Below are positions 1 through 64,000 of a stretch of 64,000 bases of DNA, in pieces (the stretch's first letter is position 1; the number at the start of each line of letters is the position of its first letter). The DNA comes from Haloferax marisrubri (GTDB taxonomy: Archaea > Halobacteriota > Halobacteria > Halobacteriales > Haloferacaceae): positions 62,001-126,000 of the forward strand of contig NZ_LOPW02000004.1 of assembly GCF_001469875.2 (NCBI RefSeq), given 5' to 3'. The notes beneath the pieces were generated by a model, which saw nothing but the letters and a program-made list of their open reading frames with translations, ran no database searches and was not told the DNA's origin. The position numbers and the translations under genes were made by a program.

Positions 1-253
1 CGTACGGCTTGTTCGTCTCGACCGCGGTCGCGGCCACGAGCGGGACCGCGCCGAGCGCGACGCCCGCGAGCTTGTCGTCGTCCGCGACGCGCTCCGCGAA
101 CGCTTCGGCGATGAGCTTCAGACACCGGGGATCGGTCTCGAAGAGGTACTTGTCCACGTAGTAGCTCGACGTGCCGCCGTGAGAGAGTTCGAACTCGCCG
201 AACTGGACCGCGTCAGCGGCTCGAAGCGCCTCGATGAGTGCTGCGTTCGCCAT
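1..253 (-). CDS. pyrE2: Orotate phosphoribosyltransferase PyrE2 (N-terminal part, runs off window)
   Basis: Only the first 84 codons lie in the window; the gene continues past position 1. The enzyme joins orotate to PRPP to make OMP in de novo pyrimidine synthesis. The visible N-terminus ([10 protein letters not shown], then [20 protein letters not shown]) is the substrate-binding beginning of haloarchaeal OPRT and looks almost identical to the H. volcanii PyrE2 I know. The PRPP-binding loop would lie outside the window. The start at 253 is the only sensible ATG. A TTAAG box-A-like element at about 283-288 sits the right distance upstream for a leaderless transcript. It is divergent from the Nudix remnant. 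Confidence 0.93.
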
Positions 254-304
254 CTTGTTTCGAGAGGGTTCAGGGAGGCGCTTAAGCGGGTTGGTTCGGG
301 GTGG

Positions 305-688
305 GTGGCACAAATAGTCGGCTGTACCCGAGAGATATATCATCCAACCTGTGAGAGAATATGTGAACTCGTTCTCCGATCCGGACCACCTGCGGAACAC
401 GGCAAAGACTGGCTGGCTGTGGCTCGACAGAAAACCGAGTCACTTCTCGATACCTCAGTCGTCTTAGAGAAGGTTGAGTTCGTCCGCTGTATCGAGTTTC
501 AATCCGCGGACGCGGACGACGGACGCACCACGATGCACAACGTGGTCTTTCGTGCTTCAGTATCTGATGATGTAGTTATTGAGGAGACACAGAAACAGGA
601 AGACCGGGTGCTTAGCTGGTTTGCAGGAGTTCCTGAGAAACAGGAAGGTGACGTTGCCGACGATATTCGACATTTCGTGGAGAACTGA
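305..688 (+). pseudogene. Truncated Nudix-like protein with degenerate Nudix box
   Basis: An open frame of about 127 codons from a GTG at 305. Its C-terminal half matches the pattern of haloarchaeal Nudix hydrolases: a strand like VEFVRCIEF, then GRTTMHNVVFRA, then SWFAGVPE and a final DDIRHFVEN helix. The region where the Nudix box (Gx5Ex7REUxEExGU) should be reads [20 protein letters not shown], so the catalytic RE and EE residues are RQ and ES. The N-terminal strands of the fold are missing. Base composition is clearly lower in GC than the neighbours. I infer a decaying, N-terminally truncated gene that is probably inactive. It could still be an expressed non-catalytic protein; the start is uncertain. 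Confidence 0.45.
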
Positions 689-746
689 CGTGGCGAGGTC
701 CGGTTAAACCGGTTCAGCAATCGTTCTGTTACTGTACTGCGAGCGA

Positions 747-776
747 GGCCGAAGGCCGAGTCTCGCCGCCTTTTTT
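747..776 (+). terminator. Hairpin plus T-run after the Nudix remnant
   Basis: A short inverted repeat (GGCC-gaa-GGCC, 747-757) is followed by a run of six T at 771-776. T-runs are the main archaeal termination signal. It would end transcription coming from the Nudix remnant toward carS. Confidence 0.45.
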
Positions 777-797
777 CCTCCAGGTTTTTCAAGGAGC

Positions 798-830
798 GGG
801 TCGCCGGAGGCGACCCCGACGCAGAAAAAA
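798..830 (-). terminator. carS terminator: T-run and 8-bp hairpin
   Basis: Read on the minus strand, six T at 830-825 lie just after the carS stop codon. They are followed by a perfect 8-bp hairpin (GGGTCGCC / GGCGACCC, 798-805 and 809-816, 3-nt loop). The position and T-run fit an archaeal terminator for carS. The hairpin may also shield the convergent transcript. Confidence 0.5.
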
Positions 831-835
831 GTGGG

Positions 836-1378
836 TCACCACGGCTCGTTTTTCAGCCCGAGGAGGTACGCGCCGACGTTGGTGACGACGTGGAGCACGG
901 GCGTCATCACGAGCACGACCGCGAGCACGGGCAGGGTGAACGTCGCCGAGAACCAACCGGGCGCGGCGACGAACGCGAGGACGAGCGCGCCGACGACGAA
1001 GTCGAGTTGGTCGAGGCCGGGGAAGGCGGCACCGCGTTCGCGGCCCGAGCGGCGCTTGAGGAACGACGCGCCGATGTCGCCGAGCATCGCGCCGAGCGCG
1101 AGGCCGAACCCGGCGGCGAGGGGGAACGTCGGGAGCGAGACGCCGAGCGCGCCCGAGACCGCGGGCCCGACGGCGTTGAGGACGACGGCGAGGAGCGTCC
1201 CGGCCAGCGTCCCGGCGGCGGTGCCGCGCCACGTCTTGCCGTCCCCGAGGACGCGTCGGCCGCCCCACGTGCGCCCGCCGTCGATGGGGCGACCGCCGCC
1301 CGCGAGGACGGCGGCGTTGTTCGGCACGTACGCGGGCAACATCGCCCAGAAGGCGGTGGCGACGAGAGAGACGACCAT
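836..1378 (-). CDS. carS: CDP-archaeol synthase CarS
   Basis: A 180-residue integral membrane enzyme that activates the ether lipid intermediate (unsaturated archaetidic acid) with CTP to form CDP-archaeol, the branch point for polar head groups. Visible family features are PNN at residues 19-21, GDGKTWRG at 45-52, and the cytoplasmic loop [20 protein letters not shown] (97-116) ending in PGLDQLD, within about four to five membrane segments. The start at 1378 gives the normal family N-terminus ([15 protein letters not shown]); longer in-frame extensions are not membrane-like. It stands alone, divergent from the proline dehydrogenase gene. Confidence 0.93.
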
Positions 1379-1504
1379 ACCGACCCGTCGGCGGCGAGGA
1401 ATGTAAGTTCCGACGGTTCGTCGCCGGGCGAGTCGCCGGAGTCGTTCGATTTCGTGTCCGAATCGATGATAACCCTCAATAGCTGACGGTCGCAATCGTT
1501 TATT

Positions 1505-2344
1505 ATGATTCCCCCCATCGCGAGCAGGTTCGTCGCGGGAGAGTCCGCGGCGGGAGCGCTCGACCACGCCCGACGGATGAACGACGACGGCGTGGCGGTC
1601 ATCCTCAACCTCCTCGGGGAGCACTACGACGAGCGCGCCCCCGCGGACGAGGACGCGGCGGCCTACGTCCGGCTCGTCGAGGACATCGCCTCGACCGGCA
1701 TCGACGCCTGCGTGTCGGTCAAACCCTCACAAATCGGCCTCGATGCGGGCGACCACGTGTTCGAGGAGAACTACCGGCGCATCGCCGAGGCGGCCGACGA
1801 GCACGGCGTCTTCCTGTGGTGCGACATGGAGGACCACGAGACGACCGACGTGACCCTCGACGCCTTCGAGGAACTCGCCCGCGAGTTCGACGGCGGGATG
1901 GGGCTGTGCGTGCAGGCGAACCTCAAGCGCACGCCAGAGGACCTCGAACGCCTCGCCGACGTGCCGGGGAAGATTCGCCTCGTCAAGGGCGCGTACGACG
2001 AGCCCGCCGCGGTCGCCCACAAGCAGAAATCGGCGGTCAACGAGGCGTACAAGGAACTCCTCGCGTACCTGTTTCGGGAGTACGACGGCGGTATCGCCGT
2101 CGGGAGCCACGACCCCGAGATGATAGCCTACGCGCGGGACCTCGGCGCGGAGTACGACCGCGACTACGAGGTGCAGATGCTCATGGGCGTGCGCGAGGAC
2201 GCCCAGCGCGAACTCGCCGCCGACGGCGTCGAGGTGTGGCAGTACGCGCCCTACGGCGACAAGTGGTTCTCGTACTTCTATCGCCGGGTCCGCGAGCGCA
2301 AGGAAAACGCCCTGTTCGCGCTCCGGGCCGTCGTCGGCGTCTGA
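1505..2344 (+). CDS. Proline dehydrogenase (PutA-type PRODH domain)
   Basis: A 279-residue single-domain FAD enzyme predicted to oxidise proline to pyrroline-5-carboxylate. PRODH TIM-barrel motifs appear in order: SVKPSQIGL (71-79), DMED (107-110), RLVKGAY (158-164), EVQMLMGV (222-229) and the substrate-binding helix [16 protein letters not shown] (250-265). Length matches monofunctional archaeal and Gram-positive enzymes, which lack the P5C dehydrogenase half of bacterial PutA. The ATG at 1505 follows an AT-rich stretch after a 126-bp divergent intergenic region shared with carS. No P5C dehydrogenase gene is nearby, so that partner must lie elsewhere. Confidence 0.92.
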
Positions 2345-2425
2345 GCGAGCGCTGGAACGCGGCGCGTGTCTCTCGTCCCACACTAGAAATCCCCTTATGC
2401 CCGCGGGTTCACGTACCCGATATCA

Positions 2426-3070
2426 ATGTCCTCGTGGAGACGCGATTTTGCCAGCGGCCTCGTGGTCCTCGTCCCGCTCATCGTCATTCTGTACATCCTC
2501 GCACTCTTCTACAACGCTATCGTCAGGATACCCTACGTCGCGACGCTCCTGGAGTTCCCCGATCAGTACGCCTACCTCTCGGAGGTGTTCGGCTTCTTCG
2601 TCGCCATCGTCATCTTCCTGCTTTTGATTCTCTCGGTCGGCTACCTGATGCGGACGACGGCCGGCCGCCTGCTCGAATCCGGCCTCGACGCATCGATGAA
2701 CAAGGTCCCGCTCGTTCGCGTCGTCTACAACGCTTCTAAGCTCGCGGTCGAAACCGCGCTCACTGGCACCGAAGACCTCCAGAAGCCGGTCCGTCTCGAG
2801 ACGTGGCCGGGCATCCGCATGACCGCGTTCAAGACGGGCAAGACGACCAAAGACGGCAAGGAGATCATCTTCATGCCGACCGCGCCGAACATCACCACCG
2901 GGTTCGTGATGGAAGTCGACCCCGAAGATATCGAGGAGACCGGCGAGAAGGTCGAAGAGGCCCTCACGCGCGTTCTCTCGGCCGGGTTCGCCGAGCAGGA
3001 CCACGTCGACGAGTTCGACATCGAAGTGACCGAAGAGTCCGGCGACGGGCGAGTCGTCGCCGACGAGTAA
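2426..3070 (+). CDS. DUF502 family membrane protein
   Basis: 214 residues. After an arginine-bearing N-terminus (MSSWRRDFASG) come two hydrophobic segments, about residues 11-34 and 50-76. They are followed by a soluble domain with the DUF502 landmarks: NKVPLVRVVYNASK, then LETWPGIRMTAFKTG, and a late motif PTAPNITTGFVMEV. The family is widespread in bacteria, archaea and plants (the LCV/COV proteins) and no enzymatic activity is established. It is monocistronic here and convergent with ilvE. I assign family only, not function. Confidence 0.85.
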   Translation: MSSWRRDFASGLVVLVPLIVILYILALFYNAIVRIPYVATLLEFPDQYAYLSEVFGFFVAIVIFLLLILSVGYLMRTTAGRLLESGLDASMNKVPLVRVVYNASKLAVETALTGTEDLQKPVRLETWPGIRMTAFKTGKTTKDGKEIIFMPTAPNITTGFVMEVDPEDIEETGEKVEEALTRVLSAGFAEQDHVDEFDIEVTEESGDGRVVADE

Positions 3071-3130
3071 GGCTCGCGCCCGCGCCGGCGAGCGGCGGGC
3101 GTCGCTATCGACTCGCGGCGGGACCGCGAC

Positions 3131-3140
3131 AAAAAGAAAA
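3131..3140 (-). terminator. T-rich terminator after ilvE
   Basis: On the minus strand the sequence TTTTCTTTTT follows the ilvE stop codon by about two dozen bases. This fits a U-tract archaeal terminator. It also lies between the two convergent genes (DUF502 gene and ilvE). Confidence 0.5.
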
Positions 3141-3163
3141 CTCGTTTTCGCGGGCGTCTCGGG

Positions 3164-4102
3164 TTACTGCTCGTCGACGTAGGTGAACCACTCTTCGTGG
3201 TCGTCGGTGCGGCGCTCCACGAGGTCGAAGAAGGCGGACTGGAGTTCCTCCGTGACCGGGCCGCGGGTGCCCTCGCCGATGACGACGTTGTCGACCTTGC
3301 GGATGGGAGTCACTTCGGCGGCGCTGCCGGTGAAGAACAGCTCGTCGGCCGTGTTGAGTTCGCCGCGACTGATGGTCGCGCTGTCGTCGACCTCGTAGCC
3401 GCGCTCGCGGGCGAGCGTGATGACGGTGTCGCGGGTGATGCCGTCGAGGATGCTCTGGGAGAGACCGGGGGTGTAAATCTTCCCGTCGCGGACCATGAAG
3501 ATGTTCTCGCCGGGACCCTCGGCGACGTTGCCCTCCTTGTTCAGGACGATGGCTTCGACGTAGCCGTTGCGGCGGGCTTCCTCGCCCGCGAGCATGGAGT
3601 TCACGTAGAGTCCGGTCGTCTTCGCGTTCGTCGGAATCTGGCTGGAGGCGTGCTTGCGCCACGACGAGACCATCACGTCGACGCCGTTTTCGAGGGCGTC
3701 CTCGCCGAGGTAGGTTCCCCACGGCCACGCCGCGATAGCGACCTCGGTCGGGTTGTCCTTGGGGCTGACGCCGAGCGAGTCGTAGCCGTAGAACGCGATG
3801 GGACGGATGTAGCCGCCGTCGAGGTCGTTGCGCCGGATGACTTCCAGCGTCGCCTCGGTGAGTTCCTCGCGCGTGTAGGGAATCTCCATGTCGTAGGGCT
3901 TCGCGGACTGATAGAGCCGTTCGAGGTGCTCCTCCCAGCGGAAGATAGCCGGGCCGCGGTCGGTGTCGTAGGCGCGAACCCCCTCGAAGACGCCCGTCCC
4001 GTAGTGGAGACCGTGGGTGAGGACGTGCACCGTCGCGTCCTCCCAGTCCTTGTACTCTCCACTCTGCCAGATCGTCGAGACATCCATCTCTTCAAATCCC
4101 AT
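3164..4102 (-). CDS. ilvE: Branched-chain amino acid aminotransferase
   Basis: A 312-residue fold-type IV PLP enzyme that interconverts Leu, Ile and Val with their 2-oxo acids using glutamate/2-oxoglutarate. Diagnostic segments are LHYGTGVFEGVRAY (32-45), the PLP-lysine region NAKTTGLYVNSMLAG (K161 by alignment to E. coli IlvE K159) and the phosphate-binding EGPGENIF (195-202). Length is typical. The start at 4102 is followed by the normal early motif IWQSGEYKDWEDA. It lies between two plus-strand genes and appears monocistronic. Confidence 0.94.
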   Translation of the reverse strand: MGFEEMDVSTIWQSGEYKDWEDATVHVLTHGLHYGTGVFEGVRAYDTDRGPAIFRWEEHLERLYQSAKPYDMEIPYTREELTEATLEVIRRNDLDGGYIRPIAFYGYDSLGVSPKDNPTEVAIAAWPWGTYLGEDALENGVDVMVSSWRKHASSQIPTNAKTTGLYVNSMLAGEEARRNGYVEAIVLNKEGNVAEGPGENIFMVRDGKIYTPGLSQSILDGITRDTVITLARERGYEVDDSATISRGELNTADELFFTGSAAEVTPIRKVDNVVIGEGTRGPVTEELQSAFFDLVERRTDDHEEWFTYVDEQ

Positions 4103-4192
4103 GTAGTGGCCTTCGGCGGCCCCCCTCTAAAATCATGACGACCCGACCACCGCGTCCCCGGCGGTTTTGTCCGCGGGCCGCCATGACGGGGT

Positions 4193-5083
4193 ATGAGCCT
4201 CGAATCCGTCGCGGTCACGGGCGGGACCGGAAACCTCGGCCCGACCGTCGTCGCCCACCTCCGCGCGAGCGGCTACACCGTCACGAATCTCTCGCGGCAC
4301 AGCGAGTCGTCGCTCGCGGACCACGACTACCGCGTGAGCGCGCTCGACCCGGGCGACCTCACCGCGGCGCTCAGCGATGTCGACGCCGACGCAGTCGTCC
4401 ACCTCGGAACCATCTCGACGCCGACGAACGACCCCGGCCACCGCGTCTTCGAGAGCAACGTCCAATCGACCTACGTCGTCCTCGAAGTCGCCGCCGCGCT
4501 CGGCATCGACCGCGTGGTCGTCGCCTCCAGCATGAGCGCCATCGGCGGAAGCTTCGAACCCGACCCCGCTCGAATCGACTTCCTCCCGGTGGACGAGACC
4601 CACCGCGCGACGCCCTCGAACCCCTACGGCCTCGGGAAGTACGTCGCCGAGCAGACCGCCGCGGGGTTCGTCCGCCGCGACGACGCCCCGGAGACGGTCG
4701 CCAGCCTCCGGTTCCCGTGGATGCCGAGCGAGGAGGAGGCGAGACAAACGTTCGCCGAGGCCGACCGCTCGCTGTCGGGACTGCGGGACGCCGGGCACTT
4801 CCACACCGCGCGCAACACGCTCTTTTCGTACCTCGGCAGAGAGGACGCCGCGAGGCTCGTCCGCCGGGCGCTCGAAGCCGACTTCGGGGGGCACGAGGTG
4901 TTCTGGGCCGCGGCCGCCGACACCTCGACGACCGTCGAGTCAGCGACAGTCGCCCGCGAGGTCTACCCCGGCGCGGAGACCAGAGGGTCGCTTTCGGGCC
5001 ACGAAGCGCTCGTCTCGACCGAGAAGGCGGAGCGGCTGCTCGGGTGGGAGCCGACGTGGTCGTGGCGCGACGGGCGCGCGTGA
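4193..5083 (+). CDS. NAD(P)-dependent epimerase/dehydratase (extended SDR)
   Basis: 296 residues. The N-terminal Rossmann nucleotide-binding loop reads TGGTGNLG (G10xxG13xxG16). The catalytic pair of extended SDRs is present as Y145 and K149 in NPYGLGKY, with a Ser-rich strand ASSMSAIGG (111-119) supplying the catalytic Ser/Thr. The nucleotide-sugar epimerase-like architecture is clear but the substrate cannot be read from sequence. No sugar-pathway genes are adjacent. It starts about 90 bp from the divergent ilvE start, so the two promoters share a short region. Confidence 0.85.
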   Translation: MSLESVAVTGGTGNLGPTVVAHLRASGYTVTNLSRHSESSLADHDYRVSALDPGDLTAALSDVDADAVVHLGTISTPTNDPGHRVFESNVQSTYVVLEVAAALGIDRVVVASSMSAIGGSFEPDPARIDFLPVDETHRATPSNPYGLGKYVAEQTAAGFVRRDDAPETVASLRFPWMPSEEEARQTFAEADRSLSGLRDAGHFHTARNTLFSYLGREDAARLVRRALEADFGGHEVFWAAAADTSTTVESATVAREVYPGAETRGSLSGHEALVSTEKAERLLGWEPTWSWRDGRA

Positions 5084-5114
5084 GAAGGTAAATCGGGGCG
5101 ACCGACTCGGTCGC

Positions 5115-5804
5115 TCAGACGAGTTCGTCGATGAGGCCGTCGCCGTCGACGAAGGCGAAGCCGTGTCGGTCGGCGTAGTCGCGGGCGGCGTCCTTCGAGA
5201 GGGCCGCGCCGGTCTCGTCGTCGAGCATCTCGCAGACGACGACCGCGGGCGGGATACCAGCCTCGTCGGCCAAGGCGAGGCCGAGTTCGGTGTGGCCCTG
5301 CCGGTCCGAAAGCAGGTCCGGCGCGCCGCGGAGCAGGTGGACGTGGCCGGGCGCGCGGAACTCGCCGCCGAAGTCGTCGGCGTCGTACTCGCCGGCACGG
5401 GTGGCCTCGGCGACGGGCGCGAGCCGAGAGATGGTCATCGCGCGGTCGCGGTCGGTGATGCCCGTGAAGGAGTCGCGGTGGTTCACCGTGAAAGAGAACG
5501 ACGACCGCGAGTCGTACGCGAGGTCGTGAGACGACGCGGCCGGGTGGTCGAGCACGTCGTCCATGAACGGGAGGCCGAGGGACTCGGACACGTCGTTCGG
5601 GAGGGCGACGCAGACGAGACCGCCGGCGTCGTTGCGCATCCGGGCCACGTCGGCGGAGCCGACCGCGCCCGCGGGGTAGACGAGGTCGGTCTCGCCCTCG
5701 CGGTCGTCGAAGTCGTGGATGAGCACCGGTTCGCCGGCGCGGAAGGCGTCGAGAACGCGTGAGACGGCGTCGAAGTCGCCGGCCGACTCGGCAGTTCGGC
5801 TCAT
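5115..5804 (-). CDS. ribB: 3,4-dihydroxy-2-butanone-4-phosphate synthase RibB
   Basis: A 229-residue enzyme converting ribulose 5-phosphate to formate and L-3,4-dihydroxy-2-butanone 4-phosphate, the four-carbon donor of the riboflavin ring. The acidic metal/substrate loop is visible at the N-terminus ([13 protein letters not shown], 30-42), followed by the conserved [20 protein letters not shown] block and the late motif [17 protein letters not shown]. Its ATG overlaps the stop of the upstream rbkR gene by four bases (ATGA), which implies translational coupling. It is therefore placed under the control of the regulator/kinase encoded by its neighbour. Confidence 0.94.
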
Positions 5805-6514
5805 TCGTACTCCGCCTCCTCGACGCGGACCGTGACCGCGTCGCCGTCGTCGAGGTCGAGTTCGTCGCGGAGCTTATCCGGCGCGATTATCTCCAGTTGC
5901 GACTCGTCGTGGTGGGTCCGCTCGGGGACGATGATGTGGACCGGCTCGTAGGATTCGTCGCCGACCGCGACGGAGGCGGCGTAACACGTCGCCGGGCCGA
6001 AGGTGCGCTCGTCGTCCTCCCAGCCGTCGATGGGAACCGCGTCGAGGGCGGTCATCCCGGCGCGGGCGCGGACCGCGTCGTCGTCGAGGCGGACGTTCAG
6101 CGTGCCGGGGAACGGCTCGTAGCCGAGTCGGTCTTTGAACTGCTCCATGTAGCCCGAAAGCGAGATGTAGTGGCGGCCCTCGCCCATTCCCCCGGTGACC
6201 TCGCCGTCGAGGACGACCATAGAGGGCGTCTCGAAGATGCGCCGGTAGTCGGCGTACTCCTTTCTGAGCGCGGACTCGCCCGCGTCGGTGATGGTTATCC
6301 ACTGGCCGTCGGCGACGACCTCGCGGTCGATGAAGTCGGCCTCTTCGAGGCGCTGGAGGCGGCGCGATGCCGTCTGGTTCGACACGTCGAGTCGATTCGC
6401 GACGCCGGAACAGGAGAGCTTGACCGGGCCGGAGCGCCCGCCGTCGAGCGCGACGAGCTTGAGCGTGGCCAACTCGTCGTACCCGACCGCCGCGGCGACT
6501 GCCGATTCTGACAT
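5801..6514 (-). CDS. rbkR: RbkR: transcription regulator fused to CTP-dependent riboflavin kinase
   Basis: 237 residues with two domains. The N-terminal winged helix-turn-helix (about 12-75) includes a recognition-helix region [18 protein letters not shown]. The C-terminal archaeal CTP-dependent riboflavin kinase (about 100-225) carries [16 protein letters not shown] (104-119) and [10 protein letters not shown] (134-143). The family makes FMN from riboflavin and, in characterised archaea, represses riboflavin genes. A start at 6514 (MSESAV) removes an implausible 40-residue extension and places an inverted repeat about 30 bp upstream. First gene of the rbkR-ribB operon. The known family and the overlapping ribB support the assignment strongly. 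Confidence 0.94.
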
Positions 6515-6544
6515 ACTTCCCGCTTCGAACGCGCTCCCCATAAG

Positions 6545-6564
6545 CGTATCGTAAGTGAGATACG
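6545..6564. promoter_or_regulatory. Inverted repeat upstream of rbkR, candidate RbkR operator
   Basis: Arms CGTATC (6545-6550) and GATACG (6559-6564) are separated by 8 bp, 31 bp before the rbkR start codon. The position overlaps the expected promoter. Autoregulation by RbkR is known for the family; that this repeat is its site is my inference. Confidence 0.4.
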
Positions 6565-6982
6565 TTCCAAAAATGAGATGGCGTGACGGAGCGGTCGAAC
6601 GGACGCGACCGCCGTGGATACGCGACAGTTCCAATCACGGACGGGTAAGTCCGTCGGTCAGTCTACCGCGGTGAGAAGGGTATTCCGGGTTGAGCGCGGT
6701 CGTACCGCGTGATTCGACGAGCGGGGCGTCAGCCGCTGAAATCGGTCTGGTGCGTCTCACGGCCGGGGATTCGGTCCGCGGTCGGGGGCGATAGACCGGG
6801 ACCGAATCGGGGAACGTCGGGCCGAGTTGGGGCAAAGTGGAACGGGTCGGCGGCGCGTGCGACGGCAGGGGTACGCCGGGGGACCGCTGTGGGGTGAGCG
6901 ACGGGGTGACACCGTACGAGTAACACCGTACGTGCGATTCCGCGCGTTTCGGTCCGTCGGGGCCGGCGACCGAACGGCGACC
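6565..6982. other. 418-bp gene-free stretch between the zinc-finger gene and rbkR
   Basis: No reading frame here has a convincing protein pattern on either strand. The stretch holds a direct repeat ACACCGTACG at 6909-6918 and 6923-6932 (14-bp period) just downstream of the zinc-finger gene. Otherwise it is GC-rich sequence with scattered short palindromes such as CCGCGGTCGG near 6777. It may be a long 3' UTR of the zinc-finger gene plus the rbkR promoter; I see nothing else in it. Confidence 0.5.
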
Positions 6983-7135
6983 TCAGAGAGACGACGCTCT
7001 CCGCTCGGTGCTGACCTGTGAGATACCCGCGTTCGCCGAGCAACTGGGACACGCGTAGACGTTGCCGTCCTCGTCGCCGAAGACGCGGACGAAGTTGTTC
7101 GACACGAACGCATCGCAGTGGTTGCATTGACTCAT
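6983..7135 (-). CDS. 50-residue zinc-finger protein (DUF7563-like)
   Basis: A complete small gene of 51 codons. The protein starts MSQCNHCDAFVSNNFVRVFG and contains two CxxC knuckles: C4/C7 (CNHC) and C29/C32 (CPSC), spaced 21 residues apart, so one zinc-ribbon-like site. This pattern is that of the abundant haloarchaeal mini zinc-finger proteins; DUF7563 is my best match from memory. Such proteins often have regulatory roles in Haloferax but no specific function can be read here. A TATATC element near 7193-7200 and a perfect palindrome at 7206-7223 lie upstream. Independent of argS, which is divergent. Confidence 0.82.
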   Translation of the reverse strand: MSQCNHCDAFVSNNFVRVFGDEDGNVYACPSCSANAGISQVSTERRASSL

Positions 7136-7205
7136 GGGTGGGGTGGTGAGAGCGGCGGGTCGCCGCCCGTGATTTGAATGTCGTCCCCTTACGATATACC
7201 ACTAT

Positions 7206-7223
7206 TACCTTACTGGTAAGGTA
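7206..7223. promoter_or_regulatory. Perfect 18-bp palindrome, candidate operator
   Basis: TACCTTAC-TG-GTAAGGTA has 8-bp arms with a 2-bp centre. It lies in the divergent region between the zinc-finger gene and argS, directly next to the TATATC box read on the minus strand. This is the place where haloarchaeal activators or repressors bind. The binding protein is unknown. Confidence 0.5.
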
Positions 7224-7348
7224 CCGACGTGGGCGGCGCTAAGACCACCCCGAAAACCGAGGGAAACGAAGGTCCTCAACCGACGGGACCCGCGGGTCGC
7301 TCGGGCGGTTCGGAAAGGCCTTTAGCCGCCTATCGAGAATCCGCGTAC

Positions 7349-9112
7349 ATGTTCAGACAGTTCCGTGAGGAGGTCGAGACGGCGCTCTCTGCGGCGCTCT
7401 CGTCGCTCGACCTGCCCACCGACGACCTCGGGGTCGAGGAACCGCCGGAGGACGTACCCGCGACGCTCGCCTCCAGCGTCGCCTTCCGACTCGCCGGGGT
7501 CGTCGGCGCGCCGCCGCCGAAAATCGCCGCCGACATCGCCGAGGAACTCTCCGTCGAGGGCTACGACTACCTCGCCGCGGTCGACACGCAGGGGCCGTAC
7601 GTCAACTTCCACGTCTCCGACGCCTACTACGACGACACCCTCGAATCCGCCGCGGCCGACGAAGAGTACGGTCGCCTGCCCGCGACCGGCGACAGCGTCG
7701 TCGTCGAGCACACGAGCGCGAATCCGACCGGTCCGGTCCACGTCGGCCGCACCCGCAACCCGGTCATCGGCGACGCCGTCGCCAACCTGCTCGACTTCGC
7801 CGGCAACGACGTCGACCGCCACTACTACGTGAACGACGCCGGCCGCCAGATGGCCGTCTTCACGTGGGCCTACGAGACGTTCGACGAGGATGACCTCGAC
7901 AGCGAACCCGCACGGGAGCGCGTCGAGTACGACCTCGTCCGCTACTACCGCAAGGGCAACGCCTTCCTCGAAGAGGCCGACCCCGAGGACGTCGAACAGG
8001 CCGAAGCCGAAATCACCGAGATTCTCCAGGGCATCGAGGAGGGCGACGAGGAAACCTACGCCCGCGTCGAGACCGTAGTGGACCAGGTGCTCGGCGGCAT
8101 GCGCGAGTGTCTCGAACGCCTCCCCGCGGAGTTCGACGAGTTCGTCAAGGAGACGCGCTTCATGTTCGACGGGAGCACCCGCGACCTCGCAGAGCGTCTC
8201 AAGGAGACCGACCACGCCGTCTACGAGGAAGACGCGTGGCAGCTCGAACTCGAAGACTACGGCTTCGAGAAGAACCTCGTGTTCCTCCGGTCGGACGACA
8301 CCTCGCTGTACACGACGCGCGACCTCGCCCACCACGAGTGGAAGTTCGACAACTACGACCGCGCCGTGACCGTCCTCGGCGAGGACCACAAACTCCAGTC
8401 CGGCCAGCTCCGCGCCGCGCTCGACATCCTCGGCAACGACGTGGACAAACTGGAGAACGTCATCTACTCGTGGGTCAACCTCCCCGGCGGCGAGACGATG
8501 TCCACCCGCAAGGGGACGGGCGTCATGCTCGACGACCTCCTCGACGAGGCCATCGACCGCGCCCGCGACGAGGTCGAGACCCGCCTCGAAGGCCGCACCC
8601 GCGACGACGACCTCGACGACGCCGACATCGACCGCATCGCCCGGCAGGTCGGCATCGGCGCGGTCCGCTACGACATCGTCTCCAAGCAGCCCACGAAGAC
8701 CATCACCTTCGAGTGGGACCAGGCGCTCAACTTCGAGGCCCAGTCCGCGCCGTACATCCAGTACGTCCACGCGCGCTGTTGCGGCATCGCCGACGAGGCG
8801 GCCGCCGCCGGCCTCGACGCGAGCGAGGTCGACCCCGCCGTGCTGACGACCGACGCGGAGCGCGACCTGCTGGCGACCATCGCGCGGTTCCCCGCGGTCG
8901 TCGAGACCGCGGCCGACGACCTCGAACCCCACACCGTGGCGACGTTCGCCCGCGAACTCGCCGAGGTGTTCAACACCTTCTACCGCGAGTGCCCCGTGCT
9001 CGACGCCGACGAGGAGGTCGGCGCGGCCCGCCTCGCGCTCGTGGAGGCCTCGCGGAACGCGGTGGCGAACGCGCTCTCAATCGTGGGCGTGGAAGCGCCC
9101 GAGTCGATGTGA
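7349..9112 (+). CDS. argS: Arginyl-tRNA synthetase
   Basis: 587 residues, class I aminoacyl-tRNA synthetase charging tRNA-Arg. The N-terminal additional domain is followed by the catalytic Rossmann fold with the HIGH-equivalent HVGR (131-134) in [15 protein letters not shown]. The KMSKS-equivalent loop MSTRKG is at 384-389, and the C-terminal DALR anticodon-binding helices include [11 protein letters not shown]. The start at 7349 ([10 protein letters not shown]) is the normal family beginning; an in-frame extension to 7229 is low-complexity and unlike ArgS. A TTTAG element about 28 bp upstream suits a leaderless transcript. Confidence 0.96.
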
Positions 9113-9143
9113 CCGCGGGCTAAGCGAGTTCTTCGGCGACGGC

Positions 9144-9149
9144 TTTTTT
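9144..9149 (+). terminator. T6 terminator after argS
   Basis: Six consecutive T begin 31 bp after the argS stop codon, consistent with an archaeal U-tract terminator. It lies just before the convergent small membrane-protein gene. Confidence 0.5.
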
Positions 9150-9157
9150 CGAGCGGT

Positions 9158-9295
9158 TCAGAAGAAAAGCGGGAGCGCCGCGGCCCCGGAGATGAGCGAC
9201 CCGCCGACCGAGAAGACGACGGCGGCTCCGCTGCCGAGCGCGAGGACGAGAAACAGGACTATCCACCAGAAGGGAACGGACTCAGAGTCTGCCAT
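9158..9295 (-). CDS. 45-residue single-pass membrane protein downstream of minD4
   Basis: An intact 46-codon frame, MADSESVPFWWIVLFLVLAL and onward, gives a short acidic N-terminus and one long hydrophobic stretch (about residues 9-30), then a second hydrophobic tail ending LPLFF. It begins 39 bp after the minD4 stop on the same strand, so it is probably co-transcribed. I do not recognise a family. The predicted membrane location and pairing with a positioning ATPase make a partner role possible, but that is inference. Confidence 0.6.
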   Translation of the reverse strand: MADSESVPFWWIVLFLVLALGSGAAVVFSVGGSLISGAAALPLFF

Positions 9296-9334
9296 AGAGG
9301 GCATTCCGCAGACGCGAGTAAAAGACCTTCCCGT

Positions 9335-11215
9335 TTAGCCGAGGAAGCGACTGAAGAACCCCTTTTTCTTCTCGTCGCGCTCGTCGTCGTCGAACGACTC
9401 GACCTCCTCGACGAGCGAAGTGGTGTAGACACCCTCCTCGTCGCCGCCGTCTTCGGGCGACTCGTCGGCGTCGGCGTCCGCATCAGTCTCGGAAGCGCTC
9501 GGCTCGGCCTCGGCGACGAGTGGTTCGTCCGCGCCGGACGCGGCCGCGTCCACCTCCTCGACGGCGGGGTCGAGGTCTGTCGGTTCGGAGTCTACTGATT
9601 CGGAATCCTCGGCTACGTCAGACCCCGAATCGGCGTCGTCAGGCGACGCCTCGACGACCGTCTCGGAGGAGTCTTCCAGCGGCGACTCGGTAGCCGGGGC
9701 GGCGAGCGAATCGTCTTCCGCGTCTTCCGCCAGCGGGTCCGCGCCCGTCGCGCCGGCGGCGGCGTCCGAGACGGGGTCGTCGGCGTCGTCGAGCGTCTCC
9801 TCGTCGGCGGCCGACGCCCCGCGGGTGACCGCTTCGAGGTCCGCCGCCAGCGGGTCGGTGTCGGGTTCCTCGTCGCCGACCGAGTCGGGGTCGGCAACCA
9901 CCGAGTCGTCGGGCGCGTCGGCGGCCAGCGGGTCGGCCGGCGCGTCGGCGTCTTCGGCCTCGGATTCGGTGTCGGGTTCGACGGGCGCGTCGGCGTCCAT
10001 CGGGTCGGCGACCGCGTCCGCTTCGACTGCGGGGTCGTCTCCGTCTTCGGCGGCGGCCGGGTCGGGGTCCACGGGGTCGTCCGACGCCTCGGCGGCACCG
10101 CCGGAGAACGGAATCGACGACGCGAGGTCGTCGTCGGTGGCGTCAGCGTCCGGCCCCGGTTCGGCTTCGAATGCCGGTTCCGATTCGGCGTCTGCCGAGA
10201 TTCCGTCGTCGTCCGCGACGGCGGCGGCGACGTCGCTGGGGTCGGCTTCCGGTTCCGACGCCGGTTCGGGTTCCGTGTCCAACTCGGACGCCGCCGCGGG
10301 GGCGGCGTCAACGTTGACGACCGACGTGTGTTCGTCCGTCTCCGGCGTGTCGGCTTCGACCTCCGTCGCGTCGTCACTACTGTCCTCGTCGAAATCGGGG
10401 TCGGAGTCGGAGTCGGCGACGGCGGCGTCCGTCGGGTCGGCGGTCTGGTCCGCCTCGTTCGTCGCGTCGGCTTCGCTCTCGGATGATTCGGTCGCACCGT
10501 CCGGAATCGGGACCGGTTCGCCGGTGAGCGCCTCGGCGAGCGCGCGGTAGCCCGCGGCCGCGATGCTGTCGGGCGAGCGGGCGACGACCGGGACCTGCGT
10601 GCTGAGCGCCTCGCGGATGGACGGGTCCTCGGGGACCACGGCGATGACGCCCGCGTCGAGGAGCGAGGCGACCACGTCGGCGTTCGGGTTCGACTGGTTG
10701 ACGCGCGTGAGGACGACGCCGACCACGTCGGCACCGATGCGCTCGCCGAGCTGTCGGGTCTTTTCGGTGTCGCCGAGCGCCTCGCGCTCGGTCGTCGAGA
10801 CCAAGACGACCTCGTCGGCGAGCTTCAGCGGGACGAAGGTGTCGTCGCTCAGCCCCGCGCCGGTGTCGATGATGACGACGTCGTAGCTCGCTTCGAGCGC
10901 CGAGATGACTGGTTCGAGTTCCTTGGCGTTCGCCGTCGCGAACGCTTCGAGAGCGTTCGAGCCGGGGAGCACCGAGAGTCCCGCCGGTCCCTCGTAGACG
11001 GCCGCCTCGACCGCCGCCTCGCCTGTCAACACGTCGTGGAGCGTCGCCCCGTCCGGGTCGACGCCGAGCGCGCCGGCGAGGTTCGGCATCCCGAGGTCAC
11101 CGTCGACGACGACGACGTCGTGACCGGCCATCGCGAGCGTCGTCCCGAGGTTGGCCGTGGTCGTCGTCTTTCCAACCCCGCCTTTCGCGCTGGCAACTGC
11201 GTACACCCGGGCCAT
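9335..11215 (-). CDS. minD4: MinD4-like ParA/MinD ATPase with long acidic C-terminal extension
   Basis: 626 residues. The N-terminal 250 residues are a MinD ATPase with deviant Walker A KGGVGKTT (11-18), DGDLGMPNL (38-46) and the switch segment IIDTGAGL. Residues about 255-605 are a low-complexity Asp/Glu/Ala/Pro/Ser linker with repeated ADPLAAD/DPLAED-like modules. The last residues, RDEKKKGFFSRFLG, resemble the amphipathic membrane-targeting tail of bacterial MinD. In H. volcanii, MinD4 with such an extension oscillates and sits at the poles, positioning archaella and chemosensory arrays. The start at 11215 (MARVYAVASAKGG) is the family start; 12 extra upstream codons were rejected. Confidence 0.88.
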   Translation of the reverse strand: MARVYAVASAKGGVGKTTTTANLGTTLAMAGHDVVVVDGDLGMPNLAGALGVDPDGATLHDVLTGEAAVEAAVYEGPAGLSVLPGSNALEAFATANAKELEPVISALEASYDVVIIDTGAGLSDDTFVPLKLADEVVLVSTTEREALGDTEKTRQLGERIGADVVGVVLTRVNQSNPNADVVASLLDAGVIAVVPEDPSIREALSTQVPVVARSPDSIAAAGYRALAEALTGEPVPIPDGATESSESEADATNEADQTADPTDAAVADSDSDPDFDEDSSDDATEVEADTPETDEHTSVVNVDAAPAAASELDTEPEPASEPEADPSDVAAAVADDDGISADAESEPAFEAEPGPDADATDDDLASSIPFSGGAAEASDDPVDPDPAAAEDGDDPAVEADAVADPMDADAPVEPDTESEAEDADAPADPLAADAPDDSVVADPDSVGDEEPDTDPLAADLEAVTRGASAADEETLDDADDPVSDAAAGATGADPLAEDAEDDSLAAPATESPLEDSSETVVEASPDDADSGSDVAEDSESVDSEPTDLDPAVEEVDAAASGADEPLVAEAEPSASETDADADADESPEDGGDEEGVYTTSLVEEVESFDDDERDEKKKGFFSRFLG

Positions 11216-11337
11216 AATTCCAACGTCGAAGTCCACCCGTGACAGCCACATAAATGTTCTCCGACCGCGCTCGTCTCGAAGCCGGGGCGTAGGGCCGCTC
11301 GTGCGGCGGGATACCGCGGTACGTGCCCAGTCAAAGG

Positions 11338-11345
11338 TTACTTAG
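11338..11345 (+). promoter_or_regulatory. Box A of prf1
   Basis: TTACTTAG centred about 28 bp before the prf1 ATG fits a haloarchaeal TATA-box for a leaderless transcript. Confidence 0.45.
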
Positions 11346-11369
11346 CCGCTGGACGGACTAGGTGGAGTG

Positions 11370-12614
11370 ATGAGTAGCGACGCCGAGGAGGCGAGCGAAG
11401 ACCGCCGAAAGTACGAATTCAAGAAGGTCATCGAGGACCTGCGAGAGTTCGAAGGGTCGGGAACTCAGCTCGTCACCATCTACATCCCCGAAGACAAGCA
11501 GATTTCCGACGTGGTTGAACACGTCATCACGGAGCACAGCGAAGCGTCTAACATCAAATCGAAGCAGACGCGCACGAACGTCCAAGACGCCCTGACGAGC
11601 ATCAAAGACCGGCTCCGGTACTACGGGAACTTCCCGCCGGACAACGGCATCGTGATGTTCTCCGGCGCGGTCGACGCCGGCGGCGGCCAGACGGACATGG
11701 TCACGAAGGTGCTGGAGAGCCCGCCGGAGCCGATTCAGTCGTTCCGGTACCACTGCGACTCGAACTTCCTCACCGGACCGCTCGAGGACATGCTCATGGA
11801 CAAGGGCCTGTTCGGCCTCATCGTCCTCGACCGCCGCGAGGCCAACGTCGGCTGGCTCAAGGGCAAGCGCGTCGAGCCTGTCAAGAGCGCCTCGTCGCTC
11901 GTCCCCGGCAAGCAGCGCAAAGGTGGTCAGTCCGCCCAGCGTTTCGCCCGCCTCCGCCTCGAAGCCATCGACAACTTCTACCAGGAGGTCGCCGGCATGG
12001 CGAACGACCTGTTCGTCCCCAAGCGACACGATATGGACGGCATCCTTGTGGGCGGCCCCTCGCCGACGAAAGACGAGTTCCTCGACGGCGACTACCTCCA
12101 CCACGAACTGCAGGACCTCGTCGTCGGGAAGTTCGACGTGGCCTACACCGACGAGTCCGGTCTCTACGACCTCGTCGACGCCGGACAGGACGCGCTGGCC
12201 GACCAAGAGGTCATCAAGGACAAAAAGCAGATGGAGGAGTTCTTCGAGAAGCTCCACCGCGGCAACGAGTCCACCTACGGGTTCGAAGCGACCCGGAAGA
12301 ACCTCGTGATGGGGTCGGTCGACCGCCTCCTCATCTCCGAGGACCTCCGGAAGGACATCGCCGTCTACGACTGCGACGGGCAAGAGGAGTACGAACTCGT
12401 CGACCACCGTCACAACACGCCCACCCACGAGTGCGAAGACGGCTCGGAGGCCGAGCTGAAAGAGCGCGAGGACGTCATCGAGTGGCTCATGGACCTCGCC
12501 GACCAGCGCGGCACCGAGACGAAGTTCATCAGCACCGACTTCGAGAAAGGCGAACAGCTCCACGACGCGTTCGGTGGCATCGCCGGCATCCTCCGGTACT
12601 CCACCGGCGTCTAA
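11370..12614 (+). CDS. prf1: Peptide chain release factor aRF1
   Basis: 414 residues, the archaeal class I release factor that reads all three stop codons and triggers peptide release. The stop-codon recognition motif NIKS is at 61-64, and the GGQ loop for peptidyl-tRNA hydrolysis is at 185-187 within KGGQSAQRFARLR. The C-terminal domain keeps the four-cysteine-like region CDGQ/HECEDG typical of the family. The ATG at 11370 is preferred over the adjacent GTG at 11367 because haloarchaeal leaderless transcripts favour ATG. Divergent from minD4. Confidence 0.95.
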   Translation: MSSDAEEASEDRRKYEFKKVIEDLREFEGSGTQLVTIYIPEDKQISDVVEHVITEHSEASNIKSKQTRTNVQDALTSIKDRLRYYGNFPPDNGIVMFSGAVDAGGGQTDMVTKVLESPPEPIQSFRYHCDSNFLTGPLEDMLMDKGLFGLIVLDRREANVGWLKGKRVEPVKSASSLVPGKQRKGGQSAQRFARLRLEAIDNFYQEVAGMANDLFVPKRHDMDGILVGGPSPTKDEFLDGDYLHHELQDLVVGKFDVAYTDESGLYDLVDAGQDALADQEVIKDKKQMEEFFEKLHRGNESTYGFEATRKNLVMGSVDRLLISEDLRKDIAVYDCDGQEEYELVDHRHNTPTHECEDGSEAELKEREDVIEWLMDLADQRGTETKFISTDFEKGEQLHDAFGGIAGILRYSTGV

Positions 12615-12738
12615 GCGGACTCCTCCTCGGCGTTTCTGCGGTCTCTCGACCGCGTTTTCGACGACATCTAACTCGACACGCCGCGCCGCGCTCCGAGCGG
12701 AACCCGGCCGACGGGCTCCCGAGCGGCGGCGCTCGCGC

Positions 12739-13122
12739 TCAGAGGAACGCGTCCAACTGCGACTGCCGACGGGCAACGTCGAAGTGCGGGTCGGCCGCCG
12801 CCCGCTGGAGCCTGTCGAGCGTGAGATGCACGTCGGTCCCCGACTGCTCGGCGAACTCGACGCAGTCGACGATGCCGGCGCGGTTGAGCGCGAGCGAGTC
12901 GAGCATGCCGACGAGAAGCGCGACCGCCGCGCCCGCGTCGCCCTCGGGGAGCGCGTCCGCGAGCGGCCGCGAATCACCCTCAGAGAGCGGTTCCTCGGTC
13001 GGATGAAGCCGGAGACAGTCGGCGCACAACCCGACGGTCAGCGCCGCCTCGGGCGCGTGTGGTTCGAGCGGTTCGGGCACCGCGAAGACGGCGAATTCGC
13101 CGTCGCAGTCGGGACAGGACAT
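12739..13122 (-). CDS. DUF6276 family protein
   Basis: 127 residues, starting MSCPDCDGEFAVFAVPEPLE. Two CxxC pairs (C3/C6 and C33/C36 in LCADCLRLHP) suggest a zinc-ribbon head. An acidic helical C-terminus ends ARRQSQLDAFL. The overall pattern agrees with the haloarchaeal DUF6276 family, whose function is unknown. It lies convergent to prf1 and 87 bp from atpD's stop, on the same strand as the atp cluster, so read-through from atpD is possible. Confidence 0.75.
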   Translation of the reverse strand: MSCPDCDGEFAVFAVPEPLEPHAPEAALTVGLCADCLRLHPTEEPLSEGDSRPLADALPEGDAGAAVALLVGMLDSLALNRAGIVDCVEFAEQSGTDVHLTLDRLQRAAADPHFDVARRQSQLDAFL

Positions 13123-13209
13123 AGCGGTCTCTACGCGCCGATACGATGAAAAACGGTCGGAGAGTCGACCGAGAGAAGAACGGAATCGAGAGAGAACGGG
13201 TGAGTCCGG

Positions 13210-13899
13210 TCAGTCGGCCGTCGCCGCTTCCGCTTCGGCCGCCGCTTTCTCGGCGGCGCGCTCTTCTTTCTCTTCTTCTTCTTTCTTCGCCTTGATCTTC
13301 TTGAGGCGGAAAATCTCCTCGCGCTCCTGTTCTTCGAGCTTCTGCTCGATGTACTCCTGGTTCTCGTAGAGTTCGGGCAGGAGCTTGAACTCGAGCGCGT
13401 TGACGCGGCGCTTCGTCGTCTCGATCTCTTCGAGCATCTTCTTCATCGCCGTCTCGACCTCCGCGGCGAGGATGATGGATTCGAGGAGTTCCTCGTAGGC
13501 GTCCGCGGCCTCGTCGATGCGGGCCGAGGAGCCGAGCAGCCCGTAGCCACGCTGGTCGAGGCTCTTTTTCACGCGCGAGGACTCGATCTGAGGGACGACG
13601 ACGCCCATGATGTTCTTCGACTGCGTCGTGATTTCGGGGTACTCCTTCAGCGCGGCGGCCGCGCCGCGGACCGCCACGTCGCCCTCCATGGCGCGGGCCA
13701 TGTTGATTTTGTTCTGCGCGCGCTCGTAATCCTGATTGAGGTTGGCCCGCACGTCCTGGGCCTGGTCGAGGATGTCCATGAACTCCATGATGAGCCCGTC
13801 ACGCTTCTGTTCGAGCGTGTCGTGGCCCCGCTCGGAGAGTTCGATGCGATCTTCGATCGCCATCAAGTTCTTGCGGGTCGGCTTGACGTCTTCGGCCAT
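13210..13899 (-). CDS. atpD: A-type ATP synthase subunit D (central stalk)
   Basis: 229 residues forming the long helical hairpin of the central rotor shaft. N-terminal [20 protein letters not shown] and the C-terminal coiled helix ending in an acidic, Lys/Ala-rich tail are typical. The middle contains the conserved short-loop region [10 protein letters not shown] and [11 protein letters not shown]. Unlike the compact HIKECFABD order usual in haloarchaea, it is separated from atpB by a regulator gene. It has its own AT-rich upstream element (minus strand AAAAGATTAA, near 13930), so it may be transcribed separately. Confidence 0.93.
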
Positions 13900-14098
13900 C
13901 GTTGGCGGGGGTTGTTCGCCTGGGGTGTTAATCTTTTACTGTCTGGCCGGCCGGACCGGCCGAAATCGGTTGTGGCTAGAGAATGTCACGTCTGTGGGTC
14001 GGAGCCGAGATTCAGTCCGCAGGTCGCTACGGGCGCTGATGTCGGCGTCCCGAGGCCGGTAGACATCGAACAACTGTCAAAGAACAGAACATGCCCGA

Positions 14099-16075
14099 CT
14101 AGTATGGGTCTCTATCGAAAAACCGTGAGATGAGTTTGCGCTCCGCCGCGTGCAGATGTTGGTGGAACGTCGCCCGCGAGACGCCCATCGTCTCCGCGAG
14201 TTCCTCGCCGGTGACGGCGTGAGGCCACTCGAAGTAGCCGCCGAGGTACGCGAGTTGGAGGGCCGAGTGCTGTCGGTCGGTGAAGTCGTCGTTGACGCTC
14301 GCGACGAACTCGCGGCGCGCTTCCGGCGGCTCCGACCGGTTCGTGACCGAGCGGAGTTCGGCGTTCGCCGCGGCCGCCTGCAGGTCGTCGAGGAGCGCCC
14401 GCCCCGCCACGCGGTCGGGGACGACGACCGTGAGCCGACAGCCGAGGCGGTCGACTTCGAGGTCGACGAGCCGTCCACCCGCGTCGGCGACGAGGTGGAA
14501 GAGCGACCCGTCGGCGAAGGTGAGTTCGTAGAGTTCGGCGTCGTCACCGCGGGGGAGGACGTCGACGCTCCGAAGACCGTCGAGGTCGGTGTCGGCTTCC
14601 TCGAACTCGGTCGCGGGGCGCGTCGAGACGAACAGACTCACGGTCCCGTCGTCGTGTTGGGCCGAACCGCGGTACGAGAGTTCGCAGTCGCCCGCGATGG
14701 CGAGTCGGACCAACGGCAGGGTCTCGTCGCGCACCTCGAGTTCGAGTTCGAGCCGCTCGTCGGACAGCAGGGACCGCCGGCTCTCGAAGGCGTCGATGGC
14801 CGCGCCGACCGCCCTGCCGAGCGTCCCGAACACCACCCGGACTTGGTCGTCGAGTTCCGCGACGTCGGTGTAGACCGTCAGGACGCCGTACAGCGTCCCG
14901 CTGTGGACCAGCGGGACCGCGATGACGGAGCCGAACGGGACGAGCGTCTCGGCGGAGACGCTCCCGTCGCCGACGTCCGCCGACTGGACGGTCCGCGTCT
15001 CCGCGGCGCGAGCCGTGGGGTCGTCGGGGTCCGACCGGTCGATTTCGAGGCCGTCGAGGAATCCCGTGTCGGTACCCGCGCGCTCGTTCGGGACGATGAC
15101 CGCCGGCGAGAGGTCGCAGTGGCCGACCCACGCGCAGTCGAACGAGCCGGCGGCGGTGACTCGGTCGCAGACGGCGGCTTCGAGTTCCTGTCTGCTCTCC
15201 GCGCGGACGAGCGCGCTCGTCACGTCCTCCAACAACCCCTCGATGTGCTCGACGAGCGTCTGGAGGCGCGCGCGCTCCTCGTCGACTCGGGCGGCGTACC
15301 GCTCGGCGGCCGCCTCGGCGCGCACGCGCTCCGTGATGTCGGTCTGGAAGCCGACGTAATGAGTCACCTCACCGTCCGGCCCGCTCAGCGGCGCAACGTC
15401 GACCCGGTTCCAGAACGTCTCGCCGTCAGCGCGGTAGTTCAGCAGTTCGACCGACGCCGCCTCCTCGGCCTCGATGGCGCGGCGGAGTTCGGCGACGCGC
15501 TCGGGGTCGGTGTTCGGCCCCTGAAGGTACCGGCAGTTCCGCCCCAGCGCCGCGTCGGCCGAGTAACCGGTCATCGTCTCGAACGCTTCGTTGACGTAGA
15601 CGAGCGGCCGGTCGGGCAACGAGCAGTCCGCGATGGTGATACCGACCGGAGCCTCGTCTATCGCCTGTTCCTTCAGGTCTTCCGTTATCTTGCTCGCGGC
15701 CGCCGCACCGCGGCGACGCCACGCGACGACGCTTTCGATGCGCTCGGGGAGTCGCTCGAAGAGGTTCGAATCGACGACCGGGACCACGTCGGCCGCGCCG
15801 GCGTCGCGGGCGGCCGCCGCCGAGAGGTCGCCGTCGGACGGGACGACGGCGACAAGCGGGACCGAGAGCGCGCCGTGGACCGCTTCGACGTCCGCGAGTC
15901 GGTCGGTCGCGAGCACGACGCAGTCTACCTGTTCGTCCTCGGCGCGCTGGCCCGCCGCCTCGACCGACGAGGCGACCGACACCGAAAGCGGCGAGAGTAC
16001 GTCCAGCAGTCGCTCCCGGTCGACGGCGGGACCGACGACCGCGAGGACGCGAGCGCGAGACGAAGTGGCGTCCAT
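14099..16075 (-). CDS. Bat-like transcription regulator: receiver-like, LOV/PAS, GAF, HTH-10
   Basis: 658 residues. Residues 1-118 resemble a degenerate receiver domain. Residues 138-255 form a PAS domain with full LOV signature: GRNCRYLQ (C181 as the photoactive cysteine) plus N213 in LLNYR, N223 in FWNRV and Q244 in GFQTD, the flavin-contacting positions of LOV domains. A coiled linker follows, then a GAF domain (about 275-430) and a C-terminal bacterio-opsin activator HTH-10 (about 600-655, with GEELAETMGVSRATFHQHLH). The architecture is that of the Bat family. The targets are unknown. It sits 129 bp after atpB on the same strand. Confidence 0.85.
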   Translation of the reverse strand: MDATSSRARVLAVVGPAVDRERLLDVLSPLSVSVASSVEAAGQRAEDEQVDCVVLATDRLADVEAVHGALSVPLVAVVPSDGDLSAAAARDAGAADVVPVVDSNLFERLPERIESVVAWRRRGAAAASKITEDLKEQAIDEAPVGITIADCSLPDRPLVYVNEAFETMTGYSADAALGRNCRYLQGPNTDPERVAELRRAIEAEEAASVELLNYRADGETFWNRVDVAPLSGPDGEVTHYVGFQTDITERVRAEAAAERYAARVDEERARLQTLVEHIEGLLEDVTSALVRAESRQELEAAVCDRVTAAGSFDCAWVGHCDLSPAVIVPNERAGTDTGFLDGLEIDRSDPDDPTARAAETRTVQSADVGDGSVSAETLVPFGSVIAVPLVHSGTLYGVLTVYTDVAELDDQVRVVFGTLGRAVGAAIDAFESRRSLLSDERLELELEVRDETLPLVRLAIAGDCELSYRGSAQHDDGTVSLFVSTRPATEFEEADTDLDGLRSVDVLPRGDDAELYELTFADGSLFHLVADAGGRLVDLEVDRLGCRLTVVVPDRVAGRALLDDLQAAAANAELRSVTNRSEPPEARREFVASVNDDFTDRQHSALQLAYLGGYFEWPHAVTGEELAETMGVSRATFHQHLHAAERKLISRFFDRDPY

Positions 16076-16180
16076 GTGGAGTCGTCGCGGGCGAGACGTA
16101 AGGAAGTTCTCGCGGGCGGCGCGCGGCCGCGCGGCTCAGGGAACGAGCGGCGCGAATAGAAGAGGAGAATCGAACCGAGG

Positions 16181-16199
16181 GACGAACGCGGCGTTCGTC
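16181..16199 (-). terminator. 19-bp palindrome just after atpB
   Basis: GACGAACGC-G-GCGTTCGTC lies five bases beyond the atpB stop codon. A strong hairpin here could end or stabilise the atpH-B transcript before the regulator gene. There is no long T-run directly after it, only a pyrimidine-rich stretch, so an mRNA-processing or stability role is equally possible. Confidence 0.4.
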
Positions 16200-16204
16200 G
16201 CGGT

Positions 16205-17611
<1,407 letters not shown>

Positions 17612-17615
17612 GGTC

Positions 17616-19376
17616 TCAGTACAGCTCGCGGAGTTGCTCGGTGATCTCTGCCTTGAGGTCCTCGATGTACGCCTCCCAGTCCTCCTGGACACCGATGCGG
17701 TTCAGCCGGGGAGCCGCCTCGATGGCCTGGATTTCTTCGACGGGGACGCCGGCTTCGAGCGCCTTGAACGCCTCGTCGTTGAACGTGTGGATGGCGGTGA
17801 GGATACCGTACGTCTTCTCGGGGGAGCAGTACGTGTCCGTCGGGTGGAACGCGTTCTGCTGGAGGTACGCCTCGCGGAGGTAGCGAGCGATTTCGAGGGT
17901 CAGCTGCTGGTCCTCCGGCAGGGCGTCCTTACCGACGAGCTGAACGATCTCCTGCAGTTCGTTCTCCTCGTCGAGCACGTCGACGGCCCACTGGCGCTCA
18001 TCTGCCCAGTCGTCCTCGACGTTCTCGACGAACCACGGGTCGAGCTGCTCTTGGTAGAGCGAGTACGACTCGTTCCAGTTAATCGCCGGGAAGTGACGGC
18101 GCTCTGCGAGGTCCGCGTCGAGCGCCCAGAACGTCTTCACGATACGTAGGGTGTTCTGCGTGACCGGCTCGGAGAAGTCGCCGCCCGGCGGCGAAACCGC
18201 GCCGATGACGGAGACAGAACCTTCCTCGCCGTTGACGGTCGTGAAGTAGCCGGCGCGCTCGTAGAACTCGGAGAGACGCGCGGCGAGGTACGCGGGGTAC
18301 CCCTCTTCGCCGGGCATCTCTTCGAGACGCGAGGAAATCTCGCGCATGGCCTCTGCCCACCGGGAGGTGGAGTCGGCCATCAGCGCGACGTCGTATCCCA
18401 TGTCGCGGTAGTACTCCGCGATGGTGATGCCGGTGTAGATACAGGACTCGCGGGCCGCCACGGGCATGTTGGACGTGTTCGCGATGAGGCACGTCCGGGC
18501 CATGAGCGGGTTCCCGGTCTTCGGGTCGTCGAGTTCCGGGAAGTCCTCGATAACCTCGGTCATCTCGTTACCGCGCTCGCCACAGCCGACGTAGACGACG
18601 ATGTCCGCGTCAGCCCACTTGGCGAGCTGGTGCTGGGTGACCGTCTTCCCGGACCCGAACGGACCCGGAATCGCGGCCGTTCCGCCCTTCGCGATGGGGA
18701 ACAGACCGTCGAGGATGCGCTGACCAGAGACGAGCGGTTCGCGCGGGGTCTTCTTCTCGGCGGCGGGGCGAGCCTGACGCACCGGCCACTCCTGGTGCAT
18801 CGTGATCTCCTCGCCGTTGTCGAGTTCGACGACCGTCTCGGTGACGGAGAACTCGCCTTCCTCGACGGCGACGACCTCGCCGCCCTCGAAGTCCGGCGGG
18901 ACCATGACCTTGTGTTCGATGGTCACGGTCTCCGGAACCGACCCGACGACGTCGCCGGGGGCGACCTCGTCGCCCTCGGAGACGGTGGGTTCGAACTCCC
19001 ACTTCTCGTCGAGGTCGATACCCGGCGCGTCGACACCGCGGTCGAGGAACGCCGAGTCCATCTTCGACTCCAGCACGTCCAGCGGACGCTGAACGCCGTC
19101 GTAGATGGCGTCCATCATCCCCGGACCGAGGTCGACGGTCAGCGGTTCGCCCGTACTCTCGACGGGTTCGCCGGGACCGACACCGGAGGTCTCTTCGTAC
19201 ACCTGAATAGTCGTGAGGTCGCCCTCGATTTCGATGACCTCGCCCATTAGGCCTTCGTCGCCGACGTAGACGACGTCGTTCATGCGGGCGTCGAGGCCAC
19301 GGGCGGTCACGACCGGACCACTCACGCTTGCGATGACACCGTCCTCGCGAACGGAATCTTGTGTTGCCTGACTCAT
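17616..19376 (-). CDS. atpA: A-type ATP synthase subunit A (catalytic)
   Basis: 586 residues, the ATP-binding catalytic subunit. Walker A GPFGSGKT is at 238-245, preceded by the archaeal/V-type non-homologous region (about residues 115-210). The Walker B-type segment is [15 protein letters not shown]. The length is that of an intein-free gene; some haloarchaeal and other archaeal atpA genes carry inteins, but none is present here. Gap to atpF is six bases. Confidence 0.97.
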
Positions 19377-19382
19377 GTTTGG

Positions 19383-19703
19383 TTATTCGTCCATCAGATC
19401 GATACCGATTGCTCTCTTGATCTGGTCACGGAGGCCACTCGCGCCGCCGGAACCGCCGAGCGTCACGAGCGTCGGCTCGATGCTGCGCTCGACCGACTGC
19501 CGGGCGTTACGCGAGAGGTGGTCGAGGTCGTCTTCGTGCATCACGATGATGCCCACGTCCTCGTCCTCCAGCGTTCGCGTCACGGCCTCGTCGAGTTCGT
19601 CGTCCTTCGCTTCGTCCGGGACGTTCTCGAACTTGCGGACACCCGCAAGTCGAAAGCCCGTGGTGAAGTCCGGACTGCCGATAACTGCGATTTCCTGGCT
19701 CAT
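19383..19703 (-). CDS. atpF: A-type ATP synthase subunit F
   Basis: 106 residues, MSQEIAVIGSPDFTTGFRLA onward, the small central-stalk subunit with a CheY-like alpha/beta fold. The GSPDFTTGFRLAGV start and IIVMHEDDLDHL segment are typical. The ATG overlaps the atpC stop by four bases, indicating coupled translation within the atp operon. Confidence 0.95.
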   Translation of the reverse strand: MSQEIAVIGSPDFTTGFRLAGVRKFENVPDEAKDDELDEAVTRTLEDEDVGIIVMHEDDLDHLSRNARQSVERSIEPTLVTLGGSGGASGLRDQIKRAIGIDLMDE

Positions 19704-20746
19704 AGGATGACCAGCTCCTCTTCTATTGCATCGGGGTCCAGCCCGGCTTCACGGCCGCGGGCGATGGCCCGGATGTTGTCCACCTCGCGCTCCTTGGCGA
19801 GGATGTACGAGACGATTGGCGTGACAGAAAGCGGGAACACGTAACCGAGCGTGTCCGCGTACTCCAAGAGCGCCGCGTCGAGGGCGCGCTCGAAGCCGAT
19901 GAGGCTGTCTGCCTCTTCGAGGTCCGAAAGGGCCGTCGAGAGGCGGTCGCCGTACCGGCTGTCACGAATCTTCGACACCAGCTCGTCCGGGCTGGTCGCC
20001 AGCGACGCGAGTTCCGACGCGCGGAACAGCGTGCCGCCCTCGATGAAGTAGTCGACGGGGTCGAGGTCGGCGCCGCTCCGTGCGATTCGGAGCGCGTTGC
20101 GGGCGTTTCGGAAGTCGATTTCGGCTTCGAGGAACTCGCGGTACTGCTTTGCCTCTTCGCCGACGACCAGGCCCTCGAGCAGTTGCTCGTAGAAGGCGCG
20201 GTCGACCGCGTTCTCCAGCGGGACGAGGACACCGACTTCCTCGTACTCCTCGTAGGCGGCCGCGAGGCCGTCTCCGAACATGGTGCCGGAGAGGATACTG
20301 ACGACTTCTTCCATCTCGCCTGCGTCGAGCAGTCGCGAGAAGAGTCGGTCGTCGAACTCGCCGGCGCGGATGAGGTCGGATTCGACCTCCTCACGGGATG
20401 CGCCGGAGTAGATACCGCGGATAATCGTCTTCACGTTCCACGCGTCGAACTTGCGGAGGTACCGCGCGATGAGGTCGTAGAGGCGGCCGTCTGCCCAGTC
20501 GAGGATATCGTTGAACTGCTTCGCCAGATTCTGGTTCAGCGCGTACTCGATGAGGTCGACGCCGGAAAAACGGCTGCCCAGCGCGTTGACCTCGGTCTCG
20601 TACTCCGATTCCTCCATGAACCGAGCGATTTCGGCCGGTCCCATGCGGACCAGTTTGCGGTACTCCTCGTCGCCGAACAGGGCACTACGTCGCGCTCGAA
20701 CGCGAGCGATGACGTATTCGGGATTCGAGCCGCCTGTAGTGCTCAT
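19700..20746 (-). CDS. atpC: A-type ATP synthase subunit C
   Basis: 348 residues. It links the central stalk to the membrane rotor ring (V-ATPase d-type). All-helical sequence with the family phrases YEYVIARVRARRSALF-like beginning (here NPEYVIARVRARRSALFGDE), WNVKTIIRGIYSGAS and YILAKEREVDNIRAIARGRE near the end. It overlaps atpE by four bases and atpF by four bases. Confidence 0.95.
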   Translation of the reverse strand: MSTTGGSNPEYVIARVRARRSALFGDEEYRKLVRMGPAEIARFMEESEYETEVNALGSRFSGVDLIEYALNQNLAKQFNDILDWADGRLYDLIARYLRKFDAWNVKTIIRGIYSGASREEVESDLIRAGEFDDRLFSRLLDAGEMEEVVSILSGTMFGDGLAAAYEEYEEVGVLVPLENAVDRAFYEQLLEGLVVGEEAKQYREFLEAEIDFRNARNALRIARSGADLDPVDYFIEGGTLFRASELASLATSPDELVSKIRDSRYGDRLSTALSDLEEADSLIGFERALDAALLEYADTLGYVFPLSVTPIVSYILAKEREVDNIRAIARGREAGLDPDAIEEELVIL

Positions 20747-21327
20747 TGGTCGTCGAACAGTCGCGCACTCACTTCCTTCAGGTTGTCCTCCCAGACTGTG
20801 TCGAGGACCGAGTCGAAGGTGTTGTTCACCCGGACGCGCGAGTTCGAGCCCTCGACCACGACGCCACCGAGGCAGTCGCGCTCGCCGGCGAACTCGTAGC
20901 CGTCGTAGTCTTCGAGGATGCTCGAAAGCAGGTCCTCGTCGGCGGCGCGGCCGTAGACGGAGACTTCGTCTTCGTCCTCGAACTCGACCGACGCCGCGTC
21001 GAGCAGCGAGCGGGTGAGCTCTTCGCGACGGTCGCCTTCCAGCTCGGCGAGTTCGCCTTCGACCTGCTCGCGGACGCGCTGGAGCACGTCACGACGGGCG
21101 CTGAGTCGAGCCTGCTTGGCTTCGAGCTTCGCGCTGGAGAGCGCCTGTTCGCGCTCTCGTTCGAGTTGTTGCTCGACGTCCGCCTTCCGCGATTCGAGGA
21201 GCTCTTCGGCATCGGCCTCGGCCTCGGCGACGATCTCGTCTGCCTGTTCCTGGCCGTCCTGCCTGATGTCCTCTGCGCGTGCGCGGGCTTCGTCTCGGAT
21301 GTCCTCAACGACGTTGTCCAAACTCAT
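20743..21327 (-). CDS. atpE: A-type ATP synthase subunit E (peripheral stalk)
   Basis: 194 residues. A long N-terminal Ala/Glu/Arg coiled coil (about 1-100) pairs with subunit H in the peripheral stalk. A globular C-terminal domain contains FAGERDCLGGVVVEGSN and the terminal LKEVSARLFDDQ. The layout matches archaeal AtpE. It is 21 bp downstream of atpK on the same strand. Confidence 0.94.
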   Translation of the reverse strand: MSLDNVVEDIRDEARARAEDIRQDGQEQADEIVAEAEADAEELLESRKADVEQQLEREREQALSSAKLEAKQARLSARRDVLQRVREQVEGELAELEGDRREELTRSLLDAASVEFEDEDEVSVYGRAADEDLLSSILEDYDGYEFAGERDCLGGVVVEGSNSRVRVNNTFDSVLDTVWEDNLKEVSARLFDDQ

Positions 21328-21348
21328 AATGGGAAAGAGAGGGGGTGC

Positions 21349-21606
21349 TTAGGCCGCGAAGACAACGACCAGTGCGAGGATAACGAGGGTCTCGGGGAGA
21401 ACCGTAAGGACCAGCCCGTTAACGAAGAGGTCCTCGTCTTCCGCGATGGCGCCCATCGCAGCGGAACCGATGCCACGCTCCGCGTAGCCTGCGGCGAAGG
21501 CGGCGATACCGACGGAGAGGGCCGCCGCAGCGTCGGCGGTGATAGCGGGCGAGGAAGCGGCTTCACTCTGCAGTGCAGTCATGAGGGGTTCGATTGCTTC
21601 AATCAT
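21349..21606 (-). CDS. atpK: A-type ATP synthase proteolipid subunit K
   Basis: 85 residues, two transmembrane helices forming the rotor ring. The second helix holds the ion-carrying glutamate E72 in NGLVLTVLPETLVILALVV. The first helix carries glycine spacing ALSVGIAAFAAGYAERGIGS. The start at 21606 (MIEAIEPLMT) is chosen over an in-frame extension that would read through promoter-like DNA. The upstream 175 bp separates it from atpI and contains a T-run and a box A, so a second promoter for atpK-E-C-F-A-B is likely. Confidence 0.93.
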   Translation of the reverse strand: MIEAIEPLMTALQSEAASSPAITADAAAALSVGIAAFAAGYAERGIGSAAMGAIAEDEDLFVNGLVLTVLPETLVILALVVVFAA

Positions 21607-21665
21607 TGTGTGTTCCTGAGTACCGGATTGTCGTCTCCGAACGTCTGCATGTGGCGTCAGCCGTA

Positions 21666-21673
21666 TCATAAAG
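21666..21673 (-). promoter_or_regulatory. Candidate internal promoter box A before atpK
   Basis: Minus-strand TTTATGAT lies about 60 bp upstream of the atpK ATG, in the only sizeable gap of the atpH-B run. A start site about 25 bp downstream would leave a short leader. This would allow extra transcription of the rotor-ring gene, which is needed in multiple copies per complex. Confidence 0.45.
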
Positions 21674-21758
21674 GTTCCCAAAACGTCTGGAGCGGTCTAT
21701 CTACGACGGCGGAATCGTCGCCATTCCAAAAAGCAGTCGCTCCCAGCGGACAAAACTC

Positions 21759-21764
21759 AAAAAA
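21759..21764 (-). terminator. T6 run after atpI
   Basis: Six T on the minus strand, embedded in TCTTTTTTGAGTTTTG about 17 bp beyond the atpI stop. It is consistent with partial or full termination after atpH-I, upstream of the candidate atpK promoter. Confidence 0.45.
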
Positions 21765-21780
21765 GATTCGATTGTGAGGG

Positions 21781-23991
21781 TTAGTCTTCGGTCGTGAACT
21801 CGCGGTCGTACCCGAACGGGTTGTACTCGCGGCCGCCGCCCTCGAAGAACTTGTTGAAGAACTCGACGTACTCGAGACGCACGGCCTGCAGGCCGGCGCT
21901 CGTGACGCCGAGCGCGAGGACGACGAGGTGACCAACGACGAGGACGAGCAGTCCGCCCACGACGCCCGCGGCACCCGTGTGGAAGATGCCGCCGAACAGG
22001 ACTTCGGTCACTTCGTAGCCGTGGTAGCTCAGCGTTTCACCCGCGCCGAGCGCCGACACGGCGGCGGCGTCGGGCATCCCGCCGAGGCCGAAGTGCCAGC
22101 CGCCGTGGTCGTCGACGTACACGCCGAAGACGAGCAGGTTGACGGCGAACGCCATCGACGCCTTCGCGATGAGGACCGCGCCGAGACGCGTGTACGACAG
22201 GACGTTCGAAAGCGGGGCGGCGAACTCGACGAGTTCGGCCAGTTCGGCCATCCCGAGGAGCACCGCGCCGAGGATGTACATCCCGAACCCGATCCAGCCG
22301 ACGGTGAACGAGAAGCCGGAGAAGCCGAGCGGGATGAGTCCGTCAGCCGCGAACGTGGTGAACAGGAACTCCGGCGGCACGCCACCGAGCGCGTCGCTGA
22401 AGATCCAGATCCACAGGCCGTTCAGCATGAGGATCCACGAGCCGCTTTCGAGGACTGCGTCCTTCGCACCGTGGAGTTCGTAGTTCTCGAAGAAGTCGAG
22501 GATGTACCCCACGTTGACGTGGAAGATACCGACGGCGACGCTCACGGTGAGCCAACCGAGGGCCCACTCAGAGGTGGCCGGCGACAGTCCCTTCTCGATA
22601 GGCGGGTGCGACATCCCGAGCACGCCTTCCCAGAAGTACTCGGTGATGAGGTGGAAGCCGAATATCTCGCCGTAGAGGATGCCGAACAACGTCGTGAACA
22701 GCCCCGCGGCGATGGTGACGCCACCCATGCTCTTGAGCGCACCGTCGTCGAACTTCGAGTAGAGGAAGAAGCCGATGGCGGTGTAGATGACACCGTACCC
22801 GAGGTCACCGATCATGAACCCGAAGAACGTCGGGAACGTCAGGAACAGGATGATGGTCGGGTCGAACTCGTAGTAGCTCGGGCGGTTGACCGCCTGCACG
22901 AGGATTTCGAACGGCTTGACTGCGCCGCTGTTCTTCTGGACGACCGGCGGGTCGTCGCTGGACATCGAGACCGTTCCGCCGTCGGTGGCGGCGGCCGTGC
23001 CGCCGGTCTCGGCGACGTCTTCGCGCGCGTGGTCGTGCCCGTCACGCGAGAACTCGGCGCGTTCGAGTTCTTCGACGGCGACGTGCTCGCCGACCTCGTC
23101 TTTGAGCGTGCTCGCGAACGTGTTGTAGCGCTCGGTCGGAATCCAGCCCTCGGCGACGAAGGCGTTCTCCGTCGTCGCGAACGAAAGCGGCGCTTCCGTC
23201 TTCTGGACGTCGATTGCGAGTCGCTCCTCGGCCGCGAGGAGGAACTCGCCCTCCTCGACGGCGATGTCGTGAAGCTCGGACTCGACGGTATCGAGCTTCG
23301 ACTCGATTTCGCGCTTCTGCTGTTCAAGGTCGCGGATGTGCTCTTCGGGGCTTCCCGAGGCGTCCGGGACTTCGAGCGTGGCGAACTCGACACCGACCAG
23401 CGCGTCGGCGAGCGCCATCTCGTCCGCGCCGTCGACCGGCCGGCCGAAGATGGCGTGCGTGCGCTCGCCCGAGAAGATCTCGTAGGCGTTGATGTCGTCG
23501 GCGTCGACGACAGCGCGCTCGACGGGGTCGACCTTCCCCTGTCCGACGACGACCTGCAGGGTCTCGTACCCCGAAAGCAGGTCGAGGTCGAGTCCGAGGT
23601 CGACGAACGGCTCCATCGCGTCGATTTCTTCGTCCACCGCGCGGAGCTCGTTTTCGAGCTCGGAGCGGCGGTCGTCCAGTTCATTGACTTCGGCTCGAAT
23701 CTCTTCGAGGGGCTCGCCGAGCGCGTCGTCGGGGACGATGCGCTGCCGGCCGGAGTCGGTGTCTTCGACCTCGAGGATGCTCTTGAGCGAGCGGACGGTG
23801 ACGAGCTTGTCGGACGCGCTCTCGGCGCCTTCGATGGGCGACCCCGTCTCGAATCCGAACTCCTCCTGCCACGAGCCGTCGTATTCGGTGACGTGCAGCA
23901 GTCGGAGGTCGTGGACAGCCTCGATGACCTCGGGCATGACGCCCTTGGAACCGGTCACCGAGACCTTGCTCATCTGCTCAGGTCTGAGCAT
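21781..23991 (-). CDS. atpI: A-type ATP synthase subunit I (membrane stator a-subunit)
   Basis: 736 residues. The N-terminal cytoplasmic half (about 1-370) has helical stalk-binding segments and an acidic linker with the haloarchaeal insert SMSSDDPPVV. The C-terminal half has about seven or eight membrane helices, including NVLSYTRLGAVLIAKASMAF with the conserved arginine of the proton half-channels, and FVEFFNKFFEGGGREY-like ending (YVEFFNKFFEGGG). The start MLRPEQMSKVSVTGSK at 23991 gives the common haloarchaeal beginning and overlaps atpH by 14 bases. An alternative ATG at 23973 would leave a 4-bp gap instead. Confidence 0.94.
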   Translation of the reverse strand: MLRPEQMSKVSVTGSKGVMPEVIEAVHDLRLLHVTEYDGSWQEEFGFETGSPIEGAESASDKLVTVRSLKSILEVEDTDSGRQRIVPDDALGEPLEEIRAEVNELDDRRSELENELRAVDEEIDAMEPFVDLGLDLDLLSGYETLQVVVGQGKVDPVERAVVDADDINAYEIFSGERTHAIFGRPVDGADEMALADALVGVEFATLEVPDASGSPEEHIRDLEQQKREIESKLDTVESELHDIAVEEGEFLLAAEERLAIDVQKTEAPLSFATTENAFVAEGWIPTERYNTFASTLKDEVGEHVAVEELERAEFSRDGHDHAREDVAETGGTAAATDGGTVSMSSDDPPVVQKNSGAVKPFEILVQAVNRPSYYEFDPTIILFLTFPTFFGFMIGDLGYGVIYTAIGFFLYSKFDDGALKSMGGVTIAAGLFTTLFGILYGEIFGFHLITEYFWEGVLGMSHPPIEKGLSPATSEWALGWLTVSVAVGIFHVNVGYILDFFENYELHGAKDAVLESGSWILMLNGLWIWIFSDALGGVPPEFLFTTFAADGLIPLGFSGFSFTVGWIGFGMYILGAVLLGMAELAELVEFAAPLSNVLSYTRLGAVLIAKASMAFAVNLLVFGVYVDDHGGWHFGLGGMPDAAAVSALGAGETLSYHGYEVTEVLFGGIFHTGAAGVVGGLLVLVVGHLVVLALGVTSAGLQAVRLEYVEFFNKFFEGGGREYNPFGYDREFTTED

Positions 23992-24310
23992 CAACCGCCT
24001 CCTCGAATTTGCCGATGGCGAATTCGACCGCGTCGTCGATGTGGTCTTCCGCCTCGGCAACCAATTCGTCGCGGGCGTCCTCGCCTTCTTCGAGGATGCG
24101 TTCCCGCTCCGACTCTATGTCCGCGCGTCCCTCCTGTAGACGCTCGGATTCGAGCTCTGCGGCCTCTTCTTCGGCCTCGGAGCGAATCTCATCGGCTTCG
24201 CGACGCGCCTCCGCGACGAGCTCCTCACGTTTGGCCTCGGCCTCTTCAACGATGTCGTCGGCCTCCTGCTCGGCCGTTTTGATTCGTTCGAGAACCTCTT
24301 GTCTCGGCAT
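23978..24310 (-). CDS. atpH: A-type ATP synthase subunit H (peripheral stalk)
   Basis: 110 residues, almost entirely an acidic coiled coil (MPRQEVLERIKTAEQEADDI onward, rich in Glu, Ala and Arg with heptad spacing) ending in a short helix IGKFEEAVDAQT. This is the normal form of the H subunit, which pairs with E in the peripheral stalk. First gene of the atp operon, start at 24310. A box A read on the minus strand lies 31-39 bp upstream, giving a very short leader. Confidence 0.9.
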   Translation of the reverse strand: MPRQEVLERIKTAEQEADDIVEEAEAKREELVAEARREADEIRSEAEEEAAELESERLQEGRADIESERERILEEGEDARDELVAEAEDHIDDAVEFAIGKFEEAVDAQT

Positions 24311-24340
24311 ACTCGTATCACAGGAACGTTGCACAAGCGC

Positions 24341-24349
24341 TGTATAAGG
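24341..24349 (-). promoter_or_regulatory. Main atp operon promoter box A
   Basis: Minus-strand CCTTATACA, 31-39 bp before the atpH ATG, is a good haloarchaeal box A. It is the only strong TATA-like element in the 155-bp divergent region on this strand. Confidence 0.55.
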
Positions 24350-24465
24350 TGTTTGCGGAAAGTCTGTGACAGACGCCCGCGAAACACGGGGTCGAACCCC
24401 CTTCGAACGCCGACCAGCGCGGCGAATCCGCACCGTTATCATCGGTGAGTCCTAATCCCGGCGCG

Positions 24466-25089
24466 ATGGGAGTCCTCGAAAACAAAGCGCGGGCCCGCCT
24501 GTTCTACAAGTACCTCTCGAAGGTGTACGACCGGGTGAACCCGTTCATCTGGAACGAGGAGATGCGCGACGAGGCGCTGGAGATGCTCGACATCCAGCAG
24601 GGCGACCGCGTCCTCGACGTGGGCTGTGGCACCGGCTTCGGAACCGAGGGACTGCTCCGCTACACCGACGACGTCCACGGCCTCGACCAGAGCATCCACC
24701 AGATGCAGAAGGCGTGGGAGAAGTTCGGCAAGAACGACGAGGTCCGGTTCTACCGCGGGGACGCGGAGCGGCTCCCCTTCGCCGACGACTCCTTCGACGT
24801 CATCTGGTCGTCCGGCTCCATCGAGTACTGGCCGAACCCGGTCACCGCGCTCGAGGAGTTCCGCCGCGTCGTCAAGCCCGGGAGCAAGGTGCTCGTCGTC
24901 GGCCCCGACGACCCGAAATCCGGCGTTTTCCAGAAACTGGCCGACGCCATCATGCTGTTCTACGACGAGGAGGAGGCCGACCGGATGTTCGAGGCCGCCG
25001 GCTTCGTCGACATCGAACACCACATCCTCCAGCGCCAACCCGGCAGTCCGCGGGCCATCGTGACCATCGCGCGCGCACCCGAGGAATAA
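24466..25089 (+). CDS. Class I SAM-dependent methyltransferase (UbiE/MenG-like)
   Basis: 207 residues. SAM-binding motif I is DVGCGTGFG (51-59), the acidic strand-2 end is HGLDQS, motif II-like GDAERLPFADDSFDVIW is at 98-114, followed by SSGSIEYWPNP. After a short membrane-associated-looking helix (KLADAIMLFYDEEEADRMF) it ends in a strand. The N-terminal RARLFYKYLSKVYDRVNPFI is very like quinone methyltransferases, so menaquinone methylation is a reasonable guess, not proven. The ATG at 24466 was chosen over a GTG at 24445 because a TTATC box A lies about 30 bp before it. Confidence 0.82.
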   Translation: MGVLENKARARLFYKYLSKVYDRVNPFIWNEEMRDEALEMLDIQQGDRVLDVGCGTGFGTEGLLRYTDDVHGLDQSIHQMQKAWEKFGKNDEVRFYRGDAERLPFADDSFDVIWSSGSIEYWPNPVTALEEFRRVVKPGSKVLVVGPDDPKSGVFQKLADAIMLFYDEEEADRMFEAAGFVDIEHHILQRQPGSPRAIVTIARAPEE

Positions 25090-25158
25090 ACTCAACCGGC
25101 GCGTTCGACTCACACCCGACCAGCGCGTTCGACTCGGACGCTCGTTTTCGCCGCCGAC

Positions 25159-25641
25159 TCACGACGCCTTCGCTTCGAGCGCCGCGACCGGCGTGTCGCC
25201 GTCGAAGACGCGGACGGTCACCGTCGCGCCCGGTTCGATGTCGGGGTCGTTCGTCCCCGCGAGTTCGAGCGTCGCCGTCTCACCGACGGTCCAGCGGGCG
25301 TCGGCCGCGGCGTTGAACGGGCCGGTCGGCCCCGGCCGGAACCCGCTGGCCGAGAAGAACGGGACCGGCGGCTGGTGCGCGAGCGGCTCCCCGTCCACGG
25401 AGATTCGAATCGCGAGCGAGTCCACGTCGAGCGGCGCGCCGCCCTCGTGAGTCAGCGACAGCGTGTCACCCGAGACCCCGAGCGACAGGGCCGTCGGCCG
25501 AGTCGGCGTCGGCGAGGAGTCGGCCGCGTCGAACGCCGCCGCGCCGACGGCGGCCGCGACGACGACGACGAGACCGATGAGGAGCACGCTCCCGAGGAGC
25601 ACGGACGAGCCGCGGGTCGCGCGGCGAAACTGGCGAGGCAT
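25159..25641 (-). CDS. Type IV pilin-like secreted protein (archaellin/pilin N-terminal domain)
   Basis: 160 residues. A positively charged N-terminus (MPRQFRRATRGSS) precedes a hydrophobic helix VLLGSVLLIGLVVVVAAAVG, like class III prepilin signals cleaved by PibD before the helix. The rest is a beta-rich domain with VTVRVFDGDTPVAAL at the end, as in the pilin-N-domain proteins of haloarchaea (DUF1628-type). The canonical SPVIG segment is replaced by SSVLLG, so it is a divergent member. It lies 39 bp downstream of the DUF7096-like gene on the same strand, so the two may be one surface-protein operon. Confidence 0.7.
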   Translation of the reverse strand: MPRQFRRATRGSSVLLGSVLLIGLVVVVAAAVGAAAFDAADSSPTPTRPTALSLGVSGDTLSLTHEGGAPLDVDSLAIRISVDGEPLAHQPPVPFFSASGFRPGPTGPFNAAADARWTVGETATLELAGTNDPDIEPGATVTVRVFDGDTPVAALEAKAS

Positions 25642-25680
25642 CGAGACGGGGTGGCCCCGTCATCGGATAAGAAGCTCCGG

Positions 25681-27045
25681 TCAGACGACTGCCGGTGCGC
25701 CGGCGGGCGAGCCCTGCGCGACCGCCGAGATGGAACTAGTCGAGTCGGTCGGTGTCGACGTTCCCATCGCGGACGTGTCGTTCTCCGCGGTCGCGTTCGT
25801 CACGAGGTCGGGTATCGGCGTCGGCGAGGTCGTGAGCACGACCGCCGAGTTGCCCCTGATGACCGTGATGGTGTAGGGCGACGACGGCGAGACGGTCCAG
25901 AGCGTCCCGTCAGCGCCGGTGTGACCGAGGAGCGTACTCTCTTGGCTGGCTTCGAGTCCGATGGTGACGTTCGCGTCCACCGGCGCGTCCGACTCGGTCT
26001 CGTTCAGCTGGATTCGAAGCGGTCCGCCGGGGTAGGTCCGGTTGACCGTGAGCCTGAGACCGTCTTTGATTTCGGTGGCCGCGGTGCCGGTCGAAATCGA
26101 CCCGAGCGGGCGCGACTGGGACTCCTTGAACACCTGTCCGCTCCCGGCGTCGACGTAGGCCGTCAGCTGACCGTTGTTGTAGTTGATTCGCACGCGGTGG
26201 CTGTCGCCGGCGCTGATGACGTTGGTGCCGTTCTGCGCGGCGCGGCTCGAGTAGATTATCGGGTAGTTGTTCGCGACGATGTCGAGGGCCTCCTCGTAGG
26301 TGACCGAGCTCTGGTCGCGGTCGCGCAGGTCCGCGCGGAACGACTCGCGGACGTACTCGCCGTCGGCGACGACGCTGAGGACGACGCCGGACTCGCTCGT
26401 CCGCACCGAAAAGCGGGCCGCCTCGGACTGCCCGGTCATGACCGAGACGACGTGTCTCCGAACGGGGCCGGTGAACGTGTCGAGTTCGCGTTCGAGCGCC
26501 GCGAGCCGACCGGAGTTAATCGAGAAGTCCGGCGTCTCCGTCGCGAGTTCGTGGAGCGCGACGCGACGCTCGTTGAGCCCCCGCGCCTCGGCGTCGATGC
26601 GGGCGAGTCTCACGAGGAGTTCGCGTGCGGTGAGTTCGCCCGCGTTGAACTGTTCGATGGCGGTGCGTTGCGTGCTCTGGAGCGCAATCGCGCGCTGCTC
26701 GATGCTGTTTATCTCGTCGAGGATGAGCTGTTGCCGGGTGCTGTCGTCGGCGGCGGACTCGATGCGCTCGATGGACGCGCCCGTCTGAATCTGTCCGCCG
26801 GCCTGGAGGGCGGCGAAGTCGAGAGACGGGCCGAGGTCGACGTGGTGGGGTTCGACCGTCGCCTGAACCAGCTCCGACGACGGGATGTCGAGGACGTGAA
26901 TCGTCCCGTTGGACGGCGACTGTACCTGCGCGGGGTCCGCCTGGTCGAGCGCGGCCGCTTGGGTCGAGCCGTCGACGGGACCGACCGCGCCGAGGACCGG
27001 CGACGCCACGAGGAGCATGACGACGACGAGCGGGAGGGCCTTCAT
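25681..27045 (-). CDS. Secreted, coiled-coil surface protein (DUF7096-like)
   Basis: 454 residues. A signal peptide (MKALPLVVVMLLVASPVLGA) precedes an N-terminal helical part with a coiled coil around residues 120-200 (ESAADDSTRQQLILDEINSI, then LARIDAEARGLNERR), and two beta-rich domains (about 240-410), the middle one reminiscent of PepSY-like repeats (SSVTYEEALDIVANNYP). A Ser/Thr-rich tail with several N-glycosylation sequons (NRT, NET, NVT, NAT, NDT) ends it. No C-terminal anchor is obvious. The start at 27045 gives the signal peptide; upstream codons were rejected. Divergent from the membrane HTH gene. Confidence 0.72.
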   Translation of the reverse strand: MKALPLVVVMLLVASPVLGAVGPVDGSTQAAALDQADPAQVQSPSNGTIHVLDIPSSELVQATVEPHHVDLGPSLDFAALQAGGQIQTGASIERIESAADDSTRQQLILDEINSIEQRAIALQSTQRTAIEQFNAGELTARELLVRLARIDAEARGLNERRVALHELATETPDFSINSGRLAALERELDTFTGPVRRHVVSVMTGQSEAARFSVRTSESGVVLSVVADGEYVRESFRADLRDRDQSSVTYEEALDIVANNYPIIYSSRAAQNGTNVISAGDSHRVRINYNNGQLTAYVDAGSGQVFKESQSRPLGSISTGTAATEIKDGLRLTVNRTYPGGPLRIQLNETESDAPVDANVTIGLEASQESTLLGHTGADGTLWTVSPSSPYTITVIRGNSAVVLTTSPTPIPDLVTNATAENDTSAMGTSTPTDSTSSISAVAQGSPAGAPAVV

Positions 27046-27190
27046 CGCCGTGAGGGTACACGTCGCCGGTACTAAAATGACCCTCTTGGCGGCGTCGGCG
27101 CGGGGAAGCGCCGAGAGCGCACGTCGGCGACGTATGACGCTGTTGAGTCGATGGAAAGCGTTTTCATCGCCCGATGAAACGGATTTACGT

Positions 27191-28348
27191 ATGCGGAGCG
27201 CCGCCCTCATCGTTGCCCTCCTCACCATCGTCTCCGGCGTCGCAGTCCCGGCGGCGGCCACAGACATGACTGCGGTTAGCGCTCACGGCGTCGACGCGAC
27301 AGTCGGCGATTCCGGATTCGACTCGCCTACCGACGCGACCGCCGCCCTCGGTCACGCGCCGCTCGTCGCCCAGCAGTCGAGTCTCGAACGGTCGCCGCAG
27401 ACGGAGATATCGATTCGCGTACGCGCCGACCGCTCGGCGGACTGGCGCATCGAGATGCGCTACGAACTCGAGACGCGAAACGAGACCGCGGCGTTCGAGG
27501 AGTTCGCACAGGAGTACGAACAGGGGACCACCGACGTCGGCCCCGACGTCGCCTTCTTTCAGCGCGTCAGTCAGACGGCCGCCGACCAGACCGGGCGGTC
27601 GATGACCGTCCGGAACGCGACGACGACGGGGTACGTCGAAAACGAGACCGGCGTCCTCGTGTTGACGTTCACGTGGACGGACTTCGCGGAACAGACCAGC
27701 GAGGGACTGCGCGTCGGTGACGCCTTCTCGGCCGGCAACGGCGAGACGTGGTTCACCTCCCTGCAGTCGAACCAGAACCTCACGATTCAGACGCCGCCGG
27801 GCTACGCCGTCAGCGACACGGACATCCCGCTCGAAAACAACGCCGTCGTCGCCGAGGGACCGCGGACCTTCGAGTCGGCGGATCAGTTGAGCGTGAGTTA
27901 CGTCTCCACGGGGCCGAACGGGACCATCCCGTGGACGCTCGTCGGCGGCGGTGCCGTCGTCCTCGTGGTGCTCGTGGCGGGCGTCGTCCTGTTCACCCGG
28001 CGTCGGCCGAGCGGGACGGAACCGACCGGAGCGTCGGTGACCTCCGAGCCGCGGCAGGAACCCGCGCCGGAGCCGACCGACGAGCCAGCGCCGGACGACG
28101 GCGACGACGAGGACTCCGACGACGACATCGACCTCGACTTACTCTCGGACGAAGAGCGGGTCGAACTCCTGTTGGAACGGAGCGGCGGGCGGATGAAGCA
28201 GGCGAACATCGTCAAGGAGACCGGCTGGTCCGATGCCAAGGTCTCGCAACTGCTGTCGGCGATGGCCGACGAGGGACGCGTCGAGAAACTGCGTCTCGGC
28301 CGCGAGAACCTCATCTCGCTCCCCGACGAGGACGAAGACGAGGAGTAA
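27191..28348 (+). CDS. Membrane-anchored winged-helix regulator with ectodomain (DUF7345/DUF7343-like)
   Basis: 385 residues. A signal peptide (1-23), a beta-rich extracellular domain with five N-glycosylation sequons (about 60-245), one membrane helix (250-269), an acidic Pro/Glu/Asp linker, and a cytoplasmic winged helix (320-378) with RMKQANIVKETGWSDAKVSQ and the wing KLRLGRENLISL. This is a one-component transmembrane regulator layout found repeatedly in haloarchaea. Ligand and targets are unknown. The divergent secreted protein across a 145-bp gap is an obvious candidate target or ligand partner. Confidence 0.8.
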   Translation: MRSAALIVALLTIVSGVAVPAAATDMTAVSAHGVDATVGDSGFDSPTDATAALGHAPLVAQQSSLERSPQTEISIRVRADRSADWRIEMRYELETRNETAAFEEFAQEYEQGTTDVGPDVAFFQRVSQTAADQTGRSMTVRNATTTGYVENETGVLVLTFTWTDFAEQTSEGLRVGDAFSAGNGETWFTSLQSNQNLTIQTPPGYAVSDTDIPLENNAVVAEGPRTFESADQLSVSYVSTGPNGTIPWTLVGGGAVVLVVLVAGVVLFTRRRPSGTEPTGASVTSEPRQEPAPEPTDEPAPDDGDDEDSDDDIDLDLLSDEERVELLLERSGGRMKQANIVKETGWSDAKVSQLLSAMADEGRVEKLRLGRENLISLPDEDEDEE

Positions 28349-28385
28349 TCGGGCGACGGCGTCGCCGACGGCCGCGGTGCGAAAA

Positions 28386-28394
28386 CGTTTATTC
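28386..28394 (+). promoter_or_regulatory. Box A of etfBA
   Basis: CGTTTATTC, centred about 28 bp before the etfB ATG, matches a haloarchaeal box A and would give a leaderless etfBA mRNA. Confidence 0.5.
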
Positions 28395-28417
28395 TCCCCC
28401 GTCGGTAGTGAACGTTG

Positions 28418-29215
28418 ATGAAAGTTCTCGTAACCGTCAAGGAGGTCGCCGAGGTCGAAGAGGACTTCGAGCTCGACGGGCTCCGCGTGGCGGACCAGTA
28501 CCTCGACTACGACCTCAACGAGTGGGACGAGTACGCGGTCGAGGAAGCCGTCCAAATCGCCGAGGAGAGCGACGACGACGTGGAGGTCGTCGCCGTCACC
28601 ATCGGCCCCGAGCGGTCCGAGGAGACCATTCGCATGGCGCTCGCCAAGGGCGTCGACCGCGCGGTCCGCGTGTGGGACGACGCGCTCGACGGCGTGGACC
28701 TGCTCGACGTGGGCGCGAAGACGCGCCTCCTCTCGGCGGTCGTCGAGGACGAGGACCCCGACCTGGTCCTGACGGGCGTGCAGGCGAACGACGACAGTTT
28801 CGGCGCGACCGGCGTCTCGCTCGCCTCGGCAATCGACTTCGAGTGGGCCGCGGTCGTGAACGCGCTCGACCTCGATGCCGACGGCGGCGTGGCGAACGTC
28901 CGCCGCGAACTCGAAGGCGGCGTGGAGGAACTCACCGAGGTTGACCTGCCCGCGGTCCTCACCATCCAGACGGGTATCAACGAGCCCCGCTACGCGAGCC
29001 TGCGCGGGATTCGGCAGGCCCAGTCGAAGGAGATCAAGCCGCTCGCGCTCTCCGATCTCGGCCTCGACGCCGCGGCGGTCGAGTCCGACCTCGTCCTGAC
29101 CGACGTGTACGAGCCGGAGACCGAGTCCGCCGCGACCTACTTCGAGGGTGACGCCGGGGAGCAGGCCGCCGAACTTGCGACCGTCCTCCGCGAGAAGGGG
29201 GTGGGCGCGCAATGA
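28418..29215 (+). CDS. etfB: Electron transfer flavoprotein beta subunit
   Basis: 265 residues. It pairs with EtfA to carry electrons from acyl-CoA or other dehydrogenases to the membrane quinone pool. The start MKVLVTVKEVAEVEEDFEL, the NEWDEYAVEEAVQIAEE segment and VQANDDSFGATGVSLASAI correspond to the family signature. The C-terminal PRYASLRGIRQAQSKEIKP is typical. The stop overlaps the etfA start by four bases. The gene starts at the ATG 28418, not the adjacent in-frame TTG. Confidence 0.93.
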   Translation: MKVLVTVKEVAEVEEDFELDGLRVADQYLDYDLNEWDEYAVEEAVQIAEESDDDVEVVAVTIGPERSEETIRMALAKGVDRAVRVWDDALDGVDLLDVGAKTRLLSAVVEDEDPDLVLTGVQANDDSFGATGVSLASAIDFEWAAVVNALDLDADGGVANVRRELEGGVEELTEVDLPAVLTIQTGINEPRYASLRGIRQAQSKEIKPLALSDLGLDAAAVESDLVLTDVYEPETESAATYFEGDAGEQAAELATVLREKGVGAQ

Positions 29216-30165
29216 GCGACGTGCTCGCCGTCGTCGAGCACCGCCGCGGAAGCCTCCGCGACGTGTCGTTCGAACTCGTGACGGCCGGTGCCGACCTCGT
29301 CGGCGACACCGGCGGCGACCTCCACCTCGCGGTCATCGGCGGAGACGTGGACGCCTTCGCCGAGGAACTCTCGCTCGCCGGCGTGGACGCGATTCACACC
29401 GTCGCCGAAGGCGACGAGTTCAACCACGACGTGTCCGTGCAGGCCGTCGCGGCCCTCTCCGAGGAACTCGACCCCACGTACGTCCTCATGGGCAACACGG
29501 TCAACGGCCTCGACTACGCCCCCGCGGTCGCAGAGCGCCTCGACCTCCCGCTCGTGACCGACGCCATCGGCCTCCAGAACGACGGCGGCCTCGTCGTCAC
29601 CCGCGAGATGTACGCCTCGAAGGTCGAATCGACCGTCGAGGTCGACGCCGACCGCGCCGCGGTCACCGTCCGTCCCGGCGAGTGGGACGCCGCCGAGGAG
29701 CCGGGCGAGCCCGCCGTCGAGGCCTTCTCGTTCGACCTCAACGAGTCTCTCGTGCGCTCGCGCGTGACCGGCTTCGAGGAAGTCGGCAGCGGCGACGTGG
29801 ACATCGCCGACGCCGACGTACTCGTCTCCGTCGGCCGCGGCATCGAAGAAGAGGAGAACATCGAACTCGTGCGGGAACTCGCCGACGCGCTCGGCGCGAC
29901 GCTGTCGTCGTCGCGGCCCATCGTCGACAACGGCTGGCTCCCGAAGGACCGGCAGGTCGGCCAGTCCGGGAAGGTCGTCACGCCGAAGTTCTACATCGCA
30001 ATCGGCATCTCCGGGGCCGTCCAGCACGTCGCCGGGATGAAGGGTGCCGAGAACATCGTCGCCATCAACACCGACCCCGACGCGCCCATCTTCGACATCG
30101 CCGACTACGGTATCGTCGGCGACCTCTTCGAGGTCGTTCCGGAACTCATCGAGCAGTTCGAGTAA
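29212..30165 (+). CDS. etfA: Electron transfer flavoprotein alpha subunit
   Basis: 317 residues. The N-terminal domain resembles EtfB; the C-terminal FAD-binding domain carries the family signature [20 protein letters not shown] and the following [20 protein letters not shown]. Translationally coupled to etfB by a 4-bp overlap (ATGA). No ETF:quinone oxidoreductase gene is next to it. Instead a dispersed TGGTCCAG element follows the stop, then an isoprenyl synthase gene. Confidence 0.95.
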
Positions 30166-30180
30166 GCGACCACCCGTTTT

Positions 30181-30199
30181 TGGTCCAGATTTTTGCGGA
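30181..30199 (+). repeat. Dispersed element TGGTCCAGATTTTTGCGGA, copy 1
   Basis: Nineteen bases identical to two further copies at 35547-35565 and 35649-35667, each preceded by a T-run (five T counting the first base of the element) and each directly after a protein-coding gene. Here it begins 15 bp beyond the etfA stop. The two T-runs suggest a terminator role; the strictly kept core suggests something more specific. Confidence 0.6.
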
Positions 30200-30315
30200 C
30201 GCGAACTCGTGAGCGACGTCCCCGGGTCGCGGTTTCTCCGAGCGCCGCCGCACCCCAGTCGCGCGGTTTCTCCAAATCCGGTACGTACTTCCCTACCCAA
30301 CCCTACGAACCGACA

Positions 30316-31158
30316 ATGGAATACCTGGAGCGCCGGGTCACGATGGTAAACGACCGCCTCGAGGAGGTCGTCTCGGCGGTCGAGCCGTCGGAACTCGCCG
30401 ACCAACTCGACCACGTCGCTCTCGCGGGGGGCAAGCGCGTCCGCCCCGCCGTGACCATCCTCGCCTGCGAGGCCGTCGGTGGCACCCCCGAAGACGCCGT
30501 CGACTTCGCGGTCGGCGTCGAACTCGTCCACAACGCCTCGCTCGTCGTCGACGACATCATCGACCGGTCCGACATCCGCCGCGGCACGCCGAGCGCGTGG
30601 GCCGAGTACGGCTACGGCCCGGCCATCATCGCCTCCGACGGCCTGCTCGGCGAGGCGTTCGCCCTCCTCTCGTCGTCCGACCGCGCCACCCGCATCGTCG
30701 CCGAATCGATGGTCGAACTCGGCGAGGGAGAGGCGACCGAACTGGTCGCGGTCCCGTCAAACGAAGAGGAGTACATGCAGCTCGCCCACCGCAAGACGGG
30801 CGCGCTGTTCCGCGCCGCCGCCGAACTCGGTGCGGTCGCCGCCGGCGGCGACGCCCACGTCGTCGAGGCGTTCGGCGACTACGCGGCCCGCGTCGGCGTC
30901 GCCTTCCAAATCCGCGACGACGTGCTCGACGCCACGGCAGACGCCGAGGAACTCGGCAAGCCGACTGGACAGGACGCCGAGATGGGACGGCCGTCGCTCG
31001 TGCAGGTGACGGACCTGACCCCCGAGGAAGCGAATCGACGGGCACGCCAGCAGGCCAACGAAGCGCTTTCGGCTCTCGACTCCTCGGGCGTCGAGGACTC
31101 GGAGCCGCTTGAGTACCTCCGCGACCTCGCGGAGTTCGTCATCGTCCGCGAGAGCTGA
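30316..31158 (+). CDS. Polyprenyl/geranylgeranyl diphosphate synthase
   Basis: 280 residues, a trans-isoprenyl diphosphate synthase. Substrate-binding GGKRVRP (38-44), first aspartate-rich motif DDIID (79-83) and second DDVLD (201-205) are intact. It condenses IPP with allylic diphosphates for archaeal lipid or quinone chains. Chain length cannot be read safely. Haloferax has several idsA paralogs and this is probably one of them. The KTG box (HRKTGALF) is present. The region after the second motif is short (GKPTGQDAEMGRPSL), a little divergent from the usual GKxxGxDLxxGKxT. Confidence 0.88.
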   Translation: MEYLERRVTMVNDRLEEVVSAVEPSELADQLDHVALAGGKRVRPAVTILACEAVGGTPEDAVDFAVGVELVHNASLVVDDIIDRSDIRRGTPSAWAEYGYGPAIIASDGLLGEAFALLSSSDRATRIVAESMVELGEGEATELVAVPSNEEEYMQLAHRKTGALFRAAAELGAVAAGGDAHVVEAFGDYAARVGVAFQIRDDVLDATADAEELGKPTGQDAEMGRPSLVQVTDLTPEEANRRARQQANEALSALDSSGVEDSEPLEYLRDLAEFVIVRES

Positions 31159-31236
31159 CGAGGCGAGTTCGGGGTCGTCCCGACTGCGAGGAAGACGCCA
31201 CAGAACACCCCGAGCGAAGCGACCGCCGGCGACTGA

Positions 31237-32370
31237 TTACGCCGGTTGCTCGGCGTCGCCGTCCGAGCCGGTCGGATACCGCGACTCCGCCACCGCGAAC
31301 GTGAGTGTGCTCAGCACGCCGAGGAGCGTGCCGACCGTGAGCGCGACGGCGAGGCCGGGGAGGTAGAACTTCTGGACCCCGGCGACGCCCTCGGGGAGGA
31401 AGAAGCCGGAGAGCGCGTACAGCACGATGGCGATGGCGAACACGTAGAACGGCGCGTTGAGGTAGCGCCACTTGAACCGGTCTTGGAGGTACTCGTCGGT
31501 CACCTGTCCGAGACTGCTCGTGATGCCGGCGGCGGCGAACCACTCGACTGCGCCGTGGACGAGCGTCGCGAGGATGAGCCCCGCGGCGGGGTCGCCGCCG
31601 ACGCTGTCGGAGACGGTTTCGAGGAGTTCGACCCCGCGGACGCCGCCGACGACGAGGAGTGCCGCGGCGGCAACGTAGGTGATGATGGTGACGCGACCGG
31701 CGTAGAGAACGTTCCGCGCGCGGTTGGCCGCCTCGTCGACCGCCGATTCGAGGCCGAGCCCGCGGAACAGCGTGTACAGACCGAGGAGCGCCGAGATGAG
31801 GCCGAGAACGACCGCACCGGGCACGTCGAAGAAGCTGGCGATGGTGACGAAGGGGTAGATGAGAAGCAGGATACCCAGCGGGACGAGGATGGTCCCGCGA
31901 GTCTCGGGGTCGGCGAGCACCTGCTTCATCGTGTAGTACATCGATTCGAGGTTCTGGGCCTGCCGGACGACGACGCGACGGACTCCGTCGATGGGAACGC
32001 GAGAGCGGATGACCGGGAGAACGGACTCGTCCTGCGCGCCGTCGGTGATGACGATGGCGTGGACGGGTTCGCCGGTCGAGAGGCTCGCGAGGACGGTGTC
32101 TATCTCGTCGCCGATGGCTCGGTTCGCCTTCACGTCGCTACCCTCCAACCCGGTGACCGCCGCGACCTCGACCTCCTCGTCCTCCGATTCGAGGAGTTCG
32201 TCGTGGACCTGAATGCCCTGAAAGAGGACGTTCACGTCGGAGTCCTCCGGGTCCGCGGTGGCCAGCGCCACCGCGGCGTCCTCGACGCGCTGTCGGCCGA
32301 CGACGGGCGTCGAGAGACCCGTCTTGCGGCCGAGGTCGTCGTCGAGGTCGACACAGAGGACCAAGAGCAT
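31237..32370 (-). CDS. DUF373 family membrane protein
   Basis: 377 residues. The N-terminal soluble domain (about 1-150) begins MLLVLCVDLDDDLGRKTG and includes HAIVITDGAQDE and RVVVRQAQNLESMYYTMKQ. The C-terminal part has seven or so membrane helices. This is the DUF373 family, nearly universal in euryarchaea, with unknown function. Start at 32370: a minus-strand box A (AGATATATCC, 32391-32400) lies just upstream for a leaderless transcript. Convergent with the isoprenyl synthase gene. Confidence 0.85.
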   Translation of the reverse strand: MLLVLCVDLDDDLGRKTGLSTPVVGRQRVEDAAVALATADPEDSDVNVLFQGIQVHDELLESEDEEVEVAAVTGLEGSDVKANRAIGDEIDTVLASLSTGEPVHAIVITDGAQDESVLPVIRSRVPIDGVRRVVVRQAQNLESMYYTMKQVLADPETRGTILVPLGILLLIYPFVTIASFFDVPGAVVLGLISALLGLYTLFRGLGLESAVDEAANRARNVLYAGRVTIITYVAAAALLVVGGVRGVELLETVSDSVGGDPAAGLILATLVHGAVEWFAAAGITSSLGQVTDEYLQDRFKWRYLNAPFYVFAIAIVLYALSGFFLPEGVAGVQKFYLPGLAVALTVGTLLGVLSTLTFAVAESRYPTGSDGDAEQPA

Positions 32371-32462
32371 CGTTGACTCCTATGCCACGGGGATATATCT
32401 GCTTTCGGGGGCGCGGTCGCGGTGGCGCAGTCCGTCGGTCTCGCGGAGCGGGCGGTCGGCCG

Positions 32463-32500
32463 CCGCGAGTCGCATCGGTCCCCCGCGAGTCGCATCGGTC
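32463..32500. repeat. Direct repeat, 18 bp, period 20
   Basis: CCGCGAGTCGCATCGGTC occurs at 32463-32480 and 32483-32500. The second copy runs into the stop codon of the histidine kinase gene (minus strand). Probably a small slippage duplication at the gene end. Confidence 0.6.
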
Positions 32501-34427
32501 AGTCGGACGTGCCCGCTTCGCCGACGGGGTCGAAAAGCACCTCGAAGCGCGCCCCGGACGCGCTGTCGGCGACCCGGATAATCCAGCCGTGAGAGTCGAC
32601 AATCTGCCGGACGATACCGAGGCCGAGACCGTTTCCGTCGCCGTCCTTAGTCGAGAATCCCGAGTCGAAGATGTGGTCGCGAATCGACGCCGGGATGCCG
32701 GGGCCGTTGTCCTCGACGAAGAAGCCGCGGTGCGACGGGAGGGCTCCGACCCGAATCACGAGTTCTCCGTCGCCCTCGCGGTCGGACGGTGTTCGGGAGT
32801 CCCTCGGCTCGCCGCCGTCGTCGGAGCCGTCTCCTCGGGGACGGTGGGCGTGCTGGAGCGCGTTCCGAAACAGGTTCTCGAAGAGGCGCGTCGTCCGGCT
32901 CTCGTCGGCTTCGACCACCGGTAGCTCGCCGATTTCACAGCACACGTCGCCGGCGTTCGACGAGCACATCTCCCAGGCGGTGGCCGCGGCGTCCGCCAGC
33001 GGAACTTCCTCCGCGTCGAGGACGGAACGCTCGTCGCGGGCGAGAGACAGCACGTCTTCGACCAGGTCGGTGATGCGCCGGTGGGCGCGCTCGACGTGGT
33101 CGAGGTGGTTGTCGTCGTCGAGTTCACGGGCGAGTTCGAGCCGCCCCTGTGCGACCGCCAGCGGCCCGCGGATGTCGTGCGAGAGGACGCGAGCGAAGGC
33201 GTCGAGCCGGGCGTTCTGCTGGGCGAGTTCGCGCTCGTGGCTGATACGTTCTGTGAGGTCGGACATCACGCCGAGGATGTTCGTCACGTCGCCGTTCTCG
33301 TCGAGGAGGGGGACCGCGCGGGCGTTCGCCCAGCGGATGTTCTCGCTCCCCTCGGGGATGAACCGGAACTCGAACTCGTACTGCTCGTCGACGACACCGT
33401 CTCGGATGTCGGTGAACATCTCGTCGATGGCTCGTCGCAGTTGGTCGCGGTCGTCGACGTGGACGAGGTCGAGGAACGACCGCGGGTTCTCGTAGAGGTA
33501 CGACACGTCCCGTCTCCAGATGTTCTCGAACTGGTCGTTGATGTAGACGACGTCGAACTCGGTCGGCTCCGAGATGAACACCATGTCCGGGAGCGACGAG
33601 ATTATCTGCCGGGTGAGCCGCTCGGAGCGCCTGAGGAGCCGTTCGGACTCCAGCCGGGCCGTGACGTCCATCGCGGTGCCGACGACGACCGGCTCGCCGT
33701 CGACAACCGCCCGCTGGCCGGTGATTTCCAGCGTGGTCAGCTCGCCGGTGCGGTCGCTGACGCGGACGGTGTACGACATCGATTCGACGCTGCCGTGGTC
33801 CCTGTTTCTCAGGCTCTCGTCGACGATAGCGCGGTCCTCCTCGACGATGAAGTCGGTGATGGGACGACCGACAATCTCGTCGGTGTCGTAGCCGAGCAGA
33901 TTCGAGAGGTACTCGTTGACGAACTCGATTCGACCGTCGCGTATCACGTACAGGCCGACGAGCGACTGCTCGGCGATGACCTGGAGCCACGCGTACAGTT
34001 CGTCGAGTTCGGTCGACTGGCGGGCCGCGACGACCGCGTTCGAGATGCGGTGGGCGAGCACGGTGAGCTGAACGTCGGTCGGCCGCTTGTCGACCACGTC
34101 GGCGACGCCGGCGGCGAACGCCTCGCGGACCACGTCCTCGGAGTCGAGGCGAGTGAACAGAATCACCGGCGGCGGGTTCGGCGACTCGCGGACGCGGAGG
34201 AGCGTGTCGAAACCGGCGGTGCCGTCGAACTCCAACTCGGTGACGATACAGTCGAACGGCGACTCGGCGTGCGCTTCGAGCGCCGCGAGCGGGTCGGCGA
34301 CCGCCGCGACGTCGAGGCTGTCGCATCCGTCGAGCGCCGAAACCGTCTCCGCGGAGGTCTCGGGGTCGTCGTCGACGAGGAGGACCCGAGTCAGACCCTC
34401 AGCGTGGACGACTGGTCCGAGAGACAT
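32499..34427 (-). CDS. Sensor histidine kinase with receiver and two PAS domains
   Basis: 642 residues, no membrane segment. Order: receiver-like domain (about 12-125), PAS (about 145-255), PAS/PAC (about 275-395, ending NILGVMSDLTERI), HisKA with phosphoacceptor H417 in LSHDIRGPL, and HATPase with RNALQHAH, VEDNGPGIP and GLGLGIVRQIV. Haloarchaeal kinases of this kind sense soluble or redox signals. No cognate response regulator is adjacent and the input is unknown. It is divergent from the radical SAM gene. Confidence 0.9.
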   Translation of the reverse strand: MSLGPVVHAEGLTRVLLVDDDPETSAETVSALDGCDSLDVAAVADPLAALEAHAESPFDCIVTELEFDGTAGFDTLLRVRESPNPPPVILFTRLDSEDVVREAFAAGVADVVDKRPTDVQLTVLAHRISNAVVAARQSTELDELYAWLQVIAEQSLVGLYVIRDGRIEFVNEYLSNLLGYDTDEIVGRPITDFIVEEDRAIVDESLRNRDHGSVESMSYTVRVSDRTGELTTLEITGQRAVVDGEPVVVGTAMDVTARLESERLLRRSERLTRQIISSLPDMVFISEPTEFDVVYINDQFENIWRRDVSYLYENPRSFLDLVHVDDRDQLRRAIDEMFTDIRDGVVDEQYEFEFRFIPEGSENIRWANARAVPLLDENGDVTNILGVMSDLTERISHERELAQQNARLDAFARVLSHDIRGPLAVAQGRLELARELDDDNHLDHVERAHRRITDLVEDVLSLARDERSVLDAEEVPLADAAATAWEMCSSNAGDVCCEIGELPVVEADESRTTRLFENLFRNALQHAHRPRGDGSDDGGEPRDSRTPSDREGDGELVIRVGALPSHRGFFVEDNGPGIPASIRDHIFDSGFSTKDGDGNGLGLGIVRQIVDSHGWIIRVADSASGARFEVLFDPVGEAGTSD

Positions 34428-34535
34428 GCCGTACTGTCAGTCACATACAACAATAACCGTACCGGCAGATTGGGGTGTCCGTCGACCAAAGTCGGACGCC
34501 TTTTGACGATGCGCCAAGTACAGTTCCGTAATCGA

Positions 34536-35531
34536 ATGATCTCGAAGGGATGCGAACAGTGCGCCATGGGCGGGAAGATGGTGCTGTTCGTCTACGGGTA
34601 CTGCGACCAGCGCGATTGTTTCTACTGCCCGCTCGGCGAGAATCGCAAGAACGTCACCGACGTGTACGCCAACGAGCGGAAAGTCGAGTCCGACGCCGAC
34701 GTCATCGAGGAGGCGAAACGCATGGACGCACTCGGGTCGTCCATCACCGGCGGCGAGCCACAGGAGGCGCTCGACAAGACCTGCCGCTACATCTCGCTTC
34801 TCAAAGACGAGTTCGGCGAGGACCACCACATCCACCTCTACACCGGTATCACGGGCGGCCGCGAGAACATGCGCCGCCTCGCCGAGGCCGGACTCGACGA
34901 GATTCGCTTCCATCCGCCGCTCGAACTCTGGGGCGACATGCACGGCACCGAGTGGGAGGACATCCTCTACATCGCCCGCGAGGAGGGACTCACCCCGGCG
35001 TTCGAGATTCCGGGCATCCGCGCGGAACAGGAGTTCCTCGACTTCCTCGACGAGGGGGCCGCGGAGTTCTGCAACATCAACGAGTTCGAGATGTCCGACG
35101 GCAACTACCGCCGGATGCAGGAGAAGGGCTACGAACTGCAGGACGGCCACATGTCGGCGGTCGACGGCTCGAAGGAGGCCATCCTCGACGAGATGGGCGA
35201 CCACGAGCGCGTCTACTTCTGTACCTCCGTGTTCAAGGACGCCGCCCAGCACAGAAACCGCCTGAAGCGCATGGCTCGCAACCTCCGCCGCCCGTTCGAC
35301 GAGGTGACGGACGACGGCACGCTCGTCTACGGCAAGACCTACACGCCCGCCGAGCGCTTCATCGAACTCGGCGTCCCCGACGAGTTCTACAGCATCAAGT
35401 CGAACCACGTCGAGGTCGCGTGGTGGCTCCTCGAAGAGATGATTGAAGACGGCGACGTCGACGACGGCGAAATCGTCGAGCAGTACCCGACCTACGACGG
35501 GACGGTCGTCGAGCGGACGCCGCTGGCCTGA
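34536..35531 (+). CDS. Radical SAM protein with CX4CX2C motif
   Basis: 331 residues from the ATG at 34536 (MISKGCEQC); an in-frame ATG at 34509 would add nine residues, but the TTTTGA box near 34501 fits the later start. The Fe-S cluster cysteines appear as C23-x4-C28-x2-C31 (GYCDQRDCFYCPLG), not the usual CX3CX2C. The SAM-binding GGEP follows in SITGGEPQEAL. Two more cysteines (C6, C9) precede the motif. The rest looks like a radical SAM barrel. The family is common in haloarchaea and methanogens; the substrate is unknown. The last codons are duplicated downstream. Confidence 0.85.
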   Translation: MISKGCEQCAMGGKMVLFVYGYCDQRDCFYCPLGENRKNVTDVYANERKVESDADVIEEAKRMDALGSSITGGEPQEALDKTCRYISLLKDEFGEDHHIHLYTGITGGRENMRRLAEAGLDEIRFHPPLELWGDMHGTEWEDILYIAREEGLTPAFEIPGIRAEQEFLDFLDEGAAEFCNINEFEMSDGNYRRMQEKGYELQDGHMSAVDGSKEAILDEMGDHERVYFCTSVFKDAAQHRNRLKRMARNLRRPFDEVTDDGTLVYGKTYTPAERFIELGVPDEFYSIKSNHVEVAWWLLEEMIEDGDVDDGEIVEQYPTYDGTVVERTPLA

Positions 35532-35680
35532 GTTCTACGTTCTTTTTGGTCCAGATTTTTGCGGAGTGAGCGTGAGCGAACTCCGGAAAAAGGTGGGACT
35601 GGGACGGTCGTCGAGCGGACGCCGCTGGCCTGAGTCCTACGTTCTTTTTGGTCCAGATTTTTGCGGAGTGAGCGTGAGCG
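35499..35680. repeat. Tandem duplication, 80-bp copies with 102-bp period
   Basis: Positions 35499-35578 recur at 35601-35680 with a single mismatch (T at 35534, C at 35636). Each copy holds the last eleven or so codons of the radical SAM gene, its stop codon, and a TGGTCCAGATTTTTGCGGA element. The near identity shows a recent duplication. The second copy of the gene end is not in any usable frame with a start. Confidence 0.9.
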
Positions 35681-35686
35681 CGAGCG

Positions 35687-36373
35687 TCACGACCGAAAGT
35701 GGTGGTGACGCGCCCGGTTTCTCGTGAGCGCGACGAACAGACTCGGCGTGAGCGCGAGCGCCACGGCCGCGGCCGTCGTCGGCCCGAGCGGAAGCCGCAT
35801 CGCGATGCCGATGACCGCGACCGACACGCCGACGAGGACGCCCGCGGCGATACCGGCGCGCTGTTGGCGATGTGTCGGCCGGAACCCGCGGGCGTCGGCG
35901 TAGAGCGCCCCCGACAGCCCGAGGACGAACCCGAGGAGCGCGCTCACCGTCCCGAGTCGGGGCGCGAGCGCGAGGAACGCCGCGCCGACGACCGCACAAC
36001 AGACGAGTGACTGGACCGGAGAAAGCGGGTTCACGTCCGCGCCGAACCGGACCGCGTAGGCGACGGGCGGAAGCGACACCACCACGGCGGCGAACAGGCC
36101 GTCGATCGGTTCGACCGTCGCGCGTTCGAGGACGGCGGTCGCCGCGGTCAGCAGGCCGATTGCCGCGCCGAGGCCGAGGACGACCCGCGGCGGGAGCGCC
36201 TCCGAGGGGTCGGCCGACCGGAGGACGCCGAAGGCGGCGAAGGGGTAACAGACGACGGCACCGAAGAGGAGCGGGCGAAACAGCGCCCCCGAGAGAACCG
36301 CCGCGGAGACGGTCGCCGACAGGCCGAGGAAGACGCCGATGAGGAGTGCGAACTCAGGGACGCGTTCTGCCAT
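35687..36373 (-). CDS. Haloarchaeal multi-pass membrane protein of unknown function
   Basis: 228 residues, mostly hydrophobic, with about seven or eight membrane helices. It begins MAERVPEFALLIGVFLGLSA and ends with a basic, His-rich tail (RNRARHHHFRS). No catalytic motif or transporter signature is recognisable. The gene stop lies seven bases from the second copy of the tandem duplication, convergent with the radical SAM gene. Codon usage and GC look native. I can only call it a conserved-looking integral membrane protein. Confidence 0.65.
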   Translation of the reverse strand: MAERVPEFALLIGVFLGLSATVSAAVLSGALFRPLLFGAVVCYPFAAFGVLRSADPSEALPPRVVLGLGAAIGLLTAATAVLERATVEPIDGLFAAVVVSLPPVAYAVRFGADVNPLSPVQSLVCCAVVGAAFLALAPRLGTVSALLGFVLGLSGALYADARGFRPTHRQQRAGIAAGVLVGVSVAVIGIAMRLPLGPTTAAAVALALTPSLFVALTRNRARHHHFRS

Positions 36374-36463
36374 ACCGCGGGGTTCGAGCGAGCGACGGAA
36401 AGCGTTTCGGCGGCGGACGGGCTACCCGCAAGCGTTTAGAGTGCCCCTAGTGTACCTCCCCGC

Positions 36464-36934
36464 ATGTCCGACTGTCCACTCGCGGACGACTGCCCGAGCT
36501 TCTCAGAACGAATCGCGGGCATGGGGTGCCAGTACTACGGCGACCGCGGCGGCGCGGAGTGGTGCGACCACTACGAGCGCCCCATCTACGAGCTCAAACA
36601 GCAGCCCGTGAAGCCGGGCGAGGAGGTCATCGTCACCGTCGAGGACATCCACGAGAGCGGTGCCGGAGTCGGCCGGACCGAAGACGGCTTCATCGTCTTC
36701 GTGGACGGGCTCCTGCCGGACGCGCGCGCCGTCGTCCGCATCGACCGGGTGAAGGGGAGCCACGCCCGCGCGAAGAAAATCGTCGAGCGCCTGCCGCTCG
36801 ACCCCGAGGCCGAAGACGTCGAGTCGGACGCGGGCGAGAAGACCGGAGCCGACTCCGAGCAGACGCAGAGCGGTCGCGACGGCCCGAAGCGCCCCGAGGC
36901 GCTCGGGAGCCGAGACAACTTCTGGGGCGAGTAG
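36464..36934 (+). CDS. TRAM domain protein with N-terminal four-cysteine cluster
   Basis: 156 residues. An N-terminal metal-binding-like region has C4, C10, C22 and C34 (DCPLADDC ... GCQYYG ... WCDHY). It is followed by a TRAM domain (about 50-110) with VTVEDIHESGAGVGRTEDGF and the RNA-binding-type strand DARAVVRIDRVKGSHA. The tail is acidic and disordered. TRAM proteins in archaea act as RNA chaperones; the cysteine head is an addition. The box A GCGTTTAGAG sits about 28 bp before the ATG. Confidence 0.85.
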   Translation: MSDCPLADDCPSFSERIAGMGCQYYGDRGGAEWCDHYERPIYELKQQPVKPGEEVIVTVEDIHESGAGVGRTEDGFIVFVDGLLPDARAVVRIDRVKGSHARAKKIVERLPLDPEAEDVESDAGEKTGADSEQTQSGRDGPKRPEALGSRDNFWGE

Positions 36935-36977
36935 CGCCGAGTCGTCGGCGGCGTCCCGTGGACAGTCAGCCTGCTGT

Positions 36978-36985
36978 ATCTTTTT
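36978..36985 (+). terminator. T-run after the TRAM gene
   Basis: TATCTTTTTTC, about 45 bp after the TRAM gene stop and just before the Tfx gene, is a likely U-tract terminator. Confidence 0.45.
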
Positions 36986-37010
36986 TCACCCCCGAGACCT
37001 ACCCCGAGGT

Positions 37011-37505
37011 ATGAGCGACGCCGGACGCGACGACGAGACGGTCCCCGACGTAGACCAACTCCTCGACAGGGCGGGGTTCGACCCGGAGACGAGCGTCCTC
37101 ACCCGGAGGCAGGCGGAGGTGCTCGCGCTGCGCGAGCGGGACGTCCGCCAGTCGACTATCGCCGACTCCCTCGGCACCTCGCGGGCGAACGTCTCCAGTA
37201 TCGAAGCCAGCGCCCGCGCCAACGTCGAGAAGGCCCGCGAGACGGTGACGTTCGTGGACGCGCTCACCGCGCCGGTCCGCGTCGAGGTCCCCGCCGGAAG
37301 CGACCTCTACGACGTGCCCAAGCAGGTGTACGACGCCTGCGACGAGGCGGGCGTGAAAGTGAACCAGACCGCGCCGGACCTGATGAAAATCGTCTCCGAC
37401 GCCGCCGGCGACGCGGTGGAGGGACGAGAAATCAAAGAACAGCTCTTCGTCGGCGTCACGAGCGATGGCCGGGTTCGGGTCCGCCGGCACGCCGACGGGG
37501 TCTGA
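37011..37505 (+). CDS. Tfx family DNA-binding protein
   Basis: 164 residues. The N-terminal half holds a LuxR/sigma-like helix-turn-helix (about 28-75): TSVLTRRQAEVLALRERDVR followed by IADSLGTSRANVSSIEASAR. The C-terminal domain (PVRVEVPAGSDLYDVPKQVY onward) is the Tfx-specific part. The founding member in Methanothermobacter binds the fmdECB promoter. The target here is unknown; no molybdenum genes are next to it. The acidic N-terminal extension is a haloarchaeal adaptation. Confidence 0.9.
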   Translation: MSDAGRDDETVPDVDQLLDRAGFDPETSVLTRRQAEVLALRERDVRQSTIADSLGTSRANVSSIEASARANVEKARETVTFVDALTAPVRVEVPAGSDLYDVPKQVYDACDEAGVKVNQTAPDLMKIVSDAAGDAVEGREIKEQLFVGVTSDGRVRVRRHADGV

Positions 37506-37625
37506 GCCCGCGCCCGCGTCGGACGGCGTCGGTGTCGGTGCCGCCCTCGTATCCGACGCCCCCGGTTCACCCCACGTCGTGCCGCGAGGCCCACGCTTTT
37601 GCTCGCGGCGCTCGTCGGCCCGCGC

Positions 37626-38411
37626 ATGGACCTCGGACTCGACGGCGACACGGTCGTCGTCACGGCGAGTTCGGCCGGCCTCGGGCGCGCGAGCGCCGCG
37701 GCGCTGGCCGACGAAGGAGCGAACGTCGTCGTCTGCGGGCGCGACCCGGAGCGCCTCGCGGCGACCGAATCGGAACTGGGAGACCTCGACGGCGACGTGC
37801 TCGGCGTCGAGACCGACATCACGAGCAAGCGCGACGTCGAGTCGCTGGTCGAGGCGGCCGTCGAGGAGTTCGGCGGCGTCGACCACGTCGTCACCTCGGC
37901 CGGCGGCGTGCCGCCGGGCGGCTTCGCCGACCTGACCGAACAGGAGTGGTACGGCGCGTTCGACATGCTCGTCATGAGCGCCGTCTGGACCGTCCGGGCG
38001 GCGCGGCCGCACCTCGAAGCGAGCGACGCGGGTACGATTACCTGCATCACCTCCACCTCTGTCAGGGAGGTCATCGACGACCTCATCCTCTCGAACGCGG
38101 TCCGCCGCGGCGTCATCGGCCTCGTGAAGTCGCTGTCGCGCGAACTCGCACCGAGCGTGCGGGTGAACGCGGTGCTGCCGGGCGCACACGAGACGAGTCG
38201 CATCGAGGAACTGGTCGAGGCGGCCGTCGAGCGCGGCGACCACGACACCTACGAGGAGGGCCTCGACTCGTGGTCCGACGGGATTCCGCTGGGCCGCGTC
38301 GGCGACCCGCGCGAACTCGGCGACGTGGTCGCGTTCCTCGCCAGCGACCGCGCGAGCTTCGTCACCGGGGCCTGTGTGCCGGTGGATGGCGGCCGACTGC
38401 GGAGCGCCTGA
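37626..38411 (+). CDS. SDR-family oxidoreductase with altered active site
   Basis: 261 residues in the classical SDR fold: nucleotide loop VTASSAGLGRA (12-22), acidic patch D64, SAGG (91-94, usual NAG), and the PG motif in NAVLPGAHETSR. The usual YxxxK catalytic pair is not there: the aligned helix reads LILSNAVRRGVIGLVKSL, putting about S156 and R160 where Tyr and Lys belong. The first Gly of TGxxxGxG is Ala14. This LSNxxRxGV subclass is seen in other SDRs, so the protein may be folded and useful but not a standard dehydrogenase. Start at 37626. Confidence 0.82.
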   Translation: MDLGLDGDTVVVTASSAGLGRASAAALADEGANVVVCGRDPERLAATESELGDLDGDVLGVETDITSKRDVESLVEAAVEEFGGVDHVVTSAGGVPPGGFADLTEQEWYGAFDMLVMSAVWTVRAARPHLEASDAGTITCITSTSVREVIDDLILSNAVRRGVIGLVKSLSRELAPSVRVNAVLPGAHETSRIEELVEAAVERGDHDTYEEGLDSWSDGIPLGRVGDPRELGDVVAFLASDRASFVTGACVPVDGGRLRSA

Positions 38412-38417
38412 GCCGCG

Positions 38418-39422
38418 TTAAAACTGGCCGCGTTCTCTGAGCCGCGAGACCACGTCGCGGACCCGCTGTGCCTTTTCTTTCGGGACGACGAGCACGCGGT
38501 CGTCCCACGCGACGACGGCGAGGTCGGAGACGCCGACGAGCGAGACGTTCGCGCCGTCGGTGGCGACCACGTTGTCCGCGGCGTCGACGAACACCGGGTC
38601 GTCCCCGAGCGCGACGTTGCCGTCCTCGTCGGCGGCGATGATTCGTTCGAGGGCGTCCCACGAGCCGAGGTCGTCCCACTCGAAGTGGACCGGGACGACC
38701 GCCGCGTCGGCGGCGCGCTCCATCACCGCGTAGTCGATGCTGACGTCATCGACCGCCTCGAAGCCGGCGTCCGTGTCGCCGTCGTCGAGGGCGTCGAGGA
38801 GGGGCGCGAGCGACGAGTCGCGCGCGGCGGAAAACAGCGCGTCGGGCGTCCACGCGAACATCCCGGCGTTCCAGAGATAGCCCTGCTCGACGTAGCGGGC
38901 GGCCGTCTCGGCGTCCGGCTTCTCGTGGAACGCGGCGAGGTCGCGGTAGTCGCCGCGGTCCGCGCCGGGTTCGATGTAGCCGTAGCCGGTGTCCGGGCGG
39001 GTCGGTTCGACGCCGAACGCGACGAGGGAGTCGGTGTCGGCGGCGACGCGTGCGCCGCGGGTCATCGCTTCGGCGAAGCCGTCGCCGACGTGGTGGTCGC
39101 TCGGGAGGACGACGACGACCGGGTCGTCGTACGACTCGGCGATGCGGTGGGTCGCGTAGACGAGCGCCGGGCCGGTGTCCTTGGCCGCAGGTTCGACTAC
39201 GACCTCGGCGTCGGGCGCGTGGTCGGCGACGTCGTCCGCGAACCCGGGTCGCGTCGAGACGACGACGTGGTCGGCGAAGTCGGCGCGGGCGACGGTCTCG
39301 GCGAGGAGGGAGCGGTCGCCGCCGAGCGGGAGGAACTGTTTGGGCCGGTCGCTCCGACTCGCGGGGTACAGCCGGGTGCCGGTGCCGCCGGCGAGGACGA
39401 GCGCGACGAGTGGGCGGTCCAT
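38418..39422 (-). CDS. Mannose-1-phosphate guanylyltransferase-type nucleotidyltransferase
   Basis: 334 residues. The signature AGGTGTRLYPASRSDRPKQF (11-30) is the ManC/GMP pyrophosphorylase nucleotide-binding motif. FHEKPDAETA and the sugar-phosphate motif YLWNAGMFAWTPDALF follow, then a closing SWDALERI segment. It should make GDP-mannose from GTP and mannose 1-phosphate for glycan synthesis. It lacks the C-terminal isomerase half of bifunctional ManC proteins. No glycosyltransferase cluster is adjacent. Confidence 0.88.
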   Translation of the reverse strand: MDRPLVALVLAGGTGTRLYPASRSDRPKQFLPLGGDRSLLAETVARADFADHVVVSTRPGFADDVADHAPDAEVVVEPAAKDTGPALVYATHRIAESYDDPVVVVLPSDHHVGDGFAEAMTRGARVAADTDSLVAFGVEPTRPDTGYGYIEPGADRGDYRDLAAFHEKPDAETAARYVEQGYLWNAGMFAWTPDALFSAARDSSLAPLLDALDDGDTDAGFEAVDDVSIDYAVMERAADAAVVPVHFEWDDLGSWDALERIIAADEDGNVALGDDPVFVDAADNVVATDGANVSLVGVSDLAVVAWDDRVLVVPKEKAQRVRDVVSRLRERGQF

Positions 39423-39453
39423 ACGGGTCGGTGGCGCTACAGCCTCAAAACCG

Positions 39454-39538
39454 TACCACGTCGCTACCTACGTCACCGACCACATCGCCAACCATATCGC
39501 TACTCCACGTCGCCGACCATTTCGCCTACCACGTCTCG
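39454..39538. repeat. Degenerate 12-bp tandem repeat
   Basis: About seven imperfect units of the type TACCACGTCGCT / GACCACATCGCC / GACCATTTCGCC run through the gap between the nucleotidyltransferase start and the stop of the next gene. They run slightly into the latter's last codons. It has no start codon context of its own and is probably a decayed minisatellite. Confidence 0.55.
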
Positions 39539-39807
39539 ACCATCCCCTCGCGGATGTCCTCGACACAGCCCTGGCAGTCGGGGTGGTCGGGGTCGAAGCA
39601 GGCGGGACGGCCCTTCCCGTCGACGGCGACGGCGCGGCGCTCGGCGTGGCGGCGACAGACGATTTTGGCGCGGCCCTCGCCGTCCCGCGGGAGCGAGTGC
39701 GCCGGAGAGGAGTCGCGACCGTCTCGATAGGCGCGTTTGGCCTCCTCGTAGCGCTTGCCGGCGTTTCGAGCGGCACTACGGATGATGCTTTCGAGGCGGT
39801 CGTCCAT
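39526..39807 (-). CDS. Small conserved haloarchaeal protein (DUF7091-like)
   Basis: 93 residues. A basic helical N-terminus (MDDRLESIIRSAARNAGKRY) is followed by a cysteine/histidine-bearing segment KIVCRRHAERRAV ... ACFDPDHPDCQGCVEDI, with C, H and CxxC positions that could bind a metal ion. I recall a haloarchaeal family of this length and pattern under DUF7091; the function is not known. About 170 bp from the rpa3 promoter, in the opposite direction. Confidence 0.65.
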   Translation of the reverse strand: MDDRLESIIRSAARNAGKRYEEAKRAYRDGRDSSPAHSLPRDGEGRAKIVCRRHAERRAVAVDGKGRPACFDPDHPDCQGCVEDIREGMVETW

Positions 39808-39907
39808 GCTGTCGAATGCGTCTCCGAGGCTATCAATTCCTCGCTCGGTGCGACGGTTCTGACGCGCTCACGGAGCTGACGTTCACTTTCACTATGCCGT
39901 TTGCAAC

Positions 39908-39916
39908 TTTTTATAT
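39908..39916 (+). promoter_or_regulatory. Box A of the rpa3 operon
   Basis: TTTTTATAT is the strongest TATA-like element in the region. Transcription starting about 25 bp downstream would begin at or near the ATG at 39938, the first codon of a mini-ORF, not at rpa3 itself. Confidence 0.55.
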
Positions 39917-39937
39917 GAGTACGCATCCAAGCTCAGT

Positions 39938-39985
39938 ATGCCTCCCAATGGAAACCAAGGTGGAGGCGAGGTAGACCATGACTGA
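39938..39985 (+). CDS. Candidate leaderless mini-ORF overlapping the rpa3 start
   Basis: Fifteen codons, MPPNGNQGGGEVDHD, then TGA. Its ATG falls where the transcript should begin (about 25 bp after box A), so it could be translated leaderlessly. Its end overlaps the rpa3 ATG by 8 bp in another frame, and the Shine-Dalgarno-like GGAGG at 39962-39966 for rpa3 lies inside it. It may be a translational regulator of rpa3 or just leader sequence. Confidence 0.35.
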   Translation: MPPNGNQGGGEVDHD

Positions 39986-40913
39986 TTTGCGAACCCACGC
40001 GGCTGAGATAGCCGACCAGTTCTCGGACCACCTAGACGTGTCCGCGGACGAAGTCGAAGAACGATTAGAGAGCCTCGTCAGCGAGTACCGCGTCCCCGTC
40101 GACGAAGCGCGGCGGAGCGTCGTCAACAGTTACCTCGACGAGGCCGGCATCGAGCGCGACGAGCTCGCCGGCGGCTCCGGCGGGAACGAACAGACCCTGC
40201 TCAACGACATCGACCAAGACGAGCAGTGGGTCGACGTCCGCGCGAAGGTCGTCGAACTCTGGGAACCCCGGAGCGAGTCCATCGCGCAGGTCGGCCTGCT
40301 CGGCGACGACTCGGGGCGGATGAAGTTCGTCTCGTTCACCACGTCCGAACTCCCCGAACTCGAAGAGGGGAAGTCGTACGCGCTCGGCAACGTCGTCACC
40401 GACGAGTACCAGGGCAACTTCTCCGTGAAGCTCAACCGGACGACGAGCATCACCGAACTCGACGAAGAAATCGAAGTCGGCGACGACTCGACCAGCGTCG
40501 AGGGCGCGCTCGTGGACATCCAGTCCGGAAGCGGCCTCATCAAGCGCTGTCCCGAGGAGGGCTGTACGCGCGTCCTCCAGAACGGGCGCTGTTCCGAACA
40601 CGGCAGCGTCGAAGGCGAGTTCGACCTCCGCATCAAGGCCGTCGTCGACGACGGCGACGAGGTTCACGAAGTCATCTTCAACCGCGAGATGACGGAGGAG
40701 CTGACCGGTATCGAACTGGACGAAGCGAAGCAGATGGCCATGGACGCCCTCGACACCACCATCGTCGAAGAGGAGATGCGCGGTGACCTCGTGGGGTTCT
40801 ACTACCGCGTCACCGGCCCGACGCTGGGTCGGTACGTGCTCGCCAACGAAGTCGAGCGGCTGAGCGAGCCGGCGGACGCAGAAGAACTGCTCATCAAAGC
40901 GAGGTCGATGTAA
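39978..40913 (+). CDS. rpa3: Replication protein A-type single-stranded DNA-binding protein
   Basis: 311 residues. A helical N-terminus (MTDLRTHAAEIADQFSDHLD) is followed by an OB fold (about 75-160, with SIAQVGLLGDDSGRMKFVSF) and a zinc-finger segment CPEEGCTRVLQNGRCSEHG (Cx4Cx8Cx2H, near residue 194). A second OB-like domain follows. It protects single-stranded DNA in replication and repair. In H. volcanii, Rpa3 works with the associated protein encoded by the next gene. The start is supported by GGAGG 11 bp upstream. Its stop codon is immediately followed by the next ATG. Confidence 0.92.
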   Translation: MTDLRTHAAEIADQFSDHLDVSADEVEERLESLVSEYRVPVDEARRSVVNSYLDEAGIERDELAGGSGGNEQTLLNDIDQDEQWVDVRAKVVELWEPRSESIAQVGLLGDDSGRMKFVSFTTSELPELEEGKSYALGNVVTDEYQGNFSVKLNRTTSITELDEEIEVGDDSTSVEGALVDIQSGSGLIKRCPEEGCTRVLQNGRCSEHGSVEGEFDLRIKAVVDDGDEVHEVIFNREMTEELTGIELDEAKQMAMDALDTTIVEEEMRGDLVGFYYRVTGPTLGRYVLANEVERLSEPADAEELLIKARSM

Positions 40914-41504
40914 ATGAGTTCCAACGAAATCCCCACCCGAGAGGTCGCCCGGCGCGTCTTCGCACAGGAGTTCAACGACGCCGGTTACACGTTCAAAGAG
41001 TCCGACGACGAGCGCGCGCCCGTCTACCTACTGCTCCCGACGGGAGAGAGCGCGAACCGCGTCTTCCTCGTCGGCACGCTGACCGAGAAGGAAGACGTCG
41101 GCGAGGACAACGAGTACTGGCGCGGTCGCATCGTCGACCCGACGGGGACGTTCTTCGTCTACGCCGGCCAGTACCAGCCCGAGGCCGCCAGCGCGCTGCG
41201 CGACCTCGACGCGCCCGCCTACGTCGCGGTCGTCGGCAAGCCGCGGACCTACGAGACCGACGACGGCAGCATCAACGTCTCCGTCCGCCCCGAGTCCATC
41301 ACCGAGGTCGACGCGGCCACGCGCGACCGCTGGGTGACCGAGACCGCCGACAAGACGCTCGACCGCATCGCGGCGTTCGACGACGAGGGCAACGAGTACG
41401 CGCGGATGGCCCGCGAGCACTACGACCTCGACCCCGAGGAGTACAAGCGCGCCGCCATCGCCGCGCTCGAAAGCCTCGAACAGGCCGACGAACTGAGCGC
41501 GTAA
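40914..41504 (+). CDS. rpap3: RPA-associated protein Rpap3
   Basis: 196 residues. It starts directly after the rpa3 stop codon, so translation is coupled. An OB-fold-like core (YLLLPTGESANRVFLVGTLT, then RIVDPTGTFFVYAGQYQPEA and AYVAVVGKPRTYE) is the COG3390-type RPA-associated family. A C-terminal helical domain follows with GNEYARMAREHYDLDPEEYK. In H. volcanii the two proteins co-purify and act in DNA repair. The pair is a clear two-gene operon. Confidence 0.92.
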   Translation: MSSNEIPTREVARRVFAQEFNDAGYTFKESDDERAPVYLLLPTGESANRVFLVGTLTEKEDVGEDNEYWRGRIVDPTGTFFVYAGQYQPEAASALRDLDAPAYVAVVGKPRTYETDDGSINVSVRPESITEVDAATRDRWVTETADKTLDRIAAFDDEGNEYARMAREHYDLDPEEYKRAAIAALESLEQADELSA

Positions 41505-41694
41505 GCGAGCGTCTCGCCCGCGACCCGGCGCATCGGTGGAGTTCGAACCGGTCGCCGCACCCACCGAACGCCCTCGAACACCGACTGACGGCCGATTTCC
41601 ACCGTCACACGCCCCTTTTTCGGACGAATCACGACGCCCCCGACCCCTCGTCTGACGAACCATTAAGTGCCCTCACCACGGACCGACGAATATC

Positions 41695-42108
41695 ATGGGC
41701 AACAAGAACAAGACCATCTCGTTTCGCGTCAACGAAGACGCGTTCGAGACCCTTCGGGAGATAGCCGAGGAGCGGGACATCTCCCTGTCCGCCGTCTTCC
41801 GCGACTACGTGGACACGTTAGTTGCCCACGACGGTCAGGTGCAGGTCGTCCCCAAACACGAACTCGAAAAGCTGCGCGAGGGCGAAGACGAGTCGTTCCC
41901 CCCGACCGTGGAGGTCCCAAAGAGCTTCATCCGCGAACACGAGCGCCTCGAACTGGAGGCCGAACACCTCCGCGAGCAGCTCGAAGAGCACAAAGGCTAC
42001 GTGAACTATCTGCGCGAGCAGGTCGAAAGCGACCACGACGACGTCGAAGAGGTCATCCAACTGGAGGACCTCGACACGGGCGACGAGCCGTCGTTCCGCC
42101 TCGGCTAA
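41695..42108 (+). CDS. Ribbon-helix-helix protein with coiled-coil tail
   Basis: 137 residues. The N-terminus NKTISFRVNEDAFETLREIA, then EERDISLSAVFRDYVDTLVA, is a MetJ/Arc-type ribbon-helix-helix domain, which binds DNA as a dimer. A linker (PPTVEVPKSFIREHERLELE) leads into a coiled coil (EAEHLREQLEEHKGYVNYLR) and an acidic end. A CATTAAG box A lies about 30 bp before the ATG. Targets are unknown. It follows the rpa operon by 190 bp and is probably independent. Confidence 0.85.
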   Translation: MGNKNKTISFRVNEDAFETLREIAEERDISLSAVFRDYVDTLVAHDGQVQVVPKHELEKLREGEDESFPPTVEVPKSFIREHERLELEAEHLREQLEEHKGYVNYLREQVESDHDDVEEVIQLEDLDTGDEPSFRLG

Positions 42109-42147
42109 GCGCTGTACTGCCTTCTGTGTCGTCCGCTCTCACCGATT

Positions 42148-42609
42148 TCAGCGAGGACCGACGAGGTCCTGCTTCGCCCGCCGCGCGTCGTCCTGCATCT
42201 CCCGGTCGCCCTCCACGTCCGCGAGCGCCTCGACCGATTCGAGCGTCCGGACCGCGTCGTCGAGAAACGAGAGCACGTCGCCGGGGTAGGCGTACACCAT
42301 GTAGTCGTCGCTCATCACGTCCACGATGGCGTCGGGGCCGAGCCCCTGCGCGCGGAGTTCGAGCAGATACTCGATGAACTGGCGTTCGGGGTAGCCGGTG
42401 TAGATGTCGTCCGAATTTTCGCAGTCGAGGAAGTCCTGCGCGAAGTCGAGCAGGCGGTCGCGGGTGGCGTCGTCCACCTTGGCGAGCCCCTCGCCGGAGT
42501 AGAGGATTTCGAGGGTCGCACCGCTGAAGACGCGCTTGGGGATGTTCGTATCCAGTTGCGAGACGATTTGGCGGTGGTTTTTGAGAGAAATCTTGTCGGT
42601 GATAGCCAC
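42148..42609 (-). CDS. Conserved-looking haloarchaeal helical protein, function unknown
   Basis: 153 residues from a GTG at 42609 (MAITDKISLKNHRQIVSQLD). Most of it is predicted helix, with an ordered phrase FSGATLEILYSGEGLAKVDD, then TGYPERQFIEYLLELRAQGLG and YMVYAYPGDVLSFLDDAV. No catalytic signature is evident. The GTG start was chosen because a box-A-like GCTTTTGCC lies about 30 bp upstream on the minus strand and the longer form would read through it. The family is not one I can name. Confidence 0.65.
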   Translation of the reverse strand: MAITDKISLKNHRQIVSQLDTNIPKRVFSGATLEILYSGEGLAKVDDATRDRLLDFAQDFLDCENSDDIYTGYPERQFIEYLLELRAQGLGPDAIVDVMSDDYMVYAYPGDVLSFLDDAVRTLESVEALADVEGDREMQDDARRAKQDLVGPR

Positions 42610-42721
42610 TGCTACCCACGACTTCGGGCCACCACGGCAAAAGCGTCCCGCTCGCCGGCGCATCGTCGTCGACGCGGGTGAGCTCTGTTACGTACTGTCA
42701 TTCCGGGACCGTAGCGTAACG

Positions 42722-42729
42722 TATTTTAG
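42722..42729 (+). promoter_or_regulatory. Box A of tRNA-His
   Basis: TATTTTAG lies about 33 bp before the mature 5' end of tRNA-His, the right distance for the tRNA promoter with a short leader. Confidence 0.5.
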
Positions 42730-42758
42730 TCGTAGCGGATTAGGAAGGGTTGCAACGT

Positions 42759-42832
42759 GTCCGGGTTGGGGTAGTGGACTATCCTTCAGCCTTGTGGAGG
42801 CTGAGACGCGGGTTCAATTCTCGCACCTGGAC
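42759..42832 (+). tRNA. tRNA-His (GTG anticodon)
   Basis: A 74-nt tRNA with an encoded G at -1 opposite C73, the identity pair for HisRS. The acceptor stem is TCCGGGT / ACCTGGA, the anticodon stem CAGCC / GGCTG, loop TTGTGGA with anticodon GTG at 42794-42796. The T arm is GCGGGTTCAATTCTCGC. CCA is not encoded. The 3' end is followed by a pyrimidine stretch and then by strongly structured DNA. Confidence 0.93.
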
Positions 42833-42840
42833 CTCTTCTT

Positions 42841-42895
42841 TACATTTCGACCGGTGAGCGCCGCGTAGCGTGCGCGAACCCATTCTCGAAATGTA
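42841..42895. repeat. 10-bp inverted repeat just after tRNA-His
   Basis: TACATTTCGA (42841-42850) and TCGAAATGTA (42886-42895) are perfect reverse complements around a 35-nt GC-rich loop, itself containing GCGC inverted pairs. It begins 8 bp after the tRNA. It may be a terminator hairpin, a small RNA, or one end of a former inserted element. Confidence 0.6.
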
Positions 42896-42900
42896 CTGTG

Positions 42901-43027
42901 AGGTGTGGCTGCGGGAATTGAACCAGGGAGCGATGCGAACGAAGTGAGCAGAGCGACCGAGGTTCACGCGAGTGAAACGAGCGTGAGTACGCGAGGCGGA
43001 GCCTCACGGCGTTCAATTCTCACACCT
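42901..43027. repeat. Large imperfect inverted repeat with tRNA T-arm-like ends
   Basis: AGGTGTG (42901-42907) and GAATTGAAC (42915-42923) pair with GTTCAATTC (43011-43019) and CACACCT (43021-43027). The right arm, GTTCAATTCTCACACCTG, closely resembles the 3' end of the adjacent tRNA-His (GTTCAATTCTCGCACCTG). The left arm is a similar T-arm-like sequence in reverse. Inside are smaller hairpins such as GAGGC-gga-GCCTC. It codes for nothing recognisable. It may be a remnant of tRNA-directed integration or a structured RNA. Confidence 0.55.
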
Positions 43028-43069
43028 GCCCGACAACACGCCCGGTTCAGACTCCCACCAGAACCAAGT

Positions 43070-43216
43070 ATGTCATGGACTAACATCCAACGTGGGATGA
43101 GTACCCAATTCCGCGCGGACAACTCGGTGTTCGACCGCATCCGCGACGCGATACTCAACCGCGGCGACCCGGAGGACAACGAAGCACCCGTCGGCCCAAC
43201 AGTTCCGACGGGGTAA
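43070..43216 (+). CDS. Small protein of 48 residues, unknown function
   Basis: MSWTNIQRGMSTQFRADNSV and onward, with FDRIRDAILNRGDPEDNEAP in the middle and a Pro/Gly/Thr tail. An amphipathic helix is likely around residues 18-32. No family recognised. Its only neighbours are the structured tRNA-His flank upstream and the CinA-like gene 162 bp downstream. A downstream in-frame ATG (at 43097) is an alternative start. Clean codon usage makes it more likely real than not. Confidence 0.5.
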   Translation: MSWTNIQRGMSTQFRADNSVFDRIRDAILNRGDPEDNEAPVGPTVPTG

Positions 43217-43378
43217 CCGGTCGCTCCGCAGCGTCGCCGTCGGTCCACCTCGCTTTTCCGCGCTCGAACCACCGAGCGAGAGCCGTCTCGGCCCGTCGAT
43301 AGCGGGGCCGTCGCCGACAACCCGATGGGAACGCCGGAAACGAGCACGTCTTTCTATCGGGGGTCCTACGACCCGGCC

Positions 43379-44197
43379 ATGCAGGTCGCCATCCTCACCG
43401 TCGGCAACGAACTGCTCGCGGGGGACATCGAGAACACGAACGCGACGTGGTTGGCCAGACGGCTCACCGAGGGCGGGGCGACGGTGGCGCGGATTCAGAC
43501 GGTCCCCGACGACCACGGGGTCATCGCCGAGACGGTCGCCGACTGGGCGGCCGCCTTCGACGCGGTCCTCGTCACCGGCGGCCTCGGCGGGACGCCGGAC
43601 GACATCACCATGGAGGCCGTTGCCGCCGGTCTCGACAGGGCGTTCGTCGTCAACGGCGAGGCCGAAACGCAGGTCGAAGCGACCATCGCGGCGATTCTCG
43701 AACGCCGGCCAGACATCGACTTCGACCTCGAACCGGAGTGGTACGCGTCGATGCCCGCCGACGCCGAAGTACTCCCGAACGAGGAGGGCCTCGCGCCCGG
43801 CTGTCGGGCGGGGAACGTCTACGTCCTGCCGGGCATCCCCACGGAGATGAAGCCGATGTTCGAGTCCATCGCCGAGCGGTTCGCGGGCGACGCGCAGTCG
43901 CGAGAGTGTTACGCCGACGCGCCGGAGGGGGCCGTCGCCCGCGAACTCGGCGTCGTCGCCGAGCGGTTCGGCGTGGGCGTCGGGAGCTACCCCAACAGCG
44001 GCGGGCCGACGCGAATCAAACTCAGCGGCGGCGACCCGGCGGTCCTCGACGAAGCGATGGCGTGGTTCCGGGCGAACGCGACGGTCGACCTCTACGAGAG
44101 CGAAGCGGCTGTCGAGGCGGCGCGCGAGGAGAAGACGGGCGGCGAAAGCGAGGATAAAATCGGTCGCGACGACGGACGGTTGGGCGACGGCGAGTAA
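43379..44197 (+). CDS. CinA-like / molybdopterin-binding domain protein
   Basis: 272 residues. The MoaB/Mog-like domain covers the first 170 residues: AILTVGNELLAGDIENTNAT, then VLVTGGLGGTPDDITMEAVA and NEEGLAPGCRAGNVYVLPGIP. The N-terminal half of bacterial CinA (pyridine-nucleotide hydrolase) is of this type, without the amidase half here. The start at 43379 (MQVAILTVGNELL) is the family start; an in-frame ATG 54 bp upstream was rejected. The tail is acidic. The reaction is not determined. Confidence 0.88.
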   Translation: MQVAILTVGNELLAGDIENTNATWLARRLTEGGATVARIQTVPDDHGVIAETVADWAAAFDAVLVTGGLGGTPDDITMEAVAAGLDRAFVVNGEAETQVEATIAAILERRPDIDFDLEPEWYASMPADAEVLPNEEGLAPGCRAGNVYVLPGIPTEMKPMFESIAERFAGDAQSRECYADAPEGAVARELGVVAERFGVGVGSYPNSGGPTRIKLSGGDPAVLDEAMAWFRANATVDLYESEAAVEAAREEKTGGESEDKIGRDDGRLGDGE

Positions 44198-44260
44198 CCG
44201 GGCCGGCGAGCGGCCCGCGAGCGGCGGGTTGCCGGCGGCCGGTAGCTGGTCAGCTGCCGG

Positions 44261-45433
44261 TCAGCGGAGCTGTGCGAGGCCGGCGTCGGAGCGGGGCATG
44301 GCGTCGAGCGACCCGCGACTGCGGATGATGTTGAAGGCGGTGACGAGGTCCGAGCGGGAGACGAGACCGACCAGTTCGCCCGTCTCGTCGACGACGGGGA
44401 GCCGACCGACGCTTCGCTCCTGCATGAGCGCGATGGCGTCCATCGCGTCGGCGTCGGGGGTGATGGTCGCCAGTTCGTCGCTCATGATGTCGTCCACGCG
44501 GAAGGCGTCGCGTTCGACCTCTTTGACGCCGCGGGCGTCGTCGAGGGTGACCATACCGATGAGGTCACCGTTCCTGAGAACCGGGTAGCCCGTGTGGCGC
44601 TCGACGAACATGCGTTCGAGAAGCTCCGCGACGGAGGTCTTCTCGTCGACCACGTCGAGGTTCTCGCGGCCGGTCATGATGTCGCGGACGACCACGTCTT
44701 GGAACGTCGCCTTGAGGACGGTCTGTTGGGCCTCGCCGGACGCGCCCATGTAGATGAAGAAGGCGAGGGCGACGAGAAACAGGTTGAAAAAGAGGCCGAA
44801 CAGGCCGAGCAGGAACGCGAACACCTTGCCGACCTCGGCGGCCATCTGCGTCGCTTTCGCGTGCGGGCGGTTCCGCGCGAGGAGCGCCCGGAGGACGCGC
44901 CCGCCGTCCATCGGGAAGCCGGGGAGCATGTTGAACACGGCGAGCGAGACGTTCACCAGCGCGAGGTAGCCGAGGACGAACTGCGCGGGAGCCTGCGACT
45001 CGGGGAGCAAGAGGAAGCCGACGTAGGAGACGACGCCGATGGCGACCGAGACGAGCGGGCCGGCGACGGCGATGGTGAACTCCTGTTTCCAGTCCTCGGG
45101 AATCTCCTTGAACCGGGCGACGCCGCCGAAGAGCCAAAGCGTGATAGACTCGATTTCGTAGCCGTAGCGCATGGCGACCAGCGAGTGGCCGAACTCGTGG
45201 AGCAGGACGCCGGCGAACAGGCCGATGGCGGCCGCGCTCCCGAGCACCCACTGCATCGACCCCGCGGAGATGGCCGCGCCGTCGATGTTCGCGCCGAAGA
45301 GGTCGTTGACGACGAGCGCGAGATTCGTCACGTCCGAGCCGATGAGCCACGCGAAAAGCGGGAGAACGATGAGGAACGTGAGGTCCAACTTTATCGGGAT
45401 GCCGAAGGCGCTACCGATGCGGATTCCTCGCAT
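44261..45433 (-). CDS. Site-2 protease family membrane protease with CBS pair
   Basis: 390 residues. An SREBP-type intramembrane zinc metalloprotease: HEFGH (79-83) supplies the histidines and glutamate, and NMLPGFPMDGGR (168-179) supplies the aspartate. About six membrane helices are followed by a tandem CBS pair (about 255-378; RDIMTGRENLDVV, then DIMSDELATITPDADAMDAI) that could sense adenine nucleotides. Such proteases cleave anti-sigma-like or membrane-bound regulators, but no substrate is adjacent. Convergent with the CinA-like gene. Confidence 0.92.
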   Translation of the reverse strand: MRGIRIGSAFGIPIKLDLTFLIVLPLFAWLIGSDVTNLALVVNDLFGANIDGAAISAGSMQWVLGSAAAIGLFAGVLLHEFGHSLVAMRYGYEIESITLWLFGGVARFKEIPEDWKQEFTIAVAGPLVSVAIGVVSYVGFLLLPESQAPAQFVLGYLALVNVSLAVFNMLPGFPMDGGRVLRALLARNRPHAKATQMAAEVGKVFAFLLGLFGLFFNLFLVALAFFIYMGASGEAQQTVLKATFQDVVVRDIMTGRENLDVVDEKTSVAELLERMFVERHTGYPVLRNGDLIGMVTLDDARGVKEVERDAFRVDDIMSDELATITPDADAMDAIALMQERSVGRLPVVDETGELVGLVSRSDLVTAFNIIRSRGSLDAMPRSDAGLAQLR

Positions 45434-45520
45434 ACCCCGTAGTAGCCGTGGAGGGGCCTTAAGCAGTCAGGGCCAAGAGACGGGGAAATGCTTACGCGGG
45501 CGGGCAATCGACGGGGAGAC

Positions 45521-45910
45521 ATGAGCGATTCCCGACCGGAGCCGGTGGTCAAGCGGAGCGCGGACATCGAGTACGAGGCGGTCGGCGCGGCCGACGGAAT
45601 GTCGAAGGGCGTCCTCGTCTCCGAGGCCGACGGCGCGCCGAACTTCGCCATCCGGCGGTTCGTCCTCGACCCCGGCGCGACGGTGCCGAAACACACAAAC
45701 GAGGTCGAACACGAGCAGTACGTCCTCTCGGGCCGGTACGTCGTCGGCATCGGCGACGAGGAGTACGAGGTCGAAGCCGGCGACTCGCTTTTGATTCCCG
45801 CCGGCGTCGTCCACTGGTACCGAAACGAGTCCGACGACGAGGGGGCGTTCCTCTGTGCGGTCCCCAACGGCGACGACGCTATCGAACTCGCCGACGACGC
45901 CGACGCCTGA
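45521..45910 (+). CDS. Single-domain cupin protein
   Basis: 129 residues. A small beta-barrel with cupin motif 1 like PKHTNEVEHEQYVLSGR and motif 2 PAGVVHWYRNES, giving the His/Glu set (H-x-N-x-V-E-H-E) for a metal ion. A function cannot be assigned from the fold. The start at 45521 (MSDSRPEPVV) is preferred over an in-frame ATG 33 bp upstream because the latter adds a basic, non-cupin stretch. Divergent from the protease gene across a short promoter region. Confidence 0.85.
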   Translation: MSDSRPEPVVKRSADIEYEAVGAADGMSKGVLVSEADGAPNFAIRRFVLDPGATVPKHTNEVEHEQYVLSGRYVVGIGDEEYEVEAGDSLLIPAGVVHWYRNESDDEGAFLCAVPNGDDAIELADDADA

Positions 45911-46027
45911 GCGAGGCTGGGCGTCGGTGACCGTCGGAACCAAGCCACGAAGCCGTATGCGGGTCGCTATCGTACCTGAGCGTTCGCAGGCGAATCGCTG
46001 AAATACCACGTCGCCGTAGCAGGCACC

Positions 46028-48082
46028 GTGTCTAAACAGGTCACCCGCGTCGACACGCTCTTTCTCCACCAGACGGGAGACGACTACCTCGTCGTCGCCC
46101 GCCGGGACGGAAAGCGGGTGCTCCGCGGCAAGCTCGAACTCAAAGAGACGAACGCGGGGCCACGACCCCTGCGCTTTCTGGTGACTCGGAAGGGCGAGGA
46201 CTCCCCGCGCGACCCGAGCCAGTTCGTCGAACTCGCCCGGTCGGCCGCCCGCATCCGCATCTCTCAGCAGACGCCGAAAGACGGCCGCGACGAGCTGAAA
46301 GAGATGCTCGACGGCTACCAGCTCGAGGCGCTGACGGTGCGGACCTGCCGCCGCTGTGCAGTCAACGGCCGGTACTCGCCAATCACCGACGATACGGCCA
46401 TCAAGGCCGAACACGAGCACATCTGTCGCGACTGCGCCGTCCAAGAACTGGAGGGCGAACTCTCCTTCGCGGGCGGGCTCACGCAGGCGGCCCAAGAGCG
46501 CTTGGAGGAACTGCTCTACGAGACGGGCGACCTGACCCGCATCACGAACTTACTGCAGGGCGAGTTAGACCCCGACCTGACGAAGTTCGACACCATCAGC
46601 GCGACGACGGAGGACGTGGAGTTGGTCGAGACGAGCACGCTCGACCTCCACCCGAACCTGAAGTCGATGCTGACCGAGCGCTTCGACACCCTGCTCCCCG
46701 TCCAGAGCCTCGCCATCGACAACGGACTGCTCGACGGCGACGACCAACTCGTCGTGAGCGCGACGGCGACCGGGAAGACGCTCGTCGGCGAACTCGCCGG
46801 CATCAACCGGATGCTGAACGACGACGGGAAGATGCTGTTTCTCGTCCCGCTGGTCGCGCTCGCCAACCAGAAGCACGAGGACTTCAAGGAGCGCTACGGC
46901 CACCTCGGCAAGGTGACTATCCGCGTCGGCGCGAGCCGAATCAACGACGACGGCAACCGCTTCGACCCGAACGCCGACGTCATCGTCGGCACCTACGAGG
47001 GCATCGACCACGCCCTCCGCACGGGGAAAGACCTCGGCGACATCGGCACGGTCGTCATCGACGAGGTTCACACCCTGAAAGAGGAGGAACGCGGCCACCG
47101 CCTCGACGGGATGATAGCCCGCCTCAAACACTACTGCGAGGCCCGCGCCGAATCCCGCGAGGGCTACGGCGGCGCGCAGTGGATTTACCTCTCTGCGACC
47201 GTCGGCAACCCGAAGTGGCTCGCCCAGAACCTCCGGGCGAACCTCGTCGAGTACGAAGACCGCCCGGTCCCCATCGAGCGCCACGTCACCTTCGCCGACG
47301 GTCAAGAAAAGCCGCGCATCGAGAACCGCCTCGTTCGGCAGGCATTCGACTCGAAGTCCTCGAAGGGCTACCGCGGCCAGACCATCATCTTCACCAACTC
47401 CCGGCGACGGTGTCACGAAATCGCCCGGAAGATGGACTACAACGCCGCGGCGTACCACGCCGGACTGGACTACGGCCAGCGAAAGCGCGTGGAGCGACAG
47501 TTCGCCAATCAGGACCTCGCGGCCGTCGTGACGACCGCCGCGCTCGCCGCCGGCGTCGACTTCCCGGCGTCGCAGGTCATCTTCGACACGCTGGCGATGG
47601 GCATCGAGTGGCTCTCAGTCCAGGAGTTCAGCCAGATGCTCGGCCGCGCCGGCCGCCCCGACTACCACGACAAGGGCGTCGTCTATCTGCTCGTCGAACC
47701 CGACGCCAGCTATCACAACACGATGGAGATGACCGAAGACGAGGTCGCGTTCAAGCTCCTCAAAGGCGAGATGGAGGAGGTTCGCACGGTGTACGACCAG
47801 TCCTCGGCGGTCGAGGAGACGCTGGCGAACATCGTCGTCGCCGGCAAGAAGGCGAAGGCGCTCAACAGCCGGATGCTCGGCGAGGTGCCGACGACCCACG
47901 CGGTGGGGAAACTCCTGGAGTGGGGCTTCATCGACGGTCTCGACCCGACGCCGCTCGGCCTCGCCGTGACCCGGCAGTTCCTCTCGCCGAGAGAGGCGTT
48001 CGCCATCCTCGACGGCATCCGAAAGGGGTCGTCGCCGTACGAAATCGTCGCCGACCTCGAACTCGACGAGGAAGGTCGGTAG
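46028..48082 (+). CDS. DEAD/DEAH-box helicase with zinc-finger insert (DUF5814-type)
   Basis: 684 residues from a GTG start (MSKQVTRVDTLFLHQTGDDY). An N-terminal domain includes a zinc-finger-like C107/C110 ... C133/C136 (TCRRCAVNG, HICRDCAV). An SF2 helicase core follows: Walker A SATATGKT (K250), DEVH in VVIDEVHTLKEEE, LSATVGN (motif III), QMLGRAGRPDYHDKG (motif VI). The C-terminal part is the DUF5814 region. The Hel308-like core and cysteine knuckles suggest nucleic-acid remodelling. The substrate is unknown. Length agrees with haloarchaeal relatives. Confidence 0.88.
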   Translation: MSKQVTRVDTLFLHQTGDDYLVVARRDGKRVLRGKLELKETNAGPRPLRFLVTRKGEDSPRDPSQFVELARSAARIRISQQTPKDGRDELKEMLDGYQLEALTVRTCRRCAVNGRYSPITDDTAIKAEHEHICRDCAVQELEGELSFAGGLTQAAQERLEELLYETGDLTRITNLLQGELDPDLTKFDTISATTEDVELVETSTLDLHPNLKSMLTERFDTLLPVQSLAIDNGLLDGDDQLVVSATATGKTLVGELAGINRMLNDDGKMLFLVPLVALANQKHEDFKERYGHLGKVTIRVGASRINDDGNRFDPNADVIVGTYEGIDHALRTGKDLGDIGTVVIDEVHTLKEEERGHRLDGMIARLKHYCEARAESREGYGGAQWIYLSATVGNPKWLAQNLRANLVEYEDRPVPIERHVTFADGQEKPRIENRLVRQAFDSKSSKGYRGQTIIFTNSRRRCHEIARKMDYNAAAYHAGLDYGQRKRVERQFANQDLAAVVTTAALAAGVDFPASQVIFDTLAMGIEWLSVQEFSQMLGRAGRPDYHDKGVVYLLVEPDASYHNTMEMTEDEVAFKLLKGEMEEVRTVYDQSSAVEETLANIVVAGKKAKALNSRMLGEVPTTHAVGKLLEWGFIDGLDPTPLGLAVTRQFLSPREAFAILDGIRKGSSPYEIVADLELDEEGR

Positions 48083-48156
48083 CGACCGACGCGCTCGGCC
48101 GAGGCTGACATTCCGAATCCCGCACGCTTTTTGGCCGCCGACGCGTCGATGCCCGC

Positions 48157-50013
48157 GTGGTAGCGATAACGCCGGCCATCCTCGTCGTCTTTGCCGTCAT
48201 CCTCGTCGCGTTGGCGTTCTTCGCGACCGAGCCCGTCCCGGTCGACGTGACGGCCATCGGCGTGATGGTTTCGCTGATGTCGATTCAGCCCGCCTCTGAG
48301 GCGCTCGCCTCGGCGGGGATGCTCGGCGCGCCCATCGTTCTCTTCGACTCTTACCCCGGCGACGCGCTCTCCGGGTTCGCCAACACGGCGACGCTGACCG
48401 TCCTCGCGATGTTCATCCTCAGCGAGGGCGTCCAGCGGACCGGTATCATCCAGCTTCTGGGCGCGAAGATATCGACGTTCACCGGCGACAGCGAACTCCG
48501 GCAACTCGGCGCGACCGTCGGCGTCGTCGGCCCCATCTCCGGGTTCATCAACAACACCGCCGCGGTCGCCATCCTATTGCCGATGGTGACCGACCTCGCC
48601 GAGCGTGGGCGAACGTCGCCCTCGAAGCTCCTCTTGCCGCTGTCGTACGCGTCGATGTTCGGCGGCATGCTGACGCTCATTGGGACCTCGACCAACATCC
48701 TCGCCAGCGACGTCTACTCGCGCATCACGGGCGAAGCGCCCTTTACGATGTTCGAGTTCACCGCGCTCGGCGCGGTGGTCATGGCCGTCGGCGTCGTCTA
48801 CCTCATGACCGTCGGCCGGCGGCTCACGCCGGCGCGAATCGAGCCCCGGCGCGACCTCACCGAGGAGTTCGAGATGGCGGAGTACCTGACCGAGGTCGTC
48901 GTCCGTGAGGACTCCCCGCTCGTCGGCCAGCAGGTCCAGCGGGCGCTCGTCGAGACGGAGTTCGACGTGGACCTCCTCCAACTCATCCGCGGCGAGAGCG
49001 TCTTCCTCGAACCGCTCGGTCCGAAGGAGATTCAGCCGGGCGACGTGTTTACCCTCCGAACCGACCGCAACACGCTCGTCGAACTGCTCGACGTGGAGGG
49101 GCTCGACCTCGTGCCGGCGACGGTCACCGAGGACGAACTCGAACTCGCCGACCGCGGCCAGAACCTCGTCGAAGTCGTCGTCGCGCCGGGGTCGGCGCTG
49201 GTCGGCGAGTCGCTCGCCTCGGCGAGTTTCAGACAGCGGTACGACGCGACCGTGCTCGCGCTCCGCCGTGGCGGCGAACTCATCCGCCGCCGGATGGACA
49301 ACCTCCCGCTCCGCGTCGGCGACACGCTCCTCGTACAGGCGACCGTCGAGAGCATCGAGCGCCTCGACAACAACCGCAACTTCATCGTGGCCCAGGAAAT
49401 CGAGCGCCACGACTACCGCGAGTCGAAGATTCCCGTCGCCGTCGGCATCGTCGCCGGCGTCGTCGCACTCGCCGCACTCAACTTCCTGCCCATCGTCGTC
49501 GCCGCGCTCCTCGGCGCGCTCGCCATGGTCGCCACGAAGTGTCTCCGCCCGACGGAACTGTACGACGCCGTCCAGTGGGACGTCATCTTCCTCCTCGCCG
49601 GCGTCATCCCGCTCGGCATCGCGATGGAGAACTCCGGGGCCGCCGAACTCCTCGCCGAACTGGTCGTGATGACCGGCGACTACCTCCCTCTCATCGCCGT
49701 CCTCGGGGTGTTCTACTTCGTGACGGCGCTCCTGACGAACGTCATCTCGAACAACGCGAGCGTCGTGCTCATGATTCCGGTCGCCATCGAGGCCGCGACG
49801 ACGCTCGGCGCCGACCCGTTCTCGTTCGTCCTCGCGGTCATGTTCGCGGCGTCGACGGCGTTCATGACTCCCGTCGGCTACCAGACGAACCTGTTCGTCT
49901 ACGGTCCCGGCGGCTACAAGTTCACGGACTACATCCGCGTCGGCGGCCCGCTACAACTGCTTCTGGGCGTGGTGACGACCGTCGGCGTCGCGTACTTCTT
50001 CCCCCTGACCTGA
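48157..50013 (+). CDS. SLC13-family permease with two TrkA-C domains
   Basis: 618 residues from a GTG start (the nearby ATG runs into a stop). About 12 membrane helices in two halves, with the family motifs SGFINNTAAVAILLPM and LTNVISNNASVVLMIP, and the later TPVGYQTNLFVYGPGGY. Between them (about 240-420) are two TrkA-C/RCK-C ligand domains (EVVVREDSPLVGQQV and EVVVAPGSALVGESL), a common insertion in this group. Substrate probably an anion such as dicarboxylate or sulfate. Exact specificity cannot be told. Confidence 0.88.
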   Translation: MVAITPAILVVFAVILVALAFFATEPVPVDVTAIGVMVSLMSIQPASEALASAGMLGAPIVLFDSYPGDALSGFANTATLTVLAMFILSEGVQRTGIIQLLGAKISTFTGDSELRQLGATVGVVGPISGFINNTAAVAILLPMVTDLAERGRTSPSKLLLPLSYASMFGGMLTLIGTSTNILASDVYSRITGEAPFTMFEFTALGAVVMAVGVVYLMTVGRRLTPARIEPRRDLTEEFEMAEYLTEVVVREDSPLVGQQVQRALVETEFDVDLLQLIRGESVFLEPLGPKEIQPGDVFTLRTDRNTLVELLDVEGLDLVPATVTEDELELADRGQNLVEVVVAPGSALVGESLASASFRQRYDATVLALRRGGELIRRRMDNLPLRVGDTLLVQATVESIERLDNNRNFIVAQEIERHDYRESKIPVAVGIVAGVVALAALNFLPIVVAALLGALAMVATKCLRPTELYDAVQWDVIFLLAGVIPLGIAMENSGAAELLAELVVMTGDYLPLIAVLGVFYFVTALLTNVISNNASVVLMIPVAIEAATTLGADPFSFVLAVMFAASTAFMTPVGYQTNLFVYGPGGYKFTDYIRVGGPLQLLLGVVTTVGVAYFFPLT

Positions 50014-50062
50014 CGGGGCGGAACGAAACCCTTTACTCCGCGACGGGGAGAGACGTATGTGC

Positions 50063-50135
50063 GGGACCGTGGGTTAGCCTGGTATACTTCGGGCCTTGGG
50101 TGCCCGTGACCCCGGTTCAAATCCGGGCGGTCCCA
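50063..50135 (+). tRNA. tRNA-Pro (TGG anticodon)
   Basis: A 73-nt tRNA: acceptor GGGACCG / CGGTCCC with discriminator A, anticodon stem CGGGC / GCCCG, loop CTTGGGT with anticodon TGG at 50097-50099, and T arm CCCGGTTCAAATCCGGG. No intron and no encoded CCA. A TTTT stretch follows directly. The R-M-like island begins a few hundred bases downstream of this tRNA, a position often used for insertion. Confidence 0.94.
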
Positions 50136-50265
50136 TTTTGACTCTGACCTGACACGTGAGTACTGCATGCCGTGTGCGGGCGGGAGCCGTTGAAACCCCT
50201 GAAACGAGAACCACGAGACGGCGGCGAGAAGACTTTTGCGACGAGCGGGAAACCTCTCGACTGAA

Positions 50266-50457
50266 ATGTCAATCCAGCCGCTCGATATCCTCGGCGGGGT
50301 CATGTTCCTCGCCGGCCTCGCGGTCGTGACCGGCGTGGTCGCGGCCGCGGTCGCCGCGGGCCAGCGTCTCGGCATCGGTGCCCTGCTCATGGTGCTCGGA
50401 ACCGCCGCCGTCGCCGGCCCACGAGTATATCAAAAAGCCCTCGAAACGACGAGCTAA
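50266..50457 (+). CDS. 63-residue two-helix membrane protein
   Basis: MSIQPLDILGGVMFLAGLAV onward: two hydrophobic helices (about 9-33 and 36-53, with QRLGIGALLMVLGTAAVAGP) separated by a short turn, then a short polar tail. No domain known to me. It lies between tRNA-Pro and the first gene of the R-M-like island and points the opposite way. Confidence 0.6.
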   Translation: MSIQPLDILGGVMFLAGLAVVTGVVAAAVAAGQRLGIGALLMVLGTAAVAGPRVYQKALETTS

Positions 50458-50484
50458 CCGCAGTTTCTCTCCCCTTCCCTACCC

Positions 50485-51012
50485 TCAATCTGCCTTCGCC
50501 TCGAACGCCGTCGGGTCGAGCGGGCAGTCGCCGCCGACGGTCGCGTCGATGTCGGTGGGCGAGCGGAGCGTCAACAGCGCGTACTCGCTCGGCACCCGAG
50601 CCTCGTGGCCGACGCCGATGGCTTTGACGAGTGCCTCACCGGAGCGGATGCGCGCTGGCAGGGTCGAATCGACGAGGCCGGCGCGCGAGAAGGCGTTCCG
50701 CTCCTCGCAAGCGTCGAGAAAGGAGCGCCGCCAGCGCGGGTCGCCCGCGAGTTCGTCGAGTTTGGCCACGTCGTCGCCGTCGAACCGCGATTTGAGTTCG
50801 AGGAGGAGCAGGTGACCGTCGCGGTAGGCGATGATATCGACCTTCTTCGAGCCCTTACTCCCCTTTTTGACCTTGTCGGGGTGTTTGGCCTCGATGCGCG
50901 GCAGGCCGTCGGACCCGCCGGGCGGCTCGCCGCCGACGAGCGTCCACCCGCGACCGCGGAGGAACCGCTTGCTGTACACGTAAATCTCCGGCTCGGAGAG
51001 TCGGTCGGGCAT
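50485..51012 (-). CDS. Putative PD-(D/E)XK-type nuclease-like protein
   Basis: 175 residues. The central segment KVDIIAYRDGHLLLLELKSR has the D-x(n)-ELKS pattern of the PD-(D/E)XK fold. It is preceded by a basic region (HPDKVKKGSKGSKK) and followed by a helix with CEERN. The N-terminal MPDRLSEPEIYVYSKRFLRG has no clear family. I read it as a small restriction-like or repair nuclease because of its neighbours, but the catalytic set is not complete by eye and a non-nuclease role is possible. Confidence 0.55.
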   Translation of the reverse strand: MPDRLSEPEIYVYSKRFLRGRGWTLVGGEPPGGSDGLPRIEAKHPDKVKKGSKGSKKVDIIAYRDGHLLLLELKSRFDGDDVAKLDELAGDPRWRRSFLDACEERNAFSRAGLVDSTLPARIRSGEALVKAIGVGHEARVPSEYALLTLRSPTDIDATVGGDCPLDPTAFEAKAD

Positions 51013-51056
51013 GTCGTCGGAGTCGCGGGAGATTCACCTTACGTCTACCGTTTCGG

Positions 51057-51110
51057 TGCGGCGGGTGCGGCGGGTTCGGCGGGTTCAGCGGGGGCAGCGG
51101 GTTCACAGGT
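51057..51110. repeat. 9-bp minisatellite
   Basis: Six 9-bp units: TGCGGCGGG twice, TTCGGCGGG, TTCAGCGGG, GGCAGCGGG and a decayed TTCACAGGT. It occupies the 157-bp gap between the two putative nuclease genes, where no coding pattern is seen. Confidence 0.75.
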
Positions 51111-51169
51111 GCGCCGAGTGCGGCAGGTGCCGCGGACGGATGGGCCCGAGGGCGAGCACAACGGCGGGG

Positions 51170-52144
51170 TTACAGCGCGGAGAAGTCGGAGATGACGCCG
51201 TCTTTGAGCGCGAACGCCTCGGCGGTGGCGTACCACTGCGAACTCTTCCGCGAGGGGTCGTTGGGGTTCTTCTCGGTCCACGTCTCGCGGGTGACTTTCG
51301 GGACGTTGATGACGAGGTTGCGGTGCTTCTCGGAGGGGTCGGGACCCTCGCGGCACCAGCCGTAGTCGTAGACGAACTGCATCCCGGCGTAGGGGTCCTC
51401 GCGGCGGCAGTTCTCGGGCGACATCCCGACCTTGTAGACCAGCGTCTCGTCGCGGTCGAAGAACTTCTCGGGGAGGTCGACCGACCCGCGTTCGTCCTCC
51501 CACTCGGCGACGACGGCCTCGGTGTCGCGTATCTTCACGCTCCGCGGGAGCGACTCGTACTTCGGGTGGCCGTCGACGCTCCGGTCGTAGCCCCACTGCA
51601 TCTCCGATTTGACCTCCTCGGCGACCGACATGCCCTCGACCTCGAAGCCGTTGTCGATGAACTCCGTCACGAACCGCGAGAGCAGTTCGTCCTCGGTGCC
51701 GTCGTTGACGAGTTCGCCGTCGTCGTCACAGGGCCAGTTGACGCTCCAGAACGGCGCGTCGTGGATGCGAGAGACCTCCCACATCGCCGTGAAGTACCGG
51801 GCGTTGGCGTAGCAGAGCCCCGCGTGGGTGCCGTGTTTCATCGCCAGGTACGGGAAGAACATGATAGAGGGCACGTCGTGTTCGGCCGCGCGGACCATCC
51901 GACCGAACCGCTGGCCCATGTTGTGTCCCGACGGGACCTCACCGCTCTTTTCGACGACGAGTACCGGCTCCTCGTCGACGGCGACGATGATGTCCGGGCG
52001 GTCGTACGCGAGGAGTTCCTCGATGTAGTCCGGAAGCGACCCGCTCATAATTCGGTGGTCGACTTCGAGCAGGCGGTCGTCCAACCCCTTGAACCAGAGC
52101 GCCTCGACTTCCTCGTCGGAGAAGATTTCCAGCGTCGAATCCAT
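51170..52144 (-). CDS. Putative restriction endonuclease-like protein
   Basis: 324 residues, starting MDSTLEIFSDEEVEALWFKG. An early segment, DRPDIIVAVDEEPVLVVEKS (69-88), has a PD...E-K-like pattern as in restriction enzymes, though the last motif reads EKS, not ExK. The rest is rich in aromatic and acidic residues (FFPYLAMKHGTHAGLCYAN, QFVYDYGWCREGPD) with no family I know. An AACTATACC box A about 30 bp upstream fits a leaderless transcript. It follows the methyltransferase gene on the same strand, so it is the natural candidate for the restriction partner. Confidence 0.6.
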   Translation of the reverse strand: MDSTLEIFSDEEVEALWFKGLDDRLLEVDHRIMSGSLPDYIEELLAYDRPDIIVAVDEEPVLVVEKSGEVPSGHNMGQRFGRMVRAAEHDVPSIMFFPYLAMKHGTHAGLCYANARYFTAMWEVSRIHDAPFWSVNWPCDDDGELVNDGTEDELLSRFVTEFIDNGFEVEGMSVAEEVKSEMQWGYDRSVDGHPKYESLPRSVKIRDTEAVVAEWEDERGSVDLPEKFFDRDETLVYKVGMSPENCRREDPYAGMQFVYDYGWCREGPDPSEKHRNLVINVPKVTRETWTEKNPNDPSRKSSQWYATAEAFALKDGVISDFSAL

Positions 52145-52306
52145 CTACGATACCGTTGTCCGACAGTCTGGTATAGTTTGTGATAGTCCGGTGACTCCGA
52201 GAACGGCCGCTGTTCGCGATGAGAGACTCGTATATCGCGTGAGTTTCGATTCTGAGACCGGGCACGCCACCAACGCAGTCGGGGCTACCAGTCCAGTATT
52301 GCCCGG

Positions 52307-54166
52307 TCAGTCCAGCGCCGCGGTGAGTTCACACACCGGGCAGGTGCCGCAGGCAGGGTCGGCGTCGCACCCCGACGCGGCGAAGTCGAAGAGCGAGCGC
52401 GTGAACGCCGTGTGGTCCTCGACCGGCAGGAGCGACTCGGCGAGGTCCCAGAGGTAGTCGTCCGCGGCCGGGTCGTCGCCGACTTCGAGGTCGAACACGC
52501 GCGCGAGCAGTCGAGCGACCGCGTCGTCGACGAACGGGCGACGCCGGCCGTAGCCGAAACAGAGCGTCGCGTTCGCCACCGCTCGGTCGACGTGCGGGAG
52601 GTCGAGCAGGTCGGCCTCGGTGTCGGGGACGCCGGAGAACACGAGTTGGCTCGTGATATCGCGGAGTTCCTTGGCGCGCTCGTCCGCGTCGCCGAGGGGC
52701 GAAAGCAGGTCCGCCACCTCCGCCTTCCCCGCCGAACTCAGCGCGCTCAGGTCGGGATACCGCTCGACGAACGCCCGATAGACGGGGGCCACCGTCTCGG
52801 CGTCGCTCCCCCGGTGAAGCAGGTGGCCGACGAACGCCTCGTAGGGCGAGACGTCCGGTGCGCGCCACGGGGGCGCGTCCGCGGCCGTCGACGACCCGGA
52901 CGCGGACGGTTCCCAGTCGCGGACGCGCTCGACGAGGGCTTTCGTCCGCATGCTCCGTTTGAGTGCCTCGCCGAGGTGCTGACCCAGTATCGGTGGCACC
53001 GCCATCCCGGTCTGAACGCGACCTTGGACGGTTCCGCCCTCGAAGACGTAATCGTCGGGGAACGACTGAATCCGCGCCCGCTCGCGGACGGTCAGTCCCC
53101 GACCCTGCTCGTAGTGGCCGTACTGGAACTGCGGGCGGATGCCGCCGGCGATAATCGTCGGCCCGGGGTCGTCAGGGTGGAGGCGAATACGCTGACGGAA
53201 CCGGTCGTACATCGGCTCGCCCGGTTCGGTCCCCTCGACGCGGTCGACGGTCGTCTGCCGGTGGTTCGGCGCGTCGTGGTTCGGCAGGCACCCGTTCGAT
53301 TCCCCGTCGACCGCCGTCTCGCGCATCAGTCGCTCGTAGTCCGAAAGCGAGGCGTCGGCGGGGTACTCGGTCGCCGACTCGCCGGGACCGAGCGGCGGGA
53401 GGTCGGACAGCGCCTCGGAGACGGAGACGTGGTTCTCCTCGTGGGTCGGCTTCGGCCAGACGACCGGGTGGTCGTCCTTCGCGCCGACGAAGAACAGCCG
53501 CTGGCGCTTCTGCGGGACGCCGAAGTCGGCGGCATTCAGCACGCGGTAGTCGACGCGGTAGCCGAGTCGCTCCAGACACTCGACGACTGCGTCGACGAAC
53601 TCGCCGTCCTTGGCGGCCTTCATCGTCGAGACGTTCTCGATGAGGACGAACGTCGGGTCGAGAATCTTCGCCGCCCTGATGAACTCCTCGAACAGGTAGT
53701 TGCGCTCGTCTTCGTCGTGCTGTTTCCGGTTGGCGATGGAAAAGCCCTGACAGGGGATGCCGCCGGTCAGGACCGACAGTCCCTCGTCACCGAGCGCCTC
53801 GTCGGCGACCGATTCGAGGAGCGTCCCCTCGACGACATCGTCGTCGTCGATGACGTCGAAGATGTCCCGCGAGTCGCCGTCGCGCTTGTTGACGCGGCGG
53901 ATGTCGCCCAGAATCGCGTGGGCGTGGCGGTGGTTGCGCTGGAACGTCTCGACCGACGGCTCGTGGATGTCGACGCCGAGGACCGTTCGGAAGCCCGCCT
54001 GTTCGAGGCCCTGCGAGATGCCGCCGGGGCCGCAGAACAGGTCGATGACCGTCGGAGCGTCGTCGTCGGGTGCGCGCTCCGACTGGGGCGGGCGGTGTTC
54101 CGGCTCACCGGCCCAGTTGTGCCGGTTCTCCTCGATGTCGGAGTCGGTGTCCCACGCGTCAGACAT
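52307..54166 (-). CDS. DNA (cytosine-5) methyltransferase fused to an HhH-GPD/4-Cys domain
   Basis: 619 residues. The first 410 form a complete C5-methyltransferase: SAM loop DLFCGPGG (42-49), catalytic C139 in GGIPCQGFS, ENV (177-179), QKRQRLFFVG (219-228), and the late motif RVQTGMAVPP (383-392). After a linker (about 412-435), residues 436-619 look like an endonuclease III/MutY-type glycosylase: hairpin LPHVDRAVANATLCFGYG (523-540), the aspartate D547 in PFVDDAV, and C600, C606, C609, C612 for an Fe-S loop. The lysine position of EndoIII is Ala529 here. I infer m5C methylation with attached repair of its deamination product. Confidence 0.8.
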   Translation of the reverse strand: MSDAWDTDSDIEENRHNWAGEPEHRPPQSERAPDDDAPTVIDLFCGPGGISQGLEQAGFRTVLGVDIHEPSVETFQRNHRHAHAILGDIRRVNKRDGDSRDIFDVIDDDDVVEGTLLESVADEALGDEGLSVLTGGIPCQGFSIANRKQHDEDERNYLFEEFIRAAKILDPTFVLIENVSTMKAAKDGEFVDAVVECLERLGYRVDYRVLNAADFGVPQKRQRLFFVGAKDDHPVVWPKPTHEENHVSVSEALSDLPPLGPGESATEYPADASLSDYERLMRETAVDGESNGCLPNHDAPNHRQTTVDRVEGTEPGEPMYDRFRQRIRLHPDDPGPTIIAGGIRPQFQYGHYEQGRGLTVRERARIQSFPDDYVFEGGTVQGRVQTGMAVPPILGQHLGEALKRSMRTKALVERVRDWEPSASGSSTAADAPPWRAPDVSPYEAFVGHLLHRGSDAETVAPVYRAFVERYPDLSALSSAGKAEVADLLSPLGDADERAKELRDITSQLVFSGVPDTEADLLDLPHVDRAVANATLCFGYGRRRPFVDDAVARLLARVFDLEVGDDPAADDYLWDLAESLLPVEDHTAFTRSLFDFAASGCDADPACGTCPVCELTAALD

Positions 54167-54304
54167 CGGCTGTCCTCCGGAGAGAGAGCCGCGGGCGGAC
54201 GGCCACCGGGCTGTGTTGCATTGTTCGAATGAAGGTCGTCGCGGTCGCTTGTGGCTTTCGCTCCCCGCCGAGAGGTGAGCATCGCCGTCGGCGACAGCGG
54301 GGGG

Positions 54305-54589
54305 CTACCGTCGTTTCCGCCGGTACCAGAACCGACAGCCGACGGGGGATTCGCCGGCGTCGATGTCGAGCCGGCGGAGAAACAGGTCGCGGACCGCGAA
54401 CGTGACGACCAGTTCGACCGGGTCGTCGCCCCCGCGCTCGACCGTCTCGCCGTCCGTCTGGTCGACCCCGGTCGGGCGGGCACGGACCACCCAATGGCCG
54501 TCGCGTTCGGCGACCGACTCGACGACGCCCTCAGTCCAGCGGTCGCGGTCGTGAGTCGGCTCCCTCGCGTGGATTCTGTCGTGGACCAT
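54305..54589 (-). CDS. Small beta-rich protein coupled to the MFS/spermidine synthase gene
   Basis: 94 residues, MVHDRIHAREPTHDRDRWTE and onward, with strands GVVESVAERDGHWVVRARPT and PVELVVTFAVRDLFLRRLDI and a basic end FWYRRKRR. Its ATG lies two bases after the stop of the upstream gene, on the same strand, so it is co-translated. I do not recognise the family. The next gene downstream is the methyltransferase, 138 bp away. Confidence 0.6.
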   Translation of the reverse strand: MVHDRIHAREPTHDRDRWTEGVVESVAERDGHWVVRARPTGVDQTDGETVERGGDDPVELVVTFAVRDLFLRRLDIDAGESPVGCRFWYRRKRR

Positions 54590-54591
54590 CG

Positions 54592-56202
54592 CTACGCCGC
54601 GAATTCGGCCTCGGTGACCGCGATTCGGGCGGTTGCGTTTCTGTCGGCCTCGCTCTGTTCGGTCTCGTTCGTCCGCTGGATGACGTAGCGCTGGCCGACC
54701 ATCGGGTCCAGGAGGCTGTCGACTGGGGCGCGGTCGTCGGTGAGAAGCGGCACGTCATCGGTGGGTTCGTCGTTCCGGTAGGACGTGAGTTCGGCCGCGA
54801 GGTCGATGCCGATGTCGCGGCGCTGATTGCGCGCCTGTAGCTCCTCGGCCGTCACGAGCGTGTCGTCTTTCGTCGCCACGACCTCGATGTTCTGGACGAC
54901 GACGCTCCCCGCGGTGGGGAAGCTATACACCTGCGGGTAGACCGACCGCATCGTTTTGTACTCCGCGCGGTAGAACTGCGAGGCCGGGCCGCTCGGCGCG
55001 GAGATGACGTTGGCGAACAAGATTCCGTCCTCGTCGAGGCGGTCCGAGGTGAGCTGCATGAACTCCTGTGTCGTCAGTTGGAACGGGACCTTGTCCTTCC
55101 GGTAGGCGTCGAGGACGATGAGGTCGTACGTTTGGTTCGTCTCCCTGAGGTACTGCCGGCCGTCCATCGTGTGGACGTTGAGCCGGGGCGACTCCTCGAC
55201 GCCGAAGTACTCCTCGGCGACGGAGACGACCTCGGGGTCGAGTTCGACCACGTCGACGGTCACGTTCGGATACTGCTCCAAGAACACGCGCGGGCCGGTG
55301 AATCCGCCGCCGCCGACGAACAGCACCCGGTCGATGTCGTCGGACAGGAGGAAGGGGACGTGGAAGTACGAGGTGTAGTCGAAGACGTGGCGCGTCGGGT
55401 CGTCGAGGTCCATCGCGCTGTGGGGTTGGCCGTCGAGGTAGAGCGTCCGCGTCCCGCCCGCGTCGGCGACGCGAAGCTCCTGATAGGCGGTCTGCGTGTG
55501 GTACACCGTGGTGCCGCGGGAGTCGAGACCGACGCCGCCGGTCAGCGACGCGAGGACGAGGACGGCGGCGATGCCGACGCTCCAGACCGCCTCGTCGCGG
55601 CCGATGTTCGGCCGGGCGAGCGCGAGCGCGGTCGCCACCGAGATGAGGCCGAAGACGAGTCCGATGTTGGTGACGCTCAGCGAGGGGATGAGGAAGTACG
55701 TGGTGGCGAACGCGCCGATGATACTGCCGACGGTTCCGACGGCGTAGACGTGGCCCGAGGCCGCGCCCACGTCGGACCGGCCGGAGAGTTCGGCCGCGTA
55801 GGGGCTGATGAAGCCGAGGAAGTAGGTCGGCGGGCCGAACAGGAGCGTAATCGCCGGAAGCGATGCGAACCGGCTCGGGAGGGGGAGCCCGGCGGTCGAC
55901 TGGATGAACAAATCCCCGACGAGGATGACGCCGGCGATGTAGGCGGCCGTGCCGACGAAGACGCGGACGAGCGCGCTGTTCGACGCCTCCGTGGCCCGCT
56001 GGCCGCCGTGGTGGTAGCCGAGACTCAGCGCCGCGAGGAAGACGCCGATGATGCTCCCCCACGTGTAGATGCTGCTGCCAAACTCGGGGGCGACCATGCG
56101 ACCGGCCAGAATCTCCAAGCCCATGCTCGTGATTCCGGAGACGAACACGGCGAGTTCGGGCCGCGTCATCCGAAGCCACGAGCCGGAGGCCGTCGATGCC
56201 AT
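54592..56202 (-). CDS. Fused MFS-type membrane domain and spermidine synthase-like domain
   Basis: 536 residues. Seven or so N-terminal membrane helices (about 12-235; VSGITSMGLEILAGRMVAPE, FLGFISPYAAELSGRSDVG) are followed by a spermidine-synthase-like methyltransferase-fold domain: VLFVGGGGFTGPRVFLEQYP, VDVVELDPEVVSVAEEYFG, MDGRQYLRETN and DLIVLDAYRKDKVPFQLTT. The fused family is widespread; whether it makes polyamines is unproven. The C-terminus is extended by about 50 residues and ends TEAEFAA. The start at 56202 is the first ATG. Confidence 0.88.
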   Translation of the reverse strand: MASTASGSWLRMTRPELAVFVSGITSMGLEILAGRMVAPEFGSSIYTWGSIIGVFLAALSLGYHHGGQRATEASNSALVRVFVGTAAYIAGVILVGDLFIQSTAGLPLPSRFASLPAITLLFGPPTYFLGFISPYAAELSGRSDVGAASGHVYAVGTVGSIIGAFATTYFLIPSLSVTNIGLVFGLISVATALALARPNIGRDEAVWSVGIAAVLVLASLTGGVGLDSRGTTVYHTQTAYQELRVADAGGTRTLYLDGQPHSAMDLDDPTRHVFDYTSYFHVPFLLSDDIDRVLFVGGGGFTGPRVFLEQYPNVTVDVVELDPEVVSVAEEYFGVEESPRLNVHTMDGRQYLRETNQTYDLIVLDAYRKDKVPFQLTTQEFMQLTSDRLDEDGILFANVISAPSGPASQFYRAEYKTMRSVYPQVYSFPTAGSVVVQNIEVVATKDDTLVTAEELQARNQRRDIGIDLAAELTSYRNDEPTDDVPLLTDDRAPVDSLLDPMVGQRYVIQRTNETEQSEADRNATARIAVTEAEFAA

Positions 56203-56346
56203 GTCAGTAAGCCAAGGGACGCGGCCGTATTAATTCACGCACGGCGGCGAACCAGACGACGCGAACGCGGTCGCGGTGCGGAACCCGCCGCCTCCGCGAC
56301 CCGCTCGCGCGAACCTTCTTATCTGATGACGGAGCCAACCCGTCCC

Positions 56347-57036
56347 ATGTCCTCCCTCGTCGCCGCGTCCGACCTCGCCCGCGCCGCCTACTGCCCGCGA
56401 CAACTCTACTACGCCCGCCGCGACGACGACCGAGCGCCGCCGCCCGCGGTCCGCGAGATTCGCGCGCTCGCCTTCGAGTATCCCGCCCTGCTCGACGGGG
56501 CTGACGACGCGCTCGCGGCCCAGCCGATTTCGGTGTCGCCGACGGCGTACCGCGAGAACCTCGCTCGACTCCGCGAGCGCGGCGACTGGGACGCGCTCAC
56601 CGACCCAGTCGCCCGTGACGTACTCCTCGCGGGGAAAGACTGCCGCGGCGTCGCGCACAAACTCGTGCGGTCGCCCGCCGACGGCGACGAGGACGACCGA
56701 CCGCCGGTTCCATCACTCGTCTCGCCGGGCGAACCGCCCGACCGCGGCGTCTGGGAACCCCAGCGCGTCAGGGCCGTCGCGCTGGCGAAGGCGCTCGCGT
56801 GGGAGCGCGAAACGCCGATACCGCGGGCACTAGTCGAGTACCCGGCGGTCGGCGTCGTCCGGACGGTGGGGCTCACGACCGGGAACAAGGCGGCGTACCG
56901 GCGGGCGCTCCGCGTCGCCCGCGACCTCGATTTCGTCCCGTCGCGGCTCCGCGACTCCGCGAAGTGCGAGTCGTGCGCCTACCGGGAGCGCTGCGGCGTG
57001 AAAACGTGGTCGCTGTCGTCGCTACTCGGTCGGTGA
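56347..57036 (+). CDS. Stand-alone Cas4-like protein with degenerate nuclease core
   Basis: 229 residues. The Fe-S cysteines of the Cas4/AddB-like fold are all present: C16 in YCPRQLYYARR and C207/C210/C216 at the C-terminus (KCESCAYRERCG). The nuclease core, however, has no clear D...ExK: the middle reads PSLVSPGEPPDRGVWEPQRV. No CRISPR array or other cas gene lies in the window. I infer a stand-alone Cas4-like protein, possibly non-catalytic. The start at 56347 fits a TTCTTATC box about 28 bp upstream; an ATG at 56326 is an alternative. Confidence 0.75.
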   Translation: MSSLVAASDLARAAYCPRQLYYARRDDDRAPPPAVREIRALAFEYPALLDGADDALAAQPISVSPTAYRENLARLRERGDWDALTDPVARDVLLAGKDCRGVAHKLVRSPADGDEDDRPPVPSLVSPGEPPDRGVWEPQRVRAVALAKALAWERETPIPRALVEYPAVGVVRTVGLTTGNKAAYRRALRVARDLDFVPSRLRDSAKCESCAYRERCGVKTWSLSSLLGR

Positions 57037-57086
57037 GAGAGACGGCCGCGGTGATTCCGCGTCGGCGAGTCGGCGCGCCCGTCGAG

Positions 57087-57689
57087 CTACGCGTCGGCGG
57101 CGTGTTCGTCTAACCACGCCTCGATGTCGTCGGCCATCGCGCCGCGACGGTGGACGACGCCGCGACCGGGGTCGACGACGGTGCTCTCGGTGCCGGGGGT
57201 CGTCCCGCCGTCGAGGACGACGGCGACCGCGTCACGAATCTCGTCGGAGAGCTGTGAGGGATGGGTGATGCTCCCGGTGCCGGAGCGGTTGGCACTGGTC
57301 GCCGTGACGGGCGTCCCGGCCGCGCGGAAGAGGTCCAAGGCGAGTTCGTGGTCGGGAACGCGGACGCCGACGCGGTCCTTCCCGGCGACGAGCGCGTCCG
57401 GGAGGCTGTCGCGTCGCTCCACGACGACCGTCACCGGACCGGGGAGGAACCGGCGCATGAACGCCTCCTCGCGGTCGTCGGCGACGACGTGCGCCAGCGC
57501 GGCGTCCACGTCGGGGAAGCCGGCGGAGAGCGGTTTGTCTCGGTCGCGGCCCTTGATGTCGAAGACGCGTTCGACCGCGTCGGCGTTCGTCGCGTCCGCG
57601 CCCATGCCGTAGACCGTCTCGGTCGGATAGACGACCGCCTCGCCGCGGCGGATGGCGGCGGCGGCACGCTGTACGTCGTCGTCGCTCAT
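57087..57689 (-). CDS. Threonylcarbamoyl-AMP synthase (Sua5/YrdC family)
   Basis: 200 residues from the ATG at 57689 (MSDDDVQRAAAAI). It makes threonylcarbamoyl-AMP for t6A37 in ANN-decoding tRNAs. Motifs VVYPTETVYGMGADA, KGRDRDKPLSAGF, FLPGPVTVVVERR and PVTATSANRSG, ending in the SxTVVD segment TESTVVDPGR, are the YrdC signature. It lacks the extra C-terminal Sua5 domain. An in-frame start six codons upstream is possible. Confidence 0.92.
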   Translation of the reverse strand: MSDDDVQRAAAAIRRGEAVVYPTETVYGMGADATNADAVERVFDIKGRDRDKPLSAGFPDVDAALAHVVADDREEAFMRRFLPGPVTVVVERRDSLPDALVAGKDRVGVRVPDHELALDLFRAAGTPVTATSANRSGTGSITHPSQLSDEIRDAVAVVLDGGTTPGTESTVVDPGRGVVHRRGAMADDIEAWLDEHAADA

Positions 57690-57795
57690 GTGCGAACTGA
57701 CGCGCAACGGGCGAAAAAGCGTGACGAAACGGCGATTCCGCGCGACCGACGCGCGGGGCGGCGCAGGACGGCGCGGCGGGAATCGAGCGCGCGGC

Positions 57796-58302
57796 CTACA
57801 GGTCGTCGAGGGCGTCCGCGATGCCCTCGTAGTCCGGGAAGTCCGGCCACTCGTCGGCGATCCAGCGGTACTGGACCGTCCGGTCCTCGTCGAGGAGGAA
57901 CACGGCGGGACGGTGTTCGGTGACGCCGGCCATCCCGTCGAGGTCGTGTTCGAGGTCGTAGTCGGCCGCGACGTCGGCCGCGGGGTCCGAAAACAGGCGG
58001 GCGTCCACGTCGCGTTCTTCGAGGAACGACTTGTGCTCGTAGGGCGACGAGATGGAGACGCCGACCGTCTGTACGTCCTCCGGGACGCCGCGGTCGCGGA
58101 GTTCGTTCCAGACGTACGTCGCGGGGAACGCGCCCGCCATCGTGTGGAACACGAGGAGGACGGGGCCGTCGTCGGTGAGGTCCGAGAGGGCGGCGTCCTC
58201 CCAGAACTCCGCGTTGACGAGCGGGCGAGTGAAGTCCGGGGCGGTGTCGCCCTCCGCCGGCGCGTCGTGGTCGGGCAGGGAGACGACGTCGAAGTCGGGC
58301 AT
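57796..58302 (-). CDS. Peroxiredoxin-fold (AhpC/TSA-like) protein lacking cysteine
   Basis: 168 residues with the redoxin fold: GDTAPDFTRPLVNAEFWEDA, then GPVLLVFHTMAGAFPATYVW and the late RPAVFLLDEDRTVQYRWIA. The peroxidatic region normally reads FFPxxxTPVCTxE; here it is FHTMAGAFPATYV, and there is no cysteine anywhere in the protein. It therefore cannot work by the usual thiol chemistry. It overlaps the glutaredoxin gene by one base, so the two are co-translated. Scaffold or partner roles are possible. Confidence 0.82.
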   Translation of the reverse strand: MPDFDVVSLPDHDAPAEGDTAPDFTRPLVNAEFWEDAALSDLTDDGPVLLVFHTMAGAFPATYVWNELRDRGVPEDVQTVGVSISSPYEHKSFLEERDVDARLFSDPAADVAADYDLEHDLDGMAGVTEHRPAVFLLDEDRTVQYRWIADEWPDFPDYEGIADALDDL

Positions 58303-58565
58303 CAGGCTCCCTCCCCGTAGGTGTTTTCGAGGTACTCGACGATGTTCGCCGACTCGGACATCGTGACGCCGGTGTTGTCGTCGACGATGGCCGGAACCGA
58401 GCGCTTACCCGAGACGCGCTTGACGACGTTTCGGTCGGAGTGCATCGGCTCGACGAACCGCGACTGGTAGGCGAGACCCTGCTCGTCGAGCGTGCGGACG
58501 ACCCGCTCGCAGTACGGGCACGCCTGCAGTCGGTACAGCGTAATCGCCGGTTGCTCGTCGGACAT
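58302..58565 (-). CDS. Glutaredoxin-like protein
   Basis: 87 residues. Dithiol active site CPYC (16-19) in LYRLQACPYCERVVRTLDEQ, then SVPAIVDDNTG and the TVP-like cis-proline (VPAI). N-terminal GST/glutaredoxin fold, ending SESANIVEYLENTYGEGA. Haloarchaea use gamma-glutamylcysteine in place of glutathione, so its reductant is probably that thiol or thioredoxin reductase. First gene of the pair with the cysteine-less peroxiredoxin-fold gene. Confidence 0.9.
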   Translation of the reverse strand: MSDEQPAITLYRLQACPYCERVVRTLDEQGLAYQSRFVEPMHSDRNVVKRVSGKRSVPAIVDDNTGVTMSESANIVEYLENTYGEGA

Positions 58566-58802
58566 GGGCGGCTGTTAGGAAGAGCGTCGCCTAAGCCCTT
58601 CGCTCGCGGGCATCCGCGCCGCAATATCGGTTCGGCGAGGGGCGCGTCGGTCGAGGAAGCAGGGGAACTGGCGGACTGGCGTCGCGCGAAATCGTCGGCC
58701 TCCGGGTTCGTCGACCGGCTCAGTAAGGGCGGACGAGACGCCGTCCGAGACGGGTTCGAGGGCAACTCTTAATTCCGGTCCCGCGCAAGACTGTGTAGTT
58801 AC

Positions 58803-60212
58803 ATGGGTTTGCCGCCGCTACAGTTACCACCAGCCACGACACTCGCGGCCGCACAGGTCTCGAACATTCCGCTGGACGATACGACGATAACGGTCCTCGG
58901 CGTAATCGGAATCATCGTCCTGATCGGTCTCTCGGCGTTCTTCTCCTCGTCAGAGATCGCAATGTTCTCGCTCGCAAAACACCGCGTCGACTCGATGGTC
59001 GAAGACGGTGTGCCGGGCGCGGAGCGGGTGAAAGCGCTCAAGGACGACCCGCACCGGCTTCTCGTGACCATTCTGGTCGGAAACAACATCGCGAACATCG
59101 CGATGTCCTCGATATCGACCGGGCTGCTCGTCTTCGTCGGCTTCCAACAGGGAGAGGCGGTCGCAATCGCGACGTTCGGGATTACGGCAGTCGTCCTGCT
59201 GTTCGGCGAGAGCGCGCCGAAATCCTACGCGGTCGAAAACACCGAATCCTGGGCGCTCCGCATCGCGCGGCCCCTCAAGTACGCCGAGCTGCTGTTGCTC
59301 CCGCTCGTCGTCTTCTTCGACTACCTGACCCGCGTCATCAACAAGGTCACCGGCGGTCAGACCGCCATCGAAACGACCTACGTCACCCGCGACGAGATTC
59401 AGAACCTCATCGAGACGGGCGAGCGCGAGGGCGTCATCGAGGAGGAAGAACGCGAGATGCTCGACCGCATCTTCCGGTTTAACTCGACCATCGCCAAGGA
59501 GGTCATGACCCCCCGCCTCGACATGACCGCCGTCCCGAAGGACGCGACCATCGACGAGGCCATCGAGACGTGCGTGCAGGCCGACCACGAGCGGGTCCCC
59601 GTGTACGACGGCAACCTCGACAACATCATCGGCATCGTCAACATCCGGAACCTCGTCCGCGAGCAGTACTACGGCGAGCGCGGCGTCGGCATCGCCGACA
59701 TCGTCTCGCCGACGCTCCACGTCCCCGAGTCGAAGAACGTCGACGAACTCATGGCCGAGATGCAGGACACGCGGATGCAGATGGTCGTCGTCATCGACGA
59801 GTTCGGGACCACGGAGGGGCTCATCACCCTCGAAGACATGGTCGAGGAAATCGTCGGCGACATCCTCGAAGGCGACGAGGAAGAGCCGTTCGAGGCGGTC
59901 GACGAGAACACCTACCTCGTCCGCGGCGAGGTCAACATCGACGAGGTCAACGAGATGCTCGACATCGAACTCCCCGAGGGCGAGGAGTTCGAGACGCTCG
60001 CCGGCTTCATCTTCAACCGCGCCGGCCGCCTCGTCGAGGAGGGCGAGGAGATCAGCTACAACGACATCGTCATCCGCATCGAGCAGGTCGACAACACGCG
60101 CATCATGAAAGCGCGCATCCGGACCAACGCGGGCATCGAAGCCGCCGACGGCAACGGCGACGACGAGGAGAACGGCGACGACGAGGAAGCGGAAGTCGAA
60201 CCCGACACCTGA
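58803..60212 (+). CDS. CNNM/CorC-type (hemolysin C family) membrane protein
   Basis: 469 residues. The DUF21/CNNM membrane domain (about 30-205) has LIGLSAFFSSSEIAMFSLAK, HRLLVTILVGNNIANIAMSS and GESAPKSYAVEN. A CBS pair follows (about 230-350; VMTPRLDMTAVPKDATIDEA, MVVVIDEFGTTEGLITLED), then a CorC-HlyC C-terminal domain (about 365-445). The acidic tail is haloarchaeal. Such proteins are linked to Mg/Co transport or efflux. The ATG at 58803 gives an N-terminal hydrophobic stretch. Confidence 0.9.
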   Translation: MGLPPLQLPPATTLAAAQVSNIPLDDTTITVLGVIGIIVLIGLSAFFSSSEIAMFSLAKHRVDSMVEDGVPGAERVKALKDDPHRLLVTILVGNNIANIAMSSISTGLLVFVGFQQGEAVAIATFGITAVVLLFGESAPKSYAVENTESWALRIARPLKYAELLLLPLVVFFDYLTRVINKVTGGQTAIETTYVTRDEIQNLIETGEREGVIEEEEREMLDRIFRFNSTIAKEVMTPRLDMTAVPKDATIDEAIETCVQADHERVPVYDGNLDNIIGIVNIRNLVREQYYGERGVGIADIVSPTLHVPESKNVDELMAEMQDTRMQMVVVIDEFGTTEGLITLEDMVEEIVGDILEGDEEEPFEAVDENTYLVRGEVNIDEVNEMLDIELPEGEEFETLAGFIFNRAGRLVEEGEEISYNDIVIRIEQVDNTRIMKARIRTNAGIEAADGNGDDEENGDDEEAEVEPDT

Positions 60213-60309
60213 CCGGTCCGGCCCGACCGAACCCGTTCCTCTCGACGTCCGAACCCGATTCGTCCCGACACCCGACTGAACTCGTTTTCCACCCGTCGTG
60301 CGCCGCGAT

Positions 60310-60585
60310 TCAGCCGAGGAGCGTAAAGGAGAGAACCACGAGCACCAGCGACGCCAGCGCCAGAAACACCAGTCCGCTCGCGTCGGCGGTGCCGTCGCCG
60401 AGGCGGCGCGCCCGCCCGCGGAAGCGAATCGCCAGCGCGAACGCGCCGAGGCCGACGGTCCCGAAGGCGAACCCGCGGAGCGAGATGCCGGTCACGACCG
60501 CCATCGCGACGTGGTAGACGCCGAAGGCGGCCCAGAGCGCGGCGACGAGAGTGGCGAGCGCGACGCGGAGGCCACGAACGTTCAC
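60310..60585 (-). CDS. 91-residue membrane protein coupled to PiT gene
   Basis: From the GTG at 60585 (MNVRGLRVALATLVAALWAA) to FTLLG: three hydrophobic helices (about 6-28, 33-50 and 68-90) with a basic loop FRGRARRLGDG. The GTG overlaps the stop codon of the PiT transporter gene by four bases (GTGA), supporting real co-translation. No known family. It may be a small partner or regulator of the transporter. Confidence 0.68.
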   Translation of the reverse strand: MNVRGLRVALATLVAALWAAFGVYHVAMAVVTGISLRGFAFGTVGLGAFALAIRFRGRARRLGDGTADASGLVFLALASLVLVVLSFTLLG

Positions 60586-61781
60586 AGACCGGGTACGCTC
60601 GACACGAGCGTAAAGACGCCGTAGCCCAGTCCGAACGCGAGGGCGAGCGAGCCGATCCACGCGAGGACGGTGTACAGCATCTTCCGCCCGGAGACGCCCG
60701 ACCCGCCGGCGGCGTAACCCGAGCCGATGATGGCGCTGACGATAATCTCGTTGAACGAGACGGGGACGCCGAGGGCGACGGCGGTCTGGGCGATGGCGAA
60801 CGAGGGAATCATCGCCGCGATAGAGCGCCGCGGCCCGAGCGAGGAGTAGTCCTGCGCGAGCGCCTTAATCATGCGCGGCGCGCCGGTCCACGACCCCGCG
60901 AGGAGGCCCAGTCCGCCGCCGACGAGGAGCGCCGGAAGCGGGACCGCGACCACGTCGAGGAGGGGGACGAGCGGCCCGATGGCGAGGCCGACCTGACTGC
61001 CGCCGGCCGAGAAGGCGACGAGGCCGCCGAGGACGAGCAGAAACCACCGCTGGCCGCGGGTCTCGTCGGTCGTGACCCAGCGGCCGACCACCGCGGCCGC
61101 GGCGAGGGCGACGAGGAGGGAGGCGGCGACGAACCAGACCGTCTCGCCGAGGCCGCCGACGCCGGTCAGTTCGACCGCGGCGGCCCGAGCAATCGAGGCT
61201 GAACCCGACGCGCCGCCGAGCCCCGCGAACTCCATGTTGGCGACGAGCAGGCCGACGATGCCGGCGAGCGCGGGGACGGTCAACTGCTCGGAGACGCCGT
61301 CGGCGCGGAGGAGTCTGGCGGTCGCGTACGACGCGCCGCCGCCGACGAACGGGGTGAGCACCCACAGCGAGACGATTTGTTGGTACTTCGCCCACGCGGG
61401 GTCGCCGCCCATGGCGAGGCCGACGCCGACGACCGCGCCGGTGACGGTGAAGGCGGTGGCGATGGGATAGCCGGCGAAGACGCCGAGCGCGACGAGCACC
61501 GCCGCGGTGAGGAGCGCGACGACTGCGGCTCCCGCGGTCAGCGTGACGCCGCCGATGAGTTCCGTCCCGACCGCGTTGGTGACGTTCGCGCCCTGCAGGA
61601 ACGCCCCGGAGAAGCCGAGCAGGCCGACGATGAAGCCCGCGCGCATCACCGAGATGGCGTTGGCTCCGACGGCGGGCGCGAAGGGCGTCGACCCCGACGA
61701 CCCCGCGCCGATGGCCCACGCCATGAACAGGCTGGCGAGGGCGGCGACGACGAACGTGACGAGCGTCGCGGTGGCTACCAC
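60582..61781 (-). CDS. PiT-family inorganic phosphate transporter
   Basis: 399 residues with about ten membrane helices in two repeats: FMAWAIGAGSSGSTPFAPAV near the N-terminus and the second repeat FNEIIVSAIIGSGYAAG. These are the paired PiT signatures (GANDxxNA-like; here AVGANAISVMRAG). It couples phosphate uptake to H+ or Na+. The order is a 55-residue membrane gene, PiT, 91-residue membrane gene, with a divergent membrane-bound regulator upstream. Confidence 0.9.
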   Translation of the reverse strand: MVATATLVTFVVAALASLFMAWAIGAGSSGSTPFAPAVGANAISVMRAGFIVGLLGFSGAFLQGANVTNAVGTELIGGVTLTAGAAVVALLTAAVLVALGVFAGYPIATAFTVTGAVVGVGLAMGGDPAWAKYQQIVSLWVLTPFVGGGASYATARLLRADGVSEQLTVPALAGIVGLLVANMEFAGLGGASGSASIARAAAVELTGVGGLGETVWFVAASLLVALAAAAVVGRWVTTDETRGQRWFLLVLGGLVAFSAGGSQVGLAIGPLVPLLDVVAVPLPALLVGGGLGLLAGSWTGAPRMIKALAQDYSSLGPRRSIAAMIPSFAIAQTAVALGVPVSFNEIIVSAIIGSGYAAGGSGVSGRKMLYTVLAWIGSLALAFGLGYGVFTLVSSVPGL

Positions 61782-61823
61782 GGGCTCACACCTCGACGGT
61801 CGGCGGCTGAGGTCCGGTCCATG

Positions 61824-61991
61824 TCAGCGTCGGCGCGCCTCGTCGTATCCCTCGCTCAGTCCGAGAAGCGTCCGACGGACGAGGAGATAGCCGAAGAAGA
61901 CGAAGAGTAACAACGCGGCGAGCAACCCGACGAACACGGGATTCCCCGCGAGAAAGTCGACGAGGCCGTCTACGACCAAAGGGTCGGTCAT
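61824..61991 (-). CDS. 55-residue single-pass membrane protein upstream of PiT
   Basis: MTDPLVVDGLVDFLAGNPVF onward: one membrane helix (about 20-44, with VGLLAALLLFVFFGYLLVRR) and a basic C-terminal end EGYDEARRR. It lies 42 bp upstream of the PiT gene on the same strand. A longer in-frame version would start at 62057, but it extends into the regulator promoter. Function unknown. Confidence 0.62.
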   Translation of the reverse strand: MTDPLVVDGLVDFLAGNPVFVGLLAALLLFVFFGYLLVRRTLLGLSEGYDEARRR

Positions 61992-62087
61992 GTGGGTGGG
62001 TTCGGCGGGCACGAGGTATAGCAATTTCGGCGACACGTCGTGAAAGAATACGAACACTCATGGGAAAACGCGAGTAACGCCGATTCG

Positions 62088-63050
62088 ATGGCCGACCTCA
62101 TCCCCTCCAGCCCGGGCGACCCGGACGACGACCGGGACGACCGAGACCCGCGAGTCGTCGGCCTCGACAGCGACGAGGCGGACGACCTGCTCGGCGCCAT
62201 CTCCTCGTCGACCGCCCGGTCGGTCCTCGCGTCGCTCCACGAGTCGCCGGCGACGCCCTCCGACCTCGCCACCGAGGTCGACACGTCCCTCCAGAACGTC
62301 CAGTACCACCTCGGGAACCTCTCGGAAGCGGGCCTCATCGAAGTCGCGGACACGAGGTACTCCGAGAAGGGCCGCGAGATGAAGGTGTACACGCCCGCGG
62401 ACCGGGCGCTCGTCGTCGTCGCCGGGCGCGAGGACGAGACGAAGGGACTGAAGGGCGCGCTCACGCGCCTCATCGGCGGGGTCGGCGTCCTCGGTATCGG
62501 CGCGGCCGTGGTAAACCGGCTCGCTCGAACCGGGTCGGTGCTCCCGTTCGGTTTCAGCACATCGGGCGGTAGTACGGGCGGTTCGGAAGCCGGCCAAAGC
62601 GGCGGGTCGGGAGGCGACCTCAACGCGACCTATCAGGGCGATTCAGCCACCACGACCGCGGCCGAGACGACGCCGACCGCGACGCGGACGGCGACCGAAA
62701 CCGCGACGACGACGACCGACGGCGGCGGCGGGTTCAGCATCGCCGAGGCGACCACGACGGCGGACTCGACGACGCAGACCGCCGAGGCGACACGGACCGC
62801 GGCCGAATCGACGCAAACGGTGACGGAAGCCGCACGAACCGTGACGGAGACCGCGACCGCGACGCCGACACCGACGCCGGTTCCGGACACGACGGCCGCA
62901 CAGACGGCCACGGAGACCGCGGCGCAACTCACGAGCGGGTCGGGCGGACTCGCCGGGACCATCGGGTCGCTCTCGCCGGGGACGCTGTTTTTCCTCGGCG
63001 GGTTGACCGTGCTTCTGGCGTGGGTCGCGGTGGGCGTACTGCGTGACTAA
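62088..63050 (+). CDS. Membrane-tethered winged-helix regulator with Thr-rich ectodomain
   Basis: 320 residues. The N-terminal ArsR-like winged helix (about 25-110) has ISSSTARSVLASLHESPATP, then DLATEVDTSLQNVQYHLGNL and the wing. A membrane helix (about 140-160; GGVGVLGIGAAVVNRLA) follows. A long low-complexity Ser/Thr/Ala stretch (about 180-300) rich in TTTA- and TATET-type repeats comes next, and a final membrane helix (FFLGGLTVLLAWVAVGVL). The stretch would be outside the cell and is probably O-glycosylated. A start at 62040 (GTG) is an alternative. Divergent from the PiT operon, so phosphate control is a guess. Confidence 0.78.
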   Translation: MADLIPSSPGDPDDDRDDRDPRVVGLDSDEADDLLGAISSSTARSVLASLHESPATPSDLATEVDTSLQNVQYHLGNLSEAGLIEVADTRYSEKGREMKVYTPADRALVVVAGREDETKGLKGALTRLIGGVGVLGIGAAVVNRLARTGSVLPFGFSTSGGSTGGSEAGQSGGSGGDLNATYQGDSATTTAAETTPTATRTATETATTTTDGGGGFSIAEATTTADSTTQTAEATRTAAESTQTVTEAARTVTETATATPTPTPVPDTTAAQTATETAAQLTSGSGGLAGTIGSLSPGTLFFLGGLTVLLAWVAVGVLRD

Positions 63051-63198
63051 AACGGCTGTTTGAGCTTACGGTGCGTATTTGATACCGTCACCCGTAGGGA
63101 TGAGTACGAGGTTGCGCGTGGCCCCCCAACGGCGACGGGACTGCCATCCGTGCCCCTGCCCCTCACCCCGTCGTCTCGCGCGGCCTCGGACTGTCCCC

Positions 63199-63219
63199 AA
63201 CAGGCTTCCCCGGCCTGTT
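63199..63219. repeat. 7-bp hairpin between the regulator and phosphoesterase genes
   Basis: AACAGGC (63199-63205) and GCCTGTT (63213-63219) with a 7-nt loop, in a 206-bp gap that has no convincing gene. Because the two flanking genes are convergent, a terminator role for either is possible, though a T-run is lacking. Confidence 0.45.
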
Positions 63220-63256
63220 CCCGCTGATTCTTCCGGCCCTCCACCGGACTCCGACG

Positions 63257-63775
63257 CTACCGCTCGGGAGTGATACGGAACGTCTCGAACGTCTCGCCGT
63301 CGACCGTGACGAGTCGCCCGCGGAGGCCGCCGTCCGGCAGTTCCTCCAGTTCCGCGTGCGCCTTGCGGTTGCCCCGCGGTTGGGCGTGGCTCCCCGGGTT
63401 GAGGAGCGGAATCGGTCCGGTACCGTCGAAGCCCGGCCGGTGGCTGTGCCCGAAGATGACCGCGTCGGCCCCGCGTTCGCGGCCGAACATCGAAAGCGCG
63501 GTGTTCCCGCCGCGGCGGGTGTGGGTCACCGCGAACTCGACGCCGCCGTAGGTGACGTTCCGCGCCGCGGGAATCCGGTCGCGAATCTCGGAGCCGTCGT
63601 TGTTGCCGTACACCGCGAGGAAGGTGTCGGCCTCGTCGATGAACGCGTCGAGGACGGACTCGCGCATGAAGTCGCCCGCGTGGACGACGAGGTCGGCCTC
63701 GCGGACCGCGTCGAGAGTTCGGTTAGTCAGTCGATGACCGTCCGTGCTGTGGGTGTCTGAGACGACGACGAGCAT
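63257..63775 (-). CDS. Metallophosphoesterase (MJ0936/YfcE family)
   Basis: 172 residues. A small phosphodiesterase with VSDTHSTDG (metal-binding D and H), VHAGDFM, YGNNDG (GNxD/E), FGHSHRPG and LNPGSHAQPRG, i.e. the five calcineurin-type blocks. The archaeal MJ0936 group acts on simple phosphodiesters in vitro. The start at 63775 (MLVVVSDTHS) is the family start; 43 upstream codons were rejected. Divergent from the CDF gene. Confidence 0.93.
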   Translation of the reverse strand: MLVVVSDTHSTDGHRLTNRTLDAVREADLVVHAGDFMRESVLDAFIDEADTFLAVYGNNDGSEIRDRIPAARNVTYGGVEFAVTHTRRGGNTALSMFGRERGADAVIFGHSHRPGFDGTGPIPLLNPGSHAQPRGNRKAHAELEELPDGGLRGRLVTVDGETFETFRITPER

Positions 63776-63907
63776 GCGCGGGGCTATGGCCCGGAGGGAT
63801 TGAAACCTACCGACTGCGCGGTGGGTCGGTCGGCCCGCCTCGGTCGAAGAGCGGTGTCCCGGTTCTTCGTCGGTAGCTCTATCCCGGCGGGGGGAGTGGC
63901 CCACGAC

Positions 63908-64000
63908 ATGGCAGGCAGTACGTCCGTCGTCGTCGCCGCGCTCTTCGCGAACGGCGCGATTGCGATTCTCAAGTTCCTCGGCTATCTCGCGACCGGGAGC
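63908..64000 (+). CDS. Cation diffusion facilitator transporter (N-terminal fragment)
   Basis: Only 31 codons are in the window. The start MAGSTSVVVAALFANGAIAI, then LKFLGYLATGS, matches the first membrane helix of CDF-family transporters, which would continue with the SAAMLSE-type helix past the edge. CDF proteins export divalent cations such as zinc. The assignment rests on a short fragment. Confidence 0.7.
   Translation, partial: MAGSTSVVVAALFANGAIAILKFLGYLATGS

Follow-up and report, generated by a model that had tools for sequence, protein, structure and literature searches.

A haloarchaeal C5-cytosine DNA methyltransferase fused to a Mig/MutY-type glycosylase domain with a degraded active site

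A single open reading frame in a 64,000-nucleotide stretch of Haloferax marisrubri DNA (the window; source genome 3.9 Mb in 26 contigs) joins a C5-cytosine DNA methyltransferase to a complete MutY/Mig-type HhH-GPD domain whose active site is degraded. The reading favored here, which we consider probable, is that a T/G glycosylase was fused to the methyltransferase, lost catalysis, and would now be a non-catalytic module in a restriction-modification-like operon. Deamination of 5-methylcytosine mutates DNA, and the repair enzymes that counter it, Mig and Vsr, are separate proteins kept beside the methyltransferase. Mig-type T/G glycosylases, which remove the thymine left by such deamination, are usually encoded by a separate gene accompanying C5-methyltransferases. 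The pairing is known; what is new is its appearance as a single-protein fusion with a degraded active site.

52307-54166, minus strand: fusion ORF of 619 aa, C5-methyltransferase joined to HhH-GPD (ORF call, Pfam, NCBIfam, relatives)
52952-54055, minus strand: C5-cytosine methyltransferase domain, residues 38-405 (motifs I, IV with C139, VI, VIII and X intact)
54113-54136, minus strand: N-terminal motif IEENRHNW, residues 11-18 (alignment of four fusions)
52310-52870, minus strand: MutY/Mig-type HhH-GPD domain, residues 433-619, predicted non-catalytic (profiles, phmmer, residues, model)

The ORF is present where a preliminary description made from the letters alone had placed it, on the minus strand, a detail absent from that account. 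The methyltransferase half has the full set of catalytic motifs (I, IV PCQ, VI ENV, VIII QxRxR and X), and these, with the catalytic cysteine, fall at the residues given earlier (DLFCGPGG at 42, PCQ at 138 with C139, ENV at 177, QKRQR at 219, AVPP at 389). Pfam DNA_methylase matches residues 39-403 (E=1.4e-65, profile positions 2-323 of 324), NCBIfam TIGR00675 matches above its cut-off, and the nearest solved structures are DNMT1 and M.HaeIII. Judged by sequence, the window protein is a C5-cytosine DNA methyltransferase, with formation of 5-methylcytosine predicted. The motif IEENRHNW is identical in all four fusions identified (see below).

The C-terminal 190 or so residues are a complete MutY/Mig-type HhH-GPD domain, a conclusion on which profiles, sequence matches and a structural model agree. 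The HhH-GPD profile matches residues 456-560 above the Pfam gathering score (E=5e-7, or 7e-8 when the C-terminal part alone is the query), and the NCBIfam mutY profile spans residues 433-616 (E=3.3e-27), although its score of 96 bits is far short of the equivalog cut-off of 286. With the C-terminal part as phmmer query against the PDB, E. coli MutY (8e-19) and Mig (1kea; 9e-17) were matched more strongly than EndoIII. An AlphaFold2 model (pLDDT 86.5, pTM 0.84) has MutY and Mig as its top Foldseek matches (TM 0.81-0.82; 0.82 for Mig 1kea), a result biased towards the MutY fold because MutY relatives, taken from viral contigs and a single Legionellaceae genome, were aligned with the window sequence as input; the sequence matches do not depend on the model. 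Profile and structure comparison thus bear out the earlier placement in the EndoIII/MutY superfamily. Membership of EndoIII itself was ruled out, as the lysine is missing and the MutY/Mig match is far better.

The fusion architecture is real and rare. The same fusion, in a single open frame without internal stops, was found in three further genomes of the family, with 66% (G099), 60% (G038), and 68% and 56% identity (G087, in two pieces with an insertion) to that of the window, so that four of the 170 genomes searched in the family, across four genera, encode it. Because the same uninterrupted frame recurs in three other genomes, the fusion is not a product of chance, sequencing error or frameshift; the earlier claim of one gene instead of two was borne out. 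No other fusion was found among 393 archaeal genomes drawn across the phylum or in two more families (of 146 and 125 genomes), and none on the plasmids, phages or viral contigs searched. A BLAST match on the Thermus plasmid pTthSNM7-6d suggested a fusion; the plasmid actually carries two overlapping ORFs. The open-access literature searched, a part of all published work, yielded no published description of the fusion.

52823-52825, minus strand: His448 codon, at the position of the MutY/Mig catalytic Glu (E37/E42; alignment)
52580-52588, minus strand: Asp527-Arg528-Ala529 codons, Asp527 at hairpin Gly118 and Ala529 at the Ser120/Tyr126/Lys120 position (alignment)
52526-52528, minus strand: Asp547 codon, equivalent to catalytic Asp138/144, kept in four of four fusions (alignment)
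52331-52369, minus strand: four-Cys segment C600-x5-C606-x2-C609-x2-C612, whose final spacing misfits the EndoIII/MutY pattern (alignment)

Key evidence for loss of catalysis comes from an active-site survey, numbered by E. coli MutY, of the four fusions and 30 separate Mig-like proteins. Among the latter, Glu37 is present in 29 of 29 (one protein ends early), and Gly118, Tyr120, Asp138, Asn140, Asp186 and the four cysteines are each present in all 30. Position 45 is Ala in 28 of 30 and position 182 is Leu in 18 of 30, as in Mig itself, which has A50 and L187 there (PMC2714593), and this fits T/G specificity. At the six positions from Glu37 to Asp186 the window domain has His448, Asp527, Ala529, Asp547, Ala549 and Asp594, so that Ala549 stands for Asn140 and Asp594 for Asp186. 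The same positions read Gln, Glu, Tyr, Asp, Asn and Asp in the G099 fusion; Glu, Asp, Ala, Asp, Asn and Glu in G038; and Glu, Thr, Ala, Asp, Arg and Ala in G087. The hairpin glycine is gone from every fusion, the catalytic Glu is retained in two of the four, and none has Glu and Tyr together. The preliminary description had recognized the broken hairpin, the alanine at the EndoIII lysine position (Ala529, where Mig needs Tyr126) and D547 in the catalytic-aspartate position, each of which held up.

Its four-cysteine loop fared less evenly: C600, C606, C609 and C612 are where they were reported, but the spacing is not that of EndoIII/MutY. The [4Fe-4S] loop of Mig/MutY glycosylases has the form C-x6-C-x2-C-x5-C and separate relatives have C-x5/6-C-x2-C-x5-C, and the final cysteine of the window domain is three residues too near (C609-x2-C612). 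The cysteines are regular in G099 and G087, and three of the four are lost in G038. Cysteine loss by itself is not informative, since clusterless MutY structures such as 8uuc have been solved.

In Mig, the Y126S change abolishes T/G activity (PMC2714593), and in GsMutY the E43Q and E43S changes impair activity severely while leaving it measurable (PMC12871665). With Glu, Tyr and Asn all replaced, the window protein is most likely not a T/G glycosylase, although His448 might act as an acid/base. Because the GsMutY mutants are still measurably active, weak activity is conceivable for the G099 fusion, the least degraded of the four, which has Gln for Glu and keeps Tyr and four intact cysteines.

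That the protein is bifunctional, its C-terminal domain an active monofunctional T/G glycosylase clearing the thymines that 5-methylcytosine deamination leaves where the enzyme itself methylates, is quite unlikely. The fold match to Mig, the catalytic Asp kept in all four fusions with Glu in two, the residual activity of GsMutY E43Q, and the separate Mig-like genes that adjoin C5-methyltransferases all favor an active enzyme; the replacements of Glu, Tyr and Asn in the window, the loss of the hairpin glycine and of the Glu-Tyr combination throughout, and a constraint looser than that on separate glycosylases speak against it. The earlier proposal of a single polypeptide that both methylates and repairs is consequently probably wrong, and of the two options offered with it, a monofunctional glycosylase or a non-catalytic DNA-reading module, the second fits better, His448, Ala529 and Ala549 having been missed as replacements of Glu, Tyr and Asn. 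A re-tooled pocket, in which His448 and Arg590 (for Glu37 and Gln182/Leu187) excise or read another base, as in a restriction glycosylase or a sensor of 5mC or T:G, is highly improbable. Asp547 is kept, position 182 is Arg in three of the four fusions, and base-excising restriction enzymes exist (PMC10273834); the replacements nevertheless differ among the four, as decay predicts and unlike one new active site, and modification and restriction would already be supplied by the methyltransferase and two nuclease candidates.

Separate glycosylases, roughly 210-250 aa long and sharing 34-41% identity with the fused domain, occur in many haloarchaea, most of them near a C5-methyltransferase gene. 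This, with the Thermus plasmids, upholds the link to a Mig gene beside a methyltransferase drawn in the preliminary description. On pTthSNM7-6d of Thermus thermophilus (L071) the methyltransferase ORF (3846-5096) overlaps the glycosylase ORF (5035-5712), and on three other Thermus plasmids the two genes overlap by 29 bases; in Caldicellulosiruptor pCALKR01 the pair is divergent and accompanied by a PLD restriction enzyme. The Thermus glycosylase ORF (L071:5035-5712) does not appear in the gene table of PLSDB, a table with known gaps. In four haloarchaeal loci (L039:4120-7186, L040:1955-7605, L056:2439-6577 and L046:3674-8685) a Mig-like gene lies between two different C5-methyltransferase genes, as one might expect if the recognition site were asymmetric.

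A tree of the methyltransferases unites the four fusions in a single clade (100/99) and places the pTthSNM7-6d enzyme as its sister (100/100), with unfused haloarchaeal enzymes next outward (94/96); the separate glycosylase beside that sister has an intact active site. A related methyltransferase in G740 has neither a glycosylase nor gene 2 (see below) nearby. The glycosylase tree likewise has the fused domains as one clade (100/99), within a haloarchaeal Mig-like group (97/92). The fused domain may have been inherited with the methyltransferase or acquired from a haloarchaeal Mig gene, both origins being possible because of the long branch leading to the Thermus glycosylase. The source genome has MutY-like and EndoIII-like proteins as well, separate from the fusion and with their catalytic residues retained.

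The closest parallels are two-gene cassettes of haloarchaea and Thermus plasmids (L039, L043, L071, L074 and others), whose parts are homologous to those of the fusion and stand in the same order, but they are two genes, which on the Thermus plasmids overlap, and the glycosylase active site is intact. On a Methanothermobacter plasmid, the gene for the T/G mismatch glycosylase Mig.MthI (PDB 1kea) adjoins that for a GGCC methyltransferase. This glycosylase resembles the window domain in fold, family, C5-methyltransferase neighbor and catalytic Asp. The window domain differs in being covalently fused, in having His and Ala where Mig, a separate protein, has Glu42 and Tyr126, in the Asp that replaces the hairpin glycine, and in a fourth cysteine that does not fit. 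MutY shares the HhH-GPD and four-Cys layout and gives the top sequence and fold matches, whereas the fused domain is without the C-terminal MutT-like domain and the catalytic Glu and is joined to a methyltransferase. In E. coli, dcm and vsr are overlapping genes, and Vsr repairs the T:G by-product of Dcm. There, too, a C5-methyltransferase is genetically coupled to a T:G repair enzyme, but Vsr is an active endonuclease of another fold and a separate protein. A partnership of methylation and repair would here have become one protein whose repair half then lost its active site, giving a natural series from a separate, active partner to a fused, catalytically degraded domain. Such a series lets one test the role of the repair fold without catalysis, and how the cell handles T:G at methylated sites.

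Rates of change differ between the two contexts. The ratio of divergence of the fused domain to that of its own methyltransferase, as -ln(identity), is 2.0-3.7 (median 2.5, six pairs), as against 1.0-1.8 (median 1.4, 38 pairs) for separate glycosylases; the ranges do not overlap, and because pairs share lineages the figures are descriptive and carry no significance test. By Nei-Gojobori, the fused domain has a dN/dS of 0.20-0.48 and the methyltransferase one of 0.09-0.33, dS being almost saturated, and the linker between the domains is about 20% identical among the fusions. On these comparisons the fused domain is under purifying selection, looser than in separate glycosylases, and the four-fusion pattern reads as catalytic decay with looser constraint.

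A decaying remnant, dead weight with no current role and heading for loss, would fit a fast-diverging domain with different active-site losses in each species, three cysteines gone in G038 and a poorly conserved linker; set against it are the dN/dS values, the confidently predicted intact fold, and full length and frame preserved in four species of four genera, and it is rather unlikely. Purifying selection, together with length and frame kept in four genera, speaks for a role in structure or in binding and against dead weight. Under the preferred reading, the ancestor of the C-terminal domain would have been a Mig-type T/G mismatch glycosylase that presumably stopped excising bases after fusion and may have been retained as a non-catalytic module that binds DNA or contacts the product of gene 2 or gene 3. 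With key active-site residues lost, the tail most likely helps the enzyme to hold DNA or partners instead of repairing. That only four fusions are known, from one family, and that all keep Asp547, counts against the preferred reading. A more specific version, of which we are doubtful, has the pseudo-glycosylase recruited as a permanent methyltransferase domain that holds or bends DNA, or that senses sites carrying methylation or mismatches and leaves them uncut, thereby controlling methylation or coupling to the nucleases of the operon.

51170-52144, minus strand: gene 2 of the operon, 324 aa, candidate nuclease (PD-x13-E-x-S/T; weak PADLOC REase_II match)
50485-51012, minus strand: gene 3 of the operon, 175 aa, small PD-(D/E)xK-type nuclease candidate (invariant D59, E72 and K74; weak Hjc matches)

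Genes 2 and 3 follow the fusion on the same strand, in identical order after all four fusions. Neither has a strong family match in the databases searched. Gene 2 matches the PADLOC profile for type II nicking endonucleases (REase_II) weakly (E=7e-4, and 8e-7 in the G038 relative); its invariant residues are PD-x13-E-x-S/T, then GxNxxQR, and its single-sequence structure prediction is of low confidence (pLDDT 35). It occurs in eight of 391 genomes, always beside these methyltransferases (the four fusions and the unfused enzymes of G372, G219, G319 and G353), and gene 3 is linked in all eight. In the four unfused systems genes 2 and 3 are divergent from the methyltransferase, and no glycosylase lies nearby in stretches of 10-18 kb. 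Gene 2 therefore looks like a partner of this methyltransferase subclade and a candidate nuclease, and the fusion with genes 2 and 3 would make up a restriction-modification-like operon, in which cleavage is predicted.

Genes 2 and 3 of G038 and G087 (L035:9096-10748 and L036:5688-7374) belong to another lineage, about 30% identical to those of the window (50485-52144), although the methyltransferases are about 70% identical; gene 2 of the window is nearer to that of the unfused systems (42-43% identity). The nuclease half thus seems to have been exchanged, or to be evolving much faster than the methyltransferase. Elsewhere in the window, an ORF at 56206-57036 (plus strand) has a C-terminal Cys motif and a weak Cas4/RecB-like match (PF01930, E=0.008, below the gathering score), and one of 536 aa at 54592-56202 (minus strand) has apparent membrane segments in its first half and is spermidine-synthase-like in its second (PF01564, E=1e-13).
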